Assembly: GCF_009812035.1 (NCBI RefSeq)
Contig: NZ_VZIZ01000013.1
Coordinates: 132,852 to 196,851, forward strand
DNA length: 64,000 nucleotides
Origin: Psychrobacter nivimaris
GTDB taxonomy: Bacteria; Pseudomonadota; Gammaproteobacteria; Pseudomonadales; Moraxellaceae
Direction: 5' to 3'
In this document: positions 1 through 64,000 of the stretch, piece by piece
Position numbering within the stretch: position 1 is the stretch's first letter
Layout: every line of letters starts with the position of its first letter
Translations under genes and position numbers: made by a program
Notes under the pieces: model-generated
The model's input: only the letters and a program-made list of their open reading frames with translations
Told to the model about the DNA's origin: nothing
The model's database searches: none

Positions 1-24
1 ATAAACTTAGTGGTAATGGCATGA

Positions 25-222
25 CTACCTCCGTCCCTCTATATTGTTTTGACAATCGATACAGCGGGTGACACCGCCTAAGCGCTGCCGGCGCTCAGGA
101 ATATCTTCGCCACAATCGATACACTCTGCCAGTGATGGCTGATCAAAACGTGCAGCCTTGGCTAAGTTACGTTCTAACTCTTCTTGCGCTTGGTCGTTGG
201 CGCGGTCAATAATGTCGCTCAT
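25..222 (-). CDS. TraR/DksA-type C4 zinc-finger protein (prophage)
   Basis: A 65-residue protein with two CxxC pairs (CIDC near residue 35 and CIDC near 54), the four-cysteine zinc finger of the TraR/DksA family. Short phage members of this family consist mainly of the zinc finger plus a short helical N-terminus, as here. Family members bind the RNA polymerase secondary channel; whether this one does is inference. Its start codon abuts the stop of the next gene upstream, so it is the last visible gene of the leftward early operon that begins with the primase. Confidence 0.8.
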   Translation of the reverse strand: MSDIIDRANDQAQEELERNLAKAARFDQPSLAECIDCGEDIPERRQRLGGVTRCIDCQNNIEGRR

Positions 223-465
223 TTAGTTTATTCCTATTTTGATTTCAGTGAGTGATTCAAACTTACGTTCTTGGTAGACTTCGACCTTGCAGCGCATTTC
301 AATCTTGCCTTTGTTGATGCTGTAATGCTTGCCTTGATAGAGGTCTCGCTGTTTGTGCGTTGGGTGCATCGAGCAGTCAATCATCTGACCGCTCAACGTG
401 TCGAAGGTCAGCCAATGTAAAGGGCTTTCACGGTTGTAAGGGAATAGGGCGCGGACTAGGTTCAT
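223..465 (-). CDS. Hypothetical prophage protein, 80 aa
   Basis: An 80-residue protein that I do not recognise. It is hydrophilic, with no membrane segment. The start ATG overlaps the stop of the preceding 103-aa gene by 4 bp, and its stop is directly followed by the start of the zinc-finger gene. This tight packing supports translation in one operon. No motif suggests a function; the position among replication-region genes suggests a small early phage function. Confidence 0.6.
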   Translation of the reverse strand: MNLVRALFPYNRESPLHWLTFDTLSGQMIDCSMHPTHKQRDLYQGKHYSINKGKIEMRCKVEVYQERKFESLTEIKIGIN

Positions 466-773
466 GACTTAACCCTCATAATTTTTGCAGACTCACTCAA
501 TATTCTTTTAACTTCCACTTTCGCGAGGTTAGCGATCGCTTCAAGTTGTTCCATCTCGCCATCGCTAGGCTTACAGTCGCTTTTGAACATTTGCAGCGTT
601 TTATCAGCACTTTTTTGCAAAGTTTTATCGAGAGCGTCTTGATTCACCAAGTCGTTAATCGTAGTCGTCATTATCATCATTCGAAACGTTTCCATTACTT
701 TGCTAGACTCTTGAGCCTGTCTTTGTCTTTCAGCATGTTGTGCGGCGTGTTTCATTAGGTTTTGAATGTTCAT
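462..773 (-). CDS. Hypothetical prophage protein, 103 aa, helical
   Basis: A 103-residue, charged and probably all-helical protein without recognised motifs. It lies 14 bp downstream of the primase stop codon and overlaps the next gene by 4 bp, so it reads as part of the same leftward operon. The opposite-strand frame across 546-758 is a shadow of it. Function unknown. Confidence 0.6.
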   Translation of the reverse strand: MNIQNLMKHAAQHAERQRQAQESSKVMETFRMMIMTTTINDLVNQDALDKTLQKSADKTLQMFKSDCKPSDGEMEQLEAIANLAKVEVKRILSESAKIMRVKS

Positions 774-787
774 TAGTTGATTTCCTT

Positions 788-3535
788 TTAAGTGAGACTT
801 AGGTTTTTAGGCATTTCAAACACCCAGCAACGAATGCTACGGCCTGTGATTTGAGACGCTACGGTCTTGTTTGCTGCCACAAACTTGAACTGTCTAGACT
901 GGCGTAGCGCGTGGTGCATGTCGGATTGTGGCGGTAGGTCATAGCGGTACTCATTCGCAAGCTGATAGATCTCTGGCATACTGATCGCCAATAGTTCTGG
1001 GTTTTTACTGTGGTTGATATGCAAGCGGCGAATATGATGACCAGCACCTTCGATTGCGTTGGGCGCTGCATTCAATCGTTCGAGTACATCAAAGAATTGG
1101 ATATTGAGCGGATGCTCGGTATCAAGCGTCTGATCGCGTTCGGTTGCCATATTGAATACTTCCTGCTTTACCGCACCGTCCAAGCGTTGCAAGTCTGGCA
1201 ATACCAGTTTCATCGCATCAAACATGGCGAGTATCTGCGCGTGGCAATGAGCAACACGGAAAGCTTTGACACCGCTGTCTTTTAACCAATTCTCATGCGC
1301 TATTTTGGTATCAAAAAATACCTGCAGTATCTTGTCTTCCATCTTGAGAATATCGACTAAAAAATGACTGACATCTTCGGTCTGTAAAGCCTCGATGCGT
1401 CTGGCTGCTGCTTCAGAATCTCGGGTCTGGTTGTCCAATGCAAAGAATAGGTGGCAGATACGGCTTAGTACTGCTTTGGACGCCACCACGGGCAAATTCT
1501 GACTGATGACGATAGTGCCGCGAAACGGTGGCTCATAGACTTCGTTGCCGGCTGATTTGACGCCGCGTGTACCAATCGTGCCACCGTCATATAGGTTTTT
1601 TAGTTCGTCCCAATTGAACTGACTGTTGCGACCAGTGCCGGCACCGTCACGGTCAGACTCAATAAAGACACTAGGCATATTTGAGGTTTGTGATAATGAG
1701 CGCAGACGACCGGCTTTGGTAGTTTTGTTGGGATCGATACCCTCGTAGCCGTCACGACCTATCAAACGCCAAAAAAAGCTAAGTAGGGTTGATTTACCAG
1801 TACCAGGCTCACCAACGATTTCTAGAAAAGGAAAGGACTTTTGACGATCGCGTACTTGCTGGGCAAACAAGCTGCCCATGAAGCCGACCAGACTAATGAC
1901 GCCTTGCACACCCCAGCCAGATATGATGTCCGCTAACCAGTTAGCTGGATCTTTGGGGCGGTCACCGATTCTGATATTTGGACTGGCAGCGAGTGTCTTT
2001 AGGCTTTTATTATTTGGCAGGTCAAAATAATCATCAGCATTGAGCGGGTAGCTCTGACCATGACGGATGGCTACATCGTTAAAAATGTAAGTCTGATGGT
2101 CTTTGCTATAACCAATAAAATCGATGGTCTCTACTGTCTTGATGCCATTAATCATGCGTCCTAGCATGACATCTAGCTGCTTTGAATTGCCTTGATAAAT
2201 GACGCCTGGCGCGACTGATAATAGGCGCTTTTTGAATTCACCCGCTGCAGAGAGTTGGCTACCGGTAAAAGTGTTCTTGGTGTCGCCTTGTGGTGTGCGA
2301 ATACGAAAAAAATACCACGACTCATCGGTGACAAGGTTTTGCTGATAGTAGAGCGCTTGCGGTTGACAGTTCATGATCTGAGTGACGGTCATGCAAGACT
2401 GCATTAGGTCGTCATGCCATAGCTGTACGGCCTCTTTTAATTCTTCTTCAGTATTGAATAGATCCTCTGTCGGTTCGCTGTCCGCGTCCATTTGCTTGGC
2501 TTTATCAAAGCTCTCGCTGTCTACTTTTACCCAGTAGGTGCAACTGTTGAAAAACATATAAAAGCTAGTGGTACCATATTGGTTGTACGTCAGTAGCGCC
2601 TTGTCTTTTGCTGTCTCAGCAATAAGCAGCTCACCATAAAAGCGGTAGCGTTCAAGGTCTGACTTAGTGAGTTTGCCCGCTTTGTGTAGGTCGTTCCAGT
2701 CATCACCGTTAGCGTATTCGCTCGACTGAGCGGCGGTAGCGTCCCAACCGTTTTGACGTGCAGTGGCCACCAGCTTATCAGTGGCTTTGCGTCCGGCATT
2801 ATCAGGATCTAATGCGATTACTAGCTTGGGTAGAGGCTTGCCAAGCTCAATCATTCGCGCTTTGATCTGCGCTAATGTATGCGCTGGGAAGTTACCAGCG
2901 GTGATATTGCTGATAGCATGTAGACCGTTCTCAGTCAGTGCCATGGCGTCAAAGATACCTTCGACTATCCATAGCTCTTTCACATATGACCAGATGCCAT
3001 GCTGTAGGTGCAGCTTTGGCGGTAACCAAGCATGACCTTTAAATTTAAAGCCTGTTTGCACGCGTGCTTTTTTTATATTTGCGGCGGGTTCTATCAGCCG
3101 TTCCCAATACCCTAGAGTTTGCCCTTCGCTGGTGATGTTGAAACGGACACTAGGACAAGTAAAATCAGAATAGAAGTCTTTGAATACTTCTTGGGTATAG
3201 CTGCCTTGCCATTTGACAATATCAAAGCCACGTCCCGACTGAAGATAAGCGTCAGCCGTGGCATTTGGGTTGCTGGGTGTTGGTGGGTTTTTCTTCGTCC
3301 AATTGGCGAATATGTCTGGGTAAATATCGCGAGTAGATGCTTGGTAATTGCATTTATTAGCGCGGCCACACTGGATCGTCCACGGCGCATCTGCACCGGT
3401 GAATAACTCTTTTTTATTACATGATGGGCAGCGGCCATAACGCAAAAACTGACGGTCGCTGGAGAATTTGAGACCATAATCTTGTACGAGGCGAGTGATT
3501 AGCTCGCTACGGGTATCATCTTGCATGGGTTGCAT
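788..3535 (-). CDS. Phage primase-helicase (zinc finger, Toprim, P-loop ATPase)
   Basis: About 915 residues. Order of domains: an N-terminal zinc-binding segment (CPSC near residue 36, then a second Cys pair about 25 residues later), a Toprim domain (VEGIFDAMAL, and ALDPDNAGR about 60 residues on), a long middle region, and a C-terminal P-loop ATPase (GEPGTGKST). This is a primase fused to a helicase-type ATPase, for priming and unwinding in phage replication. The frame is open back to 3658, but that start would run through the ogr-like gene. I chose the ATG at 3535, which leaves a 29-bp gap. P2 itself uses the rolling-circle initiator gpA, so the replication module has been exchanged, unless an initiator lies left of the window. 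Confidence 0.85.
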   Translation of the reverse strand: MQPMQDDTRSELITRLVQDYGLKFSSDRQFLRYGRCPSCNKKELFTGADAPWTIQCGRANKCNYQASTRDIYPDIFANWTKKNPPTPSNPNATADAYLQSGRGFDIVKWQGSYTQEVFKDFYSDFTCPSVRFNITSEGQTLGYWERLIEPAANIKKARVQTGFKFKGHAWLPPKLHLQHGIWSYVKELWIVEGIFDAMALTENGLHAISNITAGNFPAHTLAQIKARMIELGKPLPKLVIALDPDNAGRKATDKLVATARQNGWDATAAQSSEYANGDDWNDLHKAGKLTKSDLERYRFYGELLIAETAKDKALLTYNQYGTTSFYMFFNSCTYWVKVDSESFDKAKQMDADSEPTEDLFNTEEELKEAVQLWHDDLMQSCMTVTQIMNCQPQALYYQQNLVTDESWYFFRIRTPQGDTKNTFTGSQLSAAGEFKKRLLSVAPGVIYQGNSKQLDVMLGRMINGIKTVETIDFIGYSKDHQTYIFNDVAIRHGQSYPLNADDYFDLPNNKSLKTLAASPNIRIGDRPKDPANWLADIISGWGVQGVISLVGFMGSLFAQQVRDRQKSFPFLEIVGEPGTGKSTLLSFFWRLIGRDGYEGIDPNKTTKAGRLRSLSQTSNMPSVFIESDRDGAGTGRNSQFNWDELKNLYDGGTIGTRGVKSAGNEVYEPPFRGTIVISQNLPVVASKAVLSRICHLFFALDNQTRDSEAAARRIEALQTEDVSHFLVDILKMEDKILQVFFDTKIAHENWLKDSGVKAFRVAHCHAQILAMFDAMKLVLPDLQRLDGAVKQEVFNMATERDQTLDTEHPLNIQFFDVLERLNAAPNAIEGAGHHIRRLHINHSKNPELLAISMPEIYQLANEYRYDLPPQSDMHHALRQSRQFKFVAANKTVASQITGRSIRCWVFEMPKNLSLT

Positions 3536-3564
3536 AATATTGCTCGTCTGGTTTGGTAGTTTGG

Positions 3565-3756
3565 TTAGGCATTTGCGCTGATTGGTTTGTCTTTCTGCAC
3601 GTCTGGCTTGACTATCGAGCGTACATACTCTTGCTGAGTGACGAATATATGTCCGCATTCATCGTTTTTGCAGCTGTGTTCTATATCGCGTAAGTAGTCA
3701 GTAATGACGCGGGTACGCAGGATTAAACAGTTGGAATGACAAGCTGGACAGCGCAT
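3565..3756 (-). CDS. ogr: Ogr/Delta-like late transcription activator
   Basis: A 63-residue protein opening MRCPACHS, with a second Cys pair (CKNDEC) followed by GHIF. This is the zinc-finger pattern of P2 Ogr and P4 Delta. These small proteins contact the RNA polymerase alpha subunit and activate P2 late promoters at sites about 55 bp upstream of the start. A late activator fits the P2-type late genes in the rest of the prophage; candidate target sites are the 39-bp repeats near 22,797 and 28,744. It lies between small regulatory genes and the primase. Confidence 0.85.
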   Translation of the reverse strand: MRCPACHSNCLILRTRVITDYLRDIEHSCKNDECGHIFVTQQEYVRSIVKPDVQKDKPISANA

Positions 3757-3768
3757 ATATGACCTCTT

Positions 3769-3930
3769 TTAGTGTTTGACGATGAGTTGTAACTCTTTAT
3801 CTGTTTCAGCGAGTGCTTGTCTCAGTGCCCAAGCGACAAACTCATCGACGCTTACTCCATGCTCGGCAGCCTTACGCTCAAGTAAGCGCTGCTCTGCAGG
3901 GGTTGGGTGGATATAGACATCGTTAGGCAT
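3769..3930 (-). CDS. Small hypothetical protein, 53 aa
   Basis: A 53-codon ORF beginning MPNDVYIHPTPAEQ and ending LIVKH. It lies between the ogr-like gene and a 92-aa ORF and fills a gap that would otherwise be empty. Its start overlaps the stop of the upstream gene by 8 bp and its stop is 12 bp before the ogr-like start, typical of a compact operon. The sequence is helical and charged; it resembles a short ribbon-helix-helix or helix-turn-helix regulator, but I cannot assign a family. Confidence 0.6.
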   Translation of the reverse strand: MPNDVYIHPTPAEQRLLERKAAEHGVSVDEFVAWALRQALAETDKELQLIVKH

Positions 3931-4201
3931 GGCTGGTGACTCCTGAGGTACTGACCGGTGCTTGTGTCATCGCCCAAAAGTGACCTAATGGCATCTCGAC
4001 TGTGTTTTGTGATGGCAGTATCATAGCGATAGGTTGTTCATGAAATACCAGGTCATGGATCTTGCTCATGGCTAGCTGTCTGACCAGTGTGGCCATCTCG
4101 ATACCCGAACGCTCGGAGTGGGCTAGTAATATCTGGTAGTCGTAGTGATCGACACTGATTTTGATCGGGTTATCGCGTAGTTTTTTGGTGTTTGGGTTCA
4201 T
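3923..4201 (-). CDS. Hypothetical prophage protein, 92 aa
   Basis: A 92-residue protein with a stretch (ISVDHYDYQILLAHSERSG) reminiscent of the strand-helix start of ribbon-helix-helix proteins, followed by a hydrophobic helix and a Pro/Thr-rich tail. No firm family. It is the second gene of a leftward operon after the 68-aa ORF (27-bp gap) and overlaps the 53-aa ORF by 8 bp. A regulatory role is only a guess. Confidence 0.55.
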   Translation of the reverse strand: MNPNTKKLRDNPIKISVDHYDYQILLAHSERSGIEMATLVRQLAMSKIHDLVFHEQPIAMILPSQNTVEMPLGHFWAMTQAPVSTSGVTSHA

Positions 4202-4227
4202 GGTTTGGTTTCCTTCTTGGTTTGGTT

Positions 4228-4434
4228 TTAGTGTTGCTTGGACTGCTCTAGCTGTAGACCAGCCTGATAGCGACGGTATGCAACATAGCTCATGGATCGA
4301 ACTTCATTACCAGCTGTGCTTACTAGCTCTTCATGTTCATTTGGCGTTAGCCGTAGCTGTATGGGTTTGCGTTTACCATCTTTTAGATGTGGCAGCTCTC
4401 CCTTGGGTGTTGCCTGTAATGTTGTTTCAGTCAT
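4228..4434 (-). CDS. Small putative DNA-binding protein, 68 aa
   Basis: A 68-residue basic protein. The central part (KPIQLRLTPNEHEELVS) looks like the strand and first helix of a ribbon-helix-helix fold. It is transcribed divergently from the phage repressor at 4553, so the 118 bp between them should hold the early/repressor switch. It may be the Cox/Cro-like partner of the repressor or simply the first early gene; the sequence alone does not decide. Confidence 0.55.
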   Translation of the reverse strand: MTETTLQATPKGELPHLKDGKRKPIQLRLTPNEHEELVSTAGNEVRSMSYVAYRRYQAGLQLEQSKQH

Positions 4435-4458
4435 TTGGTGTTATCCTATAGCTAATTG

Positions 4459-4483
4459 AAAGCGTGTTAACGTGGTACGGTTT
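4459..4483. promoter_or_regulatory. 25-bp palindromic element, copy 1 (repressor promoter)
   Basis: AAAGCGT-N11-ACGGTTT, the first of three copies of one element (the others at 7327 and 8755). The right arm has one change from the perfect ACGCTTT. A TG-extended -10-like TACGGT sits at 4476-4481. The -35 here is poor (TAATTG, 17 bp upstream) compared with TTGATG in the other two copies. It lies in the divergent region between the 68-aa gene and the repressor. Confidence 0.6.
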
Positions 4484-4493
4484 AATAATACAG

Positions 4494-4540
4494 TCAAATG
4501 AACGTATTTGCAATCATATTATACATTCAAACGAAAATAT
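4494..4540. promoter_or_regulatory. Repressor operator candidates
   Basis: Two similar direct motifs, TCAAATGAACGTATTT at 4494-4509 and TTCAAACGAAAATAT at 4527-4541, lie 33 bp apart just before the repressor start. A third relative, TCCAAACGAACATATTC, appears at 7383 after copy 2 of the palindromic element. Repeated half-sites upstream of a phage repressor gene are typical of autoregulation. The protein that binds is not shown by the sequence. Confidence 0.4.
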
Positions 4541-4552
4541 AAGGGGTGTGCT

Positions 4553-4993
4553 GTGGAGTCAATTGAAGTGGGGAAGCGCTTAGAAGCAGAGCGTCAGCGT
4601 TTGGGCCTTATGGCAGTTGAGGTCTATGAAGAGCCAACTATCAGAATTGCTCAAACAACGTATAAGAACTATGAGACAGGCAAGCGTGATATGCCCTCAT
4701 CACTACTAATTAAGCTATGGAATATTGGGTTTGATGTGATGTATGTCTTGACTGGTCAGCGTTTAGAGGATATTGCGCTTGACGTAAGATCTCATAAGGA
4801 TCTGCCGTCATATCATCAGAGATTGATCAATCTACCCGATATACTGGATCTAGAAAGCCCTTCAGATAGGCTGTTGGGTGCGATGTATCACGCAGAGGAA
4901 GCGTTGGTACAAGCCGGGGCAAATGCCAATGAAGACTATGACTATAAGATACTAGCAACATTAGGACTGGGTTTAATTGATACAGTCAAATGA
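4553..4993 (+). CDS. Phage repressor-like HTH protein
   Basis: About 146 residues. The N-terminal part (VGKRLEAERQRLGL, then TTYKNYETGKRDMPSSLLIKL) is an XRE-type helix-turn-helix with the usual YxxYExGKR segment, followed by a helical C-terminal part for oligomerisation. There is no peptidase domain, so it is not a LexA/CI-type self-cleaving repressor. I chose the GTG at 4553, preceded by AAGGGG 9 nt upstream; the upstream TTG at 4508 lies inside the operator-like repeats. It is divergent from the leftward early operon, as expected of the prophage immunity repressor. Confidence 0.75.
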   Translation: MESIEVGKRLEAERQRLGLMAVEVYEEPTIRIAQTTYKNYETGKRDMPSSLLIKLWNIGFDVMYVLTGQRLEDIALDVRSHKDLPSYHQRLINLPDILDLESPSDRLLGAMYHAEEALVQAGANANEDYDYKILATLGLGLIDTVK

Positions 4994-5015
4994 GGCAATT
5001 GATTAAATGGTAGGC

Positions 5016-5043
5016 ACAAAAAAACCAGTCACTCGGACTGGTT
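5016..5043 (-). terminator. Intrinsic terminator after the 5062-5748 gene
   Basis: An 8-bp stem AACCAGTC/GACTGGTT with a 5-nt loop (5023-5043), followed on the - strand by seven T. It ends transcription of the leftward gene just to its right and separates it from the repressor, which ends at 4993 on the other strand. Confidence 0.75.
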
Positions 5044-5061
5044 CCTTATACTATTGAGCTG

Positions 5062-5748
5062 TTAAAACGCATTGTCTGACATATCTTTTTGACTGTGTAC
5101 CAAGTCCAGTAGGTCGCTGCTGGTCATACTGATGCGAGCGCTAGGGTCTGCAACATGCAATGTCTCTGCCATGTCAATAATGATGGTACGTAGCGACTGA
5201 ATCGTGTCTCTGTCGATGGTTTGCTGCTCATACAGCTCGAATGCTTTGGTTTTCCAGCTTTGTTCTGAGTCTGTCTCAGGCTGCGTTGGCAGAGCAAGAT
5301 CTACTTGTGACAACTCTTTTGCGAGTTTGTCTGTGCCAGTATTACTGTTTTCTGAGCCTGAACATTTATAAATCAGACGTATCGCAGTGATCCTTTGACC
5401 ATCCAGTTCTGAATCCAAATGGACAGTCGATGGTTGTAACAGCTGTGGATCTGTTAAATCATATAGAGCATCAATGATCTCCATGTGTGTAATAAGCTTG
5501 TGGCAGTGCGTGTTTATAAGCTGCTGCACTTGATAGATATCAATCGTCCTTACATTGGTATCACTAGGACTATGATCGGTCTTGATACCATCTGCTTTGG
5601 CAAGTGCCAATGAAAAGAAAAACTCACTGATTATCTTGTCGTGCTTTTTACTGATATCTTTTTTGGTGCGGTGGCTATAAACATTGTCTCTTTCTATTGC
5701 TGTACTGGATTTTATTTTCGTTTCTTGTGCTGTGTTATACTTTGACAT
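5062..5748 (-). CDS. Hypothetical prophage protein, about 228 aa
   Basis: A hydrophilic protein with no recognised family, no signal peptide and no membrane segment. The C-terminal 90 residues are predicted helical (ELYEQQTIDRDTIQSLRTII). The ATG at 5748 has GGAG 9 nt upstream, so I prefer it to the ATG at 5763. A clean terminator follows. It lies between the main repressor and the Arc-type regulator pair, in the part of the prophage that varies most; a role in immunity or host interaction is only inferred from position. Confidence 0.55.
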   Translation of the reverse strand: MSKYNTAQETKIKSSTAIERDNVYSHRTKKDISKKHDKIISEFFFSLALAKADGIKTDHSPSDTNVRTIDIYQVQQLINTHCHKLITHMEIIDALYDLTDPQLLQPSTVHLDSELDGQRITAIRLIYKCSGSENSNTGTDKLAKELSQVDLALPTQPETDSEQSWKTKAFELYEQQTIDRDTIQSLRTIIIDMAETLHVADPSARISMTSSDLLDLVHSQKDMSDNAF

Positions 5749-5950
5749 ACTGATTAACTCCATGAGTTATTTGGTTAAAAGAGTTAACTTTAATCAAGTT
5801 AATTGTTTTTGTGGTGAAGGCAGACCGAGTACTTTGGCGAGTGCGGTCTGCCTTTTTTATGCGCTGACATAATTGCAGGTGACGATATAGCAACTGCTGA
5901 CTGCGTAGGTAAGTATTGATCTGCTGGGTGGTGTTAGGTCTATTTAACAT
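5735..5950 (-). CDS. Doubtful small ORF, 71 aa
   Basis: An open frame of 71 codons whose ATG overlaps the stop of the Arc-like gene at 5940 and whose end overlaps the next gene. The overlap is suggestive of coupling. However, the middle of the frame contains a strong hairpin with a T-run on the other strand and what looks like promoter sequence for the downstream gene, and the peptide has no recognisable features. It may be only a chance frame. Confidence 0.25.
   Translation of the reverse strand: MLNRPNTTQQINTYLRSQQLLYRHLQLCQRIKKADRTRQSTRSAFTTKTINLIKVNSFNQITHGVNQYVKV
5818..5858 (+). terminator. Strong rightward terminator without an obvious gene
   Basis: AGGCAGACCG (5818-5827) pairs with CGGTCTGCCT (5844-5853), followed by a T-run to 5858. 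The hairpin and U-tract face the + strand, but no + strand protein gene precedes it. A TTGACA hexamer at 5742-5747 with a weak AGTTAT 17 bp later could start a transcript of roughly 80 nt that ends here and is antisense to the leftward messages. This would be a small regulatory RNA; it is a hypothesis. Confidence 0.6.
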
Positions 5951-6113
5951 TGCCGTCTTCTTTTTGTTGTTTAATCATTGCTTGCTCAAGGTGCATATGC
6001 ATTTCAGTAGCTAAGGTGCGATAATTTTTAGCTGCATTGTCTTTGAGCCATTGGTGTAGATCTTTAGACATTCTCAATTTGTAGGATGAAGGACGACTGC
6101 GATTAACTTCCAT
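5940..6113 (-). CDS. Arc-like ribbon-helix-helix regulator (leftward)
   Basis: About 57 residues. The start (RSRPSSYKLRMSKDLHQWLKD) and the following helix (AAKNYRTLATEMHMHLEQAM) are the strand, helix A and helix B of Arc/Mnt-type ribbon-helix-helix repressors. The open frame extends to 6194, but that would run through the operator region. The ATG at 6113, preceded by AGG, gives the right length. It is divergent from a second Arc-like gene at 6238, with three palindromic sites between. Such a pair resembles the Arc/Mnt bistable switch of P22 immI. Confidence 0.75.
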   Translation of the reverse strand: MEVNRSRPSSYKLRMSKDLHQWLKDNAAKNYRTLATEMHMHLEQAMIKQQKEDGNVK

Positions 6114-6143
6114 AACTAAAACCTTTTTTGAGTAAATTAAAAA

Positions 6144-6208
6144 CATATCCACTGGATATGTTTTAAGATTATACCCAGTGGATATTATTGTCAATACCCA
6201 CTGGGTGT
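6144..6208. promoter_or_regulatory. Three operator-like palindromes between divergent Arc-like genes
   Basis: Site 1 (6144-6160) is a 17-bp palindrome with 8-bp arms CATATCCA/TGGATATG. Site 2 (6171-6185) is ATACCCAGTGGATAT and site 3 (6194-6208) is ATACCCACTGGGTGT with perfect 5-bp arms ACCCA/TGGGT. All share the core YCCNSTGGRT and are centred about 23-26 bp apart. They fill the short divergent intergenic region and would overlap both promoters. Binding by one or both flanking ribbon-helix-helix proteins is inferred. Confidence 0.65.
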
Positions 6209-6237
6209 GGAATACTGACTTTATTTTGAGAGTGTCT

Positions 6238-6540
6238 ATGACTGACCAACATACAACGGTTCAATACCAGCTTCGATTACCTGAAGAGCTAAGAGATAAA
6301 ATAAAAAAATCCGCAAAGGCGCATAGCCGATCTATGAACGCTGATATTGTTGCCCGTCTTGAATCTAGTTTTGCGATAAATGAAGTATATTTCCCTGGGT
6401 ATATACCTGGTTATGACAGTGGCGAACGTTATACTATCGGCAATGATTTGTTTGATGAAGCTGGATTAACTAAAGAAGAATTTGTTGAGTTTGTTCGTCT
6501 ATTCATTAAGAAAGGTCTACATGAAGAAGGGAATAAATAA
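6238..6540 (+). CDS. Arc-like ribbon-helix-helix regulator (rightward)
   Basis: About 100 residues. Residues 7-50 (VQYQLRLPEELRDKIKKSA, then SRSMNADIVARLESSF) match the Arc/Mnt pattern closely, including the MNADIV helix. The C-terminal half, rich in Gly/Tyr and acidic residues, is extra compared with Arc. The ATG at 6238 has GAGAG upstream and is preferred to the ATG at 6178, which lies in the operator region. The lipoprotein gene begins 3 bp after its stop, so both are probably one operon under the palindromic operators. Confidence 0.75.
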   Translation: MTDQHTTVQYQLRLPEELRDKIKKSAKAHSRSMNADIVARLESSFAINEVYFPGYIPGYDSGERYTIGNDLFDEAGLTKEEFVEFVRLFIKKGLHEEGNK

Positions 6541-6542
6541 CT

Positions 6543-7172
6543 GTGATTTACTTTAGGAAAGAATTTTTTGTGGGAGTTTTGGCACTTGGCGTGATTGGCT
6601 GTAGTGATCCTGAACCTCAAGTCATCGATATGAACGAGGTTGCCGCAGAAGCTGGACTGTCAGAAGATGATTACGTTGTTCATGAAAATGGGGCAATTGA
6701 GATTAAAGGGTCTGAAGATAATTCAACGGCAGAGAACAAGGTTTTATGGTATCAAGATGATTTAAGCGAGCCTGTTGAAACTGTGGGCATGCTTGATGGG
6801 AAAGCTATTTTGGCTAGTGCAGGATTAGAACCGGCCGAAGTGGAAGACTCTGTTGATACTGAAGGTAAGCCTAAAAAACTGTACATCATGAATGACGAAA
6901 GCCCTCTATCCGCTTGGTTTTCTCATAGCCCAAACAATATCTCATTAAACTGGTATATGTATTCAGACGAACCTAAAACTACTGAGTACAGCCAACAAAG
7001 TTTAAAAGATGCTTATAAATTGGCTAGGGCTATGGCAGGTCGTGAGGGTGCGGATGCCGTTATGTACTTGTCAAATGGAGGTAAATACCGTAGTAAACCA
7101 GTAGGTGGGCATCCAGCTACCGGCCAATGCAATAATGGGATTTGCTTCATTCATATAGATTTAAAAAGTTAA
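6543..7172 (+). CDS. Putative prophage lipoprotein
   Basis: About 209 residues with a GTG start. The N-terminus is a type II signal sequence: basic residues, a hydrophobic stretch (FFVGVLALGVIG) and a lipobox GVIGC with Cys near residue 20. The mature part is acidic, has two late cysteines (QCNNGICF), and belongs to no family I recognise. It is co-transcribed with the Arc-like regulator. Prophage lipoproteins often change the lysogen's surface or block superinfection (for example lambda Bor, T5 Llp); that role here is inferred. Confidence 0.65.
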   Translation: MIYFRKEFFVGVLALGVIGCSDPEPQVIDMNEVAAEAGLSEDDYVVHENGAIEIKGSEDNSTAENKVLWYQDDLSEPVETVGMLDGKAILASAGLEPAEVEDSVDTEGKPKKLYIMNDESPLSAWFSHSPNNISLNWYMYSDEPKTTEYSQQSLKDAYKLARAMAGREGADAVMYLSNGGKYRSKPVGGHPATGQCNNGICFIHIDLKS

Positions 7173-7180
7173 AAAATATT

Positions 7181-7303
7181 ATGAATTTACAAAATATAAT
7201 ATGGATGACGCTTTGGCTTGAGCACTTTTTGCAAAATGCTGAGTTAGTTGAAGAATTGCCATTTGGCTGGTGTGTCTATTGTGAAGCGGTTGATTGGGAC
7301 TGA
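7181..7303 (+). CDS. Possible small ORF, 40 aa
   Basis: An ATG 8 bp after the lipoprotein stop opens a 40-codon frame (starts MNLQNIIWMTLW, ends YCEAVDWD). The composition, rich in Trp, Leu and Glu and with CVYC near the end, is not random-looking. The ribosome binding site is weak and no family is known. Listed because this 290-bp interval holds nothing else before the promoter at 7321. Confidence 0.3.
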   Translation: MNLQNIIWMTLWLEHFLQNAELVEELPFGWCVYCEAVDWD

Positions 7304-7320
7304 CAAAAGTTAAATAGTTA

Positions 7321-7351
7321 TTGATGAAAGCGTGTCACGATGGTACGCTTT
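7321..7351 (+). promoter_or_regulatory. Palindromic promoter element, copy 2 (cassette A)
   Basis: TTGATG (7321-7326), a 17-bp spacer, and TG-extended TACGCT (7344-7349) form a good sigma-70-type promoter. The spacer and -10 are at the same time a 25-bp palindrome AAAGCGT-N11-ACGCTTT (7327-7351). The sequence from GTTAAATA before the -35 to the end of the palindrome is nearly the same as at 8735-8779. It faces the 65-aa/282-aa gene pair. A motif like those before the repressor (TCCAAACGAACATATTC, 7383) follows. Confidence 0.65.
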
Positions 7352-7463
7352 AGTAAATAATGGTCTACAACTGTAACTATTCGTCCAAACGAACATATTC
7401 TTGTGCTATCCTCATATGTGACAAAAGAAAATATTTAGTAAAATTAACTATTTAGAGTCCATC

Positions 7464-7661
7464 ATGTATAAAAATGACAAGCAAGCAAATAAGAGTGATA
7501 AAAGCAATTCAGGTATACCTGAAAACTTTTTGCCGTCTTTTTTGTCTGAATTCAGTGACCGCTGGAAGCGCTTTGATAAAGAATTTGATGAGATGGATGA
7601 GCGAATAAAAGAGCGAAAGAAACTAAATGGCAAAGCAACAAACCACGAAATCGATTTATGA
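7464..7661 (+). CDS. Small acidic/basic helical protein, 65 aa (cassette A)
   Basis: A 65-residue charged protein (a run of alternating Asp/Glu and Lys/Arg in the second half suggests a single long helix or coiled coil). No known family. It overlaps the next gene by 35 bp in another frame, a sign of translational coupling. A small partner ahead of a larger protein is a common layout for toxin-antitoxin or defence pairs, but nothing in the sequence proves this. Confidence 0.5.
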   Translation: MYKNDKQANKSDKSNSGIPENFLPSFLSEFSDRWKRFDKEFDEMDERIKERKKLNGKATNHEIDL

Positions 7662-8475
7662 TTTTATATATCTAGATATAGATAGAATTCATTCTTATTA
7701 CGCTCAGCTTATGGATGGCGTTCCTAATCAGAAAACATCTTCTAGTCGTGAACAGAAAGATTTTACTTATAAAGTAACAGCTGGTCCTCGCGATATTTTG
7801 CATACGGAAGGTATAAAAGGAGATAGTAAAGAAGAGTCTCTTGACCAGTTGATGGATATGCACCATGTTTTACCACGAGATATGATCAACCTCCTTGATG
7901 AATACAATCTAATTTCTAAAAAACTAGCTGCCAATAATTTAGGTAGATTAGTCATGATTCAAGGATTAATCAATTTTGCGGATTTTGAAACGCTCGGTAA
8001 AAACTCCGATAATGCATTAGATGCTCATAGACAACTTAATCAGGAAGCTGGAGAAGAGTTTTCAGATGAAGAAGAGTCTAATATGAAGACCGTTTTTAAT
8101 GTCATCAATGCATACCCAATTGGCGTTCAAGCAACTATGCAAGTGAACAGTGGTACAACACAACATGCTTGGATGGCGTTAGATAAAAAATACTTAACAT
8201 CGGCTCATTTGGTGTCTGCGCTTAAACATAAAACTCTATCTTCGGAAGAGTTCGTAGTTCTAGGTATCTTAGATGCTATACCTGATAGATTCGTTAAAGA
8301 AGATGCGAAAGATTTAGAGAAGTTCAAGGGTAATCTAGTTAAAGCAAACCCTTTCTTTCATGCTCTTTTTTCAATGAGCGATGCTTACAAGGAAATTATC
8401 GGCAGGCCGGATGATTTTTATGGGATAACTCCGATCTCTATTTTCAGAGTAATGAGAGCTAAAATAGAAAATTAA
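7627..8475 (+). CDS. Accessory protein, 282 aa, DUF6414-like (cassette A)
   Basis: A soluble protein of 282 residues. The opening (YDFIYLDIDRIHSYYAQLMDG) resembles the start of proteins grouped as DUF6414, as far as I can tell from memory; these have no settled function. No nuclease, kinase or membrane motif is visible. It overlaps the 65-aa gene and ends 4 bp into the gpD remnant on the other strand. AT-rich codon use unlike the structural genes points to transfer. A role in phage exclusion is inferred from location in the variable region of the prophage. Confidence 0.65.
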   Translation: MAKQQTTKSIYDFIYLDIDRIHSYYAQLMDGVPNQKTSSSREQKDFTYKVTAGPRDILHTEGIKGDSKEESLDQLMDMHHVLPRDMINLLDEYNLISKKLAANNLGRLVMIQGLINFADFETLGKNSDNALDAHRQLNQEAGEEFSDEEESNMKTVFNVINAYPIGVQATMQVNSGTTQHAWMALDKKYLTSAHLVSALKHKTLSSEEFVVLGILDAIPDRFVKEDAKDLEKFKGNLVKANPFFHALFSMSDAYKEIIGRPDDFYGITPISIFRVMRAKIEN

Positions 8476-8683
8476 ACCCCAGCCTCACACTTAATACCAG
8501 TACTGTAATCGCCAACCGATAAACCATGACTGACCTCAACGACCATCCATTGATGCTGATCGATATATGGTCTAAAGCCTCGCACTGTCGTAGGGCTATC
8601 AGCAATAATATCAGGACGCGCTACTGCTAACGTCAAATCAAAGCTCGCCACTTGGCGGGCTTTTTTGTTTGCGCTCGCTTTTT
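8472..8683 (-). pseudogene. Diverged remnant of the 3' end of gpD
   Basis: The - strand translates to a clear relative of the last 70 residues of gpD (10182-11204): ASANKKARQVASFDLTL, then ARPDIIADSP, VRGFRPYID and STGIKCEAG, ending two residues later. It has no start and its homology stops abruptly near 8684. Changes at several residues and many silent sites indicate that it comes from a related phage rather than from a recent local duplication. It marks an old recombination junction between the two accessory cassettes. Confidence 0.85.
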
Positions 8684-8748
8684 TTAAGGATGAATTCTAT
8701 TAGATTTTGTTGAACTTAAAGCTTGAATGAACAGAAGTTAAATACTGA

Positions 8749-8779
8749 TTGATGAAAGCGTGTCATAGTGGTACGCTTT
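8749..8779 (+). promoter_or_regulatory. Palindromic promoter element, copy 3 (cassette B)
   Basis: TTGATG (8749-8754), 17 bp, TACGCT (8772-8777) with TGG before the -10. The spacer and -10 form AAAGCGT-N11-ACGCTTT (8755-8779), the same 25-bp palindrome as copies 1 and 2. It drives transcription towards the 284-aa and 147-aa genes, with a terminator-like hairpin in between. Confidence 0.65.
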
Positions 8780-8799
8780 ATTCGTTATCAATCTATTGT

Positions 8800-8832
8800 G
8801 AGCCAGTTGATACTGGCTCATTTTTTATTTTT
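8800..8832 (+). terminator. Hairpin plus T-run inside the cassette B leader
   Basis: GAGCCAG (8800-8806) pairs with CTGGCTC (8813-8819) and is followed by ATTTTTTATTTTT. It lies about 20 bp after the copy-3 promoter and 70 bp before the first cassette B gene. Placed there it would act as an attenuator, unless the gene has another promoter after it. No gene that it would otherwise terminate is present. Confidence 0.6.
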
Positions 8833-8901
8833 GCATACGACAAATAGTGACGAGTCTTACCCTTTCGCTCTTGATGCCAAGCCACATGTACAGGATAATA
8901 A

Positions 8902-9756
8902 ATGTCTACCACGGTCGAGTTTTATAAAGTAAGTTTTTTTGAAGAGCCTGAGCCAGATGAGCAGGGTAATACTATAGCAATCAGTGATTGCTTTAAAAAA
9001 TTACTTATAGGCAATCATAGCTTTCAGGACAGTTATGACCGTGATTTGTATAAGTTCCAGTCAATTGATGAAAAGTATGTATGTGGCGTTTTTAGAAAAG
9101 TAAGAACAGGCGAACCCATAAAGGTTGGAAAGGCATGTACTGATGGTTGGGATGTAGCTATGAGTGATGATGAGGGAAAATTTGAAACTAATCATCTGGT
9201 TTACATTCCTAATAAGTGTATAGTTGCTTATATTAGGAATCATCATGGCAACCATTACAAAAGACTTGAAGATTGTTTAAATAAAGCATTCGGTGTTCAG
9301 GTTGAACTTTCACCCTTATTGACAAAGGGCACTTTGGAAACGCTTTTAAGTAATAAATCTGTCACAAAGCTACAAGCAAATATTCCGGTGAAACCTGACC
9401 TGATACCTGAGTATGGAGATAACTGGAGCACAGAAGCTATACAGGCACTGAGTAAGTCTGGAGCAGACACAGTAAGAATCGAAACTAATATCAATCTAAG
9501 AACTAGGATGCCAGGATCTATCAGTAATCCCCTGCTTGCTATACGTAATTTTTTAAATCTTGGGGCTACATCTGCCAAAGTAGAAGTGATAAACATAGAC
9601 GGTGAGAAAGATTGGATAGACCTAATTGCAGATAAAATTGAGTACACTTTTAAGGACTACAAATATTCAAAAGAAACATTGCCCGATAAGAGTGTGTACG
9701 AAAAAATAATTAAAGCATATTTGGATAGACTCGATGAGATTAATGAAGCGTATTAA
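8902..9756 (+). CDS. Accessory protein, 284 aa (cassette B)
   Basis: A soluble 284-residue protein beginning STTVEFYKVSFFEEP. It has no signal peptide, no membrane segment and no motif that I can name; the C-terminal part alternates strands and helices. It overlaps the following membrane-protein gene by 23 bp, so the two are translationally coupled. A cytosolic protein coupled to a small multi-pass membrane protein is a layout found in several abortive-infection systems. The AT-rich composition differs from the structural genes. Function unknown; defence is inference. Confidence 0.65.
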   Translation: MSTTVEFYKVSFFEEPEPDEQGNTIAISDCFKKLLIGNHSFQDSYDRDLYKFQSIDEKYVCGVFRKVRTGEPIKVGKACTDGWDVAMSDDEGKFETNHLVYIPNKCIVAYIRNHHGNHYKRLEDCLNKAFGVQVELSPLLTKGTLETLLSNKSVTKLQANIPVKPDLIPEYGDNWSTEAIQALSKSGADTVRIETNINLRTRMPGSISNPLLAIRNFLNLGATSAKVEVINIDGEKDWIDLIADKIEYTFKDYKYSKETLPDKSVYEKIIKAYLDRLDEINEAY

Positions 9757-10177
9757 ACCTTATAGTTGGCTGCTTTATGGTGCAGTAGCTGGGGGGCTCA
9801 TATGCTATTTTTTAAGAGGTTTTTTTTTCGCTCAAGAGGCTGATTTTATCAAGGATATATTCAAGGTTTTGATACCTTTGTACGGTATCTTGTTAGGTTT
9901 TTTGCTTACGCTTATTGCAATAGTTGTGAGCTTAGTCGGAACTAAGCTAGTTTCCAATCTGATAAAAACAAGTCACTATAATAACTTGTTGAGTAACAGC
10001 AAAATTTTAGCTTTGCTTTACTTTTTTACTTTGATTATTGCTGTAGTAGGATTATTTGTTCAAAAATATCAAATTCCTGTATTCATCCTAGTTATTTTTT
10101 TATCAATAATGATTATAGTTTATTCATTGCGTACTGCTTATAAGTTTTTCCAAATATTTCATAATGTTGGGCGTTAA
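9734..10177 (+). CDS. Small membrane protein, 147 aa, about four TM segments (cassette B)
   Basis: Hydrophobic segments near residues 10-28, 41-67, 87-108 and 112-135, giving about four transmembrane helices with short loops. No known family. The ATG lies inside the end of the 284-aa gene, and the stop is 4 bp from the end of gpD, which converges. Possible roles are a pore or membrane effector triggered by the 284-aa protein, or an anchor for it; both are guesses from architecture. Confidence 0.6.
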   Translation: MRLMKRIKPYSWLLYGAVAGGLICYFLRGFFFAQEADFIKDIFKVLIPLYGILLGFLLTLIAIVVSLVGTKLVSNLIKTSHYNNLLSNSKILALLYFFTLIIAVVGLFVQKYQIPVFILVIFLSIMIIVYSLRTAYKFFQIFHNVGR

Positions 10178-10181
10178 GTAG

Positions 10182-11204
10182 CTAAACTGTTTCGGTTAAA
10201 CCCGCCTCGCACTTAATGCCAGTACTATAACCACTGCCTGATAGGTCATGTGTCACTTCTACGACTGTCCATTGATGCTCATCGATATATGGTCTAAAGC
10301 CTCGCACCGTCGCAGGGCTGTCAGCAATAATATCAGGGCGTGCCATCGCTAACGTCAAATCAAAGTTCGCCACTTGGCGGGCTTTTTTGTTGGCACTCGC
10401 TTTTGCCTTGGATACCGCCTCATTTTTTGACTTGGCCGGTTTAGTCAGTACATGAGATTTGTCATTGGGTAGGGCATCTAGTGGTTTGGATTTACCATCC
10501 TTAACGCTGATATGCTTAGTCTTACCAGTCTTATCATCATGATAGCTCGATGTCGTCTCGTCATAGTCGCTGGTACGATCGGCGCGACTATAACGATGAC
10601 TGTCCCCAGACTGACGAGTGATAGTGACTGCTCCCAATGCCGCCCCTGAAGGTGATCTTGCATTGGCAATCGGTTTAATAATCAGCCGTCCCGCCTTAAT
10701 CGTACACATCAAATCATGGTCATCACAAAGCCTGGTCAATAGATTGATATCACTCTCACGGTGCTGATCGATATGATCGATCATTATTGCTGACACTGCA
10801 TTATCAATGGCCAATATCAAGTCATGACGTTTGGCCACACTCAAAGCTATTTCACCAAGCTTGTGCTGATGATAGCTGTCACTGCGTTTTACTTTCAGAG
10901 ATGATTTAAAGTCAGCGGACTTGGCGCGGATCTGCAGCTGGTCAGGTGTGCCACTGTGCTCGGCTTGATCAATGGTAAATGTGCCTTTGTCTATCATATC
11001 GCCAGTATCAGGCATCGCGAGCCATAGCCTTATCTTATTACCATTGGTAGGTAAGGGCAGCGCCGCGTCATGATCAGATAGTGTGAGTGATAATTCATCT
11101 GCTTCAGTACCCCGCTTGTCTGTCATTGAGAGACTAATCAGACGCTTCTCAACCTGCGCTGTGCGATCAATGCCTTCGATTGTCAGCTTGAATAATTTTC
11201 TCAT
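10182..11204 (-). CDS. D: Late control protein gpD (tail hub)
   Basis: About 340 residues, matching P2 gpD in length and place (U-D at the end of the tail operon). In P2-like phages it forms the tail hub related to T4 gp27. The opening (FKLTIEGIDRTAQVEKRLISLSMT) and the central Lys-rich, His-containing segment are typical. The start overlaps the stop of gpU by 4 bp. Its 3' end recurs as a diverged remnant at 8472-8683, beside another cassette. Confidence 0.85.
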   Translation of the reverse strand: MRKLFKLTIEGIDRTAQVEKRLISLSMTDKRGTEADELSLTLSDHDAALPLPTNGNKIRLWLAMPDTGDMIDKGTFTIDQAEHSGTPDQLQIRAKSADFKSSLKVKRSDSYHQHKLGEIALSVAKRHDLILAIDNAVSAIMIDHIDQHRESDINLLTRLCDDHDLMCTIKAGRLIIKPIANARSPSGAALGAVTITRQSGDSHRYSRADRTSDYDETTSSYHDDKTGKTKHISVKDGKSKPLDALPNDKSHVLTKPAKSKNEAVSKAKASANKKARQVANFDLTLAMARPDIIADSPATVRGFRPYIDEHQWTVVEVTHDLSGSGYSTGIKCEAGLTETV

Positions 11205-11626
11205 ACGTCAGCTCGATCCTGGTCTAAGATGGCCACTTGCTCACGCTCGCTATCATCTGCCAGCTTGAGTGCTAAGCTAAAACTAATTTTGCGAGCAGTA
11301 CCATCTGATAATAAGTGTGATTGAGTCTCACTGATGTCAGTGATATAGCACATGCCATAGTAGTAACCATTGCCATTCATGAGCGCGTAGGTTTTACCAG
11401 TCGCCGCCATATCTCGTAATTCATCTAATGAGACGATGCCCTTCGTGATCTCTGGATAGAGCGTACCTGATAGCGATATGTCGTCGTTATCTTGGCCGAT
11501 ATACTGCATATGCGGTCTGGTACCGACAGCGTTGCCGGTACCAAAACGATAGCCTGATTTGCGCGATATCTCATCAAATGCCGCGCTGGTGGTCTCAAAT
11601 ACAAACAATCCTAAACTGGCTAACAT
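11201..11626 (-). CDS. U: Tail terminator-type protein gpU
   Basis: A 141-residue protein in the P2 order T-U-D. The start (MLASLGLFVFETTSAAF) and the GTRPHMQYIGQDNDDISLSGTLYPE region match the gpU family, which in P2 completes the tail. It overlaps gpD by 4 bp and lies 20 bp after gpT. Confidence 0.85.
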   Translation of the reverse strand: MLASLGLFVFETTSAAFDEISRKSGYRFGTGNAVGTRPHMQYIGQDNDDISLSGTLYPEITKGIVSLDELRDMAATGKTYALMNGNGYYYGMCYITDISETQSHLLSDGTARKISFSLALKLADDSEREQVAILDQDRADV

Positions 11627-11646
11627 AAAATAATCCTTATATGCCC

Positions 11647-14139
11647 TTAATCAATATCAGATAAGCGGCTACGCTCACGTGCCATTTGATTGCGTTGCTC
11701 ACCAGCCAATACGCGCTGGACTTCACGCGCTACGGCTTGCGGATCGGTTGCACCATGAATGTTTATAGTGATATTGCCACTGCTCATACCGCCCATCATC
11801 GCCATACTAGACTGACCGCGAGGTGGCAAGATAGATTTTCGGCTGTCGATACTGATCGGTGCATAATCATTGATTTGGCCAGCGATAGATTTGGTTGCAC
11901 TGACGGGAATACCAGCATTGGATAATATGCCACGTCCTAAGCCTTGCATCATATAACCGCCATAGCTGTCAAAGACTCGGCTAGGGCTGTGAATGTCCAT
12001 CCCTTTTGAACCCGTAAATGCACCCTTGATACGTCCAACGATATTGCTGATTGAATTGATAACCGCTTGCGCCCTGCCTAAGATGCCGTTTTTTAGTCCT
12101 TCGAGCATATTGGCGCCGTACTGCCTAAAAGTAGCTCCTAATCCAGCCAAGTAACCCCAAACGGCAGCAAATGCGGTCATGAATGACGCGACTGGATTGA
12201 AATTAGATATGAAGGATCTAAGTGCCTGAATACCCATATTAAATATGGCTTTGATACGTTCCCAAAGCGCCGCAAACATCGGCCCTAGTGTGTCCCAGTT
12301 CTTATAAATGGTAAAAGCCAGTACTGCTAATGCTAGGCACAGTGCCAAAATAGGGTTGGCCATTAGCGTGAGCGTCAATGCTCTGACAGCACCACCAATC
12401 ATACCGAATGCTTTGGCCAACAACCCCAACGGTGTCAGTGTCGTTGGTAGCCCCATCGTGATCAGTGATGCACGTAGTAGTGCCATAGGTCCTAAGATGG
12501 TTAGCATGATTGCGCCCAGACCACCAATGACGACTGCACCAATGGCTAACGTGGCGAACATTGTCCCTAGTACTGACATTAGCTGTGGATGAGCATTGGC
12601 GAACGCGGTCAAACGTTGGGTCATCGCCGTAATAGACTGAATGAACTCACGTAGCGCACCGCCGTTGGCATCAAAAATAGAGGTTCTAAGGGCATCAATG
12701 GCCGACGTCATCGCTTTGTAGTCACCTGTTGTATTGTCGCCCATCGTTTTTGACAATCCAGCGGCTTCTCCTTGAGCGTTTTGCAAGTCAGTGATTAATG
12801 TTTGTAACTTGCCATTGCCAGCTTCAGCAACCAAGACAGCTAAAGCGCCACCGGCTTCTTCTCCCGCAATGCCTTTGAACAATTCTGATTGTTCTGCATT
12901 ACCCAAATTTTTACTTTTATCGTGAATCTCTTTTAATATATCTGGCATTTGGCGCAAGTTGCCATTTGCATCGGAGGTCTTGATACCTAGTCTATCAAGT
13001 GCCTCAATCGTCGCTTTTGGGCCTGCTGCCATTCTAGACATAATAGCCCGCATCGCTGTACCGGCCATACTCGCCTGGATACCTGCATCGCCCAACTTAC
13101 CAGCCATTGCTGCTGATTGCTCTAATGACACACCTAGTAGTGCGGCGCCTGGCGCGGCATACTTCATGGTTTCGCCAAGCATTTCAATATTTGTGTTTGA
13201 ACGGGTAAAAGTACCTGCTAATACATCACCAAGCTTACTCATCTTAGAAGGGTCGATCTTCATGCCTGAGAGAATATTTGACGCGATATCAGCTGTTCGG
13301 TCTAACTCCATGCCACCAGCTAAAGCAAGATCAAGCATCCCCGGCATAGCAGCTTTTACAGATTCAGGGGTAAAACCAGCCATCGCTAAGAACGTCTGTC
13401 CAGCCGCGGCATCGGCTGATGTAAAGCTGGTAGACGCTCCTAGCTCTTTGGCTTGTGCAACCAGTGCTTGATACTGTGGACTGTTTTTATCTAGACGGGT
13501 GACCGCCTGAACTTTACTCAAGTTCTGTTCCAACTCAATACCGGGCTGAATGAACCGTGCACCGGCATAGGTTGCTGCTGCACCGCCTACGGCCAGTCCC
13601 ACAGCCTTATTACGCATATCACCCATTTGCTGTGATTGACGTTCAAGCTGTCGAACCTCGCTCATTCGCCGGCGCTGCTCTGCCAGCTGTTGATTGGTGC
13701 GCTCGATATTACGCGCAAGATCACGCTCATGATCAGATAGATTATTGGTGCTAATACCTGCATCTGATAAACGACCGCGTAACTGCTGTAAATGCTGCCG
13801 TTGACTATCAAGGCGAGTATTCAAACGATGAGACTCACGCCCTGCAGCCTCGAATTGGCGTACCAAGGCTGCGCTAGGATTGGCCGTATCGCGCATTTGC
13901 TGCTCTAACTGCTGTAGTCGGGCACGGCTACGCACAGCAGCCTCTGAGGTATCAGCTAGCGCTTGTTTTTGTTGTCTGAAGCTATTAATCAAGCCTTGCT
14001 GTGACTGAAGTTTACGCGCTGCTTGTGCTGTCTCACCAAACTGACGACCTAAGCGATCGGCTTGGCTACTGAGTGAGCGCATGGGTGCAGTCATGCGGTC
14101 GATAAGTTCTATCTGTGCTCGAAAGCTTAGGTCTGCCAT
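11647..14139 (-). CDS. T: Tail tape measure protein gpT
   Basis: An 830-residue protein. The N-terminal 170 residues are helical coiled coil rich in Gln/Arg/Leu (SQADRLGRQFGETAQAARKL). The middle is the phage tail tape measure domain (YQALVAQAKELGASTSFTSADAAAGQTF with conserved GF). Three to four hydrophobic segments follow around residues 520-610, and the tail has SPSRVFDSYG. It sets tail length and passes into the host envelope at injection. It follows E/E', as in P2. Confidence 0.9.
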   Translation of the reverse strand: MADLSFRAQIELIDRMTAPMRSLSSQADRLGRQFGETAQAARKLQSQQGLINSFRQQKQALADTSEAAVRSRARLQQLEQQMRDTANPSAALVRQFEAAGRESHRLNTRLDSQRQHLQQLRGRLSDAGISTNNLSDHERDLARNIERTNQQLAEQRRRMSEVRQLERQSQQMGDMRNKAVGLAVGGAAATYAGARFIQPGIELEQNLSKVQAVTRLDKNSPQYQALVAQAKELGASTSFTSADAAAGQTFLAMAGFTPESVKAAMPGMLDLALAGGMELDRTADIASNILSGMKIDPSKMSKLGDVLAGTFTRSNTNIEMLGETMKYAAPGAALLGVSLEQSAAMAGKLGDAGIQASMAGTAMRAIMSRMAAGPKATIEALDRLGIKTSDANGNLRQMPDILKEIHDKSKNLGNAEQSELFKGIAGEEAGGALAVLVAEAGNGKLQTLITDLQNAQGEAAGLSKTMGDNTTGDYKAMTSAIDALRTSIFDANGGALREFIQSITAMTQRLTAFANAHPQLMSVLGTMFATLAIGAVVIGGLGAIMLTILGPMALLRASLITMGLPTTLTPLGLLAKAFGMIGGAVRALTLTLMANPILALCLALAVLAFTIYKNWDTLGPMFAALWERIKAIFNMGIQALRSFISNFNPVASFMTAFAAVWGYLAGLGATFRQYGANMLEGLKNGILGRAQAVINSISNIVGRIKGAFTGSKGMDIHSPSRVFDSYGGYMMQGLGRGILSNAGIPVSATKSIAGQINDYAPISIDSRKSILPPRGQSSMAMMGGMSSGNITINIHGATDPQAVAREVQRVLAGEQRNQMARERSRLSDID

Positions 14140-14218
14140 GTATTTGCGCCCACTTTATTGTTGATATCAATGATGCTGATGTTGTCTTGGTTCCCTCATT
14201 GGTGAAGGAACCAAGCTA

Positions 14219-14335
14219 TCATTCATCAGGGTTATTACGGATACGCGCTCGTTCACGCCAATCAGCAAGCTCTTCGATCGTCATGTGATACATCGCGTCT
14301 GGTGTCCAGCCGAACACCAAGGCGATGTCTGCCAT
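14219..14335 (-). CDS. E': gpE' (GpE-family), second frame of E+E'
   Basis: A 38-codon frame (MADIALVFGWTPDAMYHMT and a Trp-Arg-Glu helix), the P2 GpE'-type sequence. In P2 it is made only as a C-terminal extension of gpE by a -1 frameshift. Here the -1 frame relative to gpE is open all the way from the T7 run at 14404-14410 through this ATG to the TGA at 14219. The E+E' fusion can therefore form as in P2 and would be a tape-measure chaperone. Confidence 0.8.
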   Translation of the reverse strand: MADIALVFGWTPDAMYHMTIEELADWRERARIRNNPDE

Positions 14336-14343
14336 GCAGTCTT

Positions 14344-14679
14344 CTACGCGGTTGGGATAGCTGCGGTTTCGGTTTCGGCTTGCAACTGATGTTTCGCTTT
14401 GGTAAAAAAACCTGCAATAGTTAACCCCACATCCATCAAATCAGCGGCATCCATGTTTTTGACTTCATGCTCATGGATGACTGGATTACTGATACGAGGG
14501 AGTACTACGGCTAGGGCATCGACTTTGGCCATTGAAATATCAATCAGTGATTGGCCACGCAAGTCACCACCCATCGGACGACGCAGGGTAAATTCTTTAA
14601 TCTCTTTTTGCTTGTCGCCAGTACCGCGAATGATAGGGTAGTCAAGTTCGATCGTTGGCATTTCTACGTTGTTACTCAT
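14344..14679 (-). CDS. E: Tail protein gpE
   Basis: A 111-residue protein of the P2 gpE family (YPIIRGTGDKQKEIKEFTLRR, then a helical region with DLMDVGLTIAGFF). It is the tail assembly chaperone that, with its frameshifted form, guides the tape measure. It lies 83 bp after FII. The frameshift run occurs at codons AGFF, about 20 codons before the stop, leaving a short gpE-specific tail. Confidence 0.85.
   Translation of the reverse strand: MSNNVEMPTIELDYPIIRGTGDKQKEIKEFTLRRPMGGDLRGQSLIDISMAKVDALAVVLPRISNPVIHEHEVKNMDAADLMDVGLTIAGFFTKAKHQLQAETETAAIPTA
14404..14410 (-). other. Probable -1 frameshift site of E/E'
   Basis: A run of seven T on the coding strand (GGT TTT TTT ACC). Slipping back by one enters the frame that continues without a stop into gpE' at 14335. 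It is equivalent in position and nature to the T6G slip site of P2 E+E'. Confidence 0.75.
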
Positions 14680-14761
14680 GGTGTATCCTTAATCAGTAAT
14701 TTTTAGTCGATGTTTTAATCAAATAGGTGTCTGGTTTGGCCACTTAATTTGTATGATCAAT

Positions 14762-15289
14762 TTAGACGGTGGCAAACATTCCCATGGCTTCACGGATCTC
14801 TTTTAGTCGGTCTTCGCCATTGACGATACACTTCATGGCCATGGCATCAATTTCAATGATATCTTCACCGTCTACGACCAGCTTGTAATACGCCAGTGCA
14901 TACTTGAACGACTCTTCTGTGTCGTCGCCTAGCTTGGCGCTACCAGGGTCGATCTCTTCTAAGCGACCACGGCAGTAGATATCGACAGCTGACACACTGC
15001 AGTCATCATCACGCTGATAAGCACCTGAATAAGACAAGACGACCTTATCAATACCAGCACGCGCAAAGTCGCGGTACAAATCTGCTTCGTGGCCACCGCA
15101 TTTGATGGTCATCTCCATCGCTTCTTGGCCCAAATCTACCTTGACCGGCATATCCATACCACCAGCGCGATACTCTTCGAGCACGCGAGTCAGTTTGGGC
15201 AGCTCAATCTCTGGGATCTGACCTTGATAGCGCTTTTGGTTACCAAGGCCTTTGTAAGCCATGAAGTTCTTTAATTTACGAGGTAACAT
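14762..15289 (-). CDS. FII: Tail tube protein gpFII
   Basis: A 175-residue protein starting MLPRKLKNFMAYKGLG, the typical gpFII opening, with the LPKLTR segment and a GGMDMPVKVDLG stretch. It forms the inner tube of the contractile tail. The start is well supported by AAGGAA before the ATG. It follows the second half of the sheath gene by 38 bp, so the P2 pair FI-FII is kept in order. Confidence 0.9.
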   Translation of the reverse strand: MLPRKLKNFMAYKGLGNQKRYQGQIPEIELPKLTRVLEEYRAGGMDMPVKVDLGQEAMEMTIKCGGHEADLYRDFARAGIDKVVLSYSGAYQRDDDCSVSAVDIYCRGRLEEIDPGSAKLGDDTEESFKYALAYYKLVVDGEDIIEIDAMAMKCIVNGEDRLKEIREAMGMFATV

Positions 15290-15327
15290 AGGGGTTCCTT
15301 TTTAGTAATAGGGTCGTCAGGTGGCTA

Positions 15328-15927
15328 TTAGGCCGCTGCTGCTACCAAGTCGGCAAAGTTGACCAGGTATGTATCGGTGATCGTCTGGTTCAGGTTAAGG
15401 TTTTCGAGGTTAGGCACTGGGGTAAAGTCATAATCAAGATATAGCTTGCCTTGCATCAAAAGCGTTTCGCTGTTTAGCTCAGTGTTGTACCAACACTTTG
15501 CACCGATTAAATAACCGAAGTTAACCATCTCCTGCAGCTTGGCATTGATGGCACGAATGATGTCACGCACAGTCGTTGGTGATAGCGGCTGATCGATAAA
15601 CTGAAAACAGCCATTGATAATGGTATCGAGCAAAAACTGTGAGGTACGCACGACTGGCTCAAACATATACTCAGGCTGATCAGAGCAAGTATGACTGCCC
15701 CAAAATCTAAAGCCGTTATGCTGAATCAGGCTGGTCACGTCATTGGCATTTAAATATCCGACTTCAGTATCAGGATCTTCTAGATCCCAGGTACGTGGAT
15801 ATTTGATGCCACTAACAGTATCAATGGCAACGTTGGACAGCGACTTGACGAAACTATACTGGTGCGTCTTGTCTAAGTGAGCACGTAGAGCTGCGGCCAC
15901 GGCGATGATAGGGGTTACTTGGGTCAT
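15328..15927 (-). CDS. FI: Tail sheath gpFI, C-terminal half (separate reading frame)
   Basis: A 199-residue frame matching the C-terminal half of P2-type tail sheath: KSLSNVAIDTVSG, then TSLIQHNGFRFWGSHTCSD, and the end LYLDYDFTPVPNLENLNLNQ. It has its own ATG with AAGGAAAG 6 nt before, after a 50-bp gap from the lectin frame. Together with the N-terminal half at 17558-18109 it makes about 382 residues, close to a normal P2 sheath (about 396 as I recall). The break falls just after the RELM segment. So the sheath must assemble from two polypeptides, or the gene is inactive. Confidence 0.85.
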   Translation of the reverse strand: MTQVTPIIAVAAALRAHLDKTHQYSFVKSLSNVAIDTVSGIKYPRTWDLEDPDTEVGYLNANDVTSLIQHNGFRFWGSHTCSDQPEYMFEPVVRTSQFLLDTIINGCFQFIDQPLSPTTVRDIIRAINAKLQEMVNFGYLIGAKCWYNTELNSETLLMQGKLYLDYDFTPVPNLENLNLNQTITDTYLVNFADLVAAAA

Positions 15928-15977
15928 GGTTCTTTCCTTAATACATAAAAATTAATTTAAAATTAGCTATCGCTCAG

Positions 15978-17561
15978 TCAAACGCCATACAACGCCGCCC
16001 GTACACCAACATCGTCGTAATTAGTCGTGCGCGAACCATTGAAGCTGACATCCCAGAAGCCCGAGAGCGCAAAGTTACTCCAATTGCCACCCGACATCGG
16101 GCACAGATCGTCAACGCGATTGTTATAAAAACGGTCATGACCAAATAGATCTGTGCCAGACGTACTATTAACGCCAGTAGCAATAGGAATGCCCGCGCAT
16201 GAGGCTTGCCAGTCTTTACCTGTCATCGCACTTGAGAATACTTGCTGTGTACCGTTGCCCATCTTCATACCGCGAGACGTACCTGTGAGCGCACCAATAC
16301 TAGCACCCAGTGACTCATAGTTTGCTGCGATACCCGCTGCACCCCATGCGTCATTAGCAAGCGTCGCGCCACTGGTTAGCGCTGACGCCTTAGCAGACGT
16401 TTTGAGCGCGTAGAATGTACCCGACAACTGGGTCACGCCTAAGCAAATCTCGTACATATTGCCGTTAAGGTCTGCTACACCGTTGCTTTGTCCGTTATGC
16501 GTAGTTTTAGCAAACGGCAACGCCGAACCCGTCTTACCTGCTTTTAGATAGCCTGTGGCTGTGTACTTAACCGTTGCATCGTTAACGTCACCCAACGCGT
16601 CGTTGTTACAACCCTTCGGATAATTAGCAACGCCCGTTGGGTCATACCATGCACAGTTATCAATACTTGTTGCTGCTTGCGCGTGTGCCATACTGAGTAA
16701 TGATAAAGCCCGCTGAACAAATAGCGTTGTAACAAAAAACTCTGAACCCCGCGTCTTAACCGCATCAATCGCCCCCGCGTAAGTGTTCGCTGGTGAGCCT
16801 GTTAACGCACTAAATGGGGCATTTGAGCTAGACGATGATAAAGGGATGCCGTTTTTGATTGAGCTAGCAATACCGCCATTATTACTTGCTTGATATTTAT
16901 CAACAAAAAATCCGTCTTTGATTTGTCCGCCGTCATAAAACGCTCGATGTAGCGCATACCCTGCCGCATTAGCAGCCTCTACGCTATCAAAGTCATACTT
17001 AGATTTAACATCGCACGCATTTAGACCGTATTTAGTAGCGCGTGGGCTGTCTGCACCCCCCCAACGATAATAAAACATAGGTATCCAGCACATAATAGAA
17101 CCATCACTGTGTTGGTAATTACCATAATTTTCATGACCTGCCGTGGTTGTACCTTCCATCTCGCTCATGCCAAGCGGTAGTATGTCCGTAATGCCTACCC
17201 CAAATAACGCCGTGCCCTGTATACCGATATTGTTCACTGTTGCATCAACTGCTGGCGTAGCAGGTTGCACGGCTTCGCTTGCTACGCTGGTCGCATTTTC
17301 TGCATAACCATCATTATCTGTAAATACTGCCTCAACGGTGATAGCCTTGCCGACTTGTTCGGTTTTTAGAGTGTACGTTTTAGCGGTTGCGCCGGGTATA
17401 GCGACATTATCAGCAAGCCACTGATATGCAAAGTTAGCGGGTACGCCGTTTGGGTCTATAGCGGTAGCAGTTAGCGTTTCCCCGACCTTAGCTGTTCCTT
17501 CAATGGTAATACTAGCGTTTTCATTACCAGGGGTTTCAGGAACGGTAGGCGGGGTCTCTAC
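15978..17561 (-). CDS. Ig-like plus C-type-lectin/FGE-like domain, -1 extension of the sheath N-half
   Basis: A 527-codon open frame without its own ATG. It starts directly behind the GGGAAAG slip site at the end of the sheath N-half, and a TGA four codons upstream closes the frame on that side. Residues 1-20 are a Pro/Thr/Glu linker; about 20-95 an Ig-like domain (GTAKVGETLTATAIDPNG, then YQWLADNVAIPGATAKTYTL); the last 430 a lectin-like fold with NGVADLNGNMYEI and a C-terminal GGNWSNFALSGFWDVSF then VGVRAAL. Such ends are the variable regions of retroelement-diversified receptor-binding proteins. The first alternative start is a GTG at 17270, after the Ig domain. Read through by frameshifting, the product would be about 710 residues. 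Confidence 0.8.
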   Translation of the reverse strand, partial: VETPPTVPETPGNENASITIEGTAKVGETLTATAIDPNGVPANFAYQWLADNVAIPGATAKTYTLKTEQVGKAITVEAVFTDNDGYAENATSVASEAVQPATPAVDATVNNIGIQGTALFGVGITDILPLGMSEMEGTTTAGHENYGNYQHSDGSIMCWIPMFYYRWGGADSPRATKYGLNACDVKSKYDFDSVEAANAAGYALHRAFYDGGQIKDGFFVDKYQASNNGGIASSIKNGIPLSSSSSNAPFSALTGSPANTYAGAIDAVKTRGSEFFVTTLFVQRALSLLSMAHAQAATSIDNCAWYDPTGVANYPKGCNNDALGDVNDATVKYTATGYLKAGKTGSALPFAKTTHNGQSNGVADLNGNMYEICLGVTQLSGTFYALKTSAKASALTSGATLANDAWGAAGIAANYESLGASIGALTGTSRGMKMGNGTQQVFSSAMTGKDWQASCAGIPIATGVNSTSGTDLFGHDRFYNNRVDDLCPMSGGNWSNFALSGFWDVSFNGSRTTNYDDVGVRAALYGV

Positions 17562-18109
17562 TTTCCCGGCTCACCAAAAGCCCCTTCAACTAGCATCAAC
17601 TCACGAGCAGCGAACGTATCGCGATACGCGGCAATATCTTCTTTGACCGTAATCAACGTGCCGTCTTCAGCTCGCGGTGATGCATACACAAAAGCGCGGC
17701 GTTTTTTGGCGATCTCAATCAGCTTACGTGTCATATCTGGCGTATCAATTTCAGGCGCGATCAAGATCTTTGGCGTCACACCAAGGCGAGATTGGCAGCT
17801 CAGTAGCGTATCTACTGTCGTCAGATCGACCGGCTCAGATACTCGCAGAACAACGACAGTCGTATTCTGGATAGATTTAATCGTGCGTAAGCATTGATGC
17901 AATAACTGGTCATCACTACCTGCGTTAGTGACATCAGTCGTGGTAATGCCGGTCAGTAGTACCGGCGTATCAAGAGGATAAGCGGTGTCATCAGCGTCCG
18001 CACTAGTACTGATAAGTGCTATCGTGCTCGTGCTGACGGACTTGATGATCGGTGTGATATTGCTACTCTCAGTAGCGGTAATACCGTGGTGGTACGTGGT
18101 TAATGCCAT
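17558..18109 (-). CDS. FI: Tail sheath gpFI, N-terminal half
   Basis: A 183-residue frame starting MALTTYHHGITATE, the usual start of P2-type tail sheath, with the segment TLLSCQSRLGVTPKILIAPE and ending near AARELMLVEGAFGEPGK. P2 FI continues for about 200 more residues; here a TAG stops it directly after the slippery codons GGA AAG. Decoding in frame 0 gives this half alone; slipping by -1 adds the Ig/lectin domains. The rest of the sheath is encoded separately at 15328-15927. It follows H by 31 bp; no tail-fibre assembly gene (G) lies between. Confidence 0.9.
   Translation of the reverse strand: MALTTYHHGITATESSNITPIIKSVSTSTIALISTSADADDTAYPLDTPVLLTGITTTDVTNAGSDDQLLHQCLRTIKSIQNTTVVVLRVSEPVDLTTVDTLLSCQSRLGVTPKILIAPEIDTPDMTRKLIEIAKKRRAFVYASPRAEDGTLITVKEDIAAYRDTFAARELMLVEGAFGEPGK
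17561..17567 (-). other. Canonical -1 slippery heptamer GGGAAAG
   Basis: G GGA AAG in the sheath frame fits the X XXY YYZ rule exactly. The zero-frame stop TAG follows at once. AAGGGG (17581-17586) is 13 nt upstream, like the internal Shine-Dalgarno that stimulates -1 frameshifting in dnaX. The frame entered is open for 527 codons. No downstream pseudoknot was evaluated. Confidence 0.75.
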
Positions 18110-18140
18110 GATTATTCCTTTGACTTGTTGATTGATTAAA

Positions 18141-20336
18141 TTAGCGACCTTTAGTGACGCCGCCTGATAAATTGTTGATAGTGACGTTGCCTTCTTTGAT
18201 ATAACCTGCGAGACCGCCTGTGGCTGAATCTAAAACTTTAAGCATGTTAGCATCTGTTTTTTGCACTTCAGCGCCATTGGCGTTAAAGTATTTGGCGATG
18301 TTGCCAGCCTTACCAGACTCACCCAAGTCACCGCCATCACCGCCTTGATTACTCACTATGTCCGATGAAGCAATGACAGTTATAAATCTAGCTCCTTCAT
18401 TGTCACCTAATTTATAACCACCTACGCCATTGCTACCACCGATGCCACCCTTGTCTATAGTAGCCGGTTGTGACATAACCAAATCGCAACTAATACTTCT
18501 ACTTTGACCACTGCCATTGTTTACTCTTATTTTGTGCTTTGTGCCTGTAACAGAGGTTGAAGCATAAAATACATAGCGTTTATCGGCAGATGGCGAAGTA
18601 CTAGCGCCAGTGCTATCTATAGTTGCATCACCACCAACCGAAGAAATGCTGGCACTATTCACAAGGATAGCGTCTAACTCTCCGGTATAACTAGCTTTAA
18701 CAGGGAATCTATCATCCTGTAGATACGCTAACAAAGATGACTCATTAGGACTGTTTAATCCAAGTGGTGCGCCACCGCCTGAGCCACCGCCACCACCGTT
18801 TGTTTGATTGCTATAATTATGGTTTTCAAAATTTTCGTGTACCCACGCGCCCATACCACCACCGCCGCCGCCGCCGCCCGAAATAAGAGAGTAGTTTTCA
18901 ATATGAATAGCTCGGCTTAGAGATTTGATAGCAGTACCGCCATTGCTACCATCTATAGCCACATCTTGGGCAAACGGTAAATCATACTTATACACACCAA
19001 AGATTCGAGCACTACGCCCACCATTACCACCACGGCCTAATATCCGACCATGATTTTCGATAATAGGAATTGCACCTACTGGCCAGTTGTCACCTTCAGT
19101 AATTGCTGGTTTTGTTGTATCTGGTGCAATAATGTCAACGCCTTCGTCTACGATAAATCGCACTGTCTCATTAGAGGAAGGATAGCTACCTGATTGGACT
19201 CTGTAATACTCAGCTAGATCAATACCATTGATGGTTGATTGACCAATATGCATAACAGTTTCGTGATGGCCAGCATCGTTAATAGGGACATTGATTGACA
19301 AATTAGCCGGTGCACCGACAGACAGACGTACGTGCTTTTGTGATTCTTCGGTGTTGTCATCAGATGTGGTTATGAAATTAATAACGGCTTGGCCATTCTG
19401 TAAAATAACTGTACCGCTATCTGTTTTCTCAGGCGTAGTAATGTCATTACTACTACTATTCAGAGCACCTTCTTTTACTGACCAATTAAGAATCTGGCCA
19501 TCAGGAAGATTATTAGCCGTTACGGTAAAGCGGACAGTATCACCTTCATTGATTGAATTTTTATCAGCAACTACTTTCCAGACTGTTTCAATGACTTCAT
19601 CTGGATTGTAGCGTTCAAACTTATGTGAAGTTTGCAGTGGATAGACGTGAGGACGCTGCGCATTGGCAAGTTCAGTCATACCTAGTTGACCTAAGATCAC
19701 GCTGTGATCTTTGATAGCATCATCATTCGGATCAGTGGCCAACATAATCTTGCCGGTAATGCGCCGCCAGTAAGTAGCGATGCCTAACAGCTCATCGAAC
19801 ATAGGCTTAGGGTTTGTAGCCGTGTGAGTATCATACTGATAGCCAAATGGTATCAGCGTCCGCAGTAAAAACTGGAAGCGTTCATTCACCCAATCACGAG
19901 TAGCACTAACTACATTGCCGTCCATCTCAATAACGACAGTGGCCAAATTATCAGCGGTAATAGTAAATACCAGCTCCATATCACCACCAGCGCCCTCTGT
20001 CAGCGTTGGGCGATAGCCACCATGAAAGTTACCAATGTAGACAAGCTTGCCGCTGCTATCCGTGATACCAACCTCATGCAGGTTAAAGCCGCCTACGTTG
20101 GACGGTACAACTGCAGATACTTCAGCGGTCGTGTTATTGATAACTTTGACTGATGCAACTGGCAGCTTTGATGTTTGATGGACAAGCTTTGTTTGATTTA
20201 ATCGTGATTCGGGCAGATATGGCTGATCATTAGCATCACCTAGGACAACGTGAGTTAGTGCAAGCTGTGAGTTCGCTTGTGCATTGGCAATAAAGGATTT
20301 GCCATGGTCAGTGAGTAATACATAATAGTTGGCCAT
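18141..20336 (-). CDS. H: Tail fibre gpH with glycine-rich adhesin tip
   Basis: A 731-residue protein. Residues 1-155 are the P2 gpH-type N-terminal domain (DUF3751; starts MANYYVLLTDHGKSFIA), which joins the baseplate. Residues 155-245 hold the short collar segment with MLATDPNDDAIKD. About 250-350 is an Ig/Calx-beta-like domain (NSINEGDTVRFTVTANN). The C-terminal 290 residues are rich in Gly motifs, up to eight Gly in a row, as in the receptor-binding tips of T4-like gp38 adhesins. No fibre-assembly gene G follows, consistent with a tip that does not need that chaperone. Confidence 0.85.
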   Translation of the reverse strand: MANYYVLLTDHGKSFIANAQANSQLALTHVVLGDANDQPYLPESRLNQTKLVHQTSKLPVASVKVINNTTAEVSAVVPSNVGGFNLHEVGITDSSGKLVYIGNFHGGYRPTLTEGAGGDMELVFTITADNLATVVIEMDGNVVSATRDWVNERFQFLLRTLIPFGYQYDTHTATNPKPMFDELLGIATYWRRITGKIMLATDPNDDAIKDHSVILGQLGMTELANAQRPHVYPLQTSHKFERYNPDEVIETVWKVVADKNSINEGDTVRFTVTANNLPDGQILNWSVKEGALNSSSNDITTPEKTDSGTVILQNGQAVINFITTSDDNTEESQKHVRLSVGAPANLSINVPINDAGHHETVMHIGQSTINGIDLAEYYRVQSGSYPSSNETVRFIVDEGVDIIAPDTTKPAITEGDNWPVGAIPIIENHGRILGRGGNGGRSARIFGVYKYDLPFAQDVAIDGSNGGTAIKSLSRAIHIENYSLISGGGGGGGGMGAWVHENFENHNYSNQTNGGGGGSGGGAPLGLNSPNESSLLAYLQDDRFPVKASYTGELDAILVNSASISSVGGDATIDSTGASTSPSADKRYVFYASTSVTGTKHKIRVNNGSGQSRSISCDLVMSQPATIDKGGIGGSNGVGGYKLGDNEGARFITVIASSDIVSNQGGDGGDLGESGKAGNIAKYFNANGAEVQKTDANMLKVLDSATGGLAGYIKEGNVTINNLSGGVTKGR

Positions 20337-20345
20337 TATTAATAC

Positions 20346-20876
20346 CTAAGTGTTTGGAGTTGATAGATAAGTAGTATTGCCAGTCCGACAGGCCCCAGCG
20401 ATAAAGAAATTCGTGGTAGTAACTACGCTTGCATCGATAGAGAATTGATCACGCGCTGACTTGACGCTATCTAGTGCGGTATAGATCTCTTGTTGCTGTT
20501 GAACGCTCACGCGACCGCTAGTTATTTTTACTGTAAAGGTATAAGGCGTGCCTTTTGGATATAGCTCATGCCATGCAAGCAAACTATGACCTATTCCTAG
20601 GTTTTCCATCGCTTGCGTCAGTGTGTTTTTAGTACCGCGCTGCGCGTTAAAAGCTCTTGCGCCTTTCACAACGTCACGCTTTTTAGCTTCTGTCCATTGA
20701 CCGTCCCAATATTCGACACGGCGTGACCAAGCAAGCCACGGTAAAAAAGCTTCAGGGCAGCTATCAGCATCAATCAAACGAGCAAAGGTAACAGGTAACG
20801 CATCAATACGCTGAGTTTGAGTATCAAGCGCTTGCTCAAGCTTGGTACTGTTTTTTGGTAATAGCGCATTAGACAT
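20346..20876 (-). CDS. I: Baseplate protein gpI
   Basis: About 176 residues starting MSNALLPKNSTKLEQ, with the segment PEAFLPWLAWSRRVEYWDGQW that is typical of gpI. It is part of the P2 baseplate. The ATG at 20876, with GGAG before it, is chosen over 20894; it overlaps the end of J by 8 bp. It precedes H by 10 bp, the normal order J-I-H. Confidence 0.85.
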   Translation of the reverse strand: MSNALLPKNSTKLEQALDTQTQRIDALPVTFARLIDADSCPEAFLPWLAWSRRVEYWDGQWTEAKKRDVVKGARAFNAQRGTKNTLTQAMENLGIGHSLLAWHELYPKGTPYTFTVKITSGRVSVQQQQEIYTALDSVKSARDQFSIDASVVTTTNFFIAGACRTGNTTYLSTPNT

Positions 20877-21759
20877 CACGGTACTCCACAGCACTGATCG
20901 TCACGTCGATACAGTTGGCATATTTGCCATCTGGCAAACTGATATCAGCAGTAGGTTGTAAGAGGCTGACACGTTGGACACCCGCTTGATGTAAGGCGTG
21001 ATATAAACCAGATAGCGTGACGTCATAACCCAAGTAGCGTACTTGCTCGATATATTTATCAAGCTGTGCACGGGCTGCAGCAATGACCACGTCTTTGTCT
21101 GGGCCCGGATAGAGTGTCAGTTCCGCTTGTAAGCTCCAATCCTCTGGCTGACCAGCCGCAATACGCACGCTATCGGTAAAAGGCCGGCGCTCATCCGTAT
21201 CAACGGCCAGTCTTACTTGTTCACGTAGTGCATCGCTAGCGATCGCATCATTATGGCTTTGAACATAGACCGTCACGCGACCAGGGGAGGCGGTAACGAC
21301 ACTTGCATCACGAACATCGCCATCAGCAGACAGTGCCCAAAATAAATAAGCGCCTTTACTACCTGCAGAGGCTCGTTCAGGTTCTAATTGGACACGGCGA
21401 CGTAAGGCAGTATCAGATTCCATGACATCAGGGATCGGTGGGACAGCATTAGGATTACCAGGCTCAACCAATAGACGAGTCACACCAACACCAGCGGCAA
21501 GATGATCAAGGGTTGTACCAGTGGTATAAGCAAGCAGCATTGATTTCGCTGTCTGGTTAATATGATTGGTCTTAGACATCAGACGATAAGCAAACAGCTC
21601 AAGGATCTTGGTCAATGGCTCGCTTTCAAGCGTTAATGCAGCGGCAAGTTGTGGATCTTTGGCTGTCAATTCAGCTTTAAGGTCGGCAAGCTCTGCTTCA
21701 AAATCTAAAGGCGTTAAAATATCAGGGGCAGGTAGGCCAGATAGATCAATACGGCTCAT
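20869..21759 (-). CDS. J: Baseplate protein gpJ
   Basis: A 296-residue protein of the baseplate J family (related to T4 gp6), with MSRIDLSGLPAPDIL at the start and VGVTRLLVEPG, ALRRRVQLEPERASAGS inside. It forms the baseplate ring. It overlaps W by 4 bp and I by 8 bp, so translation is coupled. Confidence 0.9.
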   Translation of the reverse strand: MSRIDLSGLPAPDILTPLDFEAELADLKAELTAKDPQLAAALTLESEPLTKILELFAYRLMSKTNHINQTAKSMLLAYTTGTTLDHLAAGVGVTRLLVEPGNPNAVPPIPDVMESDTALRRRVQLEPERASAGSKGAYLFWALSADGDVRDASVVTASPGRVTVYVQSHNDAIASDALREQVRLAVDTDERRPFTDSVRIAAGQPEDWSLQAELTLYPGPDKDVVIAAARAQLDKYIEQVRYLGYDVTLSGLYHALHQAGVQRVSLLQPTADISLPDGKYANCIDVTISAVEYRDV

Positions 21760-22145
21760 AGCGCACCGCCTAATGACAGATAAGTACGTTCAATCTTTTT
21801 ACTAATCACATAACGATATTCAATCATCAAACTGGCAACGCCTTGTGAGGCACTATCGTCAGTCATCAGCTCAATGCGAGTTGGTGTGACACGAGTTTCC
21901 CAGCGCATGAGCGCATGAATGACGGAGGCGCGAAGCTGCATAATAAAATAGGCATTAATAGGTGCGTCAATTAAGAACGGTAGCAATGAGCCGTAATCGC
22001 GGCGCATGACACGACTACCGATAGGCGTCATCAATATATCGCGGACGCTTTGTAAGATATGATTGGTCTGGTCAATACGCTGACCAGTACTGCGTGACAT
22101 GCCTTTGACATTAATCACAGTGACGTTGTTATCTTGATTAAGCAT
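21756..22145 (-). CDS. W: Baseplate protein gpW (gp25-like lysozyme fold)
   Basis: A 129-residue protein with the T4 gp25/P2 gpW core: QSVRDILMTPIGSRVMRRDYGS, then a helix and the segment RIELMTDD. It is a baseplate wedge component. It overlaps V by 8 bp and J by 4 bp. Confidence 0.9.
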   Translation of the reverse strand: MLNQDNNVTVINVKGMSRSTGQRIDQTNHILQSVRDILMTPIGSRVMRRDYGSLLPFLIDAPINAYFIMQLRASVIHALMRWETRVTPTRIELMTDDSASQGVASLMIEYRYVISKKIERTYLSLGGAL

Positions 22146-22764
22146 TAACGCCCCCAGTAGTGTCTGAGCCAGACTTAACGTTTTTATGACCGTGGTCTAA
22201 ATACGGTTGGTCATTAATAATTAATTTTCCGTTTTGATTGATGGTTTGACCATTTAATTTGTAATTGCTACAAGAAACCTCATAGTTATCACTAGCCACA
22301 CGATAATTAGTGCAATGAACACCAATATCGATAGCAGACAATAAAATGTAACTTGAATTAATATTTGTAGTAGATTCATCGGGTAGGCTCACTGATAAGT
22401 TATGTGTAGCATGGTTGTAGGTAAATGTCGCGCCATCGTCGCAATGGATCTCAAACGTATCAGCATTGGCAGACGGCATTGGCTGATCATCATAATCAAA
22501 CGATGTCGTTACCAGTCCAGTCGACAGCTCACCAGTCTCGCTAATAACGAGAACTTGCTCACCAACACACGGTGGATTCCAAATTTTGACCTTACCGATG
22601 CGAGCTGCTGAAAACTTTAGCCAGTCGGTCTCTAACCCATCTATCTGCACCCGGCAACGAGCATTAGCATGATCGACGTCTGTGACAATGCCTCGATTGA
22701 TAAAACTTTGGAGCCGGCGCTCGTTTTCGATAGGGGATGTATTCATGACGTTATCGTCACTCAT
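22138..22764 (-). CDS. V: Baseplate spike gpV
   Basis: About 209 residues. The first 90 form the OB-fold of phage spike proteins (GIVTDVDHANARCRVQIDGL, then PPCVGEQVLVISETGEL). The rest is a beta-helical tip ending in a YLDHGHKN segment. It is the membrane-piercing central spike. The frame is open to 22830, but that start would lie in the inverted repeat. I chose ATG 22764; 22746 (MNTSPIENERR), which looks more like P2 gpV, is also possible. Confidence 0.85.
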   Translation of the reverse strand: MSDDNVMNTSPIENERRLQSFINRGIVTDVDHANARCRVQIDGLETDWLKFSAARIGKVKIWNPPCVGEQVLVISETGELSTGLVTTSFDYDDQPMPSANADTFEIHCDDGATFTYNHATHNLSVSLPDESTTNINSSYILLSAIDIGVHCTNYRVASDNYEVSCSNYKLNGQTINQNGKLIINDQPYLDHGHKNVKSGSDTTGGVNA

Positions 22765-22777
22765 TGCGATTCTTGAT

Positions 22778-22816
22778 ACAAAACAAAAAAGCGTGGATTG
22801 AGTAAATACACGCAAA
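22778..22816. promoter_or_regulatory. 39-bp repeat with inverted arms, copy before V
   Basis: ACAAAACAAAAAAGCGTGG then ATTGAGTAAATACACGC and AAA; 37 of 39 bases match the copy at 28725-28763. Arms GCGTG (22791-22795) and CACGC (22809-22813) can pair. On the - strand the arms are followed by T6, so it could also be a weak terminator after gene S. The core GTG-N12-ACA is one change from the TGT-N12-ACA consensus of P2 late promoters. P2 has late promoters before V and between O and P, exactly where the two copies lie. Confidence 0.55.
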
Positions 22817-22830
22817 AAAGAGCAGGGCAT

Positions 22831-23274
22831 CTAATCAGCGGTTAATGACTCGCGTAGTACTCGAATAATGATATGTCTGTCAGCACGAGAGATACCGATC
22901 AGCTCGCGTTTGGGGTAGGGGAACTTCTTAGAACTATCAGGACGGACAGTACTGCGTTGGCCCTCGTGATGGATGCGTGCGATCTTAGCGGCACTACCTT
23001 TAAAACCAATTTGGGCATAGCGACTGGTTGCGTTAAATTTAAGATGGCGTGCCTTGGTCAGCTCGCGAAACATGGGGTTGTTAGAAGCTTTCAGTGGATC
23101 TACAAAATCGCTACCATCAGGATCAGTTTGTGCGCGGATACGCTCTCGATTGACTGCTCGCATTTCCATAGCTAGAGTGCGATTGACTTTTTTTAACTGT
23201 TTATTATCTAGCTGACTCGCTATTGCGGTCGCCCATTCAGGTAATGCAGTGGCTAGCTCAGTTAAATCGCTCAT
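22831..23274 (-). CDS. S: Tail completion protein gpS
   Basis: A 147-residue protein in the P2 order R-S, with the gpS-type motif RIARIHHEGQRSTVRP and the PKRELIGISRADRHII end. It takes part in tail completion. It is 2 bp after gpR and followed by the 39-bp repeat. Confidence 0.85.
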   Translation of the reverse strand: MSDLTELATALPEWATAIASQLDNKQLKKVNRTLAMEMRAVNRERIRAQTDPDGSDFVDPLKASNNPMFRELTKARHLKFNATSRYAQIGFKGSAAKIARIHHEGQRSTVRPDSSKKFPYPKRELIGISRADRHIIIRVLRESLTAD

Positions 23275-23276
23275 GA

Positions 23277-23708
23277 TTATAGGTTTGGATTATGTAAAGG
23301 TTTTGGCGGGTGTAGGATTGGACGTGGACAAGCATTAAACACGTAGTTACCAGTGTCATCAGTAGATACCTGGACAACTTCTTCTACTTTAATAGTAAAG
23401 ACTACTGTGGTTGTGTGGTTGCTCAACACATAGGATTCAAATTCAATCGGTGATGGCCCATTTGGGGGGACTGGATCTTGATTCTCTTGATACCATGCCA
23501 AAATAGCGACAATGACTAAATTGGCGTCAATGCTCTCAGGGAACTCATCAACCTCGACTAGCAATTGATAGTGTTGACGGTGGCTCAATGATTGACCAGT
23601 CCATTTCAGTGAGCCCTTTTCCACGCTAATGATTAACCGGTCAGGGTTCTGGGCAAAGAACTCGACTTTATCAGTTAAAAATTGGCGTAGGCTGTCATCA
23701 AATATCAT
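23277..23708 (-). CDS. R: Tail completion protein gpR
   Basis: A 143-residue protein matching gpR in length and position. The N-terminus (IFDDSLRQFLTDKVEFFAQNPDRL) and the WTGQSLSHRQHYQLLVEV segment are typical. It is involved in tail completion. Its ATG overlaps the endolysin stop by 4 bp. Confidence 0.8.
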   Translation of the reverse strand: MIFDDSLRQFLTDKVEFFAQNPDRLIISVEKGSLKWTGQSLSHRQHYQLLVEVDEFPESIDANLVIVAILAWYQENQDPVPPNGPSPIEFESYVLSNHTTTVVFTIKVEEVVQVSTDDTGNYVFNACPRPILHPPKPLHNPNL

Positions 23709-24331
23709 GCGGCAAGCTCTCTATCCCAGTATTTCTTGCGATCGCGCATTTTAGTATCGTACTGGTTCTTTTTATAACCAGGCCCATTGTATACTTCAGC
23801 GAATAGTGCCCAATCACCAGTGCGAATGGCATTTAATAAACGAGCATCAGTTTCTATAAATCTGACAAAAGCTTCTAACTGTTCAGGCTCACCTTTGGAC
23901 AGCGTTAGCACAAAATCAACAGCTGACTTATAGCCCAGTCGTTCCCAGTGAAAGCCCATAATCTGAAACATGCCCCAACTTGCTGACTCTAAGCCTAGGT
24001 CTTTATCAATGCGACGCGCTTTCTTTAGACGGTCGTGCTCAGCAGTACCACCACTATAACCACCAGTACGAGTATTGACCACATCGGGGCTAGTACGAAC
24101 ATGATCAAGCGCTTTGTCACGGCCAAATTTTTTGTCTAGCAATCGATACATAATATGGCGCTCAAACAATATTTTAATACGCCATTTTTTGTCATCTTTA
24201 TCGAATAAGAACCCAGCACCGTGTGACTCTACGTCACTAACAGAACGTATAGAAGACTCGTCACAACGTAAACGGCGAGCAGCGACTTTATAATCACAGT
24301 CAATCAGTGTCATCGGTTGGGTAGTGCTCAT
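23705..24331 (-). CDS. Endolysin, N-acetylmuramidase family
   Basis: A 208-residue enzyme. The segment IRSVSDVESHGAGF holds the probable catalytic Glu35, and FERHIMYRLL, SWGMFQIMGFHWERLG and GDWALFAEVYNGPGYKKNQYD are those of the DUF3380 N-acetylmuramidase family. It cuts the glycan strand of peptidoglycan for lysis. It has no signal peptide, so it depends on a holin; two membrane-protein genes lie directly upstream. It overlaps both neighbours by 4 bp. Confidence 0.85.
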   Translation of the reverse strand: MSTTQPMTLIDCDYKVAARRLRCDESSIRSVSDVESHGAGFLFDKDDKKWRIKILFERHIMYRLLDKKFGRDKALDHVRTSPDVVNTRTGGYSGGTAEHDRLKKARRIDKDLGLESASWGMFQIMGFHWERLGYKSAVDFVLTLSKGEPEQLEAFVRFIETDARLLNAIRTGDWALFAEVYNGPGYKKNQYDTKMRDRKKYWDRELAA

Positions 24332-24639
24332 ACAAGATTATCCTTTTTTGATTGATTAATAGCGCTAATGAACACGCCATAACGTGCCCAAAAGGCTCTT
24401 AATTTAAAATAAGTAGTAGCGGTTGCAGCAGCAGCAAGCATACGAAATATTGGTAGGGCCCACACACCGTCCCGACCAGTGGTCTCATCAAATGCCAAGC
24501 CGACACAGCTCAGCGCGAAAAATAAAATAGTGAGCGTAACCAGTGAGCCAAGCTCGCGATGATATTTAATGATTGTCATAGCACAAACGATGGCAATGAC
24601 AATGATAGATAAAGTCGATAACGTCTCAAGAATGATCAT
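24328..24639 (-). CDS. Small membrane protein of the lysis cassette, 103 aa
   Basis: Three hydrophobic segments (near residues 5-25, 33-52 and 66-85) with a basic C-terminus. No family is recognised with certainty. It overlaps the endolysin start by 4 bp and the upstream membrane protein by 14 bp. Position suggests a holin, antiholin or a holin partner; P2 has Y, LysA and LysB here. Confidence 0.6.
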   Translation of the reverse strand: MIILETLSTLSIIVIAIVCAMTIIKYHRELGSLVTLTILFFALSCVGLAFDETTGRDGVWALPIFRMLAAAATATTYFKLRAFWARYGVFISAINQSKKDNLV

Positions 24640-25033
24640 GATTGTCCGCCTCGTTGGCTGGTTTATCTTTGAATAAAAAAGGGAAAAAATGACGCAAAGC
24701 AGACATTAGAAGGGGCCGTACATTGTCATTCACAAAGTCATAAAATGTGACAAACAATTCTCGTCCGACCATGCCATAAATGATTGCGTAGCCAGTGGCA
24801 TAGTTACCACCTGTTAATAATTTTGCAGTAATTTCTGATAGCATCACTGCAAGCAATACACCCGCAGTCGCATTTTGAGATCGCATCCAAAATGGCTCGG
24901 CGCGGATCAACAAGAGACGGATGCAAGCGCCACCAGCAGCGGCCCATATAACAGGCAAAGTAATCAACAACCATTGCAGATGGTTACTCATAACATCATC
25001 GATCGTTAATACCTGAATTTGAGTTACGTCCAT
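24626..25033 (-). CDS. Putative holin, 135 aa
   Basis: Three probable membrane helices (near 19-45, 52-72, 78-98) and a polar tail ending in a His/Asp-rich stretch, which is typical of holins. It overlaps gpX by 10 bp, as the P2 holin Y follows X. The role is inferred from the topology and place in the operon. Confidence 0.65.
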   Translation of the reverse strand: MDVTQIQVLTIDDVMSNHLQWLLITLPVIWAAAGGACIRLLLIRAEPFWMRSQNATAGVLLAVMLSEITAKLLTGGNYATGYAIIYGMVGRELFVTFYDFVNDNVRPLLMSALRHFFPFLFKDKPANEADNHDHS

Positions 25034-25230
25034 AATTGAATGACCTGCTTTTGTGTACGTTCGGGCGCGTCTGGCAATTGGATATCAACACCGGTAGGCA
25101 ATACAAGATCGTAACCAACAAGATGCGGATTGAGATCCATAACTTGTTCAGTAACGCCGCCAGTGAAGCTGAAATAGCGTAAGCAGATCAAATCTACTGT
25201 GTCGCCTTGCAATGTCGATACAATACGCAT
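25024..25230 (-). CDS. X: Tail protein gpX (LysM-like)
   Basis: A 68-residue protein with the gpX opening TLQGDTVDLICLRYF and the NPHLVGYDLVLPTGVDIQLPD end, a LysM-like fold. It is a tail protein of P2-type phages. Its ATG shares a base with the stop of L. Confidence 0.9.
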   Translation of the reverse strand: MRIVSTLQGDTVDLICLRYFSFTGGVTEQVMDLNPHLVGYDLVLPTGVDIQLPDAPERTQKQVIQLWT

Positions 25231-25682
25231 CAGATAAGCTCAATGGTTGAATGCGGCTCATCTTTGATATCAGCAATTGCATTGCGTGCATTGCGATAGC
25301 ACGTATCGATTTGCGGTGTGAGCTCTTGAGTACGGGCAGTAGCATCTTTGCCTGTGTCATAGTCACGATAGTGTTCAGTCAGTTGTGCCTTTGCTAAGTT
25401 ATAGACGGCCTTTTTGAAGCTAAAACACTTGTCTGTATCATTAGTCAGGTCGTAATCTTCTAAAGTAAGAGAGCCGTGCTGGTGTAGCGCATTGGCCGTC
25501 CAAGCTTTTAACTCACGACAGACGCTATTTGCAGAATCAGTCAACGCATATTTCATTCGCGCTGGTGTTACTGTGCCGTCAAGCTTCATGGCGTCAGCGA
25601 AGTCTTTGACAGAGATATCAGGCATAAATGCAGGAGTAATTACTATGTTATCTACGACTGGATTGACAGCACTAAAACCCAT
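25230..25682 (-). CDS. L: Head completion protein gpL
   Basis: About 150 residues. The core (MPDISVKDFADAMKLDGTV then ALTDSANSVCREL) is that of gpL, which closes the capsid after DNA packaging. The frame is open to 25775, but the ATG at 25682 (MGFSAVNPVVDN) has GGAG before it and gives the usual length. Confidence 0.85.
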   Translation of the reverse strand: MGFSAVNPVVDNIVITPAFMPDISVKDFADAMKLDGTVTPARMKYALTDSANSVCRELKAWTANALHQHGSLTLEDYDLTNDTDKCFSFKKAVYNLAKAQLTEHYRDYDTGKDATARTQELTPQIDTCYRNARNAIADIKDEPHSTIELI

Positions 25683-25920
25683 AAAAACTCCATATAAATA
25701 AAATAGGGGAATACTAGGAATGATTTGTCTCATCATCCAGATGGTCGTCGCCTTGGTGCGCCTGAACTCAGACACGCATTTTTTGAGCTGTCACCTCACC
25801 AACTAGCTTTATCACCTTTTTTAGTATTCATTTGACAGTTGTAAAATAGGTTGAGGCGGTGGTCATATCTGTCATGTGCAGTATCAACTGAATGCAGTTA
25901 TGAGCCGCCTCGGCTCGCGG

Positions 25921-26676
25921 CTACGAGTTGTTGTCGCCTACTAGTTCAGGCGAATCTGGTTGATTTGATTTTTCTAGCTTTTCAGGTTGTGGGGCAACAG
26001 GTTCTAATTGAGTCTCGGGCTGTGCATCTTTTAGCTGTTTTTCAAGGCGTTTGATAGAGCCTTTTACACCACTATTTTCGTCAAACTTTAGAGCGATTTG
26101 ATATTGTTCAAGCGCAAATTCTGGCGTACTAGCTTCGGTCAACTCACCCACTTGGCGTGCCAATTTGGCATATACTTGGTCAGGCATATCAGCATGAGCG
26201 GTCATAGTCGATGCACGTAGCACTTGCGCGATTTGCTCATCGGTGATTTCATCGCTAGTCTTCAGCTTTTTAGCAGTCTCAGCAATCTCTTCAGCGACGA
26301 CAGTAGCGAGCGTACGTTGATGCGCGTCTGGCATTTTTAGATCATGCTTCATCGCGTATTCAGCGATATCAAGCGCACGCCAAAACCGACCAATGTCGAT
26401 ATGCCATAGCATTAAGGTAGTCAAGAGATTGTCTTGATCGCCTTTACCGGCTGTTAAAGTTGCATTGATCCATTCGTCATAATGACCAACCAATTCGCGC
26501 TTCAGCTCAATTTTGGCTTGGATCGATTGCTTAGACTTTAATGCCTGCTTATCTTCACGCAATTTTAGTTGCAACATGCGATAGGCTTGATTGGGTCCCG
26601 CAGTGATATTGGTTACTTCTTTTTGTGATAGAGCCTTTTGGCGGTGTCGAGCCGCTGGGGTTGTTTTATCAGTCAT
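25921..26676 (-). CDS. M: Terminase endonuclease subunit gpM
   Basis: About 251 residues with the gpM segments TPAARHRQK, LVGHYDEWINATL, DNLLTTLMLWHIDIGRFWRAL. In P2 this subunit cuts at cos. The start at 26676 is preferred because of AAGGAT before the ATG. The C-terminal 30 residues are a Pro/Glu-rich tail. About 240 bp without a clear gene follow it before gpL; a small GC-rich hairpin near 25,900 is all that I see there. Confidence 0.85.
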   Translation of the reverse strand: MTDKTTPAARHRQKALSQKEVTNITAGPNQAYRMLQLKLREDKQALKSKQSIQAKIELKRELVGHYDEWINATLTAGKGDQDNLLTTLMLWHIDIGRFWRALDIAEYAMKHDLKMPDAHQRTLATVVAEEIAETAKKLKTSDEITDEQIAQVLRASTMTAHADMPDQVYAKLARQVGELTEASTPEFALEQYQIALKFDENSGVKGSIKRLEKQLKDAQPETQLEPVAPQPEKLEKSNQPDSPELVGDNNS

Positions 26677-26733
26677 GATTTCATCCTTCATTGAGTCTTT
26701 TGGCTACATTAGATTGCGAAACTGCTGTACTGG

Positions 26734-27753
26734 TTAGACCAGTACAACGTTTTCGATTAAGCAACCGGCTTTGTAGTCTTCAACAACATAAGCTTCGTTG
26801 TCTGACTCGTAGAATGCGACACGATCATACTCAGGCTCATCTTTATGATGGCGACGGCGGCTTTCATCTTGATAGTAGATAGACAAGTTGTCTAATGGAG
26901 TAATCAGGATGGCATCAGCTGGGAAGTTCGGAGGGGTAGACTCAATTTGCACGCCACCGACCTTATCGAGCATTAATAGGCTGTTTACTGCGATGACTTC
27001 GCTTGGCGTGTTGTTGTCGTTGACCATATTAAAGTCACGCGAATCATGCAGATCTCGACCTAAAATGACACGTAACGCACTGTCATCACGGACGATAGGA
27101 TCAATCAATTGATTGCGGCAGTCCTTGACTAGAGCATCGAGGTTTTTGTAGTGTTCGGCATCCGCACCAACAGACACTTTACCTGTACCGACTTCTGATT
27201 CAGTCATGACTGATTCAGGTGCTTTGGTACGCCATTTCTCTAACCAGCCAATATTCACATCTTGCAATAGTGGGTTTGCTTCGATATCAGTATCGGCGGC
27301 GACTTCGGTGCCATTAAAGCCAATCGTAATGCGATCAAGACCTTGCTGCTTGACGACAGCATCACGGATTTTCTCTTGGAACTCAGGGACACGGGCCCAA
27401 GCGTCAAGCTTGCTATAGTTAATCGCTGTGTCAAAGTTAGTTTGTTCACAGACGTAAGTATAAATAAGACCAACTTCGCCAACGTTTTTAGGGTCGCGGC
27501 GTTTGCCACTTTTAGTATTGGTACGGCTTGCGATACCACCGCTGATACCTAGACCAAGTGCCTCACCTTTTTGATCAGTTACAGGGATGATATTAATCTT
27601 TTTCAAGAACTCGCTAGATTCTTGGATTCGCACTTCAACTTTTTGTTGGACTGATGGCACGACAGTATATTGATCAGTCGCATTGGGTACACCGTTCAGC
27701 TGTGCTTGATTTGCCAAATAGCCATTAAACTGTTGACGGGTAATAGTTTTCAT
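26734..27753 (-). CDS. N: Major capsid protein gpN
   Basis: A 339-residue protein of the P2 gpN family: MKTITRQQFNGYLANQAQL, then FLKKINIIPVTDQKGE and the GKRRDP region. It forms the capsid shell with an HK97 fold. It lies between O and M as expected. The mature form would lose its N-terminus by the protease domain of gpO. Confidence 0.9.
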   Translation of the reverse strand: MKTITRQQFNGYLANQAQLNGVPNATDQYTVVPSVQQKVEVRIQESSEFLKKINIIPVTDQKGEALGLGISGGIASRTNTKSGKRRDPKNVGEVGLIYTYVCEQTNFDTAINYSKLDAWARVPEFQEKIRDAVVKQQGLDRITIGFNGTEVAADTDIEANPLLQDVNIGWLEKWRTKAPESVMTESEVGTGKVSVGADAEHYKNLDALVKDCRNQLIDPIVRDDSALRVILGRDLHDSRDFNMVNDNNTPSEVIAVNSLLMLDKVGGVQIESTPPNFPADAILITPLDNLSIYYQDESRRRHHKDEPEYDRVAFYESDNEAYVVEDYKAGCLIENVVLV

Positions 27754-27807
27754 ATAGTGATGTCCTAATGTGTGTAGTAGTCAGTTAAGTATTGCTATTA
27801 GGTAGTA

Positions 27808-28644
27808 TTAGCAGTCAGATTTGACGTAATCAGATGAGCCGGTTGCAGCTGGACGCTGGGTATAATTATCTTCAGGCGTATTATCAAGATTGTCTTGCAC
27901 GCTCTTCAAAGACGTTTCAACTTCGTTTTGCTTTTCAGCAAAATCAGATACCGTCGTGTTTAAATGCCCAACAGAGGCGTTGATCGTGTCAATAGAACTT
28001 GCCATTGTTTGCATAACATCTTGGAAGCTTTTGATGGTTGCCGGCAGTTCAGCAAAAGCTTGTGCGGTGGCCAGCTCTTTATCTTTATCTGTTTTAGGTG
28101 TGACAGGTGCGGCAAACATCTCTTTGACAGTTGCAAAGACTGATTTTGGCTCATCTTTATATTCCCAAGCGCTTTCCGCTGTGGAAATGTAAGTGTCAGG
28201 GTTTTGTTTGCGAGCAGATAAAGGGCTTTCATCTGGATGCTGTTGGCAAAACTTCATATAGCTGGTGCCAAGCGAGGCAGGGCTATCGGTACAAGCTAAA
28301 CCAACCATATAGGCTTCTTTGGTATCAGCAAATTCTGGATAGAACTCAATAGAGAAATAAACTTTTTGCTTCGACTTGGCGAGTGCGATTAGTTCAGGGG
28401 TTGGATCAACTTCTGCCAATAGATATAAATGATCATCAACTTCTTCAGTCGATAGCGATATCACATCGCCATAACAGCGAAAGTCAGAGTTTGGGAACAT
28501 TGCACGGTAATGTTCTAAATTCACCCGTGCGCCGTATACTTCTGGGTTATAGCCAGCGGCCATTTGAGTAATGTGGTCACGAGTAATTTCACGGCCGTCT
28601 GTAGTTTGGCCAGCTCGTGCAACTCGAAAAGTCTTGGTAGTCAT
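27808..28644 (-). CDS. O: Scaffold/protease gpO
   Basis: About 278 residues starting MTTKTFRVARAGQTTDGR. The N-terminal 150 residues are the gpO serine protease domain (INLEHYRAMFP-type segment seen here as VNLEHYRAMFPNSDF; LACTDSPASLGTSYMKF), and the C-terminus is a coiled-coil scaffold. It shapes the procapsid and processes gpN. The start at 28644 is chosen over the extended frame to 28842, which would run through the O/P intergenic region. Confidence 0.9.
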   Translation of the reverse strand: MTTKTFRVARAGQTTDGREITRDHITQMAAGYNPEVYGARVNLEHYRAMFPNSDFRCYGDVISLSTEEVDDHLYLLAEVDPTPELIALAKSKQKVYFSIEFYPEFADTKEAYMVGLACTDSPASLGTSYMKFCQQHPDESPLSARKQNPDTYISTAESAWEYKDEPKSVFATVKEMFAAPVTPKTDKDKELATAQAFAELPATIKSFQDVMQTMASSIDTINASVGHLNTTVSDFAEKQNEVETSLKSVQDNLDNTPEDNYTQRPAATGSSDYVKSDC

Positions 28645-28724
28645 AGACGGTCCATGATGTAAATAATGAGAGTTTAGGGGTCGTAATTTCAAAGCTTTAC
28701 TTTGACCTATTGCGACAGGCAAAA

Positions 28725-28763
28725 ACAAAACAAAAAAGCGTGGATTGAGCGAATACACGCAAA
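28725..28763. promoter_or_regulatory. 39-bp repeat with inverted arms, copy between O and P
   Basis: The second copy of the repeat at 22778. It lies in the 182-bp divergent region between O and P, where P2 has its two back-to-back late promoters. The core GTG-N12-ACA is centred at 28750. A centre at -55 predicts starts near 28,805 (21 bp before P) and near 28,695 (51 bp before O), which fits both genes. Control by the Ogr-like protein is inferred. Confidence 0.6.
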
Positions 28764-28825
28764 ACAAGCATGATATAGAGAGGCTGATAAACCAAAGTAG
28801 CGTCATACCCTTATGAGCTGCGTTA

Positions 28826-30613
28826 ATGTCTGCCCTTATCACCCTACCGACTGGCGAAAACCCAAAAACTGTTGCCCGTGGTCTCTATTGGCAAGGTTGG
28901 AGTATCAGCGCGATTGCAGAAATGGTCAGTACGCCGCGCACGACCGTAGATGGATGGAAAAAATCAGACGGTTGGGATGAGGCAAAACCTCTAGATCGAG
29001 TGGAGTCCACGCTTGAAGCGCGTATGGTTCAGCTGATTAATAAGGACGATAAATCAGGTAAAGACTTCAAAGAGATTGATCTGCTTGGTCGTCAAGTAGA
29101 GAGAATGGCCAAGATCCATAAATATAAAGAGTCTGGCAAACAGTCGGATCTCAATCCCAATCTATCTAATCGTGGTCGCAAGCAGGGCCAAAAGAACCCT
29201 TCAAACGTCATTCAGATTGATGACATCGATAAATTCAAAGATTCATTCAGAGATTGCTTGTTTGATTATCAAAAGGTTTGGTACAGCGCAGGTCTCACTA
29301 ATCGTATCCGTAACCTATTAAAATCACGCCAAATTGGTGCAACCTGGTACTTTGCGCGTGAAGCTTTTCTTGATGCCATTGAAACTGGCCGTAATCAAAT
29401 ATTTCTATCCGCATCCAAGGCTCAGGCGCGTGTATTTCGCGAATACATCATTGCATGGGCGATGGAAACTGCAGGGATAGAACTGACCGGTGATCCGATC
29501 ACGCTAAACATAGAAGGGCCCGAAAAAGACTACAGCGCGACCTTATATTTCTTAGGCACCAATAGCCGCACTGCACAGTCGTATCACGGCAACGTATACA
29601 TGGATGAATATTTCTGGATTCATAAGTTTATTGAATTTAGGAAAGTTGCATCAGGTATGGCGATGCACAAAAAATGGCGTCAGACATACATATCGACACC
29701 ATCATCCAAGCAACATCAAGCATATAAATTTTGGACTGGCCAACTGTATAACCGTGGCCGTAAAGGTGACGATCGCATCGAAATAGATGTGACGCCGCAT
29801 AATCTGAAGAATGGCAAAGTCTGCGGTGACAAGCAGTGGCGTCAAATCGTCAATGTGTATGACGCGATGAAAGGCGGTTGTGATCTATTTGATATTGATG
29901 ACTTGCGGATGGAATACAGCGAGGACGAGTTTAATAACTTGCTGATGTGTGAGTTTATTGATGACACGTTATCCGCTTTCAGTGTCAGCGAACTACAGTC
30001 ATGCATGGTCGATACGTTAGAGATATGGGATGACTGGAAGCCTTATACGCCAAGGCCACTTGGTAATCAGCCAGTATGGCTTGGCTATGATCCGTCATTG
30101 AGCCGTGATAGCGCTGGACTTGTGATATTAGCAGCACCAAGTACACCAAACGGCATGATACGCGGTATAGAGCGTTTGCAGTTTAAAAACCCAGATTTCG
30201 AAGCACAAGCAAACGTCATCAGAGAGATGACAGAAAAATATAACGTTGAATATATAGCGATTGATGTGACCGGCCTTGGCATTGGTGTTTATCAGTCAGT
30301 GATTAAGTTTTATCCGCAAGCTGTCAAGCTGCATTACAGCCCAGAGTTGAAGCAGCAATTTGTCCTAAAGACAAAGGACGTTATCAAAAAAGGCCGCTTA
30401 ACTTTTGACCACGAATGGACGGATGTAGTAGGCGCGTTTACTTCGATACACAAAACAATCACTAGCAGCGAAAAAGCGGTCACTTATAAAGCCGATCGCA
30501 ATGAAGATACTGGCCATGCGGATCTAGCATGGGCATTAATGCACGCACTACATAGAGAGCCTTTGGCAATTGCTCAAGGTGAAGACGAATCCGCACTGGA
30601 GATATTTGAATGA
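28826..30613 (+). CDS. P: Terminase large subunit gpP
   Basis: A 595-residue ATPase of the P2 gpP family. The N-terminus is a helix-turn-helix (ARGLYWQGWSISAIAEM); the ATPase part has the LKSRQIGATWYFAREAF region (deviating Walker A) and VYMDEYFWI (Walker B); the C-terminal nuclease-like part includes WLGYDPSLSRDSAGLV and IAIDVTGLG. It powers DNA packaging. It overlaps Q by 4 bp. Confidence 0.9.
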   Translation: MSALITLPTGENPKTVARGLYWQGWSISAIAEMVSTPRTTVDGWKKSDGWDEAKPLDRVESTLEARMVQLINKDDKSGKDFKEIDLLGRQVERMAKIHKYKESGKQSDLNPNLSNRGRKQGQKNPSNVIQIDDIDKFKDSFRDCLFDYQKVWYSAGLTNRIRNLLKSRQIGATWYFAREAFLDAIETGRNQIFLSASKAQARVFREYIIAWAMETAGIELTGDPITLNIEGPEKDYSATLYFLGTNSRTAQSYHGNVYMDEYFWIHKFIEFRKVASGMAMHKKWRQTYISTPSSKQHQAYKFWTGQLYNRGRKGDDRIEIDVTPHNLKNGKVCGDKQWRQIVNVYDAMKGGCDLFDIDDLRMEYSEDEFNNLLMCEFIDDTLSAFSVSELQSCMVDTLEIWDDWKPYTPRPLGNQPVWLGYDPSLSRDSAGLVILAAPSTPNGMIRGIERLQFKNPDFEAQANVIREMTEKYNVEYIAIDVTGLGIGVYQSVIKFYPQAVKLHYSPELKQQFVLKTKDVIKKGRLTFDHEWTDVVGAFTSIHKTITSSEKAVTYKADRNEDTGHADLAWALMHALHREPLAIAQGEDESALEIFE

Positions 30614-31623
30614 ATGAAACAGAAAATCATGCAGTGGTAGAAATGCCGGGCATGGAGGCTTTTACCTTCGGCGATCCCATCCCAGTGATGGAACAATGGC
30701 AAACTTTGTACTGGGGCGAATGTCATAATCATCAACTATGGTATGCGCCGCCATATGATCCAGATGCTTTGTCTAAGACGATGAGAGCATCACCACATCA
30801 TAGTAGTGCTATCTTTGTGAAGCGCAATATCTTGGCCAGTACTTTTATACCGCATCCGTTATTATCCCATCGTGATTTTAGCCGCTTAGTCTTGGACTAT
30901 ATGACGTTTGGCAATGCCTACATTGAACGCGTTACCTCACGCTCCAAAAAAACCATGAAGCTGAATGTTCCACTCGCTAAGTACATGCGCGTCGGTGTTG
31001 ACGCTCAAAGCTACTACTTTGCAACGCACAGCTGGGCCGAACCGCATAAGTATAAAGCCGATAACATCTGTCATCTGATTGAACCAGATATCAATCAAGA
31101 AGTGTATGGTGCGCCTGAATATTTGTCCGCATTGAATGCAGCATGGCTTGATGAGTCAGCGACCTTATTCAGACGTAAGTATTATTTAAATGGCAGCCAC
31201 GCTGGGTACATCTTATACATCAATGACCCAGCAACGAACAAAGAAGACATAGATGCAATCCGTAAAGCTTTGAAAGATAGCAAAGGCCCTGGTAACTTCC
31301 GCAATCTTTTTATGTATTCGCCAAACGGTAAAAAGGATGGAATCCAAATCTTACCGATCAGTGAAGTCAGTGCCAATGATGACTTCTTTAAAATCAAAGA
31401 AGCGAGTCGAATAGATATTGCAGCTGCTCATCGAGTACCACCTCAACTGATGGGAGCATCACCAACTAATGCGGCGGGCTTTGGTGATCTAATCAAAGCG
31501 GCCAGAGTTTTCGCAGTCAATGAGCTTATGCCTTTACAACAGACCATGCTACAGATTAATGATTGGCTAGGTGAAGAAGTCATCAGATTCAAAGACTACT
31601 CGCTACTCAAAGATGAAGATTAA
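30610..31623 (+). CDS. Q: Portal protein gpQ
   Basis: A 337-residue protein of the P2 portal family (FTFGDPIPVMEQ, then HSSAIFVKRNILASTFIPH, and AHRVPPQLMGASPTNAAGFGD). It forms the ring through which DNA enters the capsid. It is the first gene after cos, as in the P2 map, and is followed by a terminator. Confidence 0.9.
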   Translation: MNETENHAVVEMPGMEAFTFGDPIPVMEQWQTLYWGECHNHQLWYAPPYDPDALSKTMRASPHHSSAIFVKRNILASTFIPHPLLSHRDFSRLVLDYMTFGNAYIERVTSRSKKTMKLNVPLAKYMRVGVDAQSYYFATHSWAEPHKYKADNICHLIEPDINQEVYGAPEYLSALNAAWLDESATLFRRKYYLNGSHAGYILYINDPATNKEDIDAIRKALKDSKGPGNFRNLFMYSPNGKKDGIQILPISEVSANDDFFKIKEASRIDIAAAHRVPPQLMGASPTNAAGFGDLIKAARVFAVNELMPLQQTMLQINDWLGEEVIRFKDYSLLKDED

Positions 31624-31646
31624 ATAACCAATTTTAAGATCAATAT

Positions 31647-31674
31647 ATCCGCTCTAAATCGAGCGGATTTTTTT
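31647..31674 (+). terminator. Terminator after P-Q
   Basis: ATCCGCTC/GAGCGGAT, 8-bp stem with a 6-nt loop, followed by a T7 run. It ends the rightward P-Q message before cos. Confidence 0.85.
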
Positions 31675-31691
31675 GGCTTTCAAAAAACGCA

Positions 31692-31710
31692 ATCGAAGCC
31701 CCGCCTCGCC
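31692..31710 (-). other. Phage cos site
   Basis: Read on the - strand from 31710, GGCGAGGCGGGGCTTCGAT. The first 12 bases are the same as the start of the 19-nt cohesive end of P2 (GGCGAGGCGGGG...). It lies directly beyond portal Q, where cos is expected. The remaining bases differ from P2. Confidence 0.8.
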
Positions 31711-31828
31711 CACGATAAAAAAACATGGTTTTCGACGACCATGACGATCATGGCGGTGGCTTTGCCGTAACTAGGGAAAGGGCAGATAACCAGCTGTTTG
31801 AAATGACGAGATATGACGGATATTTATA

Positions 31829-31950
31829 CTCAATCCCACGCTAAAATATCTGGGATGTAGAAGTTAAGGCGCTGTACGTGAATAAAAACAAGGTTTGCGG
31901 GTGATAGGTCAGTTCTGTGCAATCCCACGATCTATCCCATCGTGGGATTA
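31829..31950. repeat. CAATCCCACG repeats next to the attachment end
   Basis: CAATCCCACG occurs at about 31832-31841 and 31920-31929, and as an inverted copy at 31940-31949; the last two make a 10-bp inverted repeat (AATCCCACGA/TCGTGGGATT). The stretch between cos and the tRNA (about 320 bp) holds no gene. Repeats there may be arm-type integrase binding sites or part of the cos region. Confidence 0.5.
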
Positions 31951-31967
31951 GACTCAAATTGCAGACA

Positions 31968-31992
31968 TAAAAAAACCTGCTCGAAAGCAGGT
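31968..31992 (-). terminator. Terminator after tRNA-Leu
   Basis: ACCTGCT/AGCAGGT with a 4-nt loop (31975-31992), followed on the - strand by seven T. It lies 38 bp after the tRNA 3' end and stops its transcription. Confidence 0.8.
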
Positions 31993-32030
31993 CTAGTATA
32001 GGTTTGAGAACTTTTATCACTATCCGAAAA

Positions 32031-32115
32031 TGGTGGGGCTGGAGAGACTCGAACTCTCACACCTTGCGGCGCCAGAACCTAAATCTGGTGCGTCTACCAA
32101 TTCCGCCACAGCCCC
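32031..32115 (-). tRNA. tRNA-Leu (UAG anticodon), prophage attachment gene
   Basis: An 85-nt class II tRNA with an acceptor stem GGGGCTG/CAGCCCC, D-loop AATTGGTAGACGC, anticodon loop containing TAG, a variable arm and TTCGAGT in the T-loop; CCA is encoded. The 3' end faces the prophage, whose cos-portal end lies within 350 bp. tRNA 3' ends are common integration sites. The matching core would repeat at the far end of the prophage, left of the window. Confidence 0.92.
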
Positions 32116-32321
32116 ATTTTCGTTACTCTATCATCAAAAGCGATTAAACTCAAACGCTATCTAGACAGTTAACTGATTCGGTAGTGCGTCTCAGTGGTTG
32201 GCTATTATATAGAGTTTTAATTGTTTGGCAACCCCTATTTGCAATTATTTTTAATTATTTATCATTTATTTTTGATATTAATTTTAAGTAGTTGATATTA
32301 ATAATAATTTATTATCGTTTT

Positions 32322-34103
32322 TTATTCTTTAGTTGGTACTCTCGGGGCAGAAATATCCAATTGTTGTAATTTGCGTGTCAGAGTATTGCGTCCCCAACCA
32401 AGTAAGCTCGCTGCCTCTATCTTTTTGCCGCCACTATGATTGAGTGCTGCTGTTAATAAAACACGCTCAAACTCAGGGGTTGCTGTTTGCAGAATATCAG
32501 TTTCACCCGTGCTTAACGACTGCTCAGCCCAATCAGCCAATGCTTGTTGCCAACTCTGGTTTTTAGGCAAAGGGCTACTTCGCTCATTTTGATGACTGTT
32601 TAACGCACTACTATTTAATACATTGCCACTTTGTACCAAGTTCTCTTGAGCGTCTTCCTGTGATGCGCTATGCTCTTCATAAAGCACCGTATTAGGTGAG
32701 ATGTTTTCAAGTAGCTCTGGTGGCAGATCTGTCGCCATCACAGTATCACCAGTAGCCATAACCGTGAGCCACAAACAGACGTTTTCTAATTGACGCACGT
32801 TACCACGCCAGTCAAACGTCTGCATAATTTGCAATGCGGCAGGATGTAGATGCTTTGGAGAGGTGTTCATTTGCTCTGCAGCAGACTGCATAAAGTAGAG
32901 GGCTAATGCAGGAATATCTTCAGGGCGTGTACGTAGTGGTGGTAGGGGTAAACGAATGACATTGAGGCGATAAAATAAGTCTTCGCGGAATCGGCTTTGT
33001 TTTACCAGCTCTTCTAAGTTTTGGTGGGTGGCTGCGATGATACGCACGTCGACCTTGATTGGCTGCTGACCACCAACACGATAAAACTCACCATTGGCCA
33101 GTACTCGTAACAGCCGTGTCTGAGTGCTAAAAGGCATGTCACCGATTTCATCTAAGAATAAAGTACCACCGTCTGCCTGCTCAAAACGGCCTTGACGCAT
33201 CGTTGTTGCACCAGTGAACGCGCCTTTTTCGTGACCGAATAGCTCAGACTCGATCAAGTCATGCGGTATGGCTGCCATATTAAGTGCAATAAATGGTTGC
33301 TGTTTACGCGGGGAGTGCTGATGTAGAGCACTGGCCACCAACTCCTTACCTGTTCCAGACTCACCAGTGATTAAGACGGAAATGGGGGATTGAGCCAGTC
33401 TGCCAATAGCACGAAACACCGTTTGCATGGCTGGTGACTGTCCAATAATGCCGCTAGGGTTCCCGTTATCTTTGGTTACGCTGGCACCTTTGTTCTTATT
33501 GTCTTTGGTTGTCTTACTAGCAGGTGTTGCTTTAGGTTTTATCAAGTTTTCAGTGGAAATATCAGATGTTGTATTGGTATTGGATTCATCTGAAAGGGGG
33601 ACAGAAGTTGTTTCTAAATTGGGCTGATAATTGATGGCTTTATAAATCGTTGCAACCGCGTCATCTAAATCAAAAGGCTTGGGTAGGTATTCAAAAGCAC
33701 CAGTCTGATAGCTATTGATAGCAGAGGTCAGGTCTGAGTGTGCCGTCATAATTACGATTGGCATTTTAGGAAAGTGCTGATGGACCCAGTCGCTAAAAGA
33801 CAATCCATCCATCATTGGCATACGAATATCGGTCAGTATGACGTCTGGTAATTGCTCGGCTGACTCTTGCTGTTTTAACACATCATTAAGGCGAGTCCAT
33901 GCTGCTTGTGCTTGAGTAAAACTGATAACGGTCAATCCAGCATCTTCAAACGTGTCTGCCAACACCATACGTAGAGCTGCATCGTCATCGATTAACCACA
34001 ATGTGGCAGGGTGGTCGCTGGGTGCATTATTCACAGTTACTATTTGTGATTGTGGTGATTGATCATCGCTTTTAGGTTGGAGGTCGTCGCTATATTCAGT
34101 CAT
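32322..34103 (-). CDS. ntrC: Nitrogen regulation response regulator NtrC
   Basis: A 593-residue sigma-54 activator. The receiver domain (about 33-155) has the acidic pair D39/D40, phospho-acceptor D92 in TDIRMP, and K142 in PKPF. The AAA+ domain has the Walker A GESGTGKE (247-254) and the sigma-54 loop GAFTGA (294-299). The C-terminus is a Fis-type helix-turn-helix (AASLLGWGRNTLTRKLQQL). It is longer than the usual 470 because of Ser/Thr/Asn-rich linkers at about 160-218 and 465-530. It is activated by NtrB, encoded 98 bp upstream, and would turn on genes for nitrogen-poor growth. Confidence 0.92.
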   Translation of the reverse strand: MTEYSDDLQPKSDDQSPQSQIVTVNNAPSDHPATLWLIDDDAALRMVLADTFEDAGLTVISFTQAQAAWTRLNDVLKQQESAEQLPDVILTDIRMPMMDGLSFSDWVHQHFPKMPIVIMTAHSDLTSAINSYQTGAFEYLPKPFDLDDAVATIYKAINYQPNLETTSVPLSDESNTNTTSDISTENLIKPKATPASKTTKDNKNKGASVTKDNGNPSGIIGQSPAMQTVFRAIGRLAQSPISVLITGESGTGKELVASALHQHSPRKQQPFIALNMAAIPHDLIESELFGHEKGAFTGATTMRQGRFEQADGGTLFLDEIGDMPFSTQTRLLRVLANGEFYRVGGQQPIKVDVRIIAATHQNLEELVKQSRFREDLFYRLNVIRLPLPPLRTRPEDIPALALYFMQSAAEQMNTSPKHLHPAALQIMQTFDWRGNVRQLENVCLWLTVMATGDTVMATDLPPELLENISPNTVLYEEHSASQEDAQENLVQSGNVLNSSALNSHQNERSSPLPKNQSWQQALADWAEQSLSTGETDILQTATPEFERVLLTAALNHSGGKKIEAASLLGWGRNTLTRKLQQLDISAPRVPTKE

Positions 34104-34201
34104 GTATTGGGCCTAATCAGCAATTATTGATGGTAAGTTAGGGATTGGGAGTTAGCGTTATGAAACTTAGCAGCCTTTAATTCATAAATTCATAATTTTT
34201 T

Positions 34202-35566
34202 TTATGTCTCAGTGATGGGTTGAGTAAATGGTAGATATAGCGTAAATCGGGTTTGCCTATCTTCTTGTTCTTTTGTCGAGCTCACATCAATCATACCATG
34301 ATGATGACTGATAATATCTTGGACGATGGATAATCCAAGACCTGTACCAGCTGCACGGCTAGTGACCATTGGGAAAAATATCTGACCAATCAGGGCTGGA
34401 TCAATACCTGAGCCATTATCAGTAATAGTAACTTGCATCACTTGCTTGTGCTGCTGTCCGACGATTGTATGCTGAAAAGCAACCCGCGTTTGAATATTCA
34501 ATGTCGGTTGATAATTAGAATTGCGCTCAGTTTGCATGGTAACTTGTTGTAATTCTTGAGACTCTGAGATTTTATTCTGCTGTAGTGTTTGTTCGAACTC
34601 AGTCATCGACTCACAAGCATTATTAATAAGGTTTAAAAACACTTGAATCAGCTGATCTTTGTCAGCGCACAACTCTGGCAATGATAAATCATAATCACGC
34701 TGTAACACTACCTGTGGATACTGATTGGTCACTAAGGTTAAAACATGCTCTAGAGGCTCATGGATATTGAGCGTTTGCCAGTTTGGTAGTTGATTGGAAC
34801 CCAGAAGCTGGCCGATAAGATGGGTTAATCGATCAGTCTCTGAAATAATAATGTCCGTATAGTTACGCAGCTTTTGATTCATTTTTTGCAAATCATGCTG
34901 AGTGTCAGCGTTGGTAGTTGTCAAAACATTATCAGCGCTAGAGGTGCTAGTAGTAGATGCGTCGCTGAATTTAATAAACTGCCGTTGCAACAGCTGGGCT
35001 GCCCCGCGAATACCAGCAAGAGGGTTTTTTATTTCGTGTGCCACCGAGCGTAGCATATGACGGGCAACTGTATATTGCTGCTGTTGACGCTGCTCCTCAG
35101 AAATACGACTTTGACGATCTTTACCCCACATCTCGATAATAAAATAAGGCTGCTGTTCATAGATGACTGGCGTGACGCTATAGTCGACTGACAATGATAA
35201 ATTACCATTTAGTGGTGTTTTTATGATGTGGTCATGATCGATAAAAGGCTGCTGATAGTTCTGTGCTTGCACAAAGCGCTCGGTCAACGAGTAAGCTGGC
35301 TCGCTCGAAGGCTCGTTTTCATTTGTATCATTACTATCATTATCTATAGATAAAGTATCTTTAGTCTTTAACTCATCAGGTGCTAGCAGGGTTAAGATGG
35401 ATTGATTGATTAGTCTGCCACTACTAATGGCAAGTAGCTGCTCGGCTTGAGCATTCAACCGTGTGATTGATAGCTCATCGTTGACCCATAAAATAGCGGT
35501 GAATAAATGCTGAGATATAAATGCGAGGTCAGGGGTTGTTTTGGCGGTTATAAAATCAGCGTTCAT
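34202..35566 (-). CDS. ntrB: Nitrogen regulation sensor kinase NtrB
   Basis: A 454-residue soluble kinase with no membrane segment. It has a PAS domain (about 13-150), an H-box SVAHEIKNPLAG with His177, an N-box INNACESM, and G-boxes DNGSGID and GTGLGLSIVQDI. It phosphorylates NtrC and is normally controlled by PII protein. Acidic Asn/Asp-rich insertions occur around residues 70-90 and 200-215. NtrC follows, as in other gammaproteobacteria. Confidence 0.92.
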   Translation of the reverse strand: MNADFITAKTTPDLAFISQHLFTAILWVNDELSITRLNAQAEQLLAISSGRLINQSILTLLAPDELKTKDTLSIDNDSNDTNENEPSSEPAYSLTERFVQAQNYQQPFIDHDHIIKTPLNGNLSLSVDYSVTPVIYEQQPYFIIEMWGKDRQSRISEEQRQQQQYTVARHMLRSVAHEIKNPLAGIRGAAQLLQRQFIKFSDASTTSTSSADNVLTTTNADTQHDLQKMNQKLRNYTDIIISETDRLTHLIGQLLGSNQLPNWQTLNIHEPLEHVLTLVTNQYPQVVLQRDYDLSLPELCADKDQLIQVFLNLINNACESMTEFEQTLQQNKISESQELQQVTMQTERNSNYQPTLNIQTRVAFQHTIVGQQHKQVMQVTITDNGSGIDPALIGQIFFPMVTSRAAGTGLGLSIVQDIISHHHGMIDVSSTKEQEDRQTRFTLYLPFTQPITET

Positions 35567-35701
35567 CGGTAGGGCCCAAAAAAGTCAGATGCTTGAGATA
35601 ATATTTAACCACAAATCAAGACTATAGAGCGGCAAAACTGGTGATTTTTGCAAAAAAAACGTACAATGCGCTCAGCCAATTTATCTCTAGCAAGGTCAGC
35701 C

Positions 35702-37297
35702 ATGTCCAAAACTTCTACCGAGTCAGTGAATACGACAGCAACAGCTCCTCTATCTGCCGTAAAAGACACTGCCACTATCTTCAATCCTGCCGCGCCTACC
35801 ATAGTACAAGCGCAGAGTCAGGCAGATGTCAGTCAAACAGATACTAAACAACCTTACCATCATAAAGCCAACCACAATCAGAACCGTAGTGTCGGCCAAA
35901 GCAGCGATGCTACTTCAGCCTCGACTGCAAATGCGACTGCTACGATGCCAGTTAGTGCAGCGCCAAAGATTGGTTTTGTGTCACTAGGTTGTCCAAAAGC
36001 ATTGGTAGATAGTGAGCGTATTATCACTGAGCTAAGCCGTGATGGCTATCAAGTAGCCAGTGATTATGACGGTGCCGACTTGGTCGTGGTAAACACTTGC
36101 GGCTTTATTGAATCAGCGGTACAAGAGTCACTTGATGCGATCGGCGAGGCCATTAGCAAAAACGGTAAAGTGATTGTCACTGGTTGCTTAGGTAAAGAGG
36201 CGGACAAAATCCGTGAGATGCATCCAGCTGTACTAGCAGTGACGGGCGCACATGCCTATGATGAAGTGATTACGGCAGTAGCGCAGCATGTGCCTAAGCC
36301 AAATCGCAGTCAGGACGCCAACTATGATCCAAAAATAGATTTGATTAATGAAGCGGGTATCAAACTGACCCCAAGCCATTATGCCTATCTAAAAATATCA
36401 GAAGGCTGTAATCACCGTTGTACGTTCTGCATTATTCCAAGCTTGCGCGGTGATTTGGTATCGCGCCCGATTGATAATGTGATGAATGAAGCGCTAGCGC
36501 TCAAAAAAGCTGGCGTGAAAGAATTACTTATCATCTCGCAAGATACCTCGGCATATGGTCTTGACCTAAAGTATAAAACTAGCTTTTGGAATGGTATGCC
36601 GCTCAAGTCTAAGTTTTATGACTTATGCCAAGCATTGAACGATTTGGGCATTTGGGTTCGCTTGCATTATGTCTATCCGTATCCACACGTAGACAAAGTC
36701 GTTGAGCTAATGGGTGAGAAGAAACTGCTTCCTTATCTAGACATTCCGTTCCAGCATGCCAGCCATCGCATCCTAAAAGCGATGAAACGTCCTGCGCATA
36801 GCGAAAACACCTTGACCCGTATCAAAGCGTGGCGTGATATCTGTCCTGATATCGTGATTCGTTCGACCTTTGTGGTTGGCTTCCCTGGCGAGACAGAAGA
36901 AGATTTTCAGTGCTTGCTTGATTGGCTAGTTGAAGCACGTCTCGATCGCGTGGGCGCATTTACTTATTCAGAAGTAGAAGGCGCAGTGGCCAACGACTTG
37001 CCTGATCATGTGCCTGAAGACGTCAAGCAGTCTCGCTATGAGCGACTAATGGCGCTACAGCAAGATATTTCAGCGCAAAAGCTACAAGAAAAAGTCGGCA
37101 AGACTTTAACGGTATTGGTTGATGAAATTGATAGCGATGAAAATATTGCTATTTGCCGTAGCTATGCTGATGCACCTGAAATTGATGGTCATGTCTATGT
37201 TGATGACATCAACGCTCAAGTCAAAGTAGGGCAGTTCTTAACAGTGACTATCGATGACGCTAGCGAATACGATCTGTTCGCCAGTTATCAAGGCTAG
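35702..37297 (+). CDS. rimO: Ribosomal protein S12 methylthiotransferase RimO
   Basis: About 531 residues. An N-terminal extension of some 80 residues (Thr/Ala/Gln-rich) precedes the MTTase domain ([16 protein letters not shown], the first cluster cysteines), then the radical SAM domain with the CxxxCxxC of GCNHRCTFC, and a C-terminal TRAM domain. It adds a methylthio group to Asp89 of S12. The start at 35702 has AAGG before it; the extended frame begins with TTG. A hairpin terminator follows. Confidence 0.92.
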
Positions 37298-37320
37298 ATA
37301 TCCAATAAGATATGCGAGTG

Positions 37321-37350
37321 AAAATTGCCCAATGGCGGGCAGTTTTTGCT
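37321..37350 (+). terminator. Terminator after rimO
   Basis: AAAATTGCCC (37321-37330) pairs with GGGCAGTTTT (37337-37346) over ten positions, including one T-G pair; more T follow. It separates rimO from pyrH. Confidence 0.6.
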
Positions 37351-37469
37351 ACAATTAGCGCAATTTAGCCTTTTTAATACGCTTAGCTGTAAGTGTAGCG
37401 TTGTGGGCAAACTCGATTTGTATTTTACCGATAATTTTCTTTATAATTTCATGATAACAAGGTGACCTC

Positions 37470-38195
37470 ATGTCTGACAAAAACCCGCGTTACGCTCGTA
37501 TCTTGCTGAAACTCTCCGGTGAAGCCTTAGCTGGTAGTAAAGACATGGGTATTGATACCGAAGTGCTTGATAAAATGAGCTTGTCTATCGCTCACTTGCG
37601 TGGACTTGGTGTCCAAGTTGGTATCGTGGTCGGTGGTGGTAACTTATATCGCGGTGCGCAGTTACAAAAAGAAGGCCTGGTTGGTCGTGTTACTGGTGAT
37701 CAGATGGGCATGCTAGCGACCGTTATGAACGGACTGGCGATGCGTGATGCGCTTGAGCGTCGCAACATCAAAACGCGCTTGATGTCAGCGTTACCGATTG
37801 GTGAAGTCACCGAAAGCTATAGCAGTCGTAATGCGATTCGTTATCTTAAAAACGGCGAAGTTTGTATCTTTGTGGCAGGTACGGGTAACCCATTCTTTAC
37901 CACTGACACTGCTGCATGTTTGCGCGGTATCGAAATCGAAGCTGGTTTGATTTTAAAAGCGACTAAGGTCGATGGCGTTTATGACAAAGACCCAAGCCTA
38001 CATGATGATGCAGTCAAATATGACGGTTTGACTTTTGATGAGGTACTAGAGCAAAAGCTAGGCGTCATGGATTTAACGGCTATCGCATTGTGCCGTGAGC
38101 ATAACGTACCGCTACAAGTGTTTGATATGACAAAGCCTAATGCATTATTGAATGTCATTATGGGTGAAAATGAAGGCACACGAGTTTTTCATTAA
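37470..38195 (+). CDS. pyrH: UMP kinase
   Basis: A 241-residue amino-acid-kinase-fold enzyme with [32 protein letters not shown], and [13 protein letters not shown]. It makes UDP from UMP in pyrimidine synthesis and is allosterically controlled by GTP and UTP in this family. The length is normal. It is the first gene of a long rightward cluster and is followed by frr, as in most bacteria. AAGGTG stands before the ATG. Confidence 0.95.
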
Positions 38196-38307
38196 TTAAT
38201 GCGATACTGGCAACTAACGCCAGTAAATAGCTAACGATTAGCAACACATAATTAATATCCCAATAGCAAATAAAAAATTTGTCGGTAACGATAAATAAGG
38301 ATACACA

Positions 38308-38862
38308 ATGATTAAAGAGATTAAGCAAGACGGCGAAGCACGCATGCAAAAAACGTTGGAAGCGCTTGAAAGCACTTTCAGTAAAGTTCGTACTGGCCGT
38401 GCGCATCCAGGTATGTTGTCAGGTGTGATGGTCAGCTACTACGGTTCTGATACACCATTGAACCAAGTAGCAAGCGTGAACGTTGAAGATTCACGTACCT
38501 TACTGGTTCAACCATTTGACCGTACGATGGTGCAAGCAGTAGACAAGGCTATTCGTGAAGCAGATTTGGGTCTAAACCCAATGTCTGCTGATGTGATTCG
38601 TGTGCCAATGCCAGCATTGACAGAAGATACCCGTCGCGATATGCAAAAGCTTGCACGTGGTGAAGCTGAGAGCAGCCGTGTTTCTATTCGTAATATTCGC
38701 CGTGACATGATGAATGACATCAAGGACTTGGCAAAAGAAAAAGAAATCTCAGAAGATGATGAGCGCCGCGCTAGTGATGATATTCAAAAAATCACTGACA
38801 AGTATATCGAAACAATCGATGCTCGCTTGAGTAAGAAAGAAAGCGATTTGATGGAAGTTTAA
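38308..38862 (+). CDS. frr: Ribosome recycling factor
   Basis: A 184-residue protein with the RRF core: [26 protein letters not shown], then RRDMQKLA and VSIRNIRRD. Together with EF-G it splits post-termination ribosomes. AAGGA stands before the ATG. A hairpin that may terminate or weaken transcription follows at 38921. Confidence 0.95.
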
Positions 38863-38920
38863 TACTGATATACTTGCTATTTGTAGCAAGAATCAGTTCG
38901 GTGGATTATCTGTAATTGAG

Positions 38921-38953
38921 CAGCCAATACTTTGTAGCTATTGGCTGTTTATT
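38921..38953 (+). terminator. Hairpin after frr
   Basis: CAGCCAATA/TATTGGCTG, 9-bp stem (38921-38947), followed by TTTATTATTG. It is a moderate intrinsic terminator. The remaining 300 bp before uppS hold no gene that I can see; uppS probably has its own promoter there. Confidence 0.6.
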
Positions 38954-39251
38954 ATTGTGTAGACTGATATAGTCAATCCTTTATAAAAGAGCTACAGTGT
39001 TAACCTCGCTTAAAGTATCACAGTTACATCTGCACTCGGTTGTCCTGTCTCTCTTTTAAACTGAATCAACTGTATGAAGCCATATCTAAAGCAAGCCAAA
39101 GGTGTGGTTGATTGAACTGGATCCATCGCATTCTGAGCACTAAAAACTAACAACGCAATTGTGATAAGTTAGTGAATTATATAAATGGCGCTTTTTAATC
39201 GCTGTTGCACACGTTATTATTATTTTACCTCAACAATAAGCAAGTTCGCCT

Positions 39252-40010
39252 ATGTCCACTTCAGCCGTTTTGGTGCCCGCTATTCTTCCTCGTCATATCG
39301 CCATCATTATGGATGGTAATAATCGCTATGGTAAGGCCAATGATTTGGGCCACGGTCAAGGACATGTGGCTGGCAAAGATGCACTCGATCCTATCGTTGA
39401 GTATTGTGTCAATACAGGCATTGAAGTGCTGACTGTATTTGCGTTTTCTAGCGAAAATTGGCAGAGACCGCCTAGTGAAGTGGCACTGTTGATGCAGCTG
39501 CTCACATCGACGATCCATGAGCAAATGCCGCGCATGAATGAGTATCGTATTCGCTTGCGTTTCATTGGTGATCGCAGCCAGCTTAGTGAGTCATTGCAAA
39601 CGCTAATGGCTGACGCAGAAGAAAAAACGGCGAAGTTTGATGCGATGACGCTAGTGATTGCGATTAGTTACGGTGGGCAGTGGGATATTGCAAATGCAGC
39701 ACAACAGCTGGCTCAGCAAGTGCAAGCTGGCGAATTAAAAGCTGAAGATGTCAGCGAAGAGTTGTTAGGTAACTACGTACAATTAGCCGATACCCCAGCA
39801 GTAGATATGCTGGTGCGTACGGGCGGCGAGTATCGTATTTCTAATTTCTTATTGTGGCAATCTGCTTATGCTGAGCTGTTTTTCACTCCTACATTATGGC
39901 CAAATTTTGCAGCAGAAGAGCTAGCTTCGATGATCGCAGAGTTTGCTAAACGTCAACGTCGCTTTGGCAAAACCAGCGAGCAGGTAGTGATAGAGCAGCA
40001 AGGTCACTGA
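39252..40010 (+). CDS. uppS: Undecaprenyl diphosphate synthase
   Basis: A 252-residue cis-prenyltransferase. HIAIIMDGNNRYGK holds the catalytic Asp21; most homologues have Gly-Arg-Trp here, so NNRYG is a slight variation. TVFAFSSENWQRP and the C-terminal RTGGEYRISNFLLWQ are also typical. It makes the C55 lipid carrier for peptidoglycan and O-antigen. It is followed by cdsA. Confidence 0.95.
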   Translation: MSTSAVLVPAILPRHIAIIMDGNNRYGKANDLGHGQGHVAGKDALDPIVEYCVNTGIEVLTVFAFSSENWQRPPSEVALLMQLLTSTIHEQMPRMNEYRIRLRFIGDRSQLSESLQTLMADAEEKTAKFDAMTLVIAISYGGQWDIANAAQQLAQQVQAGELKAEDVSEELLGNYVQLADTPAVDMLVRTGGEYRISNFLLWQSAYAELFFTPTLWPNFAAEELASMIAEFAKRQRRFGKTSEQVVIEQQGH

Positions 40011-40199
40011 GCAGTGAGCTGATAGATAAGTTTAGTCGGCTCAGTTCAGTTAGTATTGTATAACTGGTCAATAGGGTTGGTTTATGCAATGATAAACGGC
40101 TTGAATGAGCATTGAATGCTATCACTAGGCCATCGTTAGTTAGCTGCTATAATGCATTTTTTGACCATCTGTTCTTCATTATTATAAGGCTCGATAAGT

Positions 40200-41009
40200 A
40201 TGTGGCAACGAATTAAGACGGCAATTGTTCTCGTTATTATCGTTGGTATTGCAATGTTTGCGAGCCAAACGCCTATTTTATTTGCACCACTGTTGGCCAT
40301 TGGGGTCATTATCGCCGCTCATGAGTGGGCTAAATTGATGCCTAAATGGCGCCAGCCTGTGGTATTCGTTCTATTGATTTTAGCGCTTACTATATTCTCA
40401 CTGATGTTCAAGGTAACTTGGTTGTTTTGGTGGGTGGCGTCACTCATTATATGGCTGATGGCGCTGTCTTGGGTTCGAGTCTTCCCAACACAGACGAGAT
40501 GGTACGGCAACCAATTAGCAATGATGGGCGCGGTTATTTTGACGGCATCTATTACGGCGATGTTCTATCTCTGGCAGTTATCTGCGTGGTGGCTGCTGTA
40601 TGTGTTCTTATTAGTATGGTGTGCAGATAGTGGCGCATATTTCGTTGGACGCAAACTTGGTCGCCGAAAAATGGCACCCAATGTCTCACCCAATAAGAGC
40701 ATGGAAGGGTTGGCTGGTGGCCTCGTCACAGGGCTGTTAGTTGTGGTAGCCATTAGCGTCTTTAAATTACAGCTGACCGGTGTACCGTTAATCGCATTTG
40801 TAGCGTTATCGGCCATCACTATTCTTGCCTCTGTACTTGGGGACTTGTTCGAGTCGATGCTCAAGCGCCGTGCGGATGTAAAAGATTCAGGCACTATCTT
40901 GCCAGGTCACGGTGGTATCCTTGATCGTATCGATTCGCTGCTGTCTGCTACACCGATATTTGCCCTTGGCTTTTGGGCGATACAGCAGTTTGGTTTGATA
41001 GTGGTGTAA
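40200..41009 (+). CDS. cdsA: Phosphatidate cytidylyltransferase
   Basis: A 269-residue membrane protein with about seven or eight transmembrane helices. The CDP-diglyceride synthase signature is at the C-terminal side: SMLKRRADVKDSG then LPGHGGILDRIDS. It makes CDP-diacylglycerol, precursor of all phospholipids, in the inner membrane. The ATG follows AAGG. Confidence 0.95.
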   Translation: MWQRIKTAIVLVIIVGIAMFASQTPILFAPLLAIGVIIAAHEWAKLMPKWRQPVVFVLLILALTIFSLMFKVTWLFWWVASLIIWLMALSWVRVFPTQTRWYGNQLAMMGAVILTASITAMFYLWQLSAWWLLYVFLLVWCADSGAYFVGRKLGRRKMAPNVSPNKSMEGLAGGLVTGLLVVVAISVFKLQLTGVPLIAFVALSAITILASVLGDLFESMLKRRADVKDSGTILPGHGGILDRIDSLLSATPIFALGFWAIQQFGLIVV

Positions 41010-41073
41010 GGTTTATAGTTAATAGACGATATTCTATTTTTATTATTTTTAAGTATCATGGGCATTGATGGTT

Positions 41074-42276
41074 ATGACGCAACGCATCGCCGTACTAGGC
41101 GCGACAGGCTCGATTGGCGATAGCACCTTAGCAATATTGGCGGCGCAACCGCACACTTACGAAGTCTATGCTTTGTCAGGCTATCATCGCTTAGATAAGC
41201 TATTTGCACTCTGTCAGCAGTTTTTGCCGAAACGCGTCAGTGTGCCGACGTCAGCCGTAGATGATTTTGCTCACAGGCTTAAAGCCGCGGGGATTGATAG
41301 TGAGGTCGTAGGGGGTGAGGCAGGATTGGTAGATATTGCCACTGACTCACAGACTGATACGGTTGTAGCGGCGATTGTAGGGGCGGCAGGGTTGCCGTCT
41401 ACATTAGCAGCAGCCCGTGCAGGTAAGCGTATCTTATTGGCCAACAAAGAAGCCTTAGTCATGGCAGGTAAGGTCATGATTGATGCGGTCAAGAAGCATA
41501 AAGCCACTTTGCTACCGCTGGACTCTGAACACAATGCCATTTTTCAATGCTTGCCACTTGCTATTCAACAAGACAATACGCAAATCCATCAGTCAAATCA
41601 TGGTGTTCGTAAACTATGGTTGACAGCCTCTGGCGGGCCATTTTTGCAGCAGTCGTTTGAGCAAATGCAGCAGGCAAGCGTCGCAGAAGCGGTCAAACAC
41701 CCGAATTGGTCAATGGGTCAAAAGATATCTGTCGATTCGGCGACGATGATGAATAAGGGGCTTGAGCTGATAGAAGCCTGTCACTTATTTGATTTGCCTG
41801 AAGATAAGATAAATGTGGTCATTCATCCACAAAGTATCATTCACTCAATGGTAGAATATAGCGATGGCAGCTTTTTGGCGCAGCTGGGTAGTCCAGACAT
41901 GAAAACGCCCATTGCGCACGCGCTTAGCTACCCTGATCGGATTGATAGTGGCTCGCAGCCGTTAGACTTATTTGCACTTAGTGGTTTAGAGTTTATTGAG
42001 CCTGACTTGCAAAAATTTGCCTGTTTGCGTTTGGCTCGCCAAGCTATGCAAGCCGGAACACAAGCCACAATTGTGCTTAATGCGGCAAACGAAATTGCAG
42101 TAGCGGCGTTCCTCGATGGGAAAATTCGTTTGACTGATATTGCTAATATTAACGAACAGGCCTTAAATGGCATACAGCTGCCCCCATTAAACGAAACTGC
42201 TGACATAGAAGACATATTGGCAATCGATAAGATTGCACGCCATCTGACTGATAAGTTGGTAGCAAAGCTGACATAA
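41074..42276 (+). CDS. dxr: 1-deoxy-D-xylulose 5-phosphate reductoisomerase
   Basis: About 400 residues. The NADPH site is VLGATGSIGDST; further segments are ANKEALVMAG, LPLDSEHNAIFQCL, LTASGGPF and MNKGLELIEACHLF. It catalyses the second step of the MEP isoprenoid pathway. The frame opens at a TTG at 41065, with ATG codons at 41068 and 41074; I chose 41074, which fits the usual N-terminus MTQRIAVLG. Confidence 0.94.
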   Translation: MTQRIAVLGATGSIGDSTLAILAAQPHTYEVYALSGYHRLDKLFALCQQFLPKRVSVPTSAVDDFAHRLKAAGIDSEVVGGEAGLVDIATDSQTDTVVAAIVGAAGLPSTLAAARAGKRILLANKEALVMAGKVMIDAVKKHKATLLPLDSEHNAIFQCLPLAIQQDNTQIHQSNHGVRKLWLTASGGPFLQQSFEQMQQASVAEAVKHPNWSMGQKISVDSATMMNKGLELIEACHLFDLPEDKINVVIHPQSIIHSMVEYSDGSFLAQLGSPDMKTPIAHALSYPDRIDSGSQPLDLFALSGLEFIEPDLQKFACLRLARQAMQAGTQATIVLNAANEIAVAAFLDGKIRLTDIANINEQALNGIQLPPLNETADIEDILAIDKIARHLTDKLVAKLT

Positions 42277-42372
42277 TCGTAGCAAGCGTCTCTTAGCTGA
42301 TACATGATATTGATAAACGATATTAGCGAAGATGTTGATGAAAATGCTGAGAGACAATACTGAGAAAAAATC

Positions 42373-43749
42373 ATGACGTTTTTACTAACACTTCTTGCCG
42401 CTATATTTGTCTTAGGCCCGCTTATTGCCTTACACGAGTGGGGACATTATATTGTGGCGCGGCTTTGCGGTGTCAAAGTGCTAACGTACTCTATCGGTTT
42501 TGGTCCTAAAGTTTTTGGTTGGACCAGTAAAAAGAGCGGCATCGACTATCGTATCTCAGCATTGCCACTCGGCGGCTATGTAAAGATGCTGGATGAGCGT
42601 GAAGGTAATGTCGCAAAAGATGAGCAGCATCTTGCGTTTAATCGGCAGCATCCGCTAAAGAAAATTGCTATCGTTGCAGCTGGCCCTATCATGAATTTTG
42701 TCATCGCTATCGCGCTATTTTGGGTGCTATTTATGACACCATCTGAGCAGTTGGCGACTAAGATTGGACAGGTACTACCAGATACGCCTGCTGCGATGGC
42801 ACAGCTGCCAGTCGGTGATAAGATTGTTGCGATTGATGGGCACGATGTGCAGACATGGGAAGGTATTAACTATCGCCTTGCAGGACGTATGGGTGAGACG
42901 GATAATGTCAGCATTACCTTGCAGTCAGATGCCCAAACCGGTCAGTCGACTAAAACCTATCAAGCCCCCGTCACGCAGTTTATGCAAGGTGAAGCTCAAG
43001 GCAAAGACGCACTGACCAGCTTTGGTATGTTGCCATGGCAGCCGCAGATTGCGCCGATTGTAGGTGGTTTGGCTCCCGATGGTGCCGCTAGCCGCCAAGG
43101 TCTAAAGGTTGGTGACCGCATTACTGCTATTAATAATGAGTCAATCGAAGATTGGATTACTGCGACGCGTATCATTCGTGATAATCCTGAAACGCTGTTG
43201 AACTTTACGGTGTTGCGTGATGACAAGCCTGTACAGTTGCAAATTATGCCCCAAGGCAAAAAAGACAACTTGGGTAATGATTACGGACAGATTGGTGCGA
43301 TGGTGGATCAGACTGAGATTGTGATTCCTGATGATTACAAGACTACCGTGGTCTATGGCCCTAGTGAGTCGTTAGTTAAGTCGTTTGAAAAGACTGAGCA
43401 GCTCGCAGTAATGACCGTAAGTTCGATGGGAAAAATGCTGTCAGGTATGATTGGTTTAGACAATCTATCAGGGCCAATTACCATTGCCAAAGTCGCCAAG
43501 CAAAGCTTTGATATCAGTTGGCAGATGGTATTATCGACAGCGGCGCTTATTAGCTTAAGTCTTGCCGTCTTAAACCTTTTGCCGATTCCGGTATTGGATG
43601 GTGGACATATTGTCTATCATTTTATTGAGCTGATTCGCGGTAAGCCACTGTCTGAAGGTGTGCAAATGGTCGGTCTAAATATCGGTTTACTCTTACTGGC
43701 AGGTTTCATGGTGTTAGCAATTGGTAATGACATCAGCCGGCTATTTTAG
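42373..43749 (+). CDS. rseP: Site-2 protease RseP
   Basis: A 458-residue membrane metalloprotease. The zinc site HEWGH (H21, E22, H25) is in the first membrane helix; two PDZ domains follow (about 120-200 and 220-300); NLLPIPVLDGGH is the second active-site segment near the C-terminus. It cleaves the anti-sigma factor RseA and leftover signal peptides. It is followed by bamA, as in many proteobacteria. Confidence 0.94.
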   Translation: MTFLLTLLAAIFVLGPLIALHEWGHYIVARLCGVKVLTYSIGFGPKVFGWTSKKSGIDYRISALPLGGYVKMLDEREGNVAKDEQHLAFNRQHPLKKIAIVAAGPIMNFVIAIALFWVLFMTPSEQLATKIGQVLPDTPAAMAQLPVGDKIVAIDGHDVQTWEGINYRLAGRMGETDNVSITLQSDAQTGQSTKTYQAPVTQFMQGEAQGKDALTSFGMLPWQPQIAPIVGGLAPDGAASRQGLKVGDRITAINNESIEDWITATRIIRDNPETLLNFTVLRDDKPVQLQIMPQGKKDNLGNDYGQIGAMVDQTEIVIPDDYKTTVVYGPSESLVKSFEKTEQLAVMTVSSMGKMLSGMIGLDNLSGPITIAKVAKQSFDISWQMVLSTAALISLSLAVLNLLPIPVLDGGHIVYHFIELIRGKPLSEGVQMVGLNIGLLLLAGFMVLAIGNDISRLF

Positions 43750-44011
43750 TCAGCTGATGAGCAATATGGCTGATAAAGCACGATATACTAATGGTTTTAC
43801 GCCTATTATAGGCTGATTATTGTTATGATGTGCATGCTACTCTGTGTCGCAGCCTCTGTACTAATCGTAATTTTTAGTTTATTTTGTGATGCAATTTATA
43901 TAAAGTGTTCTGAGTTACCCTTGCATGGGTTTATAACCTTATGCGCACGGGTTAGACAATACGTGCCTTTTAACTTAACTTAAGCAATTTTTTTATTGAC
44001 GGATAGTGTTT

Positions 44012-46411
44012 ATGCGTACGCCTTTAATTATGAGCGCGGCTGGGTTGCCGTTAGTTGTAGCGATGATGAGTATGCCAGTACAGGCTGCAGAATTTGTAGT
44101 AACTGACATCGGTTTTAATGGCTTACAACGCCTAACCCCTGATAGCCTCTATCCGGTCTTACCTGTTACGGTAGGCGATACGGTGAATGATAGTAGCTTA
44201 GCTGCCAGTATTAAGGCGCTATATGCAACTGAGAACTTTGCTGATATTCAAAGCCGTGTCGAAGGTGGCAAGCTAAGATTTGACGTCATTGAGCGTCCAA
44301 CGATCGCTGAAGTAACCTTTGAAGGTAACAAGCTCATTCCAAAAGAAGGGCTTGAGCAGGGATTGAAGAATGCTGGCCTTTCTGCTGGTGACGTGCTCAA
44401 GCAGTCTACTTTGCAAGGTGTGGCCAATGAGCTACAACAGCAATATATTAGCCAAGGCTACTACAATAGTAATATCGAAGTAGATCAAACGGTACTTGAT
44501 GGTAACCGCGTGAAACTTGACGTGCGCTTTGTAGAAGGCAAGCCTGCTAAAGTTGTCGATATCAATATCATTGGTAACAAGCACTTTAGTGATGAAGAGA
44601 TTAAAGACGTTTTCGCGGTAAAAGAATCTTCATGGACGCGTCTATTATCTAAGTCAGATCGCTACGCCAAAGAAAAACTAGGCGCAAGTTTAGAGAACCT
44701 AAAAGCGCTGTACCAGAACGATGGTTATGTGCGCTTTAACGTTGACAACGCCATACTCAATATTAGTGAAGATAAAAAAAGCGTCTTTATTGAAATCAGC
44801 TTAACCGAAGGCGACCAATACCAGTTTGGGGATATTAGCTTTTTGGGCGATCCCAAATTCGATGTCAATGATCTAAGCGAGCTTGTGACCTTTAATGCTG
44901 ATGAGCAGTACTCGCAAGCTAAGCTTGATGCAACAACTGCTGCGCTCAAAAGACGCTATGGTAACGAAGGCTATTATCTAGCTCAAATCAGACCAGTACC
45001 ACGTATCAATGACGATACTAAAATGGTCGATGTCGATTACTATATCGACCCTGCGCGTCCTATCTACGTTCGCCGTATTAACTTTACGGGTAATATCAAA
45101 ACGCAAGACGAAGTATTACGTCGTGAAATGCGTCAGTTAGAAGGTACGCTGTCATCTAATGATAAAATTCAGCTGTCACGCACGCGTTTGATGCGTACTG
45201 GCTTCTTTAAAAATGTCACTGTCGATGTTAAGCCAGTACCTAACCAACCGGATCAAGTCGATGTGAACTATACCGTTGAAGAACAACCCTCAGGTAGCTC
45301 AACGATTGCCGCTGGTTACTCTCAAAGTGGCGGGGTAACTTTCCAATTGGATCTGACTCAAAATAACTTCATGGGTACCGGTAACCGTGTAAAGGCTGCG
45401 CTTTCTCGTTCAGAAACACGCGACTCTTATAGCCTAGGTTATACCGATCCGTACTTTACAGAAAACGGTGTCTCTCAAGGCATCAGCGGTTATTATCGCA
45501 AAACCAAATATGATGACGACAACGTTAGTAACTATGTGACCGATTCATATGGTGCGACGCTGAATTATAGTTATCCTATTGATGAAACCAAACGTCTGAG
45601 TGCGGGTCTGAATGTGGACAACACAAAGGTTCGTGGTGGTCGTTATCTGGGTATATCTAATGTTCAAGAAATTCTAGACGAGGGCGGTACGAAAACGCCT
45701 GAAGTTGATACTGATGGTGTTGCCACTTTCAAGAATGACTATCAGACTTACAATCTATTGTTTGGTTGGGACTACAGCACTTTAGACCGTCCAGTATTTC
45801 CTACCAAAGGGATGAGCCATGCGGTTGATGCAACCATCGGTCTTGGCGATGCCAACTACCAAAAGCTAACTTATAGCGGCAATATATATTACCCTATTTA
45901 TAAAGATGTGATCGCACGTGGTTATACCAAGCTTGGCTATGGTAATGATTTGCCATTCTATGAAAACTTCTATGCTGGTGGTTATGGTTCGGTTCGTGGT
46001 TATAAATCATCTACTCTGGGACCTAAATCACAAGTCTATTATGATGCGGTCAATGATCCAGACAACCAAACCTTTACCGCAGAAGAGGTTGGTGGTAATG
46101 CACTAGCAACGTTTGGTGCTGAACTAATTTTACCAATGCCGTTTAAAGGTGATTGGGCAGATCAAGTACGCCCAGTATTGTTTGCTGAAGGTGGTCAGGT
46201 CTTTGACACGTCTGATAAAGAAGATCGTACTTTTAATGATTCAGATGTTCCATTACTGACCCAAGATAATGACTTCCGCTACAGTGCGGGTGCTGGTATC
46301 ACTTGGTATACGCCTATCGGACCTATTTCGATCAGTTATGCGGTACCTATTGGCGACAAAGAAGACGACAAGACCGAAAAAGTCCAGTTCCAAATTGGTA
46401 ATACATTCTAA
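44012..46411 (+). CDS. bamA: Outer membrane assembly factor BamA
   Basis: About 799 residues. A signal peptide ends near PVQAAEF; five POTRA domains (to about residue 420) precede the 16-strand barrel of the Omp85 family, with NFMGTGNRV, YTDPYFTENGVS and GGYGSVRGYKSSTLGP, the last holding the VRGF/Y-type motif of loop 6. It inserts barrel proteins into the outer membrane. The start is the ATG at 44012, not the GTG two codons earlier. Confidence 0.95.
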   Translation: MRTPLIMSAAGLPLVVAMMSMPVQAAEFVVTDIGFNGLQRLTPDSLYPVLPVTVGDTVNDSSLAASIKALYATENFADIQSRVEGGKLRFDVIERPTIAEVTFEGNKLIPKEGLEQGLKNAGLSAGDVLKQSTLQGVANELQQQYISQGYYNSNIEVDQTVLDGNRVKLDVRFVEGKPAKVVDINIIGNKHFSDEEIKDVFAVKESSWTRLLSKSDRYAKEKLGASLENLKALYQNDGYVRFNVDNAILNISEDKKSVFIEISLTEGDQYQFGDISFLGDPKFDVNDLSELVTFNADEQYSQAKLDATTAALKRRYGNEGYYLAQIRPVPRINDDTKMVDVDYYIDPARPIYVRRINFTGNIKTQDEVLRREMRQLEGTLSSNDKIQLSRTRLMRTGFFKNVTVDVKPVPNQPDQVDVNYTVEEQPSGSSTIAAGYSQSGGVTFQLDLTQNNFMGTGNRVKAALSRSETRDSYSLGYTDPYFTENGVSQGISGYYRKTKYDDDNVSNYVTDSYGATLNYSYPIDETKRLSAGLNVDNTKVRGGRYLGISNVQEILDEGGTKTPEVDTDGVATFKNDYQTYNLLFGWDYSTLDRPVFPTKGMSHAVDATIGLGDANYQKLTYSGNIYYPIYKDVIARGYTKLGYGNDLPFYENFYAGGYGSVRGYKSSTLGPKSQVYYDAVNDPDNQTFTAEEVGGNALATFGAELILPMPFKGDWADQVRPVLFAEGGQVFDTSDKEDRTFNDSDVPLLTQDNDFRYSAGAGITWYTPIGPISISYAVPIGDKEDDKTEKVQFQIGNTF

Positions 46412-46430
46412 ATTAATGACATCATTCTCA

Positions 46431-46466
46431 TCTATTTGAGCAGTTTTAGAGATTGTCTCAAATAGA
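46431..46466. repeat. Inverted repeat between bamA and lpxD
   Basis: TCTATTTGAG (46431-46440) and CTCAAATAGA (46457-46466), a perfect 10-bp inverted repeat with a 16-nt loop and no T-run. In many relatives the chaperone gene skp lies between bamA and lpxD; here there are only 146 bp, filled by this hairpin. It may regulate or protect the message. Confidence 0.5.
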
Positions 46467-46557
46467 CGGAAATATCATTAGAGCTTAGTAGGTCGTCAAA
46501 ACGCATTGTTATTTTGGCGACCGTTTCATTTATAACCATATTTTATTAATAGTCATT

Positions 46558-47574
46558 ATGATAACGATTGAGCAACTCATTACTCGAATTGAGCAGCGTC
46601 AGCCTATTATTAATAAGGCCGAGATTGATACTGAGCAATTGTGTCAACCATTCAGTAGCGTCGGTAGTTTGACGACAGCCAGTCAGCAGCAGTTAAGCTT
46701 TTTGGCAGATCCTCACTATATCTCTAGCTTGGCTAGCAGTGACGCAGGCGCGGTGTTGGTAACGGAAGCATATCGTGACCAAGTGCCTACCTCAGCGATA
46801 GCGCTAGTCGTCTCAAATCCATATTTGGCTTATGCCAGTGCCAGTCAGCTGTTTGCACGTCATTCTTTATCTAACGGGATTCATCCTAGTGCTGTGATTG
46901 CAGACAGTGCTGTTATTGGCGAGAAAGTTAATATCGGCCCTTTTTGCGTGATTGGTGACAATGTGCAAATAGGGGCGCGTAGCTCACTCGATGCTCATGT
47001 TGTGGTTGAGGCCAATACCAGTATCGGTACCGATTGTGTGGTTAAGTCGCAAGTCGTTGTCGGGCCTGAGTGTGTCATTGGTAATTACGTTAGATTGCAT
47101 GCAGGGGTAAGCATCGGATCTGAAGGGTTCGGGTTTGCCCCGACTAAAGATCCTAGTAACACAGGTTGGGAACGCATTGCCCAGTTAGGCCGTGTCATTA
47201 TTGGTGATTATGTACGAGTTGGTAGCCAGACGTGTATCGATCGTGGCGCTATCGATGATACCGTTATTGGCAATCACGTGATTATTGATAATTTGGTACA
47301 AGTTGCCCATAACGTCCGTATTGGTGACGGCACTGCTATTGCTGCTCAAACTGGCATTGCGGGTAGTACTACGATAGGTAAGCGCTGTATAATAGGCGGC
47401 GCTGTCGGTATCACAGGACATATCGAGATTACAGACGATGTCGTTTTGTCTGGCATGACCATGGTCACCAAATCCATTAAAACCGCTGGCTCATATTCAT
47501 CTGGTACGGCTGCAATGCCAACTGCTAATTGGCGACGTGCTGCTGTACGTTTTCGTCAGCTAGGCAATAACTAA
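46558..47574 (+). CDS. lpxD: UDP-3-O-acylglucosamine N-acyltransferase LpxD
   Basis: A 338-residue left-handed beta-helix enzyme. The N-terminal 100 residues bind uridine; hexapeptide repeats fill about residues 105-310 (VIGEKVNIGPFCVIGDNV, then IGSEGFGFAP), and HVIIDNLVQVAHNVRIGDG holds the active-site His. It adds the second 3-hydroxyacyl chain in lipid A synthesis. fabZ and lpxA follow. Confidence 0.95.
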   Translation: MITIEQLITRIEQRQPIINKAEIDTEQLCQPFSSVGSLTTASQQQLSFLADPHYISSLASSDAGAVLVTEAYRDQVPTSAIALVVSNPYLAYASASQLFARHSLSNGIHPSAVIADSAVIGEKVNIGPFCVIGDNVQIGARSSLDAHVVVEANTSIGTDCVVKSQVVVGPECVIGNYVRLHAGVSIGSEGFGFAPTKDPSNTGWERIAQLGRVIIGDYVRVGSQTCIDRGAIDDTVIGNHVIIDNLVQVAHNVRIGDGTAIAAQTGIAGSTTIGKRCIIGGAVGITGHIEITDDVVLSGMTMVTKSIKTAGSYSSGTAAMPTANWRRAAVRFRQLGNN

Positions 47575-47626
47575 TGCAAATACAAACAAATAATAGATAT
47601 TCAAAACACAGCAAGGAAGCGTCATT

Positions 47627-48163
47627 ATGAGCAATAACAATATAGATATCCCAACTGATGAAGACGTTAAAAGCTTGGCTGAGCAAGGTCTTACGCTACC
47701 ATTGACGTATCATACGATTAAACATTACTTACCACATCGTTATCCATTTATGCTGGTAGATCGTATTGTAGCTTGTACGCCAGGTGAATGTATTACTGGT
47801 ATCAAAAACGTGACTATTAATGAAGAGTTTTTTAACGGTCACTTTCCTGACGAGCCGATTATGCCAGGGGTATTGATGGTGGAGTCAATGGCGCAGGTGT
47901 CAGGAATGCTTGGTTTTATCAGTGCAGGGCTGACGGCAGAAGACGGTTACCTCTATCTATTTGCAGGTGTGGATAAAGTCCGTTTTAAACGCCGTGTGAT
48001 TCCTGGTGATCAGCTTATCATTCGTGCAAAGACCGTGATGCAAAGACACGGCATCTATAAATTTGATTGTACTGTTCATGTCGAAGATGAACTGGCTGCT
48101 AGTGCGCAAATCATGATTGCACGTCAAGAGCAACAAAAACCTGCTAATACGAAGGGTGCTTAA
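47627..48163 (+). CDS. fabZ: 3-hydroxyacyl-ACP dehydratase FabZ
   Basis: A 178-residue hot-dog-fold enzyme: LPHRYPFMLVDRI with the catalytic His, and GHFPDEPIMPGVLMVE with the catalytic Glu further on. It dehydrates 3-hydroxyacyl-ACP in fatty acid synthesis and so competes with LpxA/LpxD for substrate. The N-terminal 25 residues are longer than usual. AAGGAAG stands before the ATG. Confidence 0.95.
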   Translation: MSNNNIDIPTDEDVKSLAEQGLTLPLTYHTIKHYLPHRYPFMLVDRIVACTPGECITGIKNVTINEEFFNGHFPDEPIMPGVLMVESMAQVSGMLGFISAGLTAEDGYLYLFAGVDKVRFKRRVIPGDQLIIRAKTVMQRHGIYKFDCTVHVEDELAASAQIMIARQEQQKPANTKGA

Positions 48164-48336
48164 GTTTTTAATAAGCCATACTGTACAAAGAGCGATATTG
48201 AAATCGCTCAATATAATTGCAATAAACAGCTATATGTAAATTCAACAACACAACTGGTATTAGCTTCGTTAGTAACACTGAAATAGCGATACTTTTTTAT
48301 TATTTACTCGCATCAAATGATACAAGGGCCCATCTT

Positions 48337-49116
48337 ATGAGTCAGATTCATCCTACAGCACTCATCTCACCGTCCGCGCAGATTGACGAAACTGCTATCA
48401 TCGGGCCCTATTGTATCGTTGGTGATGAAGTATCAATTGGTGCGCATACGGTTTTGCATAGACATGTCGTTGTGACTAAACTGACTCGTATTGGCCAACA
48501 CAATGAGTTTTATCAGTTTGCGAGTATTGGTGAAGATCCTCAAGATTTGAAATATGCAGGTGAGCGCACTTGGCTTGAAATCGGCGATCATAATACGATT
48601 CGTGAGGCCTGTAGCTTACACCGTGGTACAGCGCAAGACGGCGAGCTGACTAAAATCGGCAGTCATAATCTACTGATGGTAAATACCCATGTCGCACATG
48701 ATTGTGTCATTGGCGATCACAACGTACTGGCCAACAATGTTGGTGTGGCGGGGCATGTGACTATCGGCGATCATACCATTATTGGTGGTAACTCAGGCAT
48801 ACATCAGTTTTGTACAGTAGATGACTATAGCTTGATTGGCGGAGCCAGCCTCATTCTAAAAGATGTGGCTGCATTTACGATGGTGTCTGGCAATCCAGCA
48901 AAGGCTCATGGACTCAATATAGAGGGTATGCGCCGTAAAGGTTGGTCAAAAGAAACCATTAATGTATTACGTCAAGCGTATCGTACGATTTTCAGGTCAG
49001 GTTTGACTACTGCACAAGCGTTGGAAGTCTTACATAGTGAGCTATTGGCTAAAGAGCCAAAAATTCAGCTACTTATTGATTCCTTACAAAATAGCAGCCG
49101 CGGTGTTGTGCGCTAA
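48337..49116 (+). CDS. lpxA: UDP-N-acetylglucosamine acyltransferase LpxA
   Basis: A 259-residue hexapeptide-repeat trimeric enzyme. ISPSAQIDETAIIGPYCIVGDEV starts the helix; NTHVAHDCVIGDHN has the catalytic His, and GNSGIHQFCTVDD and GNPAKAHGLNIEGM are typical. It catalyses the first step of lipid A synthesis. It is the last gene of the envelope cluster and has a terminator after it. Confidence 0.95.
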   Translation: MSQIHPTALISPSAQIDETAIIGPYCIVGDEVSIGAHTVLHRHVVVTKLTRIGQHNEFYQFASIGEDPQDLKYAGERTWLEIGDHNTIREACSLHRGTAQDGELTKIGSHNLLMVNTHVAHDCVIGDHNVLANNVGVAGHVTIGDHTIIGGNSGIHQFCTVDDYSLIGGASLILKDVAAFTMVSGNPAKAHGLNIEGMRRKGWSKETINVLRQAYRTIFRSGLTTAQALEVLHSELLAKEPKIQLLIDSLQNSSRGVVR

Positions 49117-49194
49117 AGAAAACACAACTCGATTAATGATGAGTTTGATACTTTTAATCAGCTAAATTCTTATGGAATGAAGGCGAATTATATG

Positions 49195-49229
49195 AAAGCC
49201 ATAACTATTTGTTATGGCTTTTTATATTT
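49195..49229 (+). terminator. Terminator after lpxA
   Basis: AAAGCCATAAC/GTTATGGCTTT, an 11-bp stem with a 5-nt loop (49195-49221), followed by TTTATATTT. It ends the cluster. Confidence 0.75.
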
Positions 49230-49419
49230 ATGAGCACTTGACTTTTTTGGTCGCTTAGCAGAAACTGAGCGTTTACGATATTGTAATCAATTCTTTCTTA
49301 ATGTTGCTGGGCGCTTCACATCGATGCGTTTACTAAATAGTCCAACGGTAAGGCCGACTATTTATGTTGATCAAGGAAGATTATCAGTAACGTTAATTGA
49401 AGCACGAGGACGGAAAAAA

Positions 49420-50772
49420 ATGGCTATCAATAAACAAGAACATGCCCAATGGAGCTCAAGCTTTGGCTTCGTATTGGCAGCAGTAGGCTCAGCAGTTGGT
49501 TTAGGAAACATATGGAAATTTCCATACATGGTTGGCGAAAGCGGTGGTTCAGCTTTCGTTATTGCTTATTTGTTCTGTATCGCGCTGGTCGGTTTTCCGA
49601 TATTAGTTGCTGAATGGTTAATTGGTCGACGTGGTCAAAAAAACCCAGTCAATACCTTTTCAGACGTAGCAGCGACTGAAGGTAAGTCGCGTAGCTGGGG
49701 CATCGTTGGTGCTACTGGTATCTTAGGTGGCTTCTTAATTCTATCATTCTATAGTGTGATCGGTGGTTGGGCGCTTAACTATATCACTAAAGTTGCAACA
49801 GGTAGCTTTGCTGGTCAAGACAGTGATTCTGTTGCTGCAACCTTTGATGCTATGCTTGCATCAGCTGGCACATTGACGATTTGGCATACGGTATTTATGA
49901 TTTTAACCGCTGTCATCGTTGGTATTGGTGTGACAAGTGGTATCGAAAAAACAGCTAAGATTTTGATGCCATTATTGGGTGTGATTCTGTTCGTTATCGT
50001 TGGTTATAACGTGATGAACGGTGGGTTTGGTGAAGCAGTTGCTTACCTATTTACGCCAGATCTTAGCAAACTAACGGCTGATGTTATGCTTGCAGCATTA
50101 GGTCATGCATTCTTCACCCTATCAATTGGTATGGGTATCATGGTCGCTTATGGTTCGTATTTGGGCCGTGAAGTCAACTTGCTAAAAACAGCACGTACCG
50201 TTGTTATTTTGGATACGGTTATTGCGTTGGCTGCTGGTCTTGCCATCTTCCCAATCATCTTTAGCAATGGTCTAGATCCTGCATCAGGTCCTGGTCTTAT
50301 CTTTGTAAGCTTGCCAATTGCTTTTGGTAGCATGGGAGCGGGTACCATCATTGGTGCATTGTTCTTCTTGCTTATTACCTTTGCTGCTATCACCTCATCT
50401 ATCTCGTTACTTGAGCCAACCGTTGAGTTGTTAGAAGAGCGTACGTCGATGAGTCGTACTGTATCGACCATCGTGGCAAGTACAGTAATCTGGTTGTTAG
50501 GTATTGCAGCATTGCTATCGTTCAATCTATGGTCTGACTTTACTATCATGGGTAACGGTATCTTTGATGCATTAGATAAGCTTACTAGTAAGTTCCTATT
50601 GCCTCTAACAGGTCTGGCTGCAATTGTATTTGTTGGTTGGAAAATGGATCAACGTAACATTCAGCAAGAGCTTGGTTTATCTAATGGTACATGGCAACTG
50701 TGGCAAATCGTTGCAAAATTCATCGCACCAATCGCTGTTATTGTAGTATTTGTGACGTCATTGATGGGATAG
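49420..50772 (+). CDS. Neurotransmitter:sodium symporter family transporter
   Basis: About 450 residues with eleven or twelve transmembrane helices. GFVLAAVGSAVGLGNIWKFPY in helix 1 and GGSAFVIAYL are the hallmark of the NSS family (LeuT type), which moves amino acids or similar substrates with sodium. The substrate cannot be read from the sequence. The ATG at 49420 has GAGGA before it and fits the family start; the frame is open back to 49324. Confidence 0.9.
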   Translation: MAINKQEHAQWSSSFGFVLAAVGSAVGLGNIWKFPYMVGESGGSAFVIAYLFCIALVGFPILVAEWLIGRRGQKNPVNTFSDVAATEGKSRSWGIVGATGILGGFLILSFYSVIGGWALNYITKVATGSFAGQDSDSVAATFDAMLASAGTLTIWHTVFMILTAVIVGIGVTSGIEKTAKILMPLLGVILFVIVGYNVMNGGFGEAVAYLFTPDLSKLTADVMLAALGHAFFTLSIGMGIMVAYGSYLGREVNLLKTARTVVILDTVIALAAGLAIFPIIFSNGLDPASGPGLIFVSLPIAFGSMGAGTIIGALFFLLITFAAITSSISLLEPTVELLEERTSMSRTVSTIVASTVIWLLGIAALLSFNLWSDFTIMGNGIFDALDKLTSKFLLPLTGLAAIVFVGWKMDQRNIQQELGLSNGTWQLWQIVAKFIAPIAVIVVFVTSLMG

Positions 50773-50821
50773 TAGTCAGAATTGACACTATTTGAATCCT
50801 TAAGTGATAAAAGCAGCACAG

Positions 50822-50856
50822 AAAAAGGGCTTAAGATTATTCTTAAGCCCTTTTTT
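50822..50856. terminator. Two-way terminator between the symporter and tgt
   Basis: GGGCTTAAG/CTTAAGCCC, 9-bp stem with a 6-nt loop, A5 before and T6 after. It serves both converging genes. Confidence 0.85.
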
Positions 50857-50899
50857 ATTTCAACAGATATCGTTACACGGTTGTGAATGTTAAACAGGA

Positions 50900-52084
<1,185 letters not shown>

Positions 52085-52151
52085 CTAATTATAGCATTGT
52101 TAGTGATTTTTTTGGACATGGATATTCATTCTGTCAATATAGTCAGTCAGT

Positions 52152-52463
52152 ATGCAGCAAGATGATGGAAAGAGGTGCGTACAATTCACGATGCCCAGTA
52201 AATATACGATGGAGACGTCACCAAAACCAAATAACCCAGAAGTCGAAATCGTCGAAGTACGAGCTCAAAATTATGACATTATCAAATTCTCAGGATTTAC
52301 TGGAAGTGATAAAGTAGATAAAAAGACACAAGAACTGCGAAATTGGATGCAAAGCAAACATTTAACGCCTACAGGTGAGCCAGAATTGGCACGTTACGAT
52401 GAGCCATGGGCATTGCCATTTTTACGTCGTAACGAGGTAATGATTGCGTATGAGCAAAAGTAA
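52152..52463 (+). pseudogene. 5'-truncated SOUL haem-binding family gene
   Basis: The frame encodes about the last 100 residues of a SOUL-family protein: FTMPSKYTMETSPKPNNPEVE, then SGFTGSDKVDKKTQELRNWM and the LARYDEPWALPFLRRNEVMIAYE end. Intact members have some 100 more residues before this; none of that is found upstream, where tgt begins on the other strand 100 bp away. An ATG at 52152 might still give a short protein. A terminator follows. Confidence 0.75.
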
Positions 52464-52521
52464 TACAAGGATACTAGGGTATATAGTCATTGTTCTTAGC
52501 CATTTAGGTTATTAACCGCAC

Positions 52522-52549
52522 AAAAAAGACAGCACTTGCTGTCTTTTTT
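52522..52549. terminator. Two-way terminator between the SOUL remnant and asd
   Basis: AAAAAAGACAGC/GCTGTCTTTTTT, a 12-bp perfect stem with a 4-nt loop. It serves both converging units. Confidence 0.9.
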
Positions 52550-52572
52550 ATCTGATATTTTGGTTATTCGAT

Positions 52573-53706
52573 TTAGTTGTTTTGCTCACGAATGATATTC
52601 AGCATACGGCGCAATGGTTCTGCTGCGCCCCACAGTAGCTGATCACCAACGGTAAAGGCACCTAAATACTCAGGACCCATTTTAAGCTTACGTAAGCGGC
52701 CTAATGCAACTGTTAATGTACCAGTCACTGCGACTGGCGTTAAGCGATTCATAGTGGCTTCTTTGTCGTCTTCGACCAAGTCTAACCACTCGTTGCCGCT
52801 ATTTTTTAGGGCGGCTTCAATCTCCTCTAGAGGGATATCTTTTTTGAGCTTGATGGTTAGACCTTGCGCATGGCAACGCATTGCCCCGACACGTACACAC
52901 ATACCATCGATAGGAATCGTGCTAGCTTCATCATTACCCAAGATCTTATTAGTCTCAACGCCGCCTTTCCATTCCTCTTTTGACTGCTTATTTTCTAACT
53001 GTGCATCGATATAAGGAATCAAGCTACCTGCCAGTGGTACACCAAAGTATTGTGTAGGAAAGTCTGCTGAGCGCTGAGTCTGAGCGATTTTTTTATCAAT
53101 CTCAAGAATAGCACTAGCAGGGTCAGCCAATTCGTCTTGGACGGCATCACGTAACACACCCATGCCATTGATGAGCTCGCGCATGTTGTTTGCGCCAGAG
53201 CCACTAGCAGCTTGGTAAGTCATGGCGCTGACCCATTCGACCCAGCCTTTATTAAACAGCTCACCGATAGCCATCAACATTAATGATACGGTACAGTTAC
53301 CGCCGATAAAGTCTTTTTTGCCATTTGCCAGTGCTTTATCAATCACACTGCGGTTAACAGGATCAAGAATGATGATGCTGTCATCTTTCATTCGCAGCGT
53401 ACTTGCCGCATCAACCCAATAGCCGTTCCAACCACTATCACGTAGTGGTTGATGGACTTTTGACGTATAGTCACCACCTTGGCAAGTAATAACGACATCA
53501 CAAGCAGCAAGTGATTCAATATCATGAGCGTCTTTTAGTTGGCCGGTTTCAATACCGTCGAATTTTGGTGCATCACCACCAGCATTACTGGTAGAAAAAA
53601 ACACGGGTGTGATACCGTTGAAGTCGTTTTCTTCCTGCATACGTTGTATCAATACTGACCCTACCATACCGCGCCAGCCTACCAAACCTACTGTTAAATC
53701 ACTCAT
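52573..53706 (-). CDS. asd: Aspartate-semialdehyde dehydrogenase
   Basis: About 377 residues: [19 protein letters not shown] is the NADP site, [12 protein letters not shown] holds the catalytic Cys, and [18 protein letters not shown] the catalytic His segment. It makes aspartate semialdehyde for lysine, diaminopimelate, threonine and methionine. I chose the ATG at 53706, since the frame upstream opens with TTG. The 430 bp upstream, before the next gene on the other strand, hold no gene that I recognise. Confidence 0.95.
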
Positions 53707-54144
53707 GAAGTTCAATCCTATTTACAATTATTTGTTGCATCGTCAACCGATAACAATGCCGTGAATGGCGTGAAAAAGCAAGGCGTTTTGGCTATTATTT
53801 GGTCGTTTTCCATACACTATTAACTATGTCGACTATAACTTTAAGTTATTACTATTGAATAGATACTTGGCTATCTGACGACCTCAAAAATATAATGTTA
53901 ATAAATCACGCATTACATTGAATGAGCCAACATTGTAACGTTTTATGATAGTTGTCGCATAATTGAGACTCACCAGTAGGCGAGAATCTTCTGAAATGCT
54001 AAAGTAAGTCTCAAACACAATTACTCGACGTTAGTTATTTGATGTCAGGTGAGTTACAACCACGATATTTCTTATCAAACAAAAGCTTAACCAATATACA
54101 TCATCGGCTCTATCGACACTTTAATCAACGGTTAGTACCTACTT

Positions 54145-55275
54145 ATGGATCTCTCACTATTATATTACGCCTTACAAGGTCTAGCAGGATTCATCGCCTT
54201 TGTCACAATCTGGGGCTGGTTACCGCTGGATAACTGGTGGGTGCGGGGTGTTGAGTTTCCACGTATTCAAATAATGGTGCTTGGTATTATTGCTTGGTTT
54301 GGCATGTTAGTGTTTTCCTCAGAGTGGGAATTAGGGCAGTGGATATTATTTGTTGTACTGAGCGGTACGTTAGCATTTCAGCTGAGAATGGTACTGCCAT
54401 ATACTAAATTGTGGAAAAAAGAAGTTCAAAAGGCAAAAGATAAGCCAGAAGGGCAAGCGCATCAAATAAAAATTATGGTATCGAACGTATTGACGCCCAA
54501 TGATGAAACGCAAAAGCTGGTCGATTTGGTTAAGCAAAAACAGCCTGATATCTTAATTACATTAGAGAGTGATAAGAAATGGGAGCAAGCCTTACTCCAA
54601 GTTGAGTCTGACTATCCCTATACCGTGAAAGTGCCACTAGATAATTTATATGGTATGCACTTGTATTCTAAGCTTGAGCTGATTGATCCTGAAGTTAAGT
54701 ATTTGATGATAGATGATATACCGTCTATTCATACTCAATTGCGTTTGCAAGGAGGCCGCGTCATTTGGTTATATTGCTTACATCCTATGCCGCCTAGCCC
54801 AACTGAGGCAGATAAGTCTACCACGCGTGATGCTGAGCTGCTCATGGTGGGTAAACATATAAAAGAAAACGACCAAACGGCGATACTGGCAGGTGATCTC
54901 AATGATGTTGCATGGTCAAAAACCACACGTCGTTTCCAACGTATCTCAGGATTACTAGATCCTCGTATTGGTCGACATTTTATTAATACCTTCCATGTTA
55001 AATACCCATTTCTGCGTTGGGCTCTAGACCATATCTTTCATAGTGCCTGTTTTACAGTAGTTGATATTCAGCGTATGCCATCCGTAGGATCTGATCACTT
55101 TCCTGTGATGACTACCTTGCAATATGAGCCAGAAGAGGCAAGCAATCAAGAAGGCAATGCGCCTACGGCACAAGCAGAAGATATCCAAGAAACTGATAAC
55201 AAGATCGAAGAAGGCAAAAAAGAAGGCGAAAAAGTGTCAGAAGAGCACAGACAAGAGCAGCGCAGTTTTGGTTGA
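54145..55275 (+). CDS. Membrane-anchored endonuclease/exonuclease/phosphatase family protein
   Basis: A 376-residue protein. Three membrane helices in the first 85 residues are followed by an EEP-fold domain: IKIMVSNVLTPND, LITLESDKKWEQAL, LHPMPPSP, ILAGDLNDVAWSKTTRRF and SVGSDHFPVMTTL, with the metal and catalytic residues present. The last 50 residues are Glu/Lys/Gln-rich. The substrate is unknown; the active site may face the periplasm. An IS3-family element is inserted 26 bp after its stop, so the coding sequence is not broken. Confidence 0.85.
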   Translation: MDLSLLYYALQGLAGFIAFVTIWGWLPLDNWWVRGVEFPRIQIMVLGIIAWFGMLVFSSEWELGQWILFVVLSGTLAFQLRMVLPYTKLWKKEVQKAKDKPEGQAHQIKIMVSNVLTPNDETQKLVDLVKQKQPDILITLESDKKWEQALLQVESDYPYTVKVPLDNLYGMHLYSKLELIDPEVKYLMIDDIPSIHTQLRLQGGRVIWLYCLHPMPPSPTEADKSTTRDAELLMVGKHIKENDQTAILAGDLNDVAWSKTTRRFQRISGLLDPRIGRHFINTFHVKYPFLRWALDHIFHSACFTVVDIQRMPSVGSDHFPVMTTLQYEPEEASNQEGNAPTAQAEDIQETDNKIEEGKKEGEKVSEEHRQEQRSFG

Positions 55276-55347
55276 TAAAAGAGGCTGTTTATTAGCTGTA
55301 ATGACCTATGCTATCAAATCCGTAGACCTAAACTTGGGAGATTTTAA

Positions 55348-56217
55348 TCAAGCGGCCTGACGATAATGATCAAACCACACCTGTCTTGGCGACTTCATGC
55401 CTAAACCCTTTTGAATCCTAGTCTGGTTATACTCAAGCTCAATATATTTAACAATATCGCTAATGGCTTCCATCCTTGTTTGATACTCTTGGTGATACAC
55501 TAGCTCATTCTTTAACACGCCCCAGAAGCTCTCTATAGGGGCATTATCGTAACAATTGCCCTTACGGCTCATTGAACCTTTAAACTTATGATGTTCGATC
55601 AAATTGCGATAGTCATGACTGCAATACTGACTGCCTCTATCTGAATGCACGATTAAGCCTTTATTGGGCTTCTTATTCCTAATCGCCATATTTAGCGCGT
55701 TACAGACTAAATCTGCTGTCATTCGCTTATTAATGGCATAGCCGACCAGCTCTTTGGTATAAATATCTTTTACCCCTGCTAAGTACAGCCAACCCTCAGA
55801 GGTCCAGATATAAGTGATATCACTGACCCAAGCTTGGTTGGGCCGTTTGGCTTCAAAGCTTTGCTCTAATAGGTTTGGATAAATTGGTTTATTGTGATCT
55901 GAGTTAGTGGTCACTTTAAACTTCTTATGACGCTTGCATTTGATAGCATACTCTTCTTTAATACTTCTGATCATGTACTTGCTAATCTTATACCCTTGAG
56001 CCGTTATATGGGCTTGTAGACGCTCATAACCATAGCGCTCTTTTGTCTCAGTATGAGCGGCTTTAACCAGCAATAGGCAATGGTTACGATGTATTTGCTG
56101 ATCACTGATACCACGAATTATCCAGTCATAGTAGCTGGATGGTTGAACCTCTAAAACAGCACACATCCGAGTAATACTAAAGAGTCGCTGATTGGCTTTG
56201 ATAAAGGCGTACTTCAC
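55348..56217 (-). CDS. IS3-family transposase OrfB (DDE)
   Basis: A 289-residue integrase-core protein. The DDE triad is seen in WVSDITYIWT (D1), VHSDRGSQYCS (D2) and PIESFWGVLKNEL (E), with the HTH_21 segment before and the YNQTRIQKGLG end. It starts with a GTG overlapping OrfA and is in the -1 frame to it. The region GCG AAA AAC before the OrfA stop is a likely slip site, giving the OrfAB transposase. Confidence 0.93.
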   Translation of the reverse strand: MKYAFIKANQRLFSITRMCAVLEVQPSSYYDWIIRGISDQQIHRNHCLLLVKAAHTETKERYGYERLQAHITAQGYKISKYMIRSIKEEYAIKCKRHKKFKVTTNSDHNKPIYPNLLEQSFEAKRPNQAWVSDITYIWTSEGWLYLAGVKDIYTKELVGYAINKRMTADLVCNALNMAIRNKKPNKGLIVHSDRGSQYCSHDYRNLIEHHKFKGSMSRKGNCYDNAPIESFWGVLKNELVYHQEYQTRMEAISDIVKYIELEYNQTRIQKGLGMKSPRQVWFDHYRQAA

Positions 56218-56513
56218 TAACCGTTTTTCGCAAAGTACGCCGTGGCCTTTTTTAGTATCTCACGCTCCTCTTCAGCTATCTTGAGCTTACGCTTGAGTTG
56301 TTTATTCTCTTCTATCAGCGCCATAAGCTCAGGATCATATTGTTTGGTGCCCTTAAGCTTGCCCTGATTGGCTTTATTCTGCCAGTTGGTTAGGGTCTGC
56401 ATCGGTATGCCAAGCTTTCTTGCTGCGGCGCTGATATTGCCATTATGCTCAGCTATGCTTTTGACGGCTTCGGCTTTAAATTCTTCGCTGTATCGTGCTG
56501 TTTTTTTAGTCAT
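56217..56513 (-). CDS. IS3-family transposase OrfA (HTH)
   Basis: A 98-residue protein: YSEEFKAEAVKSIAEHNGNISAAARKLGIP is the helix-turn-helix that binds the IS ends, followed by a leucine-zipper-like coiled coil (IEENKQLKRKLKIAEEEREIL). It overlaps OrfB by one base and serves as the N-terminus of the frameshifted transposase. Confidence 0.93.
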   Translation of the reverse strand: MTKKTARYSEEFKAEAVKSIAEHNGNISAAARKLGIPMQTLTNWQNKANQGKLKGTKQYDPELMALIEENKQLKRKLKIAEEEREILKKATAYFAKNG

Positions 56514-56657
56514 GGTAAACTCCTTATCGAGTTGTTAGTTTACCAAGTTTTATTCTACGGTTTCTTCAGCATACCTCAGTAATGCATAAAAGTGATGTAA
56601 GCATATGCTTACGCAAAATAGAGTCTTTAGCTTCTATCGGCACCAAATCCATTGGCC

Positions 56658-56852
56658 TATAATACATCCATCAACACAAGGATACGCATGGATGTAGTGT
56701 TGAGACAGTATCAATAAAAGCACAGGTCAGCCCGCTGTCTTATATTGATACCGTTAAATGACTTAGGATGAGTCAGCACGGAAGAGAGATAATAACAATA
56801 ACACGAAGTATTGAAACCCTGAACCAATCGCCCTAGGTTCGGGGTTTTTCTT
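56658..56852 (+). ncRNA. Possible structured small RNA between the IS and surA
   Basis: A TATAAT at 56658-56663 and a strong terminator at 56814-56849 (12-bp stem AAACCCTGAACC/GGTTCGGGGTTT and a T-run) bound about 180 bp with no long frame. Within it two sets of arms are interleaved as a-b-a'-b': ACATCCAT-TCAACAC...ATGGATGT-GTGTTGA (56664-56703) and AGACAG-TATCAATA...CTGTCT-TATTGATA (56703-56750). This order would fold as pseudoknots or exclusive hairpins. A nine-codon frame (MDVVLRQYQ) with AAGGA before it also lies here. The -35 is poor. I do not recognise the family. Confidence 0.45.
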
Positions 56853-56942
56853 TGTGTGGATTTTGGTTTATCAAGATGTAAACTATTTAACTTTGAGATT
56901 TTCTCATCAAAGCTTTCTGTTAAATATTTGACTGTGCAAACA

Positions 56943-56978
56943 AAAGAAGGGCATATGCAATGGCATATACCCTTCTTT
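56943..56978. terminator. Two-way terminator after surA
   Basis: AAAGAAGGG-ATATGC pairs with GCATAT-CCCTTCTTT, a 15-bp stem with one mismatch. T-rich sequence flanks both sides. It ends the leftward lptD-surA unit. Confidence 0.8.
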
Positions 56979-57033
56979 ATCTAAATCGATTCAATATTCT
57001 AGCTAACTTAATACTACTAGCTCATTCAACATA

Positions 57034-58425
57034 TCAGCCAAGTATCTGAATATAAGCGCCAGCACGTAGCTCTTGTAACCAGTCTTCTTGAGCTTGTGGT
57101 GCTAAGCGTTGATACAATGCTTGACGTGCCATATTGCGACGATATTGCTCGCTAATATCTTGATCGCGCTTACCGTCGACTTTTAGGATATGCCAACCAA
57201 ACTGTGTCTTAAATGGCGCAGAGTAGTCGCCAACAGCCGTATTCTTCATTGTGGCTTCAAATGGACCAACCATATCTTCTTCGCTAACCCAATCAAGATC
57301 ACCGCCACGTCCAGCAGAACCTGGATCGTCTGAATACGTTGAGGCCAGGCTAGCAAAGTCAGCGCCGCCACGAAGCTGCTCGTATAGATCATTAATTTTT
57401 TGTTCAGCAAGCGCGTCAGTCTGTAGATCATCGACTTTGACTAGGATATGGCGAGTATGCCACTGTGGTATCAGCATCGTATTGCTGGCTTTTTTATCAG
57501 CAAGTTTGATGATGTCAATCCCTTCAGGAGTCAATAATGGCTCGCTTACAGTACCAACGTCTAGCTTGGTAATTTTGCTAGACAGCTCTGTTGGTAAAGA
57601 AGCGGCCTTGTGAAAGCCCATATCTCCACCTTGCAATGGAATCGGATAGCTTCCTTGGCTAGCAGCAACGGCTTCAGCGACATTGACATTTGGCTCAAGC
57701 AAACGCGTACGTAATGCTTGCGCGACTTTTAATGCTTCTTCACGTTGAGCGGCCGATAGGCGACTATAGTCATCTATATAAGGCACACGTACGTGAATGG
57801 TTTGATATTCGCTTTGATTCAGACGTTTGGCTTCAGGGGAGGCTAAAAATGCATCAATATCTTGCTCGCTAATACGTACTCGGCGAGTAATTTGTCGCTG
57901 CTGTAGCGCTTGGATAGATGCCTCTTCGATCAGTTTGGCGCGTAGATTGGCATAACTACCAGGTTGCGCTGCATCTAGACGTTGCTGCAATGCTGCGATG
58001 CTATTAAGGCCTTCAGCTTGAGCGATTTGACCAAGACGTTGATTGATTTCTGCTTCATCGGCAGACAGTCCCGCGCGTTTGACCATAGACAGTTGTAGTT
58101 CACGCAAAATAAGCGCGTTTAGCACTTCAGACTGTAGTTGTGCTGAGTTTGCGATAGGCTCTCCAGCAGCTTTTGCACGTGCTTGAGTTTGCTCGATAGC
58201 ATCAACCAATTCGCTTTTTAAGATAGCATTTTCATTGACTAGGGCAATAATACCGTCTGTGCTATTGGCTGGCGTCAAGCGATCAATTGAGCTTTGCGCA
58301 GCAGGAGTAGAAGCTTGAGCTGCTGCAGGTTTGACAGTAGCAGCGTTGGCACTTAACGTAAGCGTAAGGCCTGCCATAGATAGCAATACTGCTCTGCTAG
58401 TCTGACGTAAAGAAAAAAATCTCAT
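57034..58425 (-). CDS. surA: Periplasmic chaperone/isomerase SurA
   Basis: About 463 residues with a signal peptide (RFFSLRQTSRAVLLSMAGLT...SANA). The N-terminal chaperone domain (IIALVNENAILKSEL, LILRELQLSMVKRAGL) is followed by two parvulin domains; the second (RHILVKVDDLQTDALAEQK, YSDDPGSAGRGGDLDWV, FGWHILKV) is the conserved active one. It escorts outer-membrane proteins to BamA. The ATG at 58425 has GAGGAG before it. It is 156 bp after lptD, as in E. coli and Pseudomonas. Confidence 0.93.
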   Translation of the reverse strand: MRFFSLRQTSRAVLLSMAGLTLTLSANAATVKPAAAQASTPAAQSSIDRLTPANSTDGIIALVNENAILKSELVDAIEQTQARAKAAGEPIANSAQLQSEVLNALILRELQLSMVKRAGLSADEAEINQRLGQIAQAEGLNSIAALQQRLDAAQPGSYANLRAKLIEEASIQALQQRQITRRVRISEQDIDAFLASPEAKRLNQSEYQTIHVRVPYIDDYSRLSAAQREEALKVAQALRTRLLEPNVNVAEAVAASQGSYPIPLQGGDMGFHKAASLPTELSSKITKLDVGTVSEPLLTPEGIDIIKLADKKASNTMLIPQWHTRHILVKVDDLQTDALAEQKINDLYEQLRGGADFASLASTYSDDPGSAGRGGDLDWVSEEDMVGPFEATMKNTAVGDYSAPFKTQFGWHILKVDGKRDQDISEQYRRNMARQALYQRLAPQAQEDWLQELRAGAYIQILG

Positions 58426-58581
58426 GATGCTCCTCATCAATGTCATTGCATCGGATGGTAGTCGGTCAACTCTATCCAATACTCTTAATAATAAAATATT
58501 CGACAGCGTTTCCCATAATAGGGGTTCAAATAGTGTCTTATAAATATTTACGTAAATAATTCTAATCTAGCAAAAAACTGG

Positions 58582-61500
58582 TTAGTCTTTCCATGCCGTC
58601 TGTACAGGTTCAAAGCCCAAAATCTTATCAGCAAGCAATCGTGTCAAGCGGCTACTACCGCTGCCAAGACCATTTAATCTAACTTCTGCCATAATAGCTT
58701 GTGTTGGCTCGTCTTTTACGTTTAGGTCATTGTAATAGCGGCGACCATAAACAGCAAAGCCGAAACAGCAGTCTTCGTAATCAACGCCGATGAGTGAATC
58801 AAGCATCTTGTTACGATTATAATCGTACTGACCTTGAGCCAATATACGCCAGCTGTTATTGATAGGGAAAACAGCGGAAGCGGTAAACGCCGATAATGGC
58901 AACTGATCGGTATTATCATCACGCTGACGCTTAACATAACCTACATTAAATAAGCTGTTGTCTGATGGCTGATAACGCAGCTCAGTCGTAATGTAGTTCA
59001 AATCATAATTACTGGTTAGGGCACCGCTAACATCAACCCAAAAATTATTATAAGGCTGAGTGCTGGTATCCCATACCATACCTGAAGAAGACGAGGTAAA
59101 TACTGGCTGATCGTCATCAAGTGTTACACGTCCATCATCTAGATAGAACTGTTCTGCAATGCTACCATCAAAACGTGTCACACCCGTTGCATCGATGTAA
59201 CGATAATTGACGCCAGGCGTAATAGAATGCAAATCCTGCAAACGATCATGACCTAAGAACCAACTGTCTGAAAACAGCTGCTCATAGTTAATAGAGGCAA
59301 TACGCGTATTAAAGTTAGGAATGTCGTTTTGGTTCTTATACGGTGAATACGTATATTTTACGCGTGGGCTAAGTAAACGATAGCCGCCCATCGTATCGTC
59401 AAACGCACCAAATGGTGAGCCTGCTTGATAGAAGTGTAGACCTGCATCGATACTGGCTTGCGGAACAAACACCGATTGACTGCCATCTTCTTCACTAAGC
59501 TGATTATCTTCCAAGCTATCTTCATCATATGACGTATATAGATGCTGCAAGCTCAGCTTAGGTTTGATATAACCCCAAGAGGTTTGCATCGGATAGGCAG
59601 CGCTTAGTTTATTATAAATACGTGCGCCACTTTTTTCGTTTTCAGAACCATCATCGATAGATTTTTTGAAGTATGCAGAATCATGAATACCAGTGATATC
59701 GAAGCGCTCAGCCCAAGGCAGGCGATAATTTAATTTGAGCTGTGGCAAGCGTGAGTACGGCTTGTCTTTGTCTTCTAATGCCTCACCGCTATCAGTAAAT
59801 GCATTTAGAGTCTGGAAAGTCTCGACTTTTAATTCACCATTGACATAATCGTTATAATAATTCACCCGCGCACGGCGTGGTAGGTTTAACGTATTGTCTG
59901 ACAAACCCAAGGTATCGAAGTCGTTGAGATAATCGGCATCTGACACATAGCTATATTTTGCGTCGCCACTTAAGCGCGGAATACTGGTAGATGACCAATA
60001 ATGATCGTAAAAAAAGCTGCTACGATCTTCGCCATCATATTTTTTATCATTGGGCAAATAAGAGCCGTTAAAAATTCCTTCGCCGTACTCCTCAGTTAGA
60101 TAACGAAACTCACCGGAGAGCATGGGGTTACGGTTGGTATAAACGCGAGTATTAAGGGTGGCATCGTAGTTCGGCGCTAAATTAAAATAATAAGGTACGT
60201 CAACTTCAAGGCCGCTTTTACTACTGACACTGGCACTTGGTAATAAAAACCCACTACTACGGCGACTGTCTATCGGGAAGTTAAAGTAGGGGAGATAAAA
60301 TACGGGTATGTCAGCCACACGGAAAGTGGTGTTATACGCTTCGCCGCGTCCTGTATCGGTATTTAGATCGATACTTTTGGCTTCAAACTGCCATTTGCGG
60401 TTGGTAGGTGGACAGGTACTAAACATCACCTGATCCAGCTCGTATTCACTTTCGTTAGGTTTGTTTAAGCGTTTGGCATAGCCGTGCGCTTGTAGACCGA
60501 CACTGGCAAACGCCACATCATTGGCTGTTGATTGACCAGTCTCAGTATTGTAATTCAAGCTGTCTGCAACGCCAATTAAGCCGCTTTGTGCCGCTCTATC
60601 ATTAAAGCTGGCTTGGCCGTTATTCGTAGCTGCATTGTTTGTAGAGACGTTGCTTGTACGCTGTCCAGTCGCATTATCTGTAAACATGACTTTGCCTTGA
60701 GCCGCCGCAACGCCATTGCTCAAGTCAATCATGACTTTTTCTGCTTCGATATGCTGAGTGCCTTGGTCAATTTTTACATTGCCAGATAGCTCGGCATAAT
60801 TAATATTGTTGTAATAACCGTAATCTGACTCGGTAAATAAAGGGGCTTGATTGTTCGGAACGCTAGCCACATTTGGTGCTGGTTGTCCGTTTGCCGTACC
60901 AGCTTCATTGACAGCGTGTTGATAATTAGGGTTACTCTGCGGATATACCCATTGACCTTCACAGCGCTGGGCACTGTCCACGGCATTCGGCAGTAGACGT
61001 AAATCTCTACCGACCTTTGGAATCGTCTGTGCGGCAGGCATGGCGTTATTATGAGTATTGTTTGCTTCAGTGCTGATACCGTCATTATTTAATGTTGAAG
61101 CATCAGTATCTGGTGTTAGCTCATAAAACTCTGCTAAGCGCATTAGGCTGGCCTGAATACTCTCGTCATTAAGGTCTAGCTTGCCATTGTCTGTTGTTAT
61201 CGCTTTAGGGACAAAGGCACTGCTATCTGGTGTATTACTGCTTACTTGGTTACTGGTTTCTGTATTTAGATTACTAGCATTAGAAACTTCATTGCTAAAA
61301 GCTTTAGAGTCAGCAGCCTCATTAATCTCTGTAATATCTAGGTCATTGTTCTCAGAAAATCTGCTATTTAACGCAGTATCATTCGATAAAGTAGCGTTAT
61401 TCGTATTAGCAGAATTAGCATCGTCTGGATAGCTATCATTTAGAATATCTGCTTCTTGATAGCCATCATTGCTTTGAGTACGACTAATACTATTGGCGTC

Positions 61501-61671
61501 AGTCGCCACACTATTAGACGCATAGCTGCCTGTACTATCCGTAGTGAGTGGTTCAGTTTTTTGCGTATTGGCATCACCAATGGCAGCACTGACAGTTAGG
61601 CTAGATAAGCCTAAGGCACCAAATAAGATCAAGCGGATGCTTTGGTAAAGCGGAGAATATAACAAGGGCAC
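58582..61671 (-). CDS. lptD: LPS assembly protein LptD
   Basis: A 1,029-residue outer-membrane protein. After the signal peptide (LILFGALGLSSLTVSA) comes a low-complexity stretch of about 200 residues rich in Asn, Ser, Asp and Thr, then the OstA/LptA-like domain (NNINYAELSGNVKIDQG, IEAEKVMIDLSNGVAAAQG) and the 26-strand barrel (YNYDATLNTR-type segments; ITPGVNYRYIDATG). It places LPS in the outer leaflet with LptE. The start is a GTG preceded by AGG. The Asn/Ser-rich region makes it longer than most homologues. Confidence 0.93.
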   Translation of the reverse strand: MPLLYSPLYQSIRLILFGALGLSSLTVSAAIGDANTQKTEPLTTDSTGSYASNSVATDANSISRTQSNDGYQEADILNDSYPDDANSANTNNATLSNDTALNSRFSENNDLDITEINEAADSKAFSNEVSNASNLNTETSNQVSSNTPDSSAFVPKAITTDNGKLDLNDESIQASLMRLAEFYELTPDTDASTLNNDGISTEANNTHNNAMPAAQTIPKVGRDLRLLPNAVDSAQRCEGQWVYPQSNPNYQHAVNEAGTANGQPAPNVASVPNNQAPLFTESDYGYYNNINYAELSGNVKIDQGTQHIEAEKVMIDLSNGVAAAQGKVMFTDNATGQRTSNVSTNNAATNNGQASFNDRAAQSGLIGVADSLNYNTETGQSTANDVAFASVGLQAHGYAKRLNKPNESEYELDQVMFSTCPPTNRKWQFEAKSIDLNTDTGRGEAYNTTFRVADIPVFYLPYFNFPIDSRRSSGFLLPSASVSSKSGLEVDVPYYFNLAPNYDATLNTRVYTNRNPMLSGEFRYLTEEYGEGIFNGSYLPNDKKYDGEDRSSFFYDHYWSSTSIPRLSGDAKYSYVSDADYLNDFDTLGLSDNTLNLPRRARVNYYNDYVNGELKVETFQTLNAFTDSGEALEDKDKPYSRLPQLKLNYRLPWAERFDITGIHDSAYFKKSIDDGSENEKSGARIYNKLSAAYPMQTSWGYIKPKLSLQHLYTSYDEDSLEDNQLSEEDGSQSVFVPQASIDAGLHFYQAGSPFGAFDDTMGGYRLLSPRVKYTYSPYKNQNDIPNFNTRIASINYEQLFSDSWFLGHDRLQDLHSITPGVNYRYIDATGVTRFDGSIAEQFYLDDGRVTLDDDQPVFTSSSSGMVWDTSTQPYNNFWVDVSGALTSNYDLNYITTELRYQPSDNSLFNVGYVKRQRDDNTDQLPLSAFTASAVFPINNSWRILAQGQYDYNRNKMLDSLIGVDYEDCCFGFAVYGRRYYNDLNVKDEPTQAIMAEVRLNGLGSGSSRLTRLLADKILGFEPVQTAWKD

Positions 61672-62037
61672 ACCTATGATTGCAGAGCTTATTGGATTGC
61701 GTGACTGAGTTTAGTAGCGGTTTCACCGAACGATATAAAGCAGTGAACGAGCGACTAAAATATGACTAATGTATTCTCAAAAATTCGGATGTTTTACATA
61801 TAATGACGACTAATCATAGTCAAAAAAAACCAAATCAGCTACACTATTTACCAAAATTTATAATATAGCCATGCTGATTTTTAAGTAGCGATAGCGATTC
61901 TATCCGACATCAAGTATTGAATGATATAGCAATACGTCTGTGGCAGCTTGTATAGCACCGACACGTATCGCTATTTTAGCAAGTATTTGTCCGACTTATC
62001 ACTACTTTAATTATTTATGACTTATATTTAACCAGCG

Positions 62038-63150
62038 ATGCCCAATATGACTGACAAAACGACTTTAGAGACTGATATGATCGATGAAAATAACAACCGC
62101 CAACAGCAATTAGAACAATGGTTACAGCAAGTATTTTTAGATCAAACATTTAGTCTAGATAGCTTACCTGGTGACGCTAGTGCCCGCCGATATCATCGTA
62201 TCGAACTATCAGAGACAGACAATAGCGCCAACAAGCATTATATCGTCATGGACTCCGCTGACGAGCAAGATGCGATGCTGCAGTTTATCAGTGTGGCTAA
62301 GCTGATGGCACCTGCTGTCAACGTGCCGACACTGGCTGCACAAAATGTAGAAAAAGGATTTTTGGTATTACAAGATTTTGGCACAGTAGAATTTGCTCAT
62401 TTGCTTGTCGATGCCACTGCAGACCAAATCAATGACTACTATCAACTAGCAATGCAGACACTAGTCGCGCTACAAACGGTACCAGTAGAAACGGCAAAGT
62501 CGCAACACCAATTGCCAGATTATGACACAGCACTATTAGACCGCGAGATGGATTTATTTAGCGAATGGTTTATGCCTTACATTGGTGTCGCGCTAGATGA
62601 GCAGGTTTGGGTAAACCTAAAAACAGCGTTAATGAATGAGATTTTGCAACAGCCACAAGTGGTGGTCCATCGTGATTACCACAGCCGTAACCTCATGCAA
62701 GACCAAGCAGATAAATCAAAGTTGGGCGTGATTGATTTTCAAGATGCCGTCATTGGTTCGTATGCTTATGATCTAGTGTCGTTAGTACGCGATGCTTATG
62801 TTGAGTGGTCAGAGAGCCAAATATCTGCATGGATTAATGACTTTTGGCAGCTACAAAAGCAGAAATCACTGACCACTGCTGATAGCGCGGTGCAGTTTGA
62901 AAACGATGTAAATGTCATAGGCGTACAACGTCATCTAAAGGTATTAGGGATTTTTATTCGTTTGTCTGAACGCGATGGCAAAGACCGCTATTTGGCGGAT
63001 ATCCCTAAAGTTATGCGTGATTTGATTATTGAATTAAACTGGCTTGCCAAACATGGCAGCGATGAACTCAAACAATCAGTTATATCGTTTAATCAATGGC
63101 TACAAGAGGCAGTGCTACCTGCTTATAAAGAGAAGTTTGCTTCAGCGTAG
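62038..63150 (+). CDS. amgK: N-acetylmuramate/N-acetylglucosamine kinase AmgK
   Basis: A 370-residue kinase of the aminoglycoside phosphotransferase fold. LPGDASARRYHRIEL, FLVLQDFGTVEFAH, VVHRDYHSRNLM (catalytic loop) and LGVIDFQDAVIGSYAYDLVSL (metal-binding Asp) are all present. It phosphorylates MurNAc at C1 in peptidoglycan recycling. murU follows by 46 bp and lptD lies divergently upstream, as in Pseudomonas. The 367-bp intergenic region should hold both promoters; I see no gene in it. Confidence 0.92.
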   Translation: MPNMTDKTTLETDMIDENNNRQQQLEQWLQQVFLDQTFSLDSLPGDASARRYHRIELSETDNSANKHYIVMDSADEQDAMLQFISVAKLMAPAVNVPTLAAQNVEKGFLVLQDFGTVEFAHLLVDATADQINDYYQLAMQTLVALQTVPVETAKSQHQLPDYDTALLDREMDLFSEWFMPYIGVALDEQVWVNLKTALMNEILQQPQVVVHRDYHSRNLMQDQADKSKLGVIDFQDAVIGSYAYDLVSLVRDAYVEWSESQISAWINDFWQLQKQKSLTTADSAVQFENDVNVIGVQRHLKVLGIFIRLSERDGKDRYLADIPKVMRDLIIELNWLAKHGSDELKQSVISFNQWLQEAVLPAYKEKFASA

Positions 63151-63196
63151 ATGACGCTCAGCTAAATTAATTTAAATAATAAAGATAGGAACGCAG

Positions 63197-63934
63197 ATGT
63201 CTACCTCTACGATTACACAAGCCATGATTTTGGCAGCGGGCAAGGGCACACGCCTACGTCCATTAACACTTGAGACGCCCAAGCCTTTGGTTGAAGTCGC
63301 AGGTCAACCGCTTATAGTTTGGCATATTAAAGCACTACAAGCAGCAGGCATTACCGATATCACGGTCAATGCATCATGGTTGGCAGATAAGCTAATGGAC
63401 AGCTTAGGCGACGGTTCACAGTATGGCGTAAAGCTGCATTGGTCAGTAGAAGACGATGAACCGCTTGAGACCGCAGGCGGCATTTTTCAGGCATTACAAT
63501 CAGGTAAGCTAAAGGATGAGCCATTTATTCTGGTTAATTCTGATGTCTGGACTACCTATGACTTCTCTCAATTAACAGACTATACATTGGGAGCGGATCA
63601 GCGCGCGCACTTGTTATTGATAGATAATCCAGAGCACAATAATGGCGGCGATTTTGCGATTAATAATGGCCTAGCGAGTGAACAGCCGGTAGGCGATGCA
63701 GATAAGTATACCTTCGCTGGTATTAGCGTAATGTCACCCAAATTGGTAGAAGGTCTGGTATCAGGACAGCCTGCTGCATTGGCACCACTGCTAAAGCAAG
63801 CAATGATAAAGTTTCAGATTACCGCTGAAGTGACGACAGATAATTGGATAGATGTGGGGACACCAGAGCGTCTAACACAGGTTAATGAGTTTATCGAACA
63901 GCATGATATCAAGCATGCAGGTAAACCAAACTGA
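63197..63934 (+). CDS. murU: N-acetylmuramate 1-phosphate uridylyltransferase MurU
   Basis: A 245-residue nucleotidyltransferase: AMILAAGKGTRLRPLTLETPKPLVEVAGQP is the usual start with the GxGTRxRPLT-K motif, EDDEPLETAGGI the sugar site, and ILVNSDVW the metal site. It makes UDP-MurNAc from MurNAc-1-phosphate, bypassing the fosfomycin-sensitive MurA step. AGGA stands before the ATG. A terminator follows. Confidence 0.93.
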   Translation: MSTSTITQAMILAAGKGTRLRPLTLETPKPLVEVAGQPLIVWHIKALQAAGITDITVNASWLADKLMDSLGDGSQYGVKLHWSVEDDEPLETAGGIFQALQSGKLKDEPFILVNSDVWTTYDFSQLTDYTLGADQRAHLLLIDNPEHNNGGDFAINNGLASEQPVGDADKYTFAGISVMSPKLVEGLVSGQPAALAPLLKQAMIKFQITAEVTTDNWIDVGTPERLTQVNEFIEQHDIKHAGKPN

Positions 63935-63953
63935 TAAATTTAAAATAAATAAA

Positions 63954-63987
63954 AAGCAGCGTCGATTATTCAACGCTGCTTTTTTTT
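63954..63987 (+). terminator. Terminator after murU
   Basis: AAGCAGCGT/ACGCTGCTT, 9-bp stem with a 10-nt loop, followed by T run to 63987. It ends the amgK-murU operon. Confidence 0.85.
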
Positions 63988-64000
63988 ATGCATATAGAAT

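Follow-up and report, generated by a model that had tools for sequence, protein, structure and literature searches.

A split tail sheath gene in a P2-like Psychrobacter prophage and its candidate frameshifted Ig-lectin cassette

A P2-like prophage of Psychrobacter nivimaris carries, as read from its sequence, a tail sheath gene that is split into an N-half, a frame encoding an Ig-like and a lectin domain, and a C-half. It lies in the window, by which is meant the whole stretch of 64,000 nucleotides that was analysed. We put a probability of roughly 0.8 on the reading that a -1 frameshift at the end of the N-half gives a minor N-half-Ig-lectin protein, that the N and C chains form one sheath subunit, and that the lectin is displayed on the tail. 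Most ribosomes would stop at the TAG that follows the N-half, and some would slip back one base on G GGA AAG, yielding an N-half-Ig-lectin protein of about 710 aa. The C-half would be translated from its own ribosome site and would fold together with the N-half, with or without the Ig-lectin tail, into the sheath subunit. The contractile sheath would then carry a minority of outer lectin arms binding host or other surfaces, and what lies between the slip site and the C-half's ribosome site would be a cassette that phages exchange. Sequence analysis supplies the gene anatomy, its conservation, the selection on its frames, the cassette borders and the predicted lectin fold; from these we infer the slipping and its frequency, two-chain assembly, surface display and binding.

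Layout of the locus

All features of the locus lie on the minus strand. The N-half of the sheath (17558..18109) comprises 183 aa, starts at ATG 18109 and ends in GEPGK followed by TAG; it matches the tail sheath family phrog_23 (9.4e-22) and gave no Pfam and no PDB match. Its 3' end reads GAG CCG GGA AAG TAG. The initial annotation had described a G GGA AAG heptamer in the sheath frame directly before this stop and an AAGGGG 13 nt upstream of the heptamer, and both were read as described: the heptamer at 17561..17567, in phase and with the TAG (17558-17560) directly after it, and the Shine-Dalgarno-like AAGGGG, a possible stimulator, at 17581..17586. The -1 frame is open from 17570, immediately behind a TGA, for 530 codons up to the stop at 15978; counted from GTA at 17561 it has the 527 codons originally given. 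This opening lies only 10 nt before the N-half stop, and the room for a working -1 shift is 13 nt including the stop, most of which is filled by the heptamer.

The first ATG, GTG or TTG of the -1 frame is GTG 17270, 99 codons after the slip site. The Ig-like domain (17274..17561; phrog_4069, Hoc-like, 2.3e-6) ends before it and has no start codon before or inside it, as had been claimed. This region gave no Pfam match and a weak PDB match to the phage decoration protein 5lxk (E 0.017). The same frame continues into a C-type-lectin domain of the variable-protein type of diversity-generating retroelements (DGRs; 15978..17270, assigned with AlphaFold2 and Foldseek), the end of which resembles a variable repeat (15995..16108, by alignment to the TR of locus L025). 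An AlphaFold2 model of Ig and lectin together, built with 13 sequences, had a pLDDT of 40.4 and was left unused.

The C-half (15328..15927; 199 aa) has its own ATG, preceded by an AAGGA ribosome site (15935..15939) that stands in a similar context in Psychrobacter-type relatives. It matches PF17482 (1.3e-12), phrog_23 (2e-62) and residues 199-385 of the pyocin sheath 3j9q (E 2.8e-24), and is followed by the gene for the tail tube protein FII (14762..15289; PF04985, 1.4e-53). The two halves align with the first and second parts of intact one-piece sheaths, and both are homologous to the P2-type FI sheath through phrog_23; in place of one polypeptide of about 390 aa, there are 183 and 199 aa in separate frames. 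The sheath of the window is thus outside the standard one-chain kind. A search with the C-half hit one place in the host genome, which revealed no second sheath gene.

Distribution among related phages

As an observation beyond the initial annotation, the arrangement is a family, its modules are exchanged, and its lectin is of the DGR variable-protein type. When the C-half was searched against 348 genomes of the bacterial family, 64 gave any match, and split C-halves, with open frames of 199-229 codons, were found at 21 places in 19 of the 348; most other matches in the family lay in open frames of 391-411 codons. To look beyond the family, evenly drawn sets of 390 genomes from the order and 369 from the class were searched, and split C-halves turned up only in G000 and G036. 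Edge cases there were G396 (open frame 214, at a contig edge), a 59-codon fragment in G004, G640 (open frame 357), which was continuous from N to C in the copy inspected, and C57 of G594 (open frame 320). Split sheaths are also present on numerous viral contigs, of which three are 35-36 kb long, and MF417929.1 (Bracchivirus U2F1) has the same split under the labels 'putative major tail sheath', 'hypothetical protein' and 'hypothetical protein'.

From genomes and viral contigs together, 54 split loci were classified, some of them near-identical and retained as such (for example L101/L102, L108/L192 and L208/L210/L211). C-half matches below 60 bits were skipped and identical junctions merged, 9 loci had no N-half within 5 kb, 12 partial copies were left out, and putting back 9 fuller ones brought the set to 54. 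A module is fused in frame to the N-half in 22 loci and continues out of frame past the stop in 27; three have no module (L155, L197, L098), and in two the next gene has its own start (L097, L191). Thirty loci had been typed as ending in a stop, from which L098, L097 and L191 were set aside to leave the 27: L098 has no module, L097 has a separate +1 ORF with its own ribosome site, and in L191 the next ORF starts at an ATG of its own and continues into the C-half. The unsplit sheath of G280 (513 aa) contains about 130 additional residues where the others are split, indicating that this site tolerates an inserted stretch.

Evidence for translation in the -1 register

The continuation past the N-half stop is in the -1 register in all 27 out-of-frame loci and extends for at least 114 codons in 25 of them; in L187 and L221 it reaches only 22 and 29 codons past the stop, and the longest +1 run past the stop among the 27 is 32 codons. 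GGGAAAG is in phase in 14 of the 14 Psychrobacter-type -1 loci, the window included, versus 2 of 7 that are in frame or otherwise arranged (Fisher p 0.001, with the relatedness of the loci ignored). Conservation of the heptamer in homologues, suggested initially as a check, was therefore confirmed, and the judgement that its coincidence with a -1 continuation is unlikely to be due to chance was upheld. The fifteenth stop-terminated locus of the window's type, L097, lacks the heptamer, its next gene being the separate one described above. In the 13 Acinetobacter-type -1 loci the site is GGGGGAG in 10 and GGGAAAG in 3, compared with 0/16 and 4/16 in the in-frame loci of that type; GGGGGAG is not a canonical X XXY YYZ and was chosen after the loci had been seen. 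One in-frame relative, L207, has GGA AGG at the slip position. Because in-frame relatives sometimes keep GGGAAAG, the heptamer alone is no proof of its use.

Among 573 codon-aligned columns of 13 N-halves (the 14 without L089, which is truncated at the 5' end), GGAAAG is the longest invariant run, with 6 bases against 5 for the next, and the base before it is G in 13 of 13 although the codon to which it belongs is CCG, GCG, CTG or ATG. The exchanged piece also has its border at the slip site, and this alone could help to keep the site conserved; more than a border is suggested by the constant register and by the stem-loops described below. As in programmed -1 frameshifting, the window has an X XXY YYZ heptamer in the zero frame within a 13-nt overlap, slip site and register are conserved, and the downstream frame is coding, with no start codon until 99 codons after the slip site. 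G_GGA_AAG is called highly shift-prone in E. coli in one study (PMC5009743). A dnaX-like truncation was considered for the in-frame loci that keep the slip site or GGGAAAT and was rejected: 7 of 7 meet a stop within 8 codons, with a null chance of 0.59 per site.

Selection on the reading frames was estimated as dN/dS by the Nei-Gojobori method, with the window compared with six split relatives (21 pairs overall). Between the window and L064 the N-halves differ by 49 synonymous and 2 non-synonymous changes (dN/dS 0.010), and the other five pairs with the window gave 0.07-0.09. The C-halves gave 0.02-0.05 over the six window pairs, and the highest values over all 21 pairs were 0.18 for the N-half (L088/L094) and 0.07 for the C-half. 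Read in the -1 register, the Ig region had dN/dS of 0.15-0.31 in six pairs (pN/pS where dS was saturated), and the lectin 0.16-0.21 in three. The Ig region used here lies upstream of any start in the window's -1 frame. By these values, the two halves of the sheath are maintained as proteins, and so is the Ig region in loci of the window's type. The picture is less clear for the Acinetobacter-type -1 modules, where three pairs gave 0.18-0.45 for the modules as a whole and values as high as 0.65 for their first 30 codons.

The selection on the Ig region bears on an alternative that we consider unlikely, in which the lectin is made as a free protein from GTG 17270, or by re-initiation after the TAG, and the Ig region is not translated with the sheath. 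That GTG is present, the relatives of the lectin in other phages are genes with starts of their own, and in 12 of the 27 -1 loci the -1 frame has a start codon ahead of the slip site or fewer than 10 codons beyond it, where re-initiation would be possible. However, the Ig region upstream of GTG 17270 is selected as protein, nine loci (the window, L064, L182, L183, L101, L106, L107, L201 and L212) have no start codon until at least 18 codons after the slip site, and 22 loci fuse their modules in frame straight to the N-half; a free lectin would, moreover, presumably have no anchor on the virion. The initial annotation had named a homologue with the Ig domain, an ATG of its own and no slip site as a counter-case, and none was found among the loci with a sheath N-half. 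L006 encodes Ig and lectin without a sheath N-half; it is truncated where its contig begins, a TTG stands at that point, and the 43 bases preceding the TTG contain no heptamer. L066, again without an N-half, has a weak Ig match (38%) in a separate frame that is open to the contig edge and reaches its stop ahead of the lectin. In neither case does a start codon take the place of the slip site in a sheath locus. Ig domains 41-49% alike also occur in other large proteins (L007, L008, L013, L021).

About as unlikely is decay, in which insertion of a DGR cassette or a tail-fibre fragment broke the sheath gene of a now dead prophage and the heptamer is incidental. It would account for the lack of TR, Avd and reverse transcriptase (RT) next to the window's lectin, with the genome's only RVT_1 match elsewhere, and for damaged relatives such as G208, with a stop inside the C-half, and G004, where the C-half is cut after about 30 aa. 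It is at odds with the dN/dS of the window against its six split relatives (0.01-0.09 in the N-half, 0.02-0.05 in the C-half) and with the recurrence of split C-halves across 19 of 348 family genomes and many viral contigs.

Folding of the 45 nt that start 4 nt after the slip site was compared with that of shuffled sequences. Mean z was -3.05 in the 13 Acinetobacter-type and -1.73 in the 14 Psychrobacter-type -1 loci, as against 0.00 in 18 in-frame controls, which were taken from the 22 in-frame loci (L203, L206, L210 and L211 unused) at an approximate homologous position. The difference between -1 loci and controls (Mann-Whitney p 1.8e-5, or 1.9e-4 on a hand-thinned set of 19 versus 12) was computed from rounded z values and is optimistic because the loci are related. 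The Acinetobacter-type loci reached z of -2.8 or lower in 10 of 13 cases (exceptions L111, L201 and L212), and only 4 of the 14 Psychrobacter-type loci reached -2.9 or lower (L025, L087, L190 and L221), with slightly positive values in L062 and L188. In L199 one stem pair is kept by a double change, CUCCC/GGGAG standing where L198 has CCCCC/GGGGG. In the window itself no significant stem-loop was found after the slip site in two fold tests (z -0.3 and -0.7). Evidence for a stimulator is accordingly an enrichment of stem-loops in the -1 loci as a group and, for the window, z of -0.7 plus the Shine-Dalgarno-like AAGGGG. The place of that motif in the signal stood in part: it is present in the window, and among the relatives inspected its spacing is kept only in L064, being shifted in L085 and absent in L025, L062, L087 and L088. 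An upstream Shine-Dalgarno element as a general stimulator was dropped, as it is not conserved in the loci inspected.

Slippage of RNA polymerase rather than of the ribosome is the least likely source of the shift: GGGGG or TTTTTTT runs do occur at some Acinetobacter-type junctions, but the GGG AAA of the Psychrobacter type is short for transcriptional slippage, and many loci have stem-loops a few bases after the slip site. Ribosomal -1 frameshifting, as initially proposed, is thus favoured by the register in 27 of 27 loci, the invariance of the slip site, selection on the Ig region and the stem-loops predicted for the group, of which the window has no clear one.

Exchange of the cassette

Cassette borders were mapped by blastn on six pairs of phages with unlike modules. 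For L087/L088, window/L085, L182/L183 and L188/L221, similarity across the N-half extends into the slip site or slightly beyond the stop; for L088/L094 and L087/L085 it breaks off 22 and 25 nt short of the stop. In all six it picks up again 7-20 nt before the C-half match. Identity of the flanks was 92-97% in five pairs, and 80% and 91% in L087/L085. The pairs with the same module, window/L064 and L025/L062, are similar through the cassette. Matches among the modules include laminin-G (L104), LRR_5 (L192, L212) and DUF285 (L212); farther on in the cassettes, a weak glycosyltransferase-2 match below the cut-off was obtained in L183 and a GDSL esterase match in L221. By these borders and matches, modules (Ig, DGR-type lectin, laminin-G, LRR) are swapped in the interval from the slip region to the C-half's ribosome site, or are fused in frame.

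The lectin and its possible diversification

Modelled alone with 62 sequences, the lectin reached a pLDDT of 91.3 in AlphaFold2. The best Foldseek match of the model was the Thermus DGR variable protein TaqVP (5vf4, E 3.4e-16), followed by PvdO, formylglycine-generating enzymes and Mtd of Bordetella phage (E at least 7.6e-4). The lectin of the window is thus predicted to have the C-type-lectin fold of a variable protein.

In L025 (genome G092) the sheath gene has the order N-half, lectin in the -1 frame after GGGAAAG, bAvd (4.2e-17), TR, reverse transcriptase (RVT_1, 1.7e-15) and C-half. TR and variable repeat differ at 15 of 117 positions, 13 of them at A and 2 at T of the TR. By these sequence features, L025 holds a complete DGR inside its sheath gene. 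The window itself is not a DGR: no second TR-like stretch was found in it and no Avd or RT adjoins its lectin. The genome's only RVT_1 match is on another contig, with neighbours that by eye are UvrA-like and SWIM-like. No Avd or RT match was found in the sheath locus of the window, L062 or L064. In a comparison of these three, variation in the lectin peaks at the variable-repeat end (13 of 20 columns, residues 401-420), and the linker block at residues 1-20 has 12 variable columns. The pattern in the variable-repeat block fits past diversification, or diversification in trans.

Comparison with known systems

An Ig-type C-terminal domain is added by frameshifting to a fraction of a virion protein in the T3 capsid, Lactobacillus phage A2 and SPP1 gp17.1*, and other phages fuse such a domain in frame, according to two papers (PMC5009743, PMC9022992). 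By analogy, the candidate frameshift described here would add an Ig-type domain to a virion protein, with in-frame fusions in relatives. It differs in that the carrier is half of a split tail sheath, the other half is a gene of its own, and the Ig domain leads to a DGR-type lectin or other modules.

The slip site of lambda gpG/gpGT is also G GGA AAG, with a shift to -1. The gpG/gpGT frameshift and that of P2 E/E+E' make tail-assembly proteins, not a display. The -1 slip is what the present locus shares with them, and gene E of the window itself shows T TTT TTT with a -1 extension.

Multi-domain phage sheaths of types 2 and 3 carry extra, often Ig-like, domains away from the tube side (PMC9230969). 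These are single genes, in contrast to the split sheath of the window, and the words split, frameshift and lectin are absent from the consulted text of that paper. The type VI secretion sheath TssB/TssC (VipA/VipB) consists of two proteins, as the same source states (PMC9230969). The gene structure seen here would fit two chains forming one subunit, in a system different from TssB/TssC. In the diffocin sheath, domain II (residues 26-225) forms an insertion within domain I and is surface-exposed (PMC6088184). Judged by position rather than by alignment to diffocin, the cut would fall late in sheath domain II.

Like the known DGRs (Bordetella phage Mtd, Thermus TaqVP, tentaclins), L025 has a variable protein, bAvd, TR and RT, and the lectin fold matches TaqVP. 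Unlike in those, the target in L025 is in the -1 register to a sheath half and the whole element lies within the sheath gene. No description of a split sheath with a frameshifted cassette was found in the searched part of PubMed Central, which leaves subscription journals mostly outside, nor in passages of PMC10743442, PMC8008677 and PMC3091744. The same search gave no text with the phrase 'split tail sheath' and none joining DGRs with Psychrobacter.

Implications

For P2-like phages of the Psychrobacter and Acinetobacter family more broadly, we think it rather likely, if less so than the reading of the window, that the sheath is a two-chain display platform. Receptor-binding modules would sit in a plug-in cassette, their dose set by -1 frameshifting or made full by in-frame fusion, and the displayed lectin of one lineage would be hypermutated by a complete DGR. 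Sheath subunits are tightly interwoven within a contractile machine; a two-chain phage sheath, if true, would change what is assumed to be required of them and would offer a natural split point for protein display. Tail arms that are dosed by frameshifting, exchangeable and even hypermutated would, if true, be a new site of host-range evolution.

A Retroelement, and Ig and Lectin Frames without a Sheath N-Half

A complete diversity-generating retroelement, comprising a lectin variable protein, bAvd, TR and a reverse transcriptase, lies within the tail sheath gene of one relative (locus L025, positions 10587-14756; genome G092, contig 12). This region is duplicated 34,795 bases further on, and because the two copies are identical across all 14,795 bases compared, the duplicate represents either two tandem prophage stretches or an assembly repeat.

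A truncated frame carrying the Ig and lectin domains was found near a contig start in another relative (L006; G004 contig 22, 1-3034), where it is followed by a sheath C-half that is cut after approximately 30 amino acids and then by one further gene. At a further contig edge (L066, 1-1937), a relative of the lectin protein has its own ATG; the frame in front of it is a distinct one that weakly matches an Ig-like domain, and no sheath N-half was found on this contig.

Variant Layouts of the Split Sheath

The gene that follows the N-half in locus L191 seemingly runs into the start of the C-half rather than being joined to the N-half, in a frame that is open for 350 codons. Split sheaths with no module between the halves were observed in three loci, L155 (G269), L098 (G208) and L197. 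In the first two of these, the stop codon of the N-half and the ATG of the C-half overlap, and the C-half of G208 contains an internal stop.

Gene E and a Direct Repeat in the Window

The window's counterpart of P2 tail gene E (14344-14679) contains T TTT TTT at codon 90 and a -1 extension of approximately 60 codons, an arrangement that resembles the E/E+E' frameshift known from P2. Elsewhere in the window, a 40-nt sequence is directly repeated at 95% identity. One copy (22778-22817) lies close to where the gene at 22138-22830 begins, and the other (28725-28764) close to the starts of the capsid-side and terminase genes, which diverge from each other (28842/28826). The initial 25 bases of the repeat are present in the window only at these two places, with no occurrence expected by chance, and the repeat is perhaps a late-promoter activator site.

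Additional Genes in the Cassette

A GDSL esterase/tail-fibre-like protein of 619 amino acids is encoded in the cassette of L221 (3120-4976), behind a short -1 tail. Between the module and the C-half, glycosyltransferase-like genes were recognized by eye in L095 (G102) and L183 (4423-4986), accompanied in L095 by a GalE-like epimerase, also recognized by eye. A Pfam search gave a weak match below the cut-off (0.0011) for the L183 gene and no match for the first of the L095 genes. The glycosyltransferase-like and GalE-like genes of these two loci may serve in modification of the putatively displayed module.
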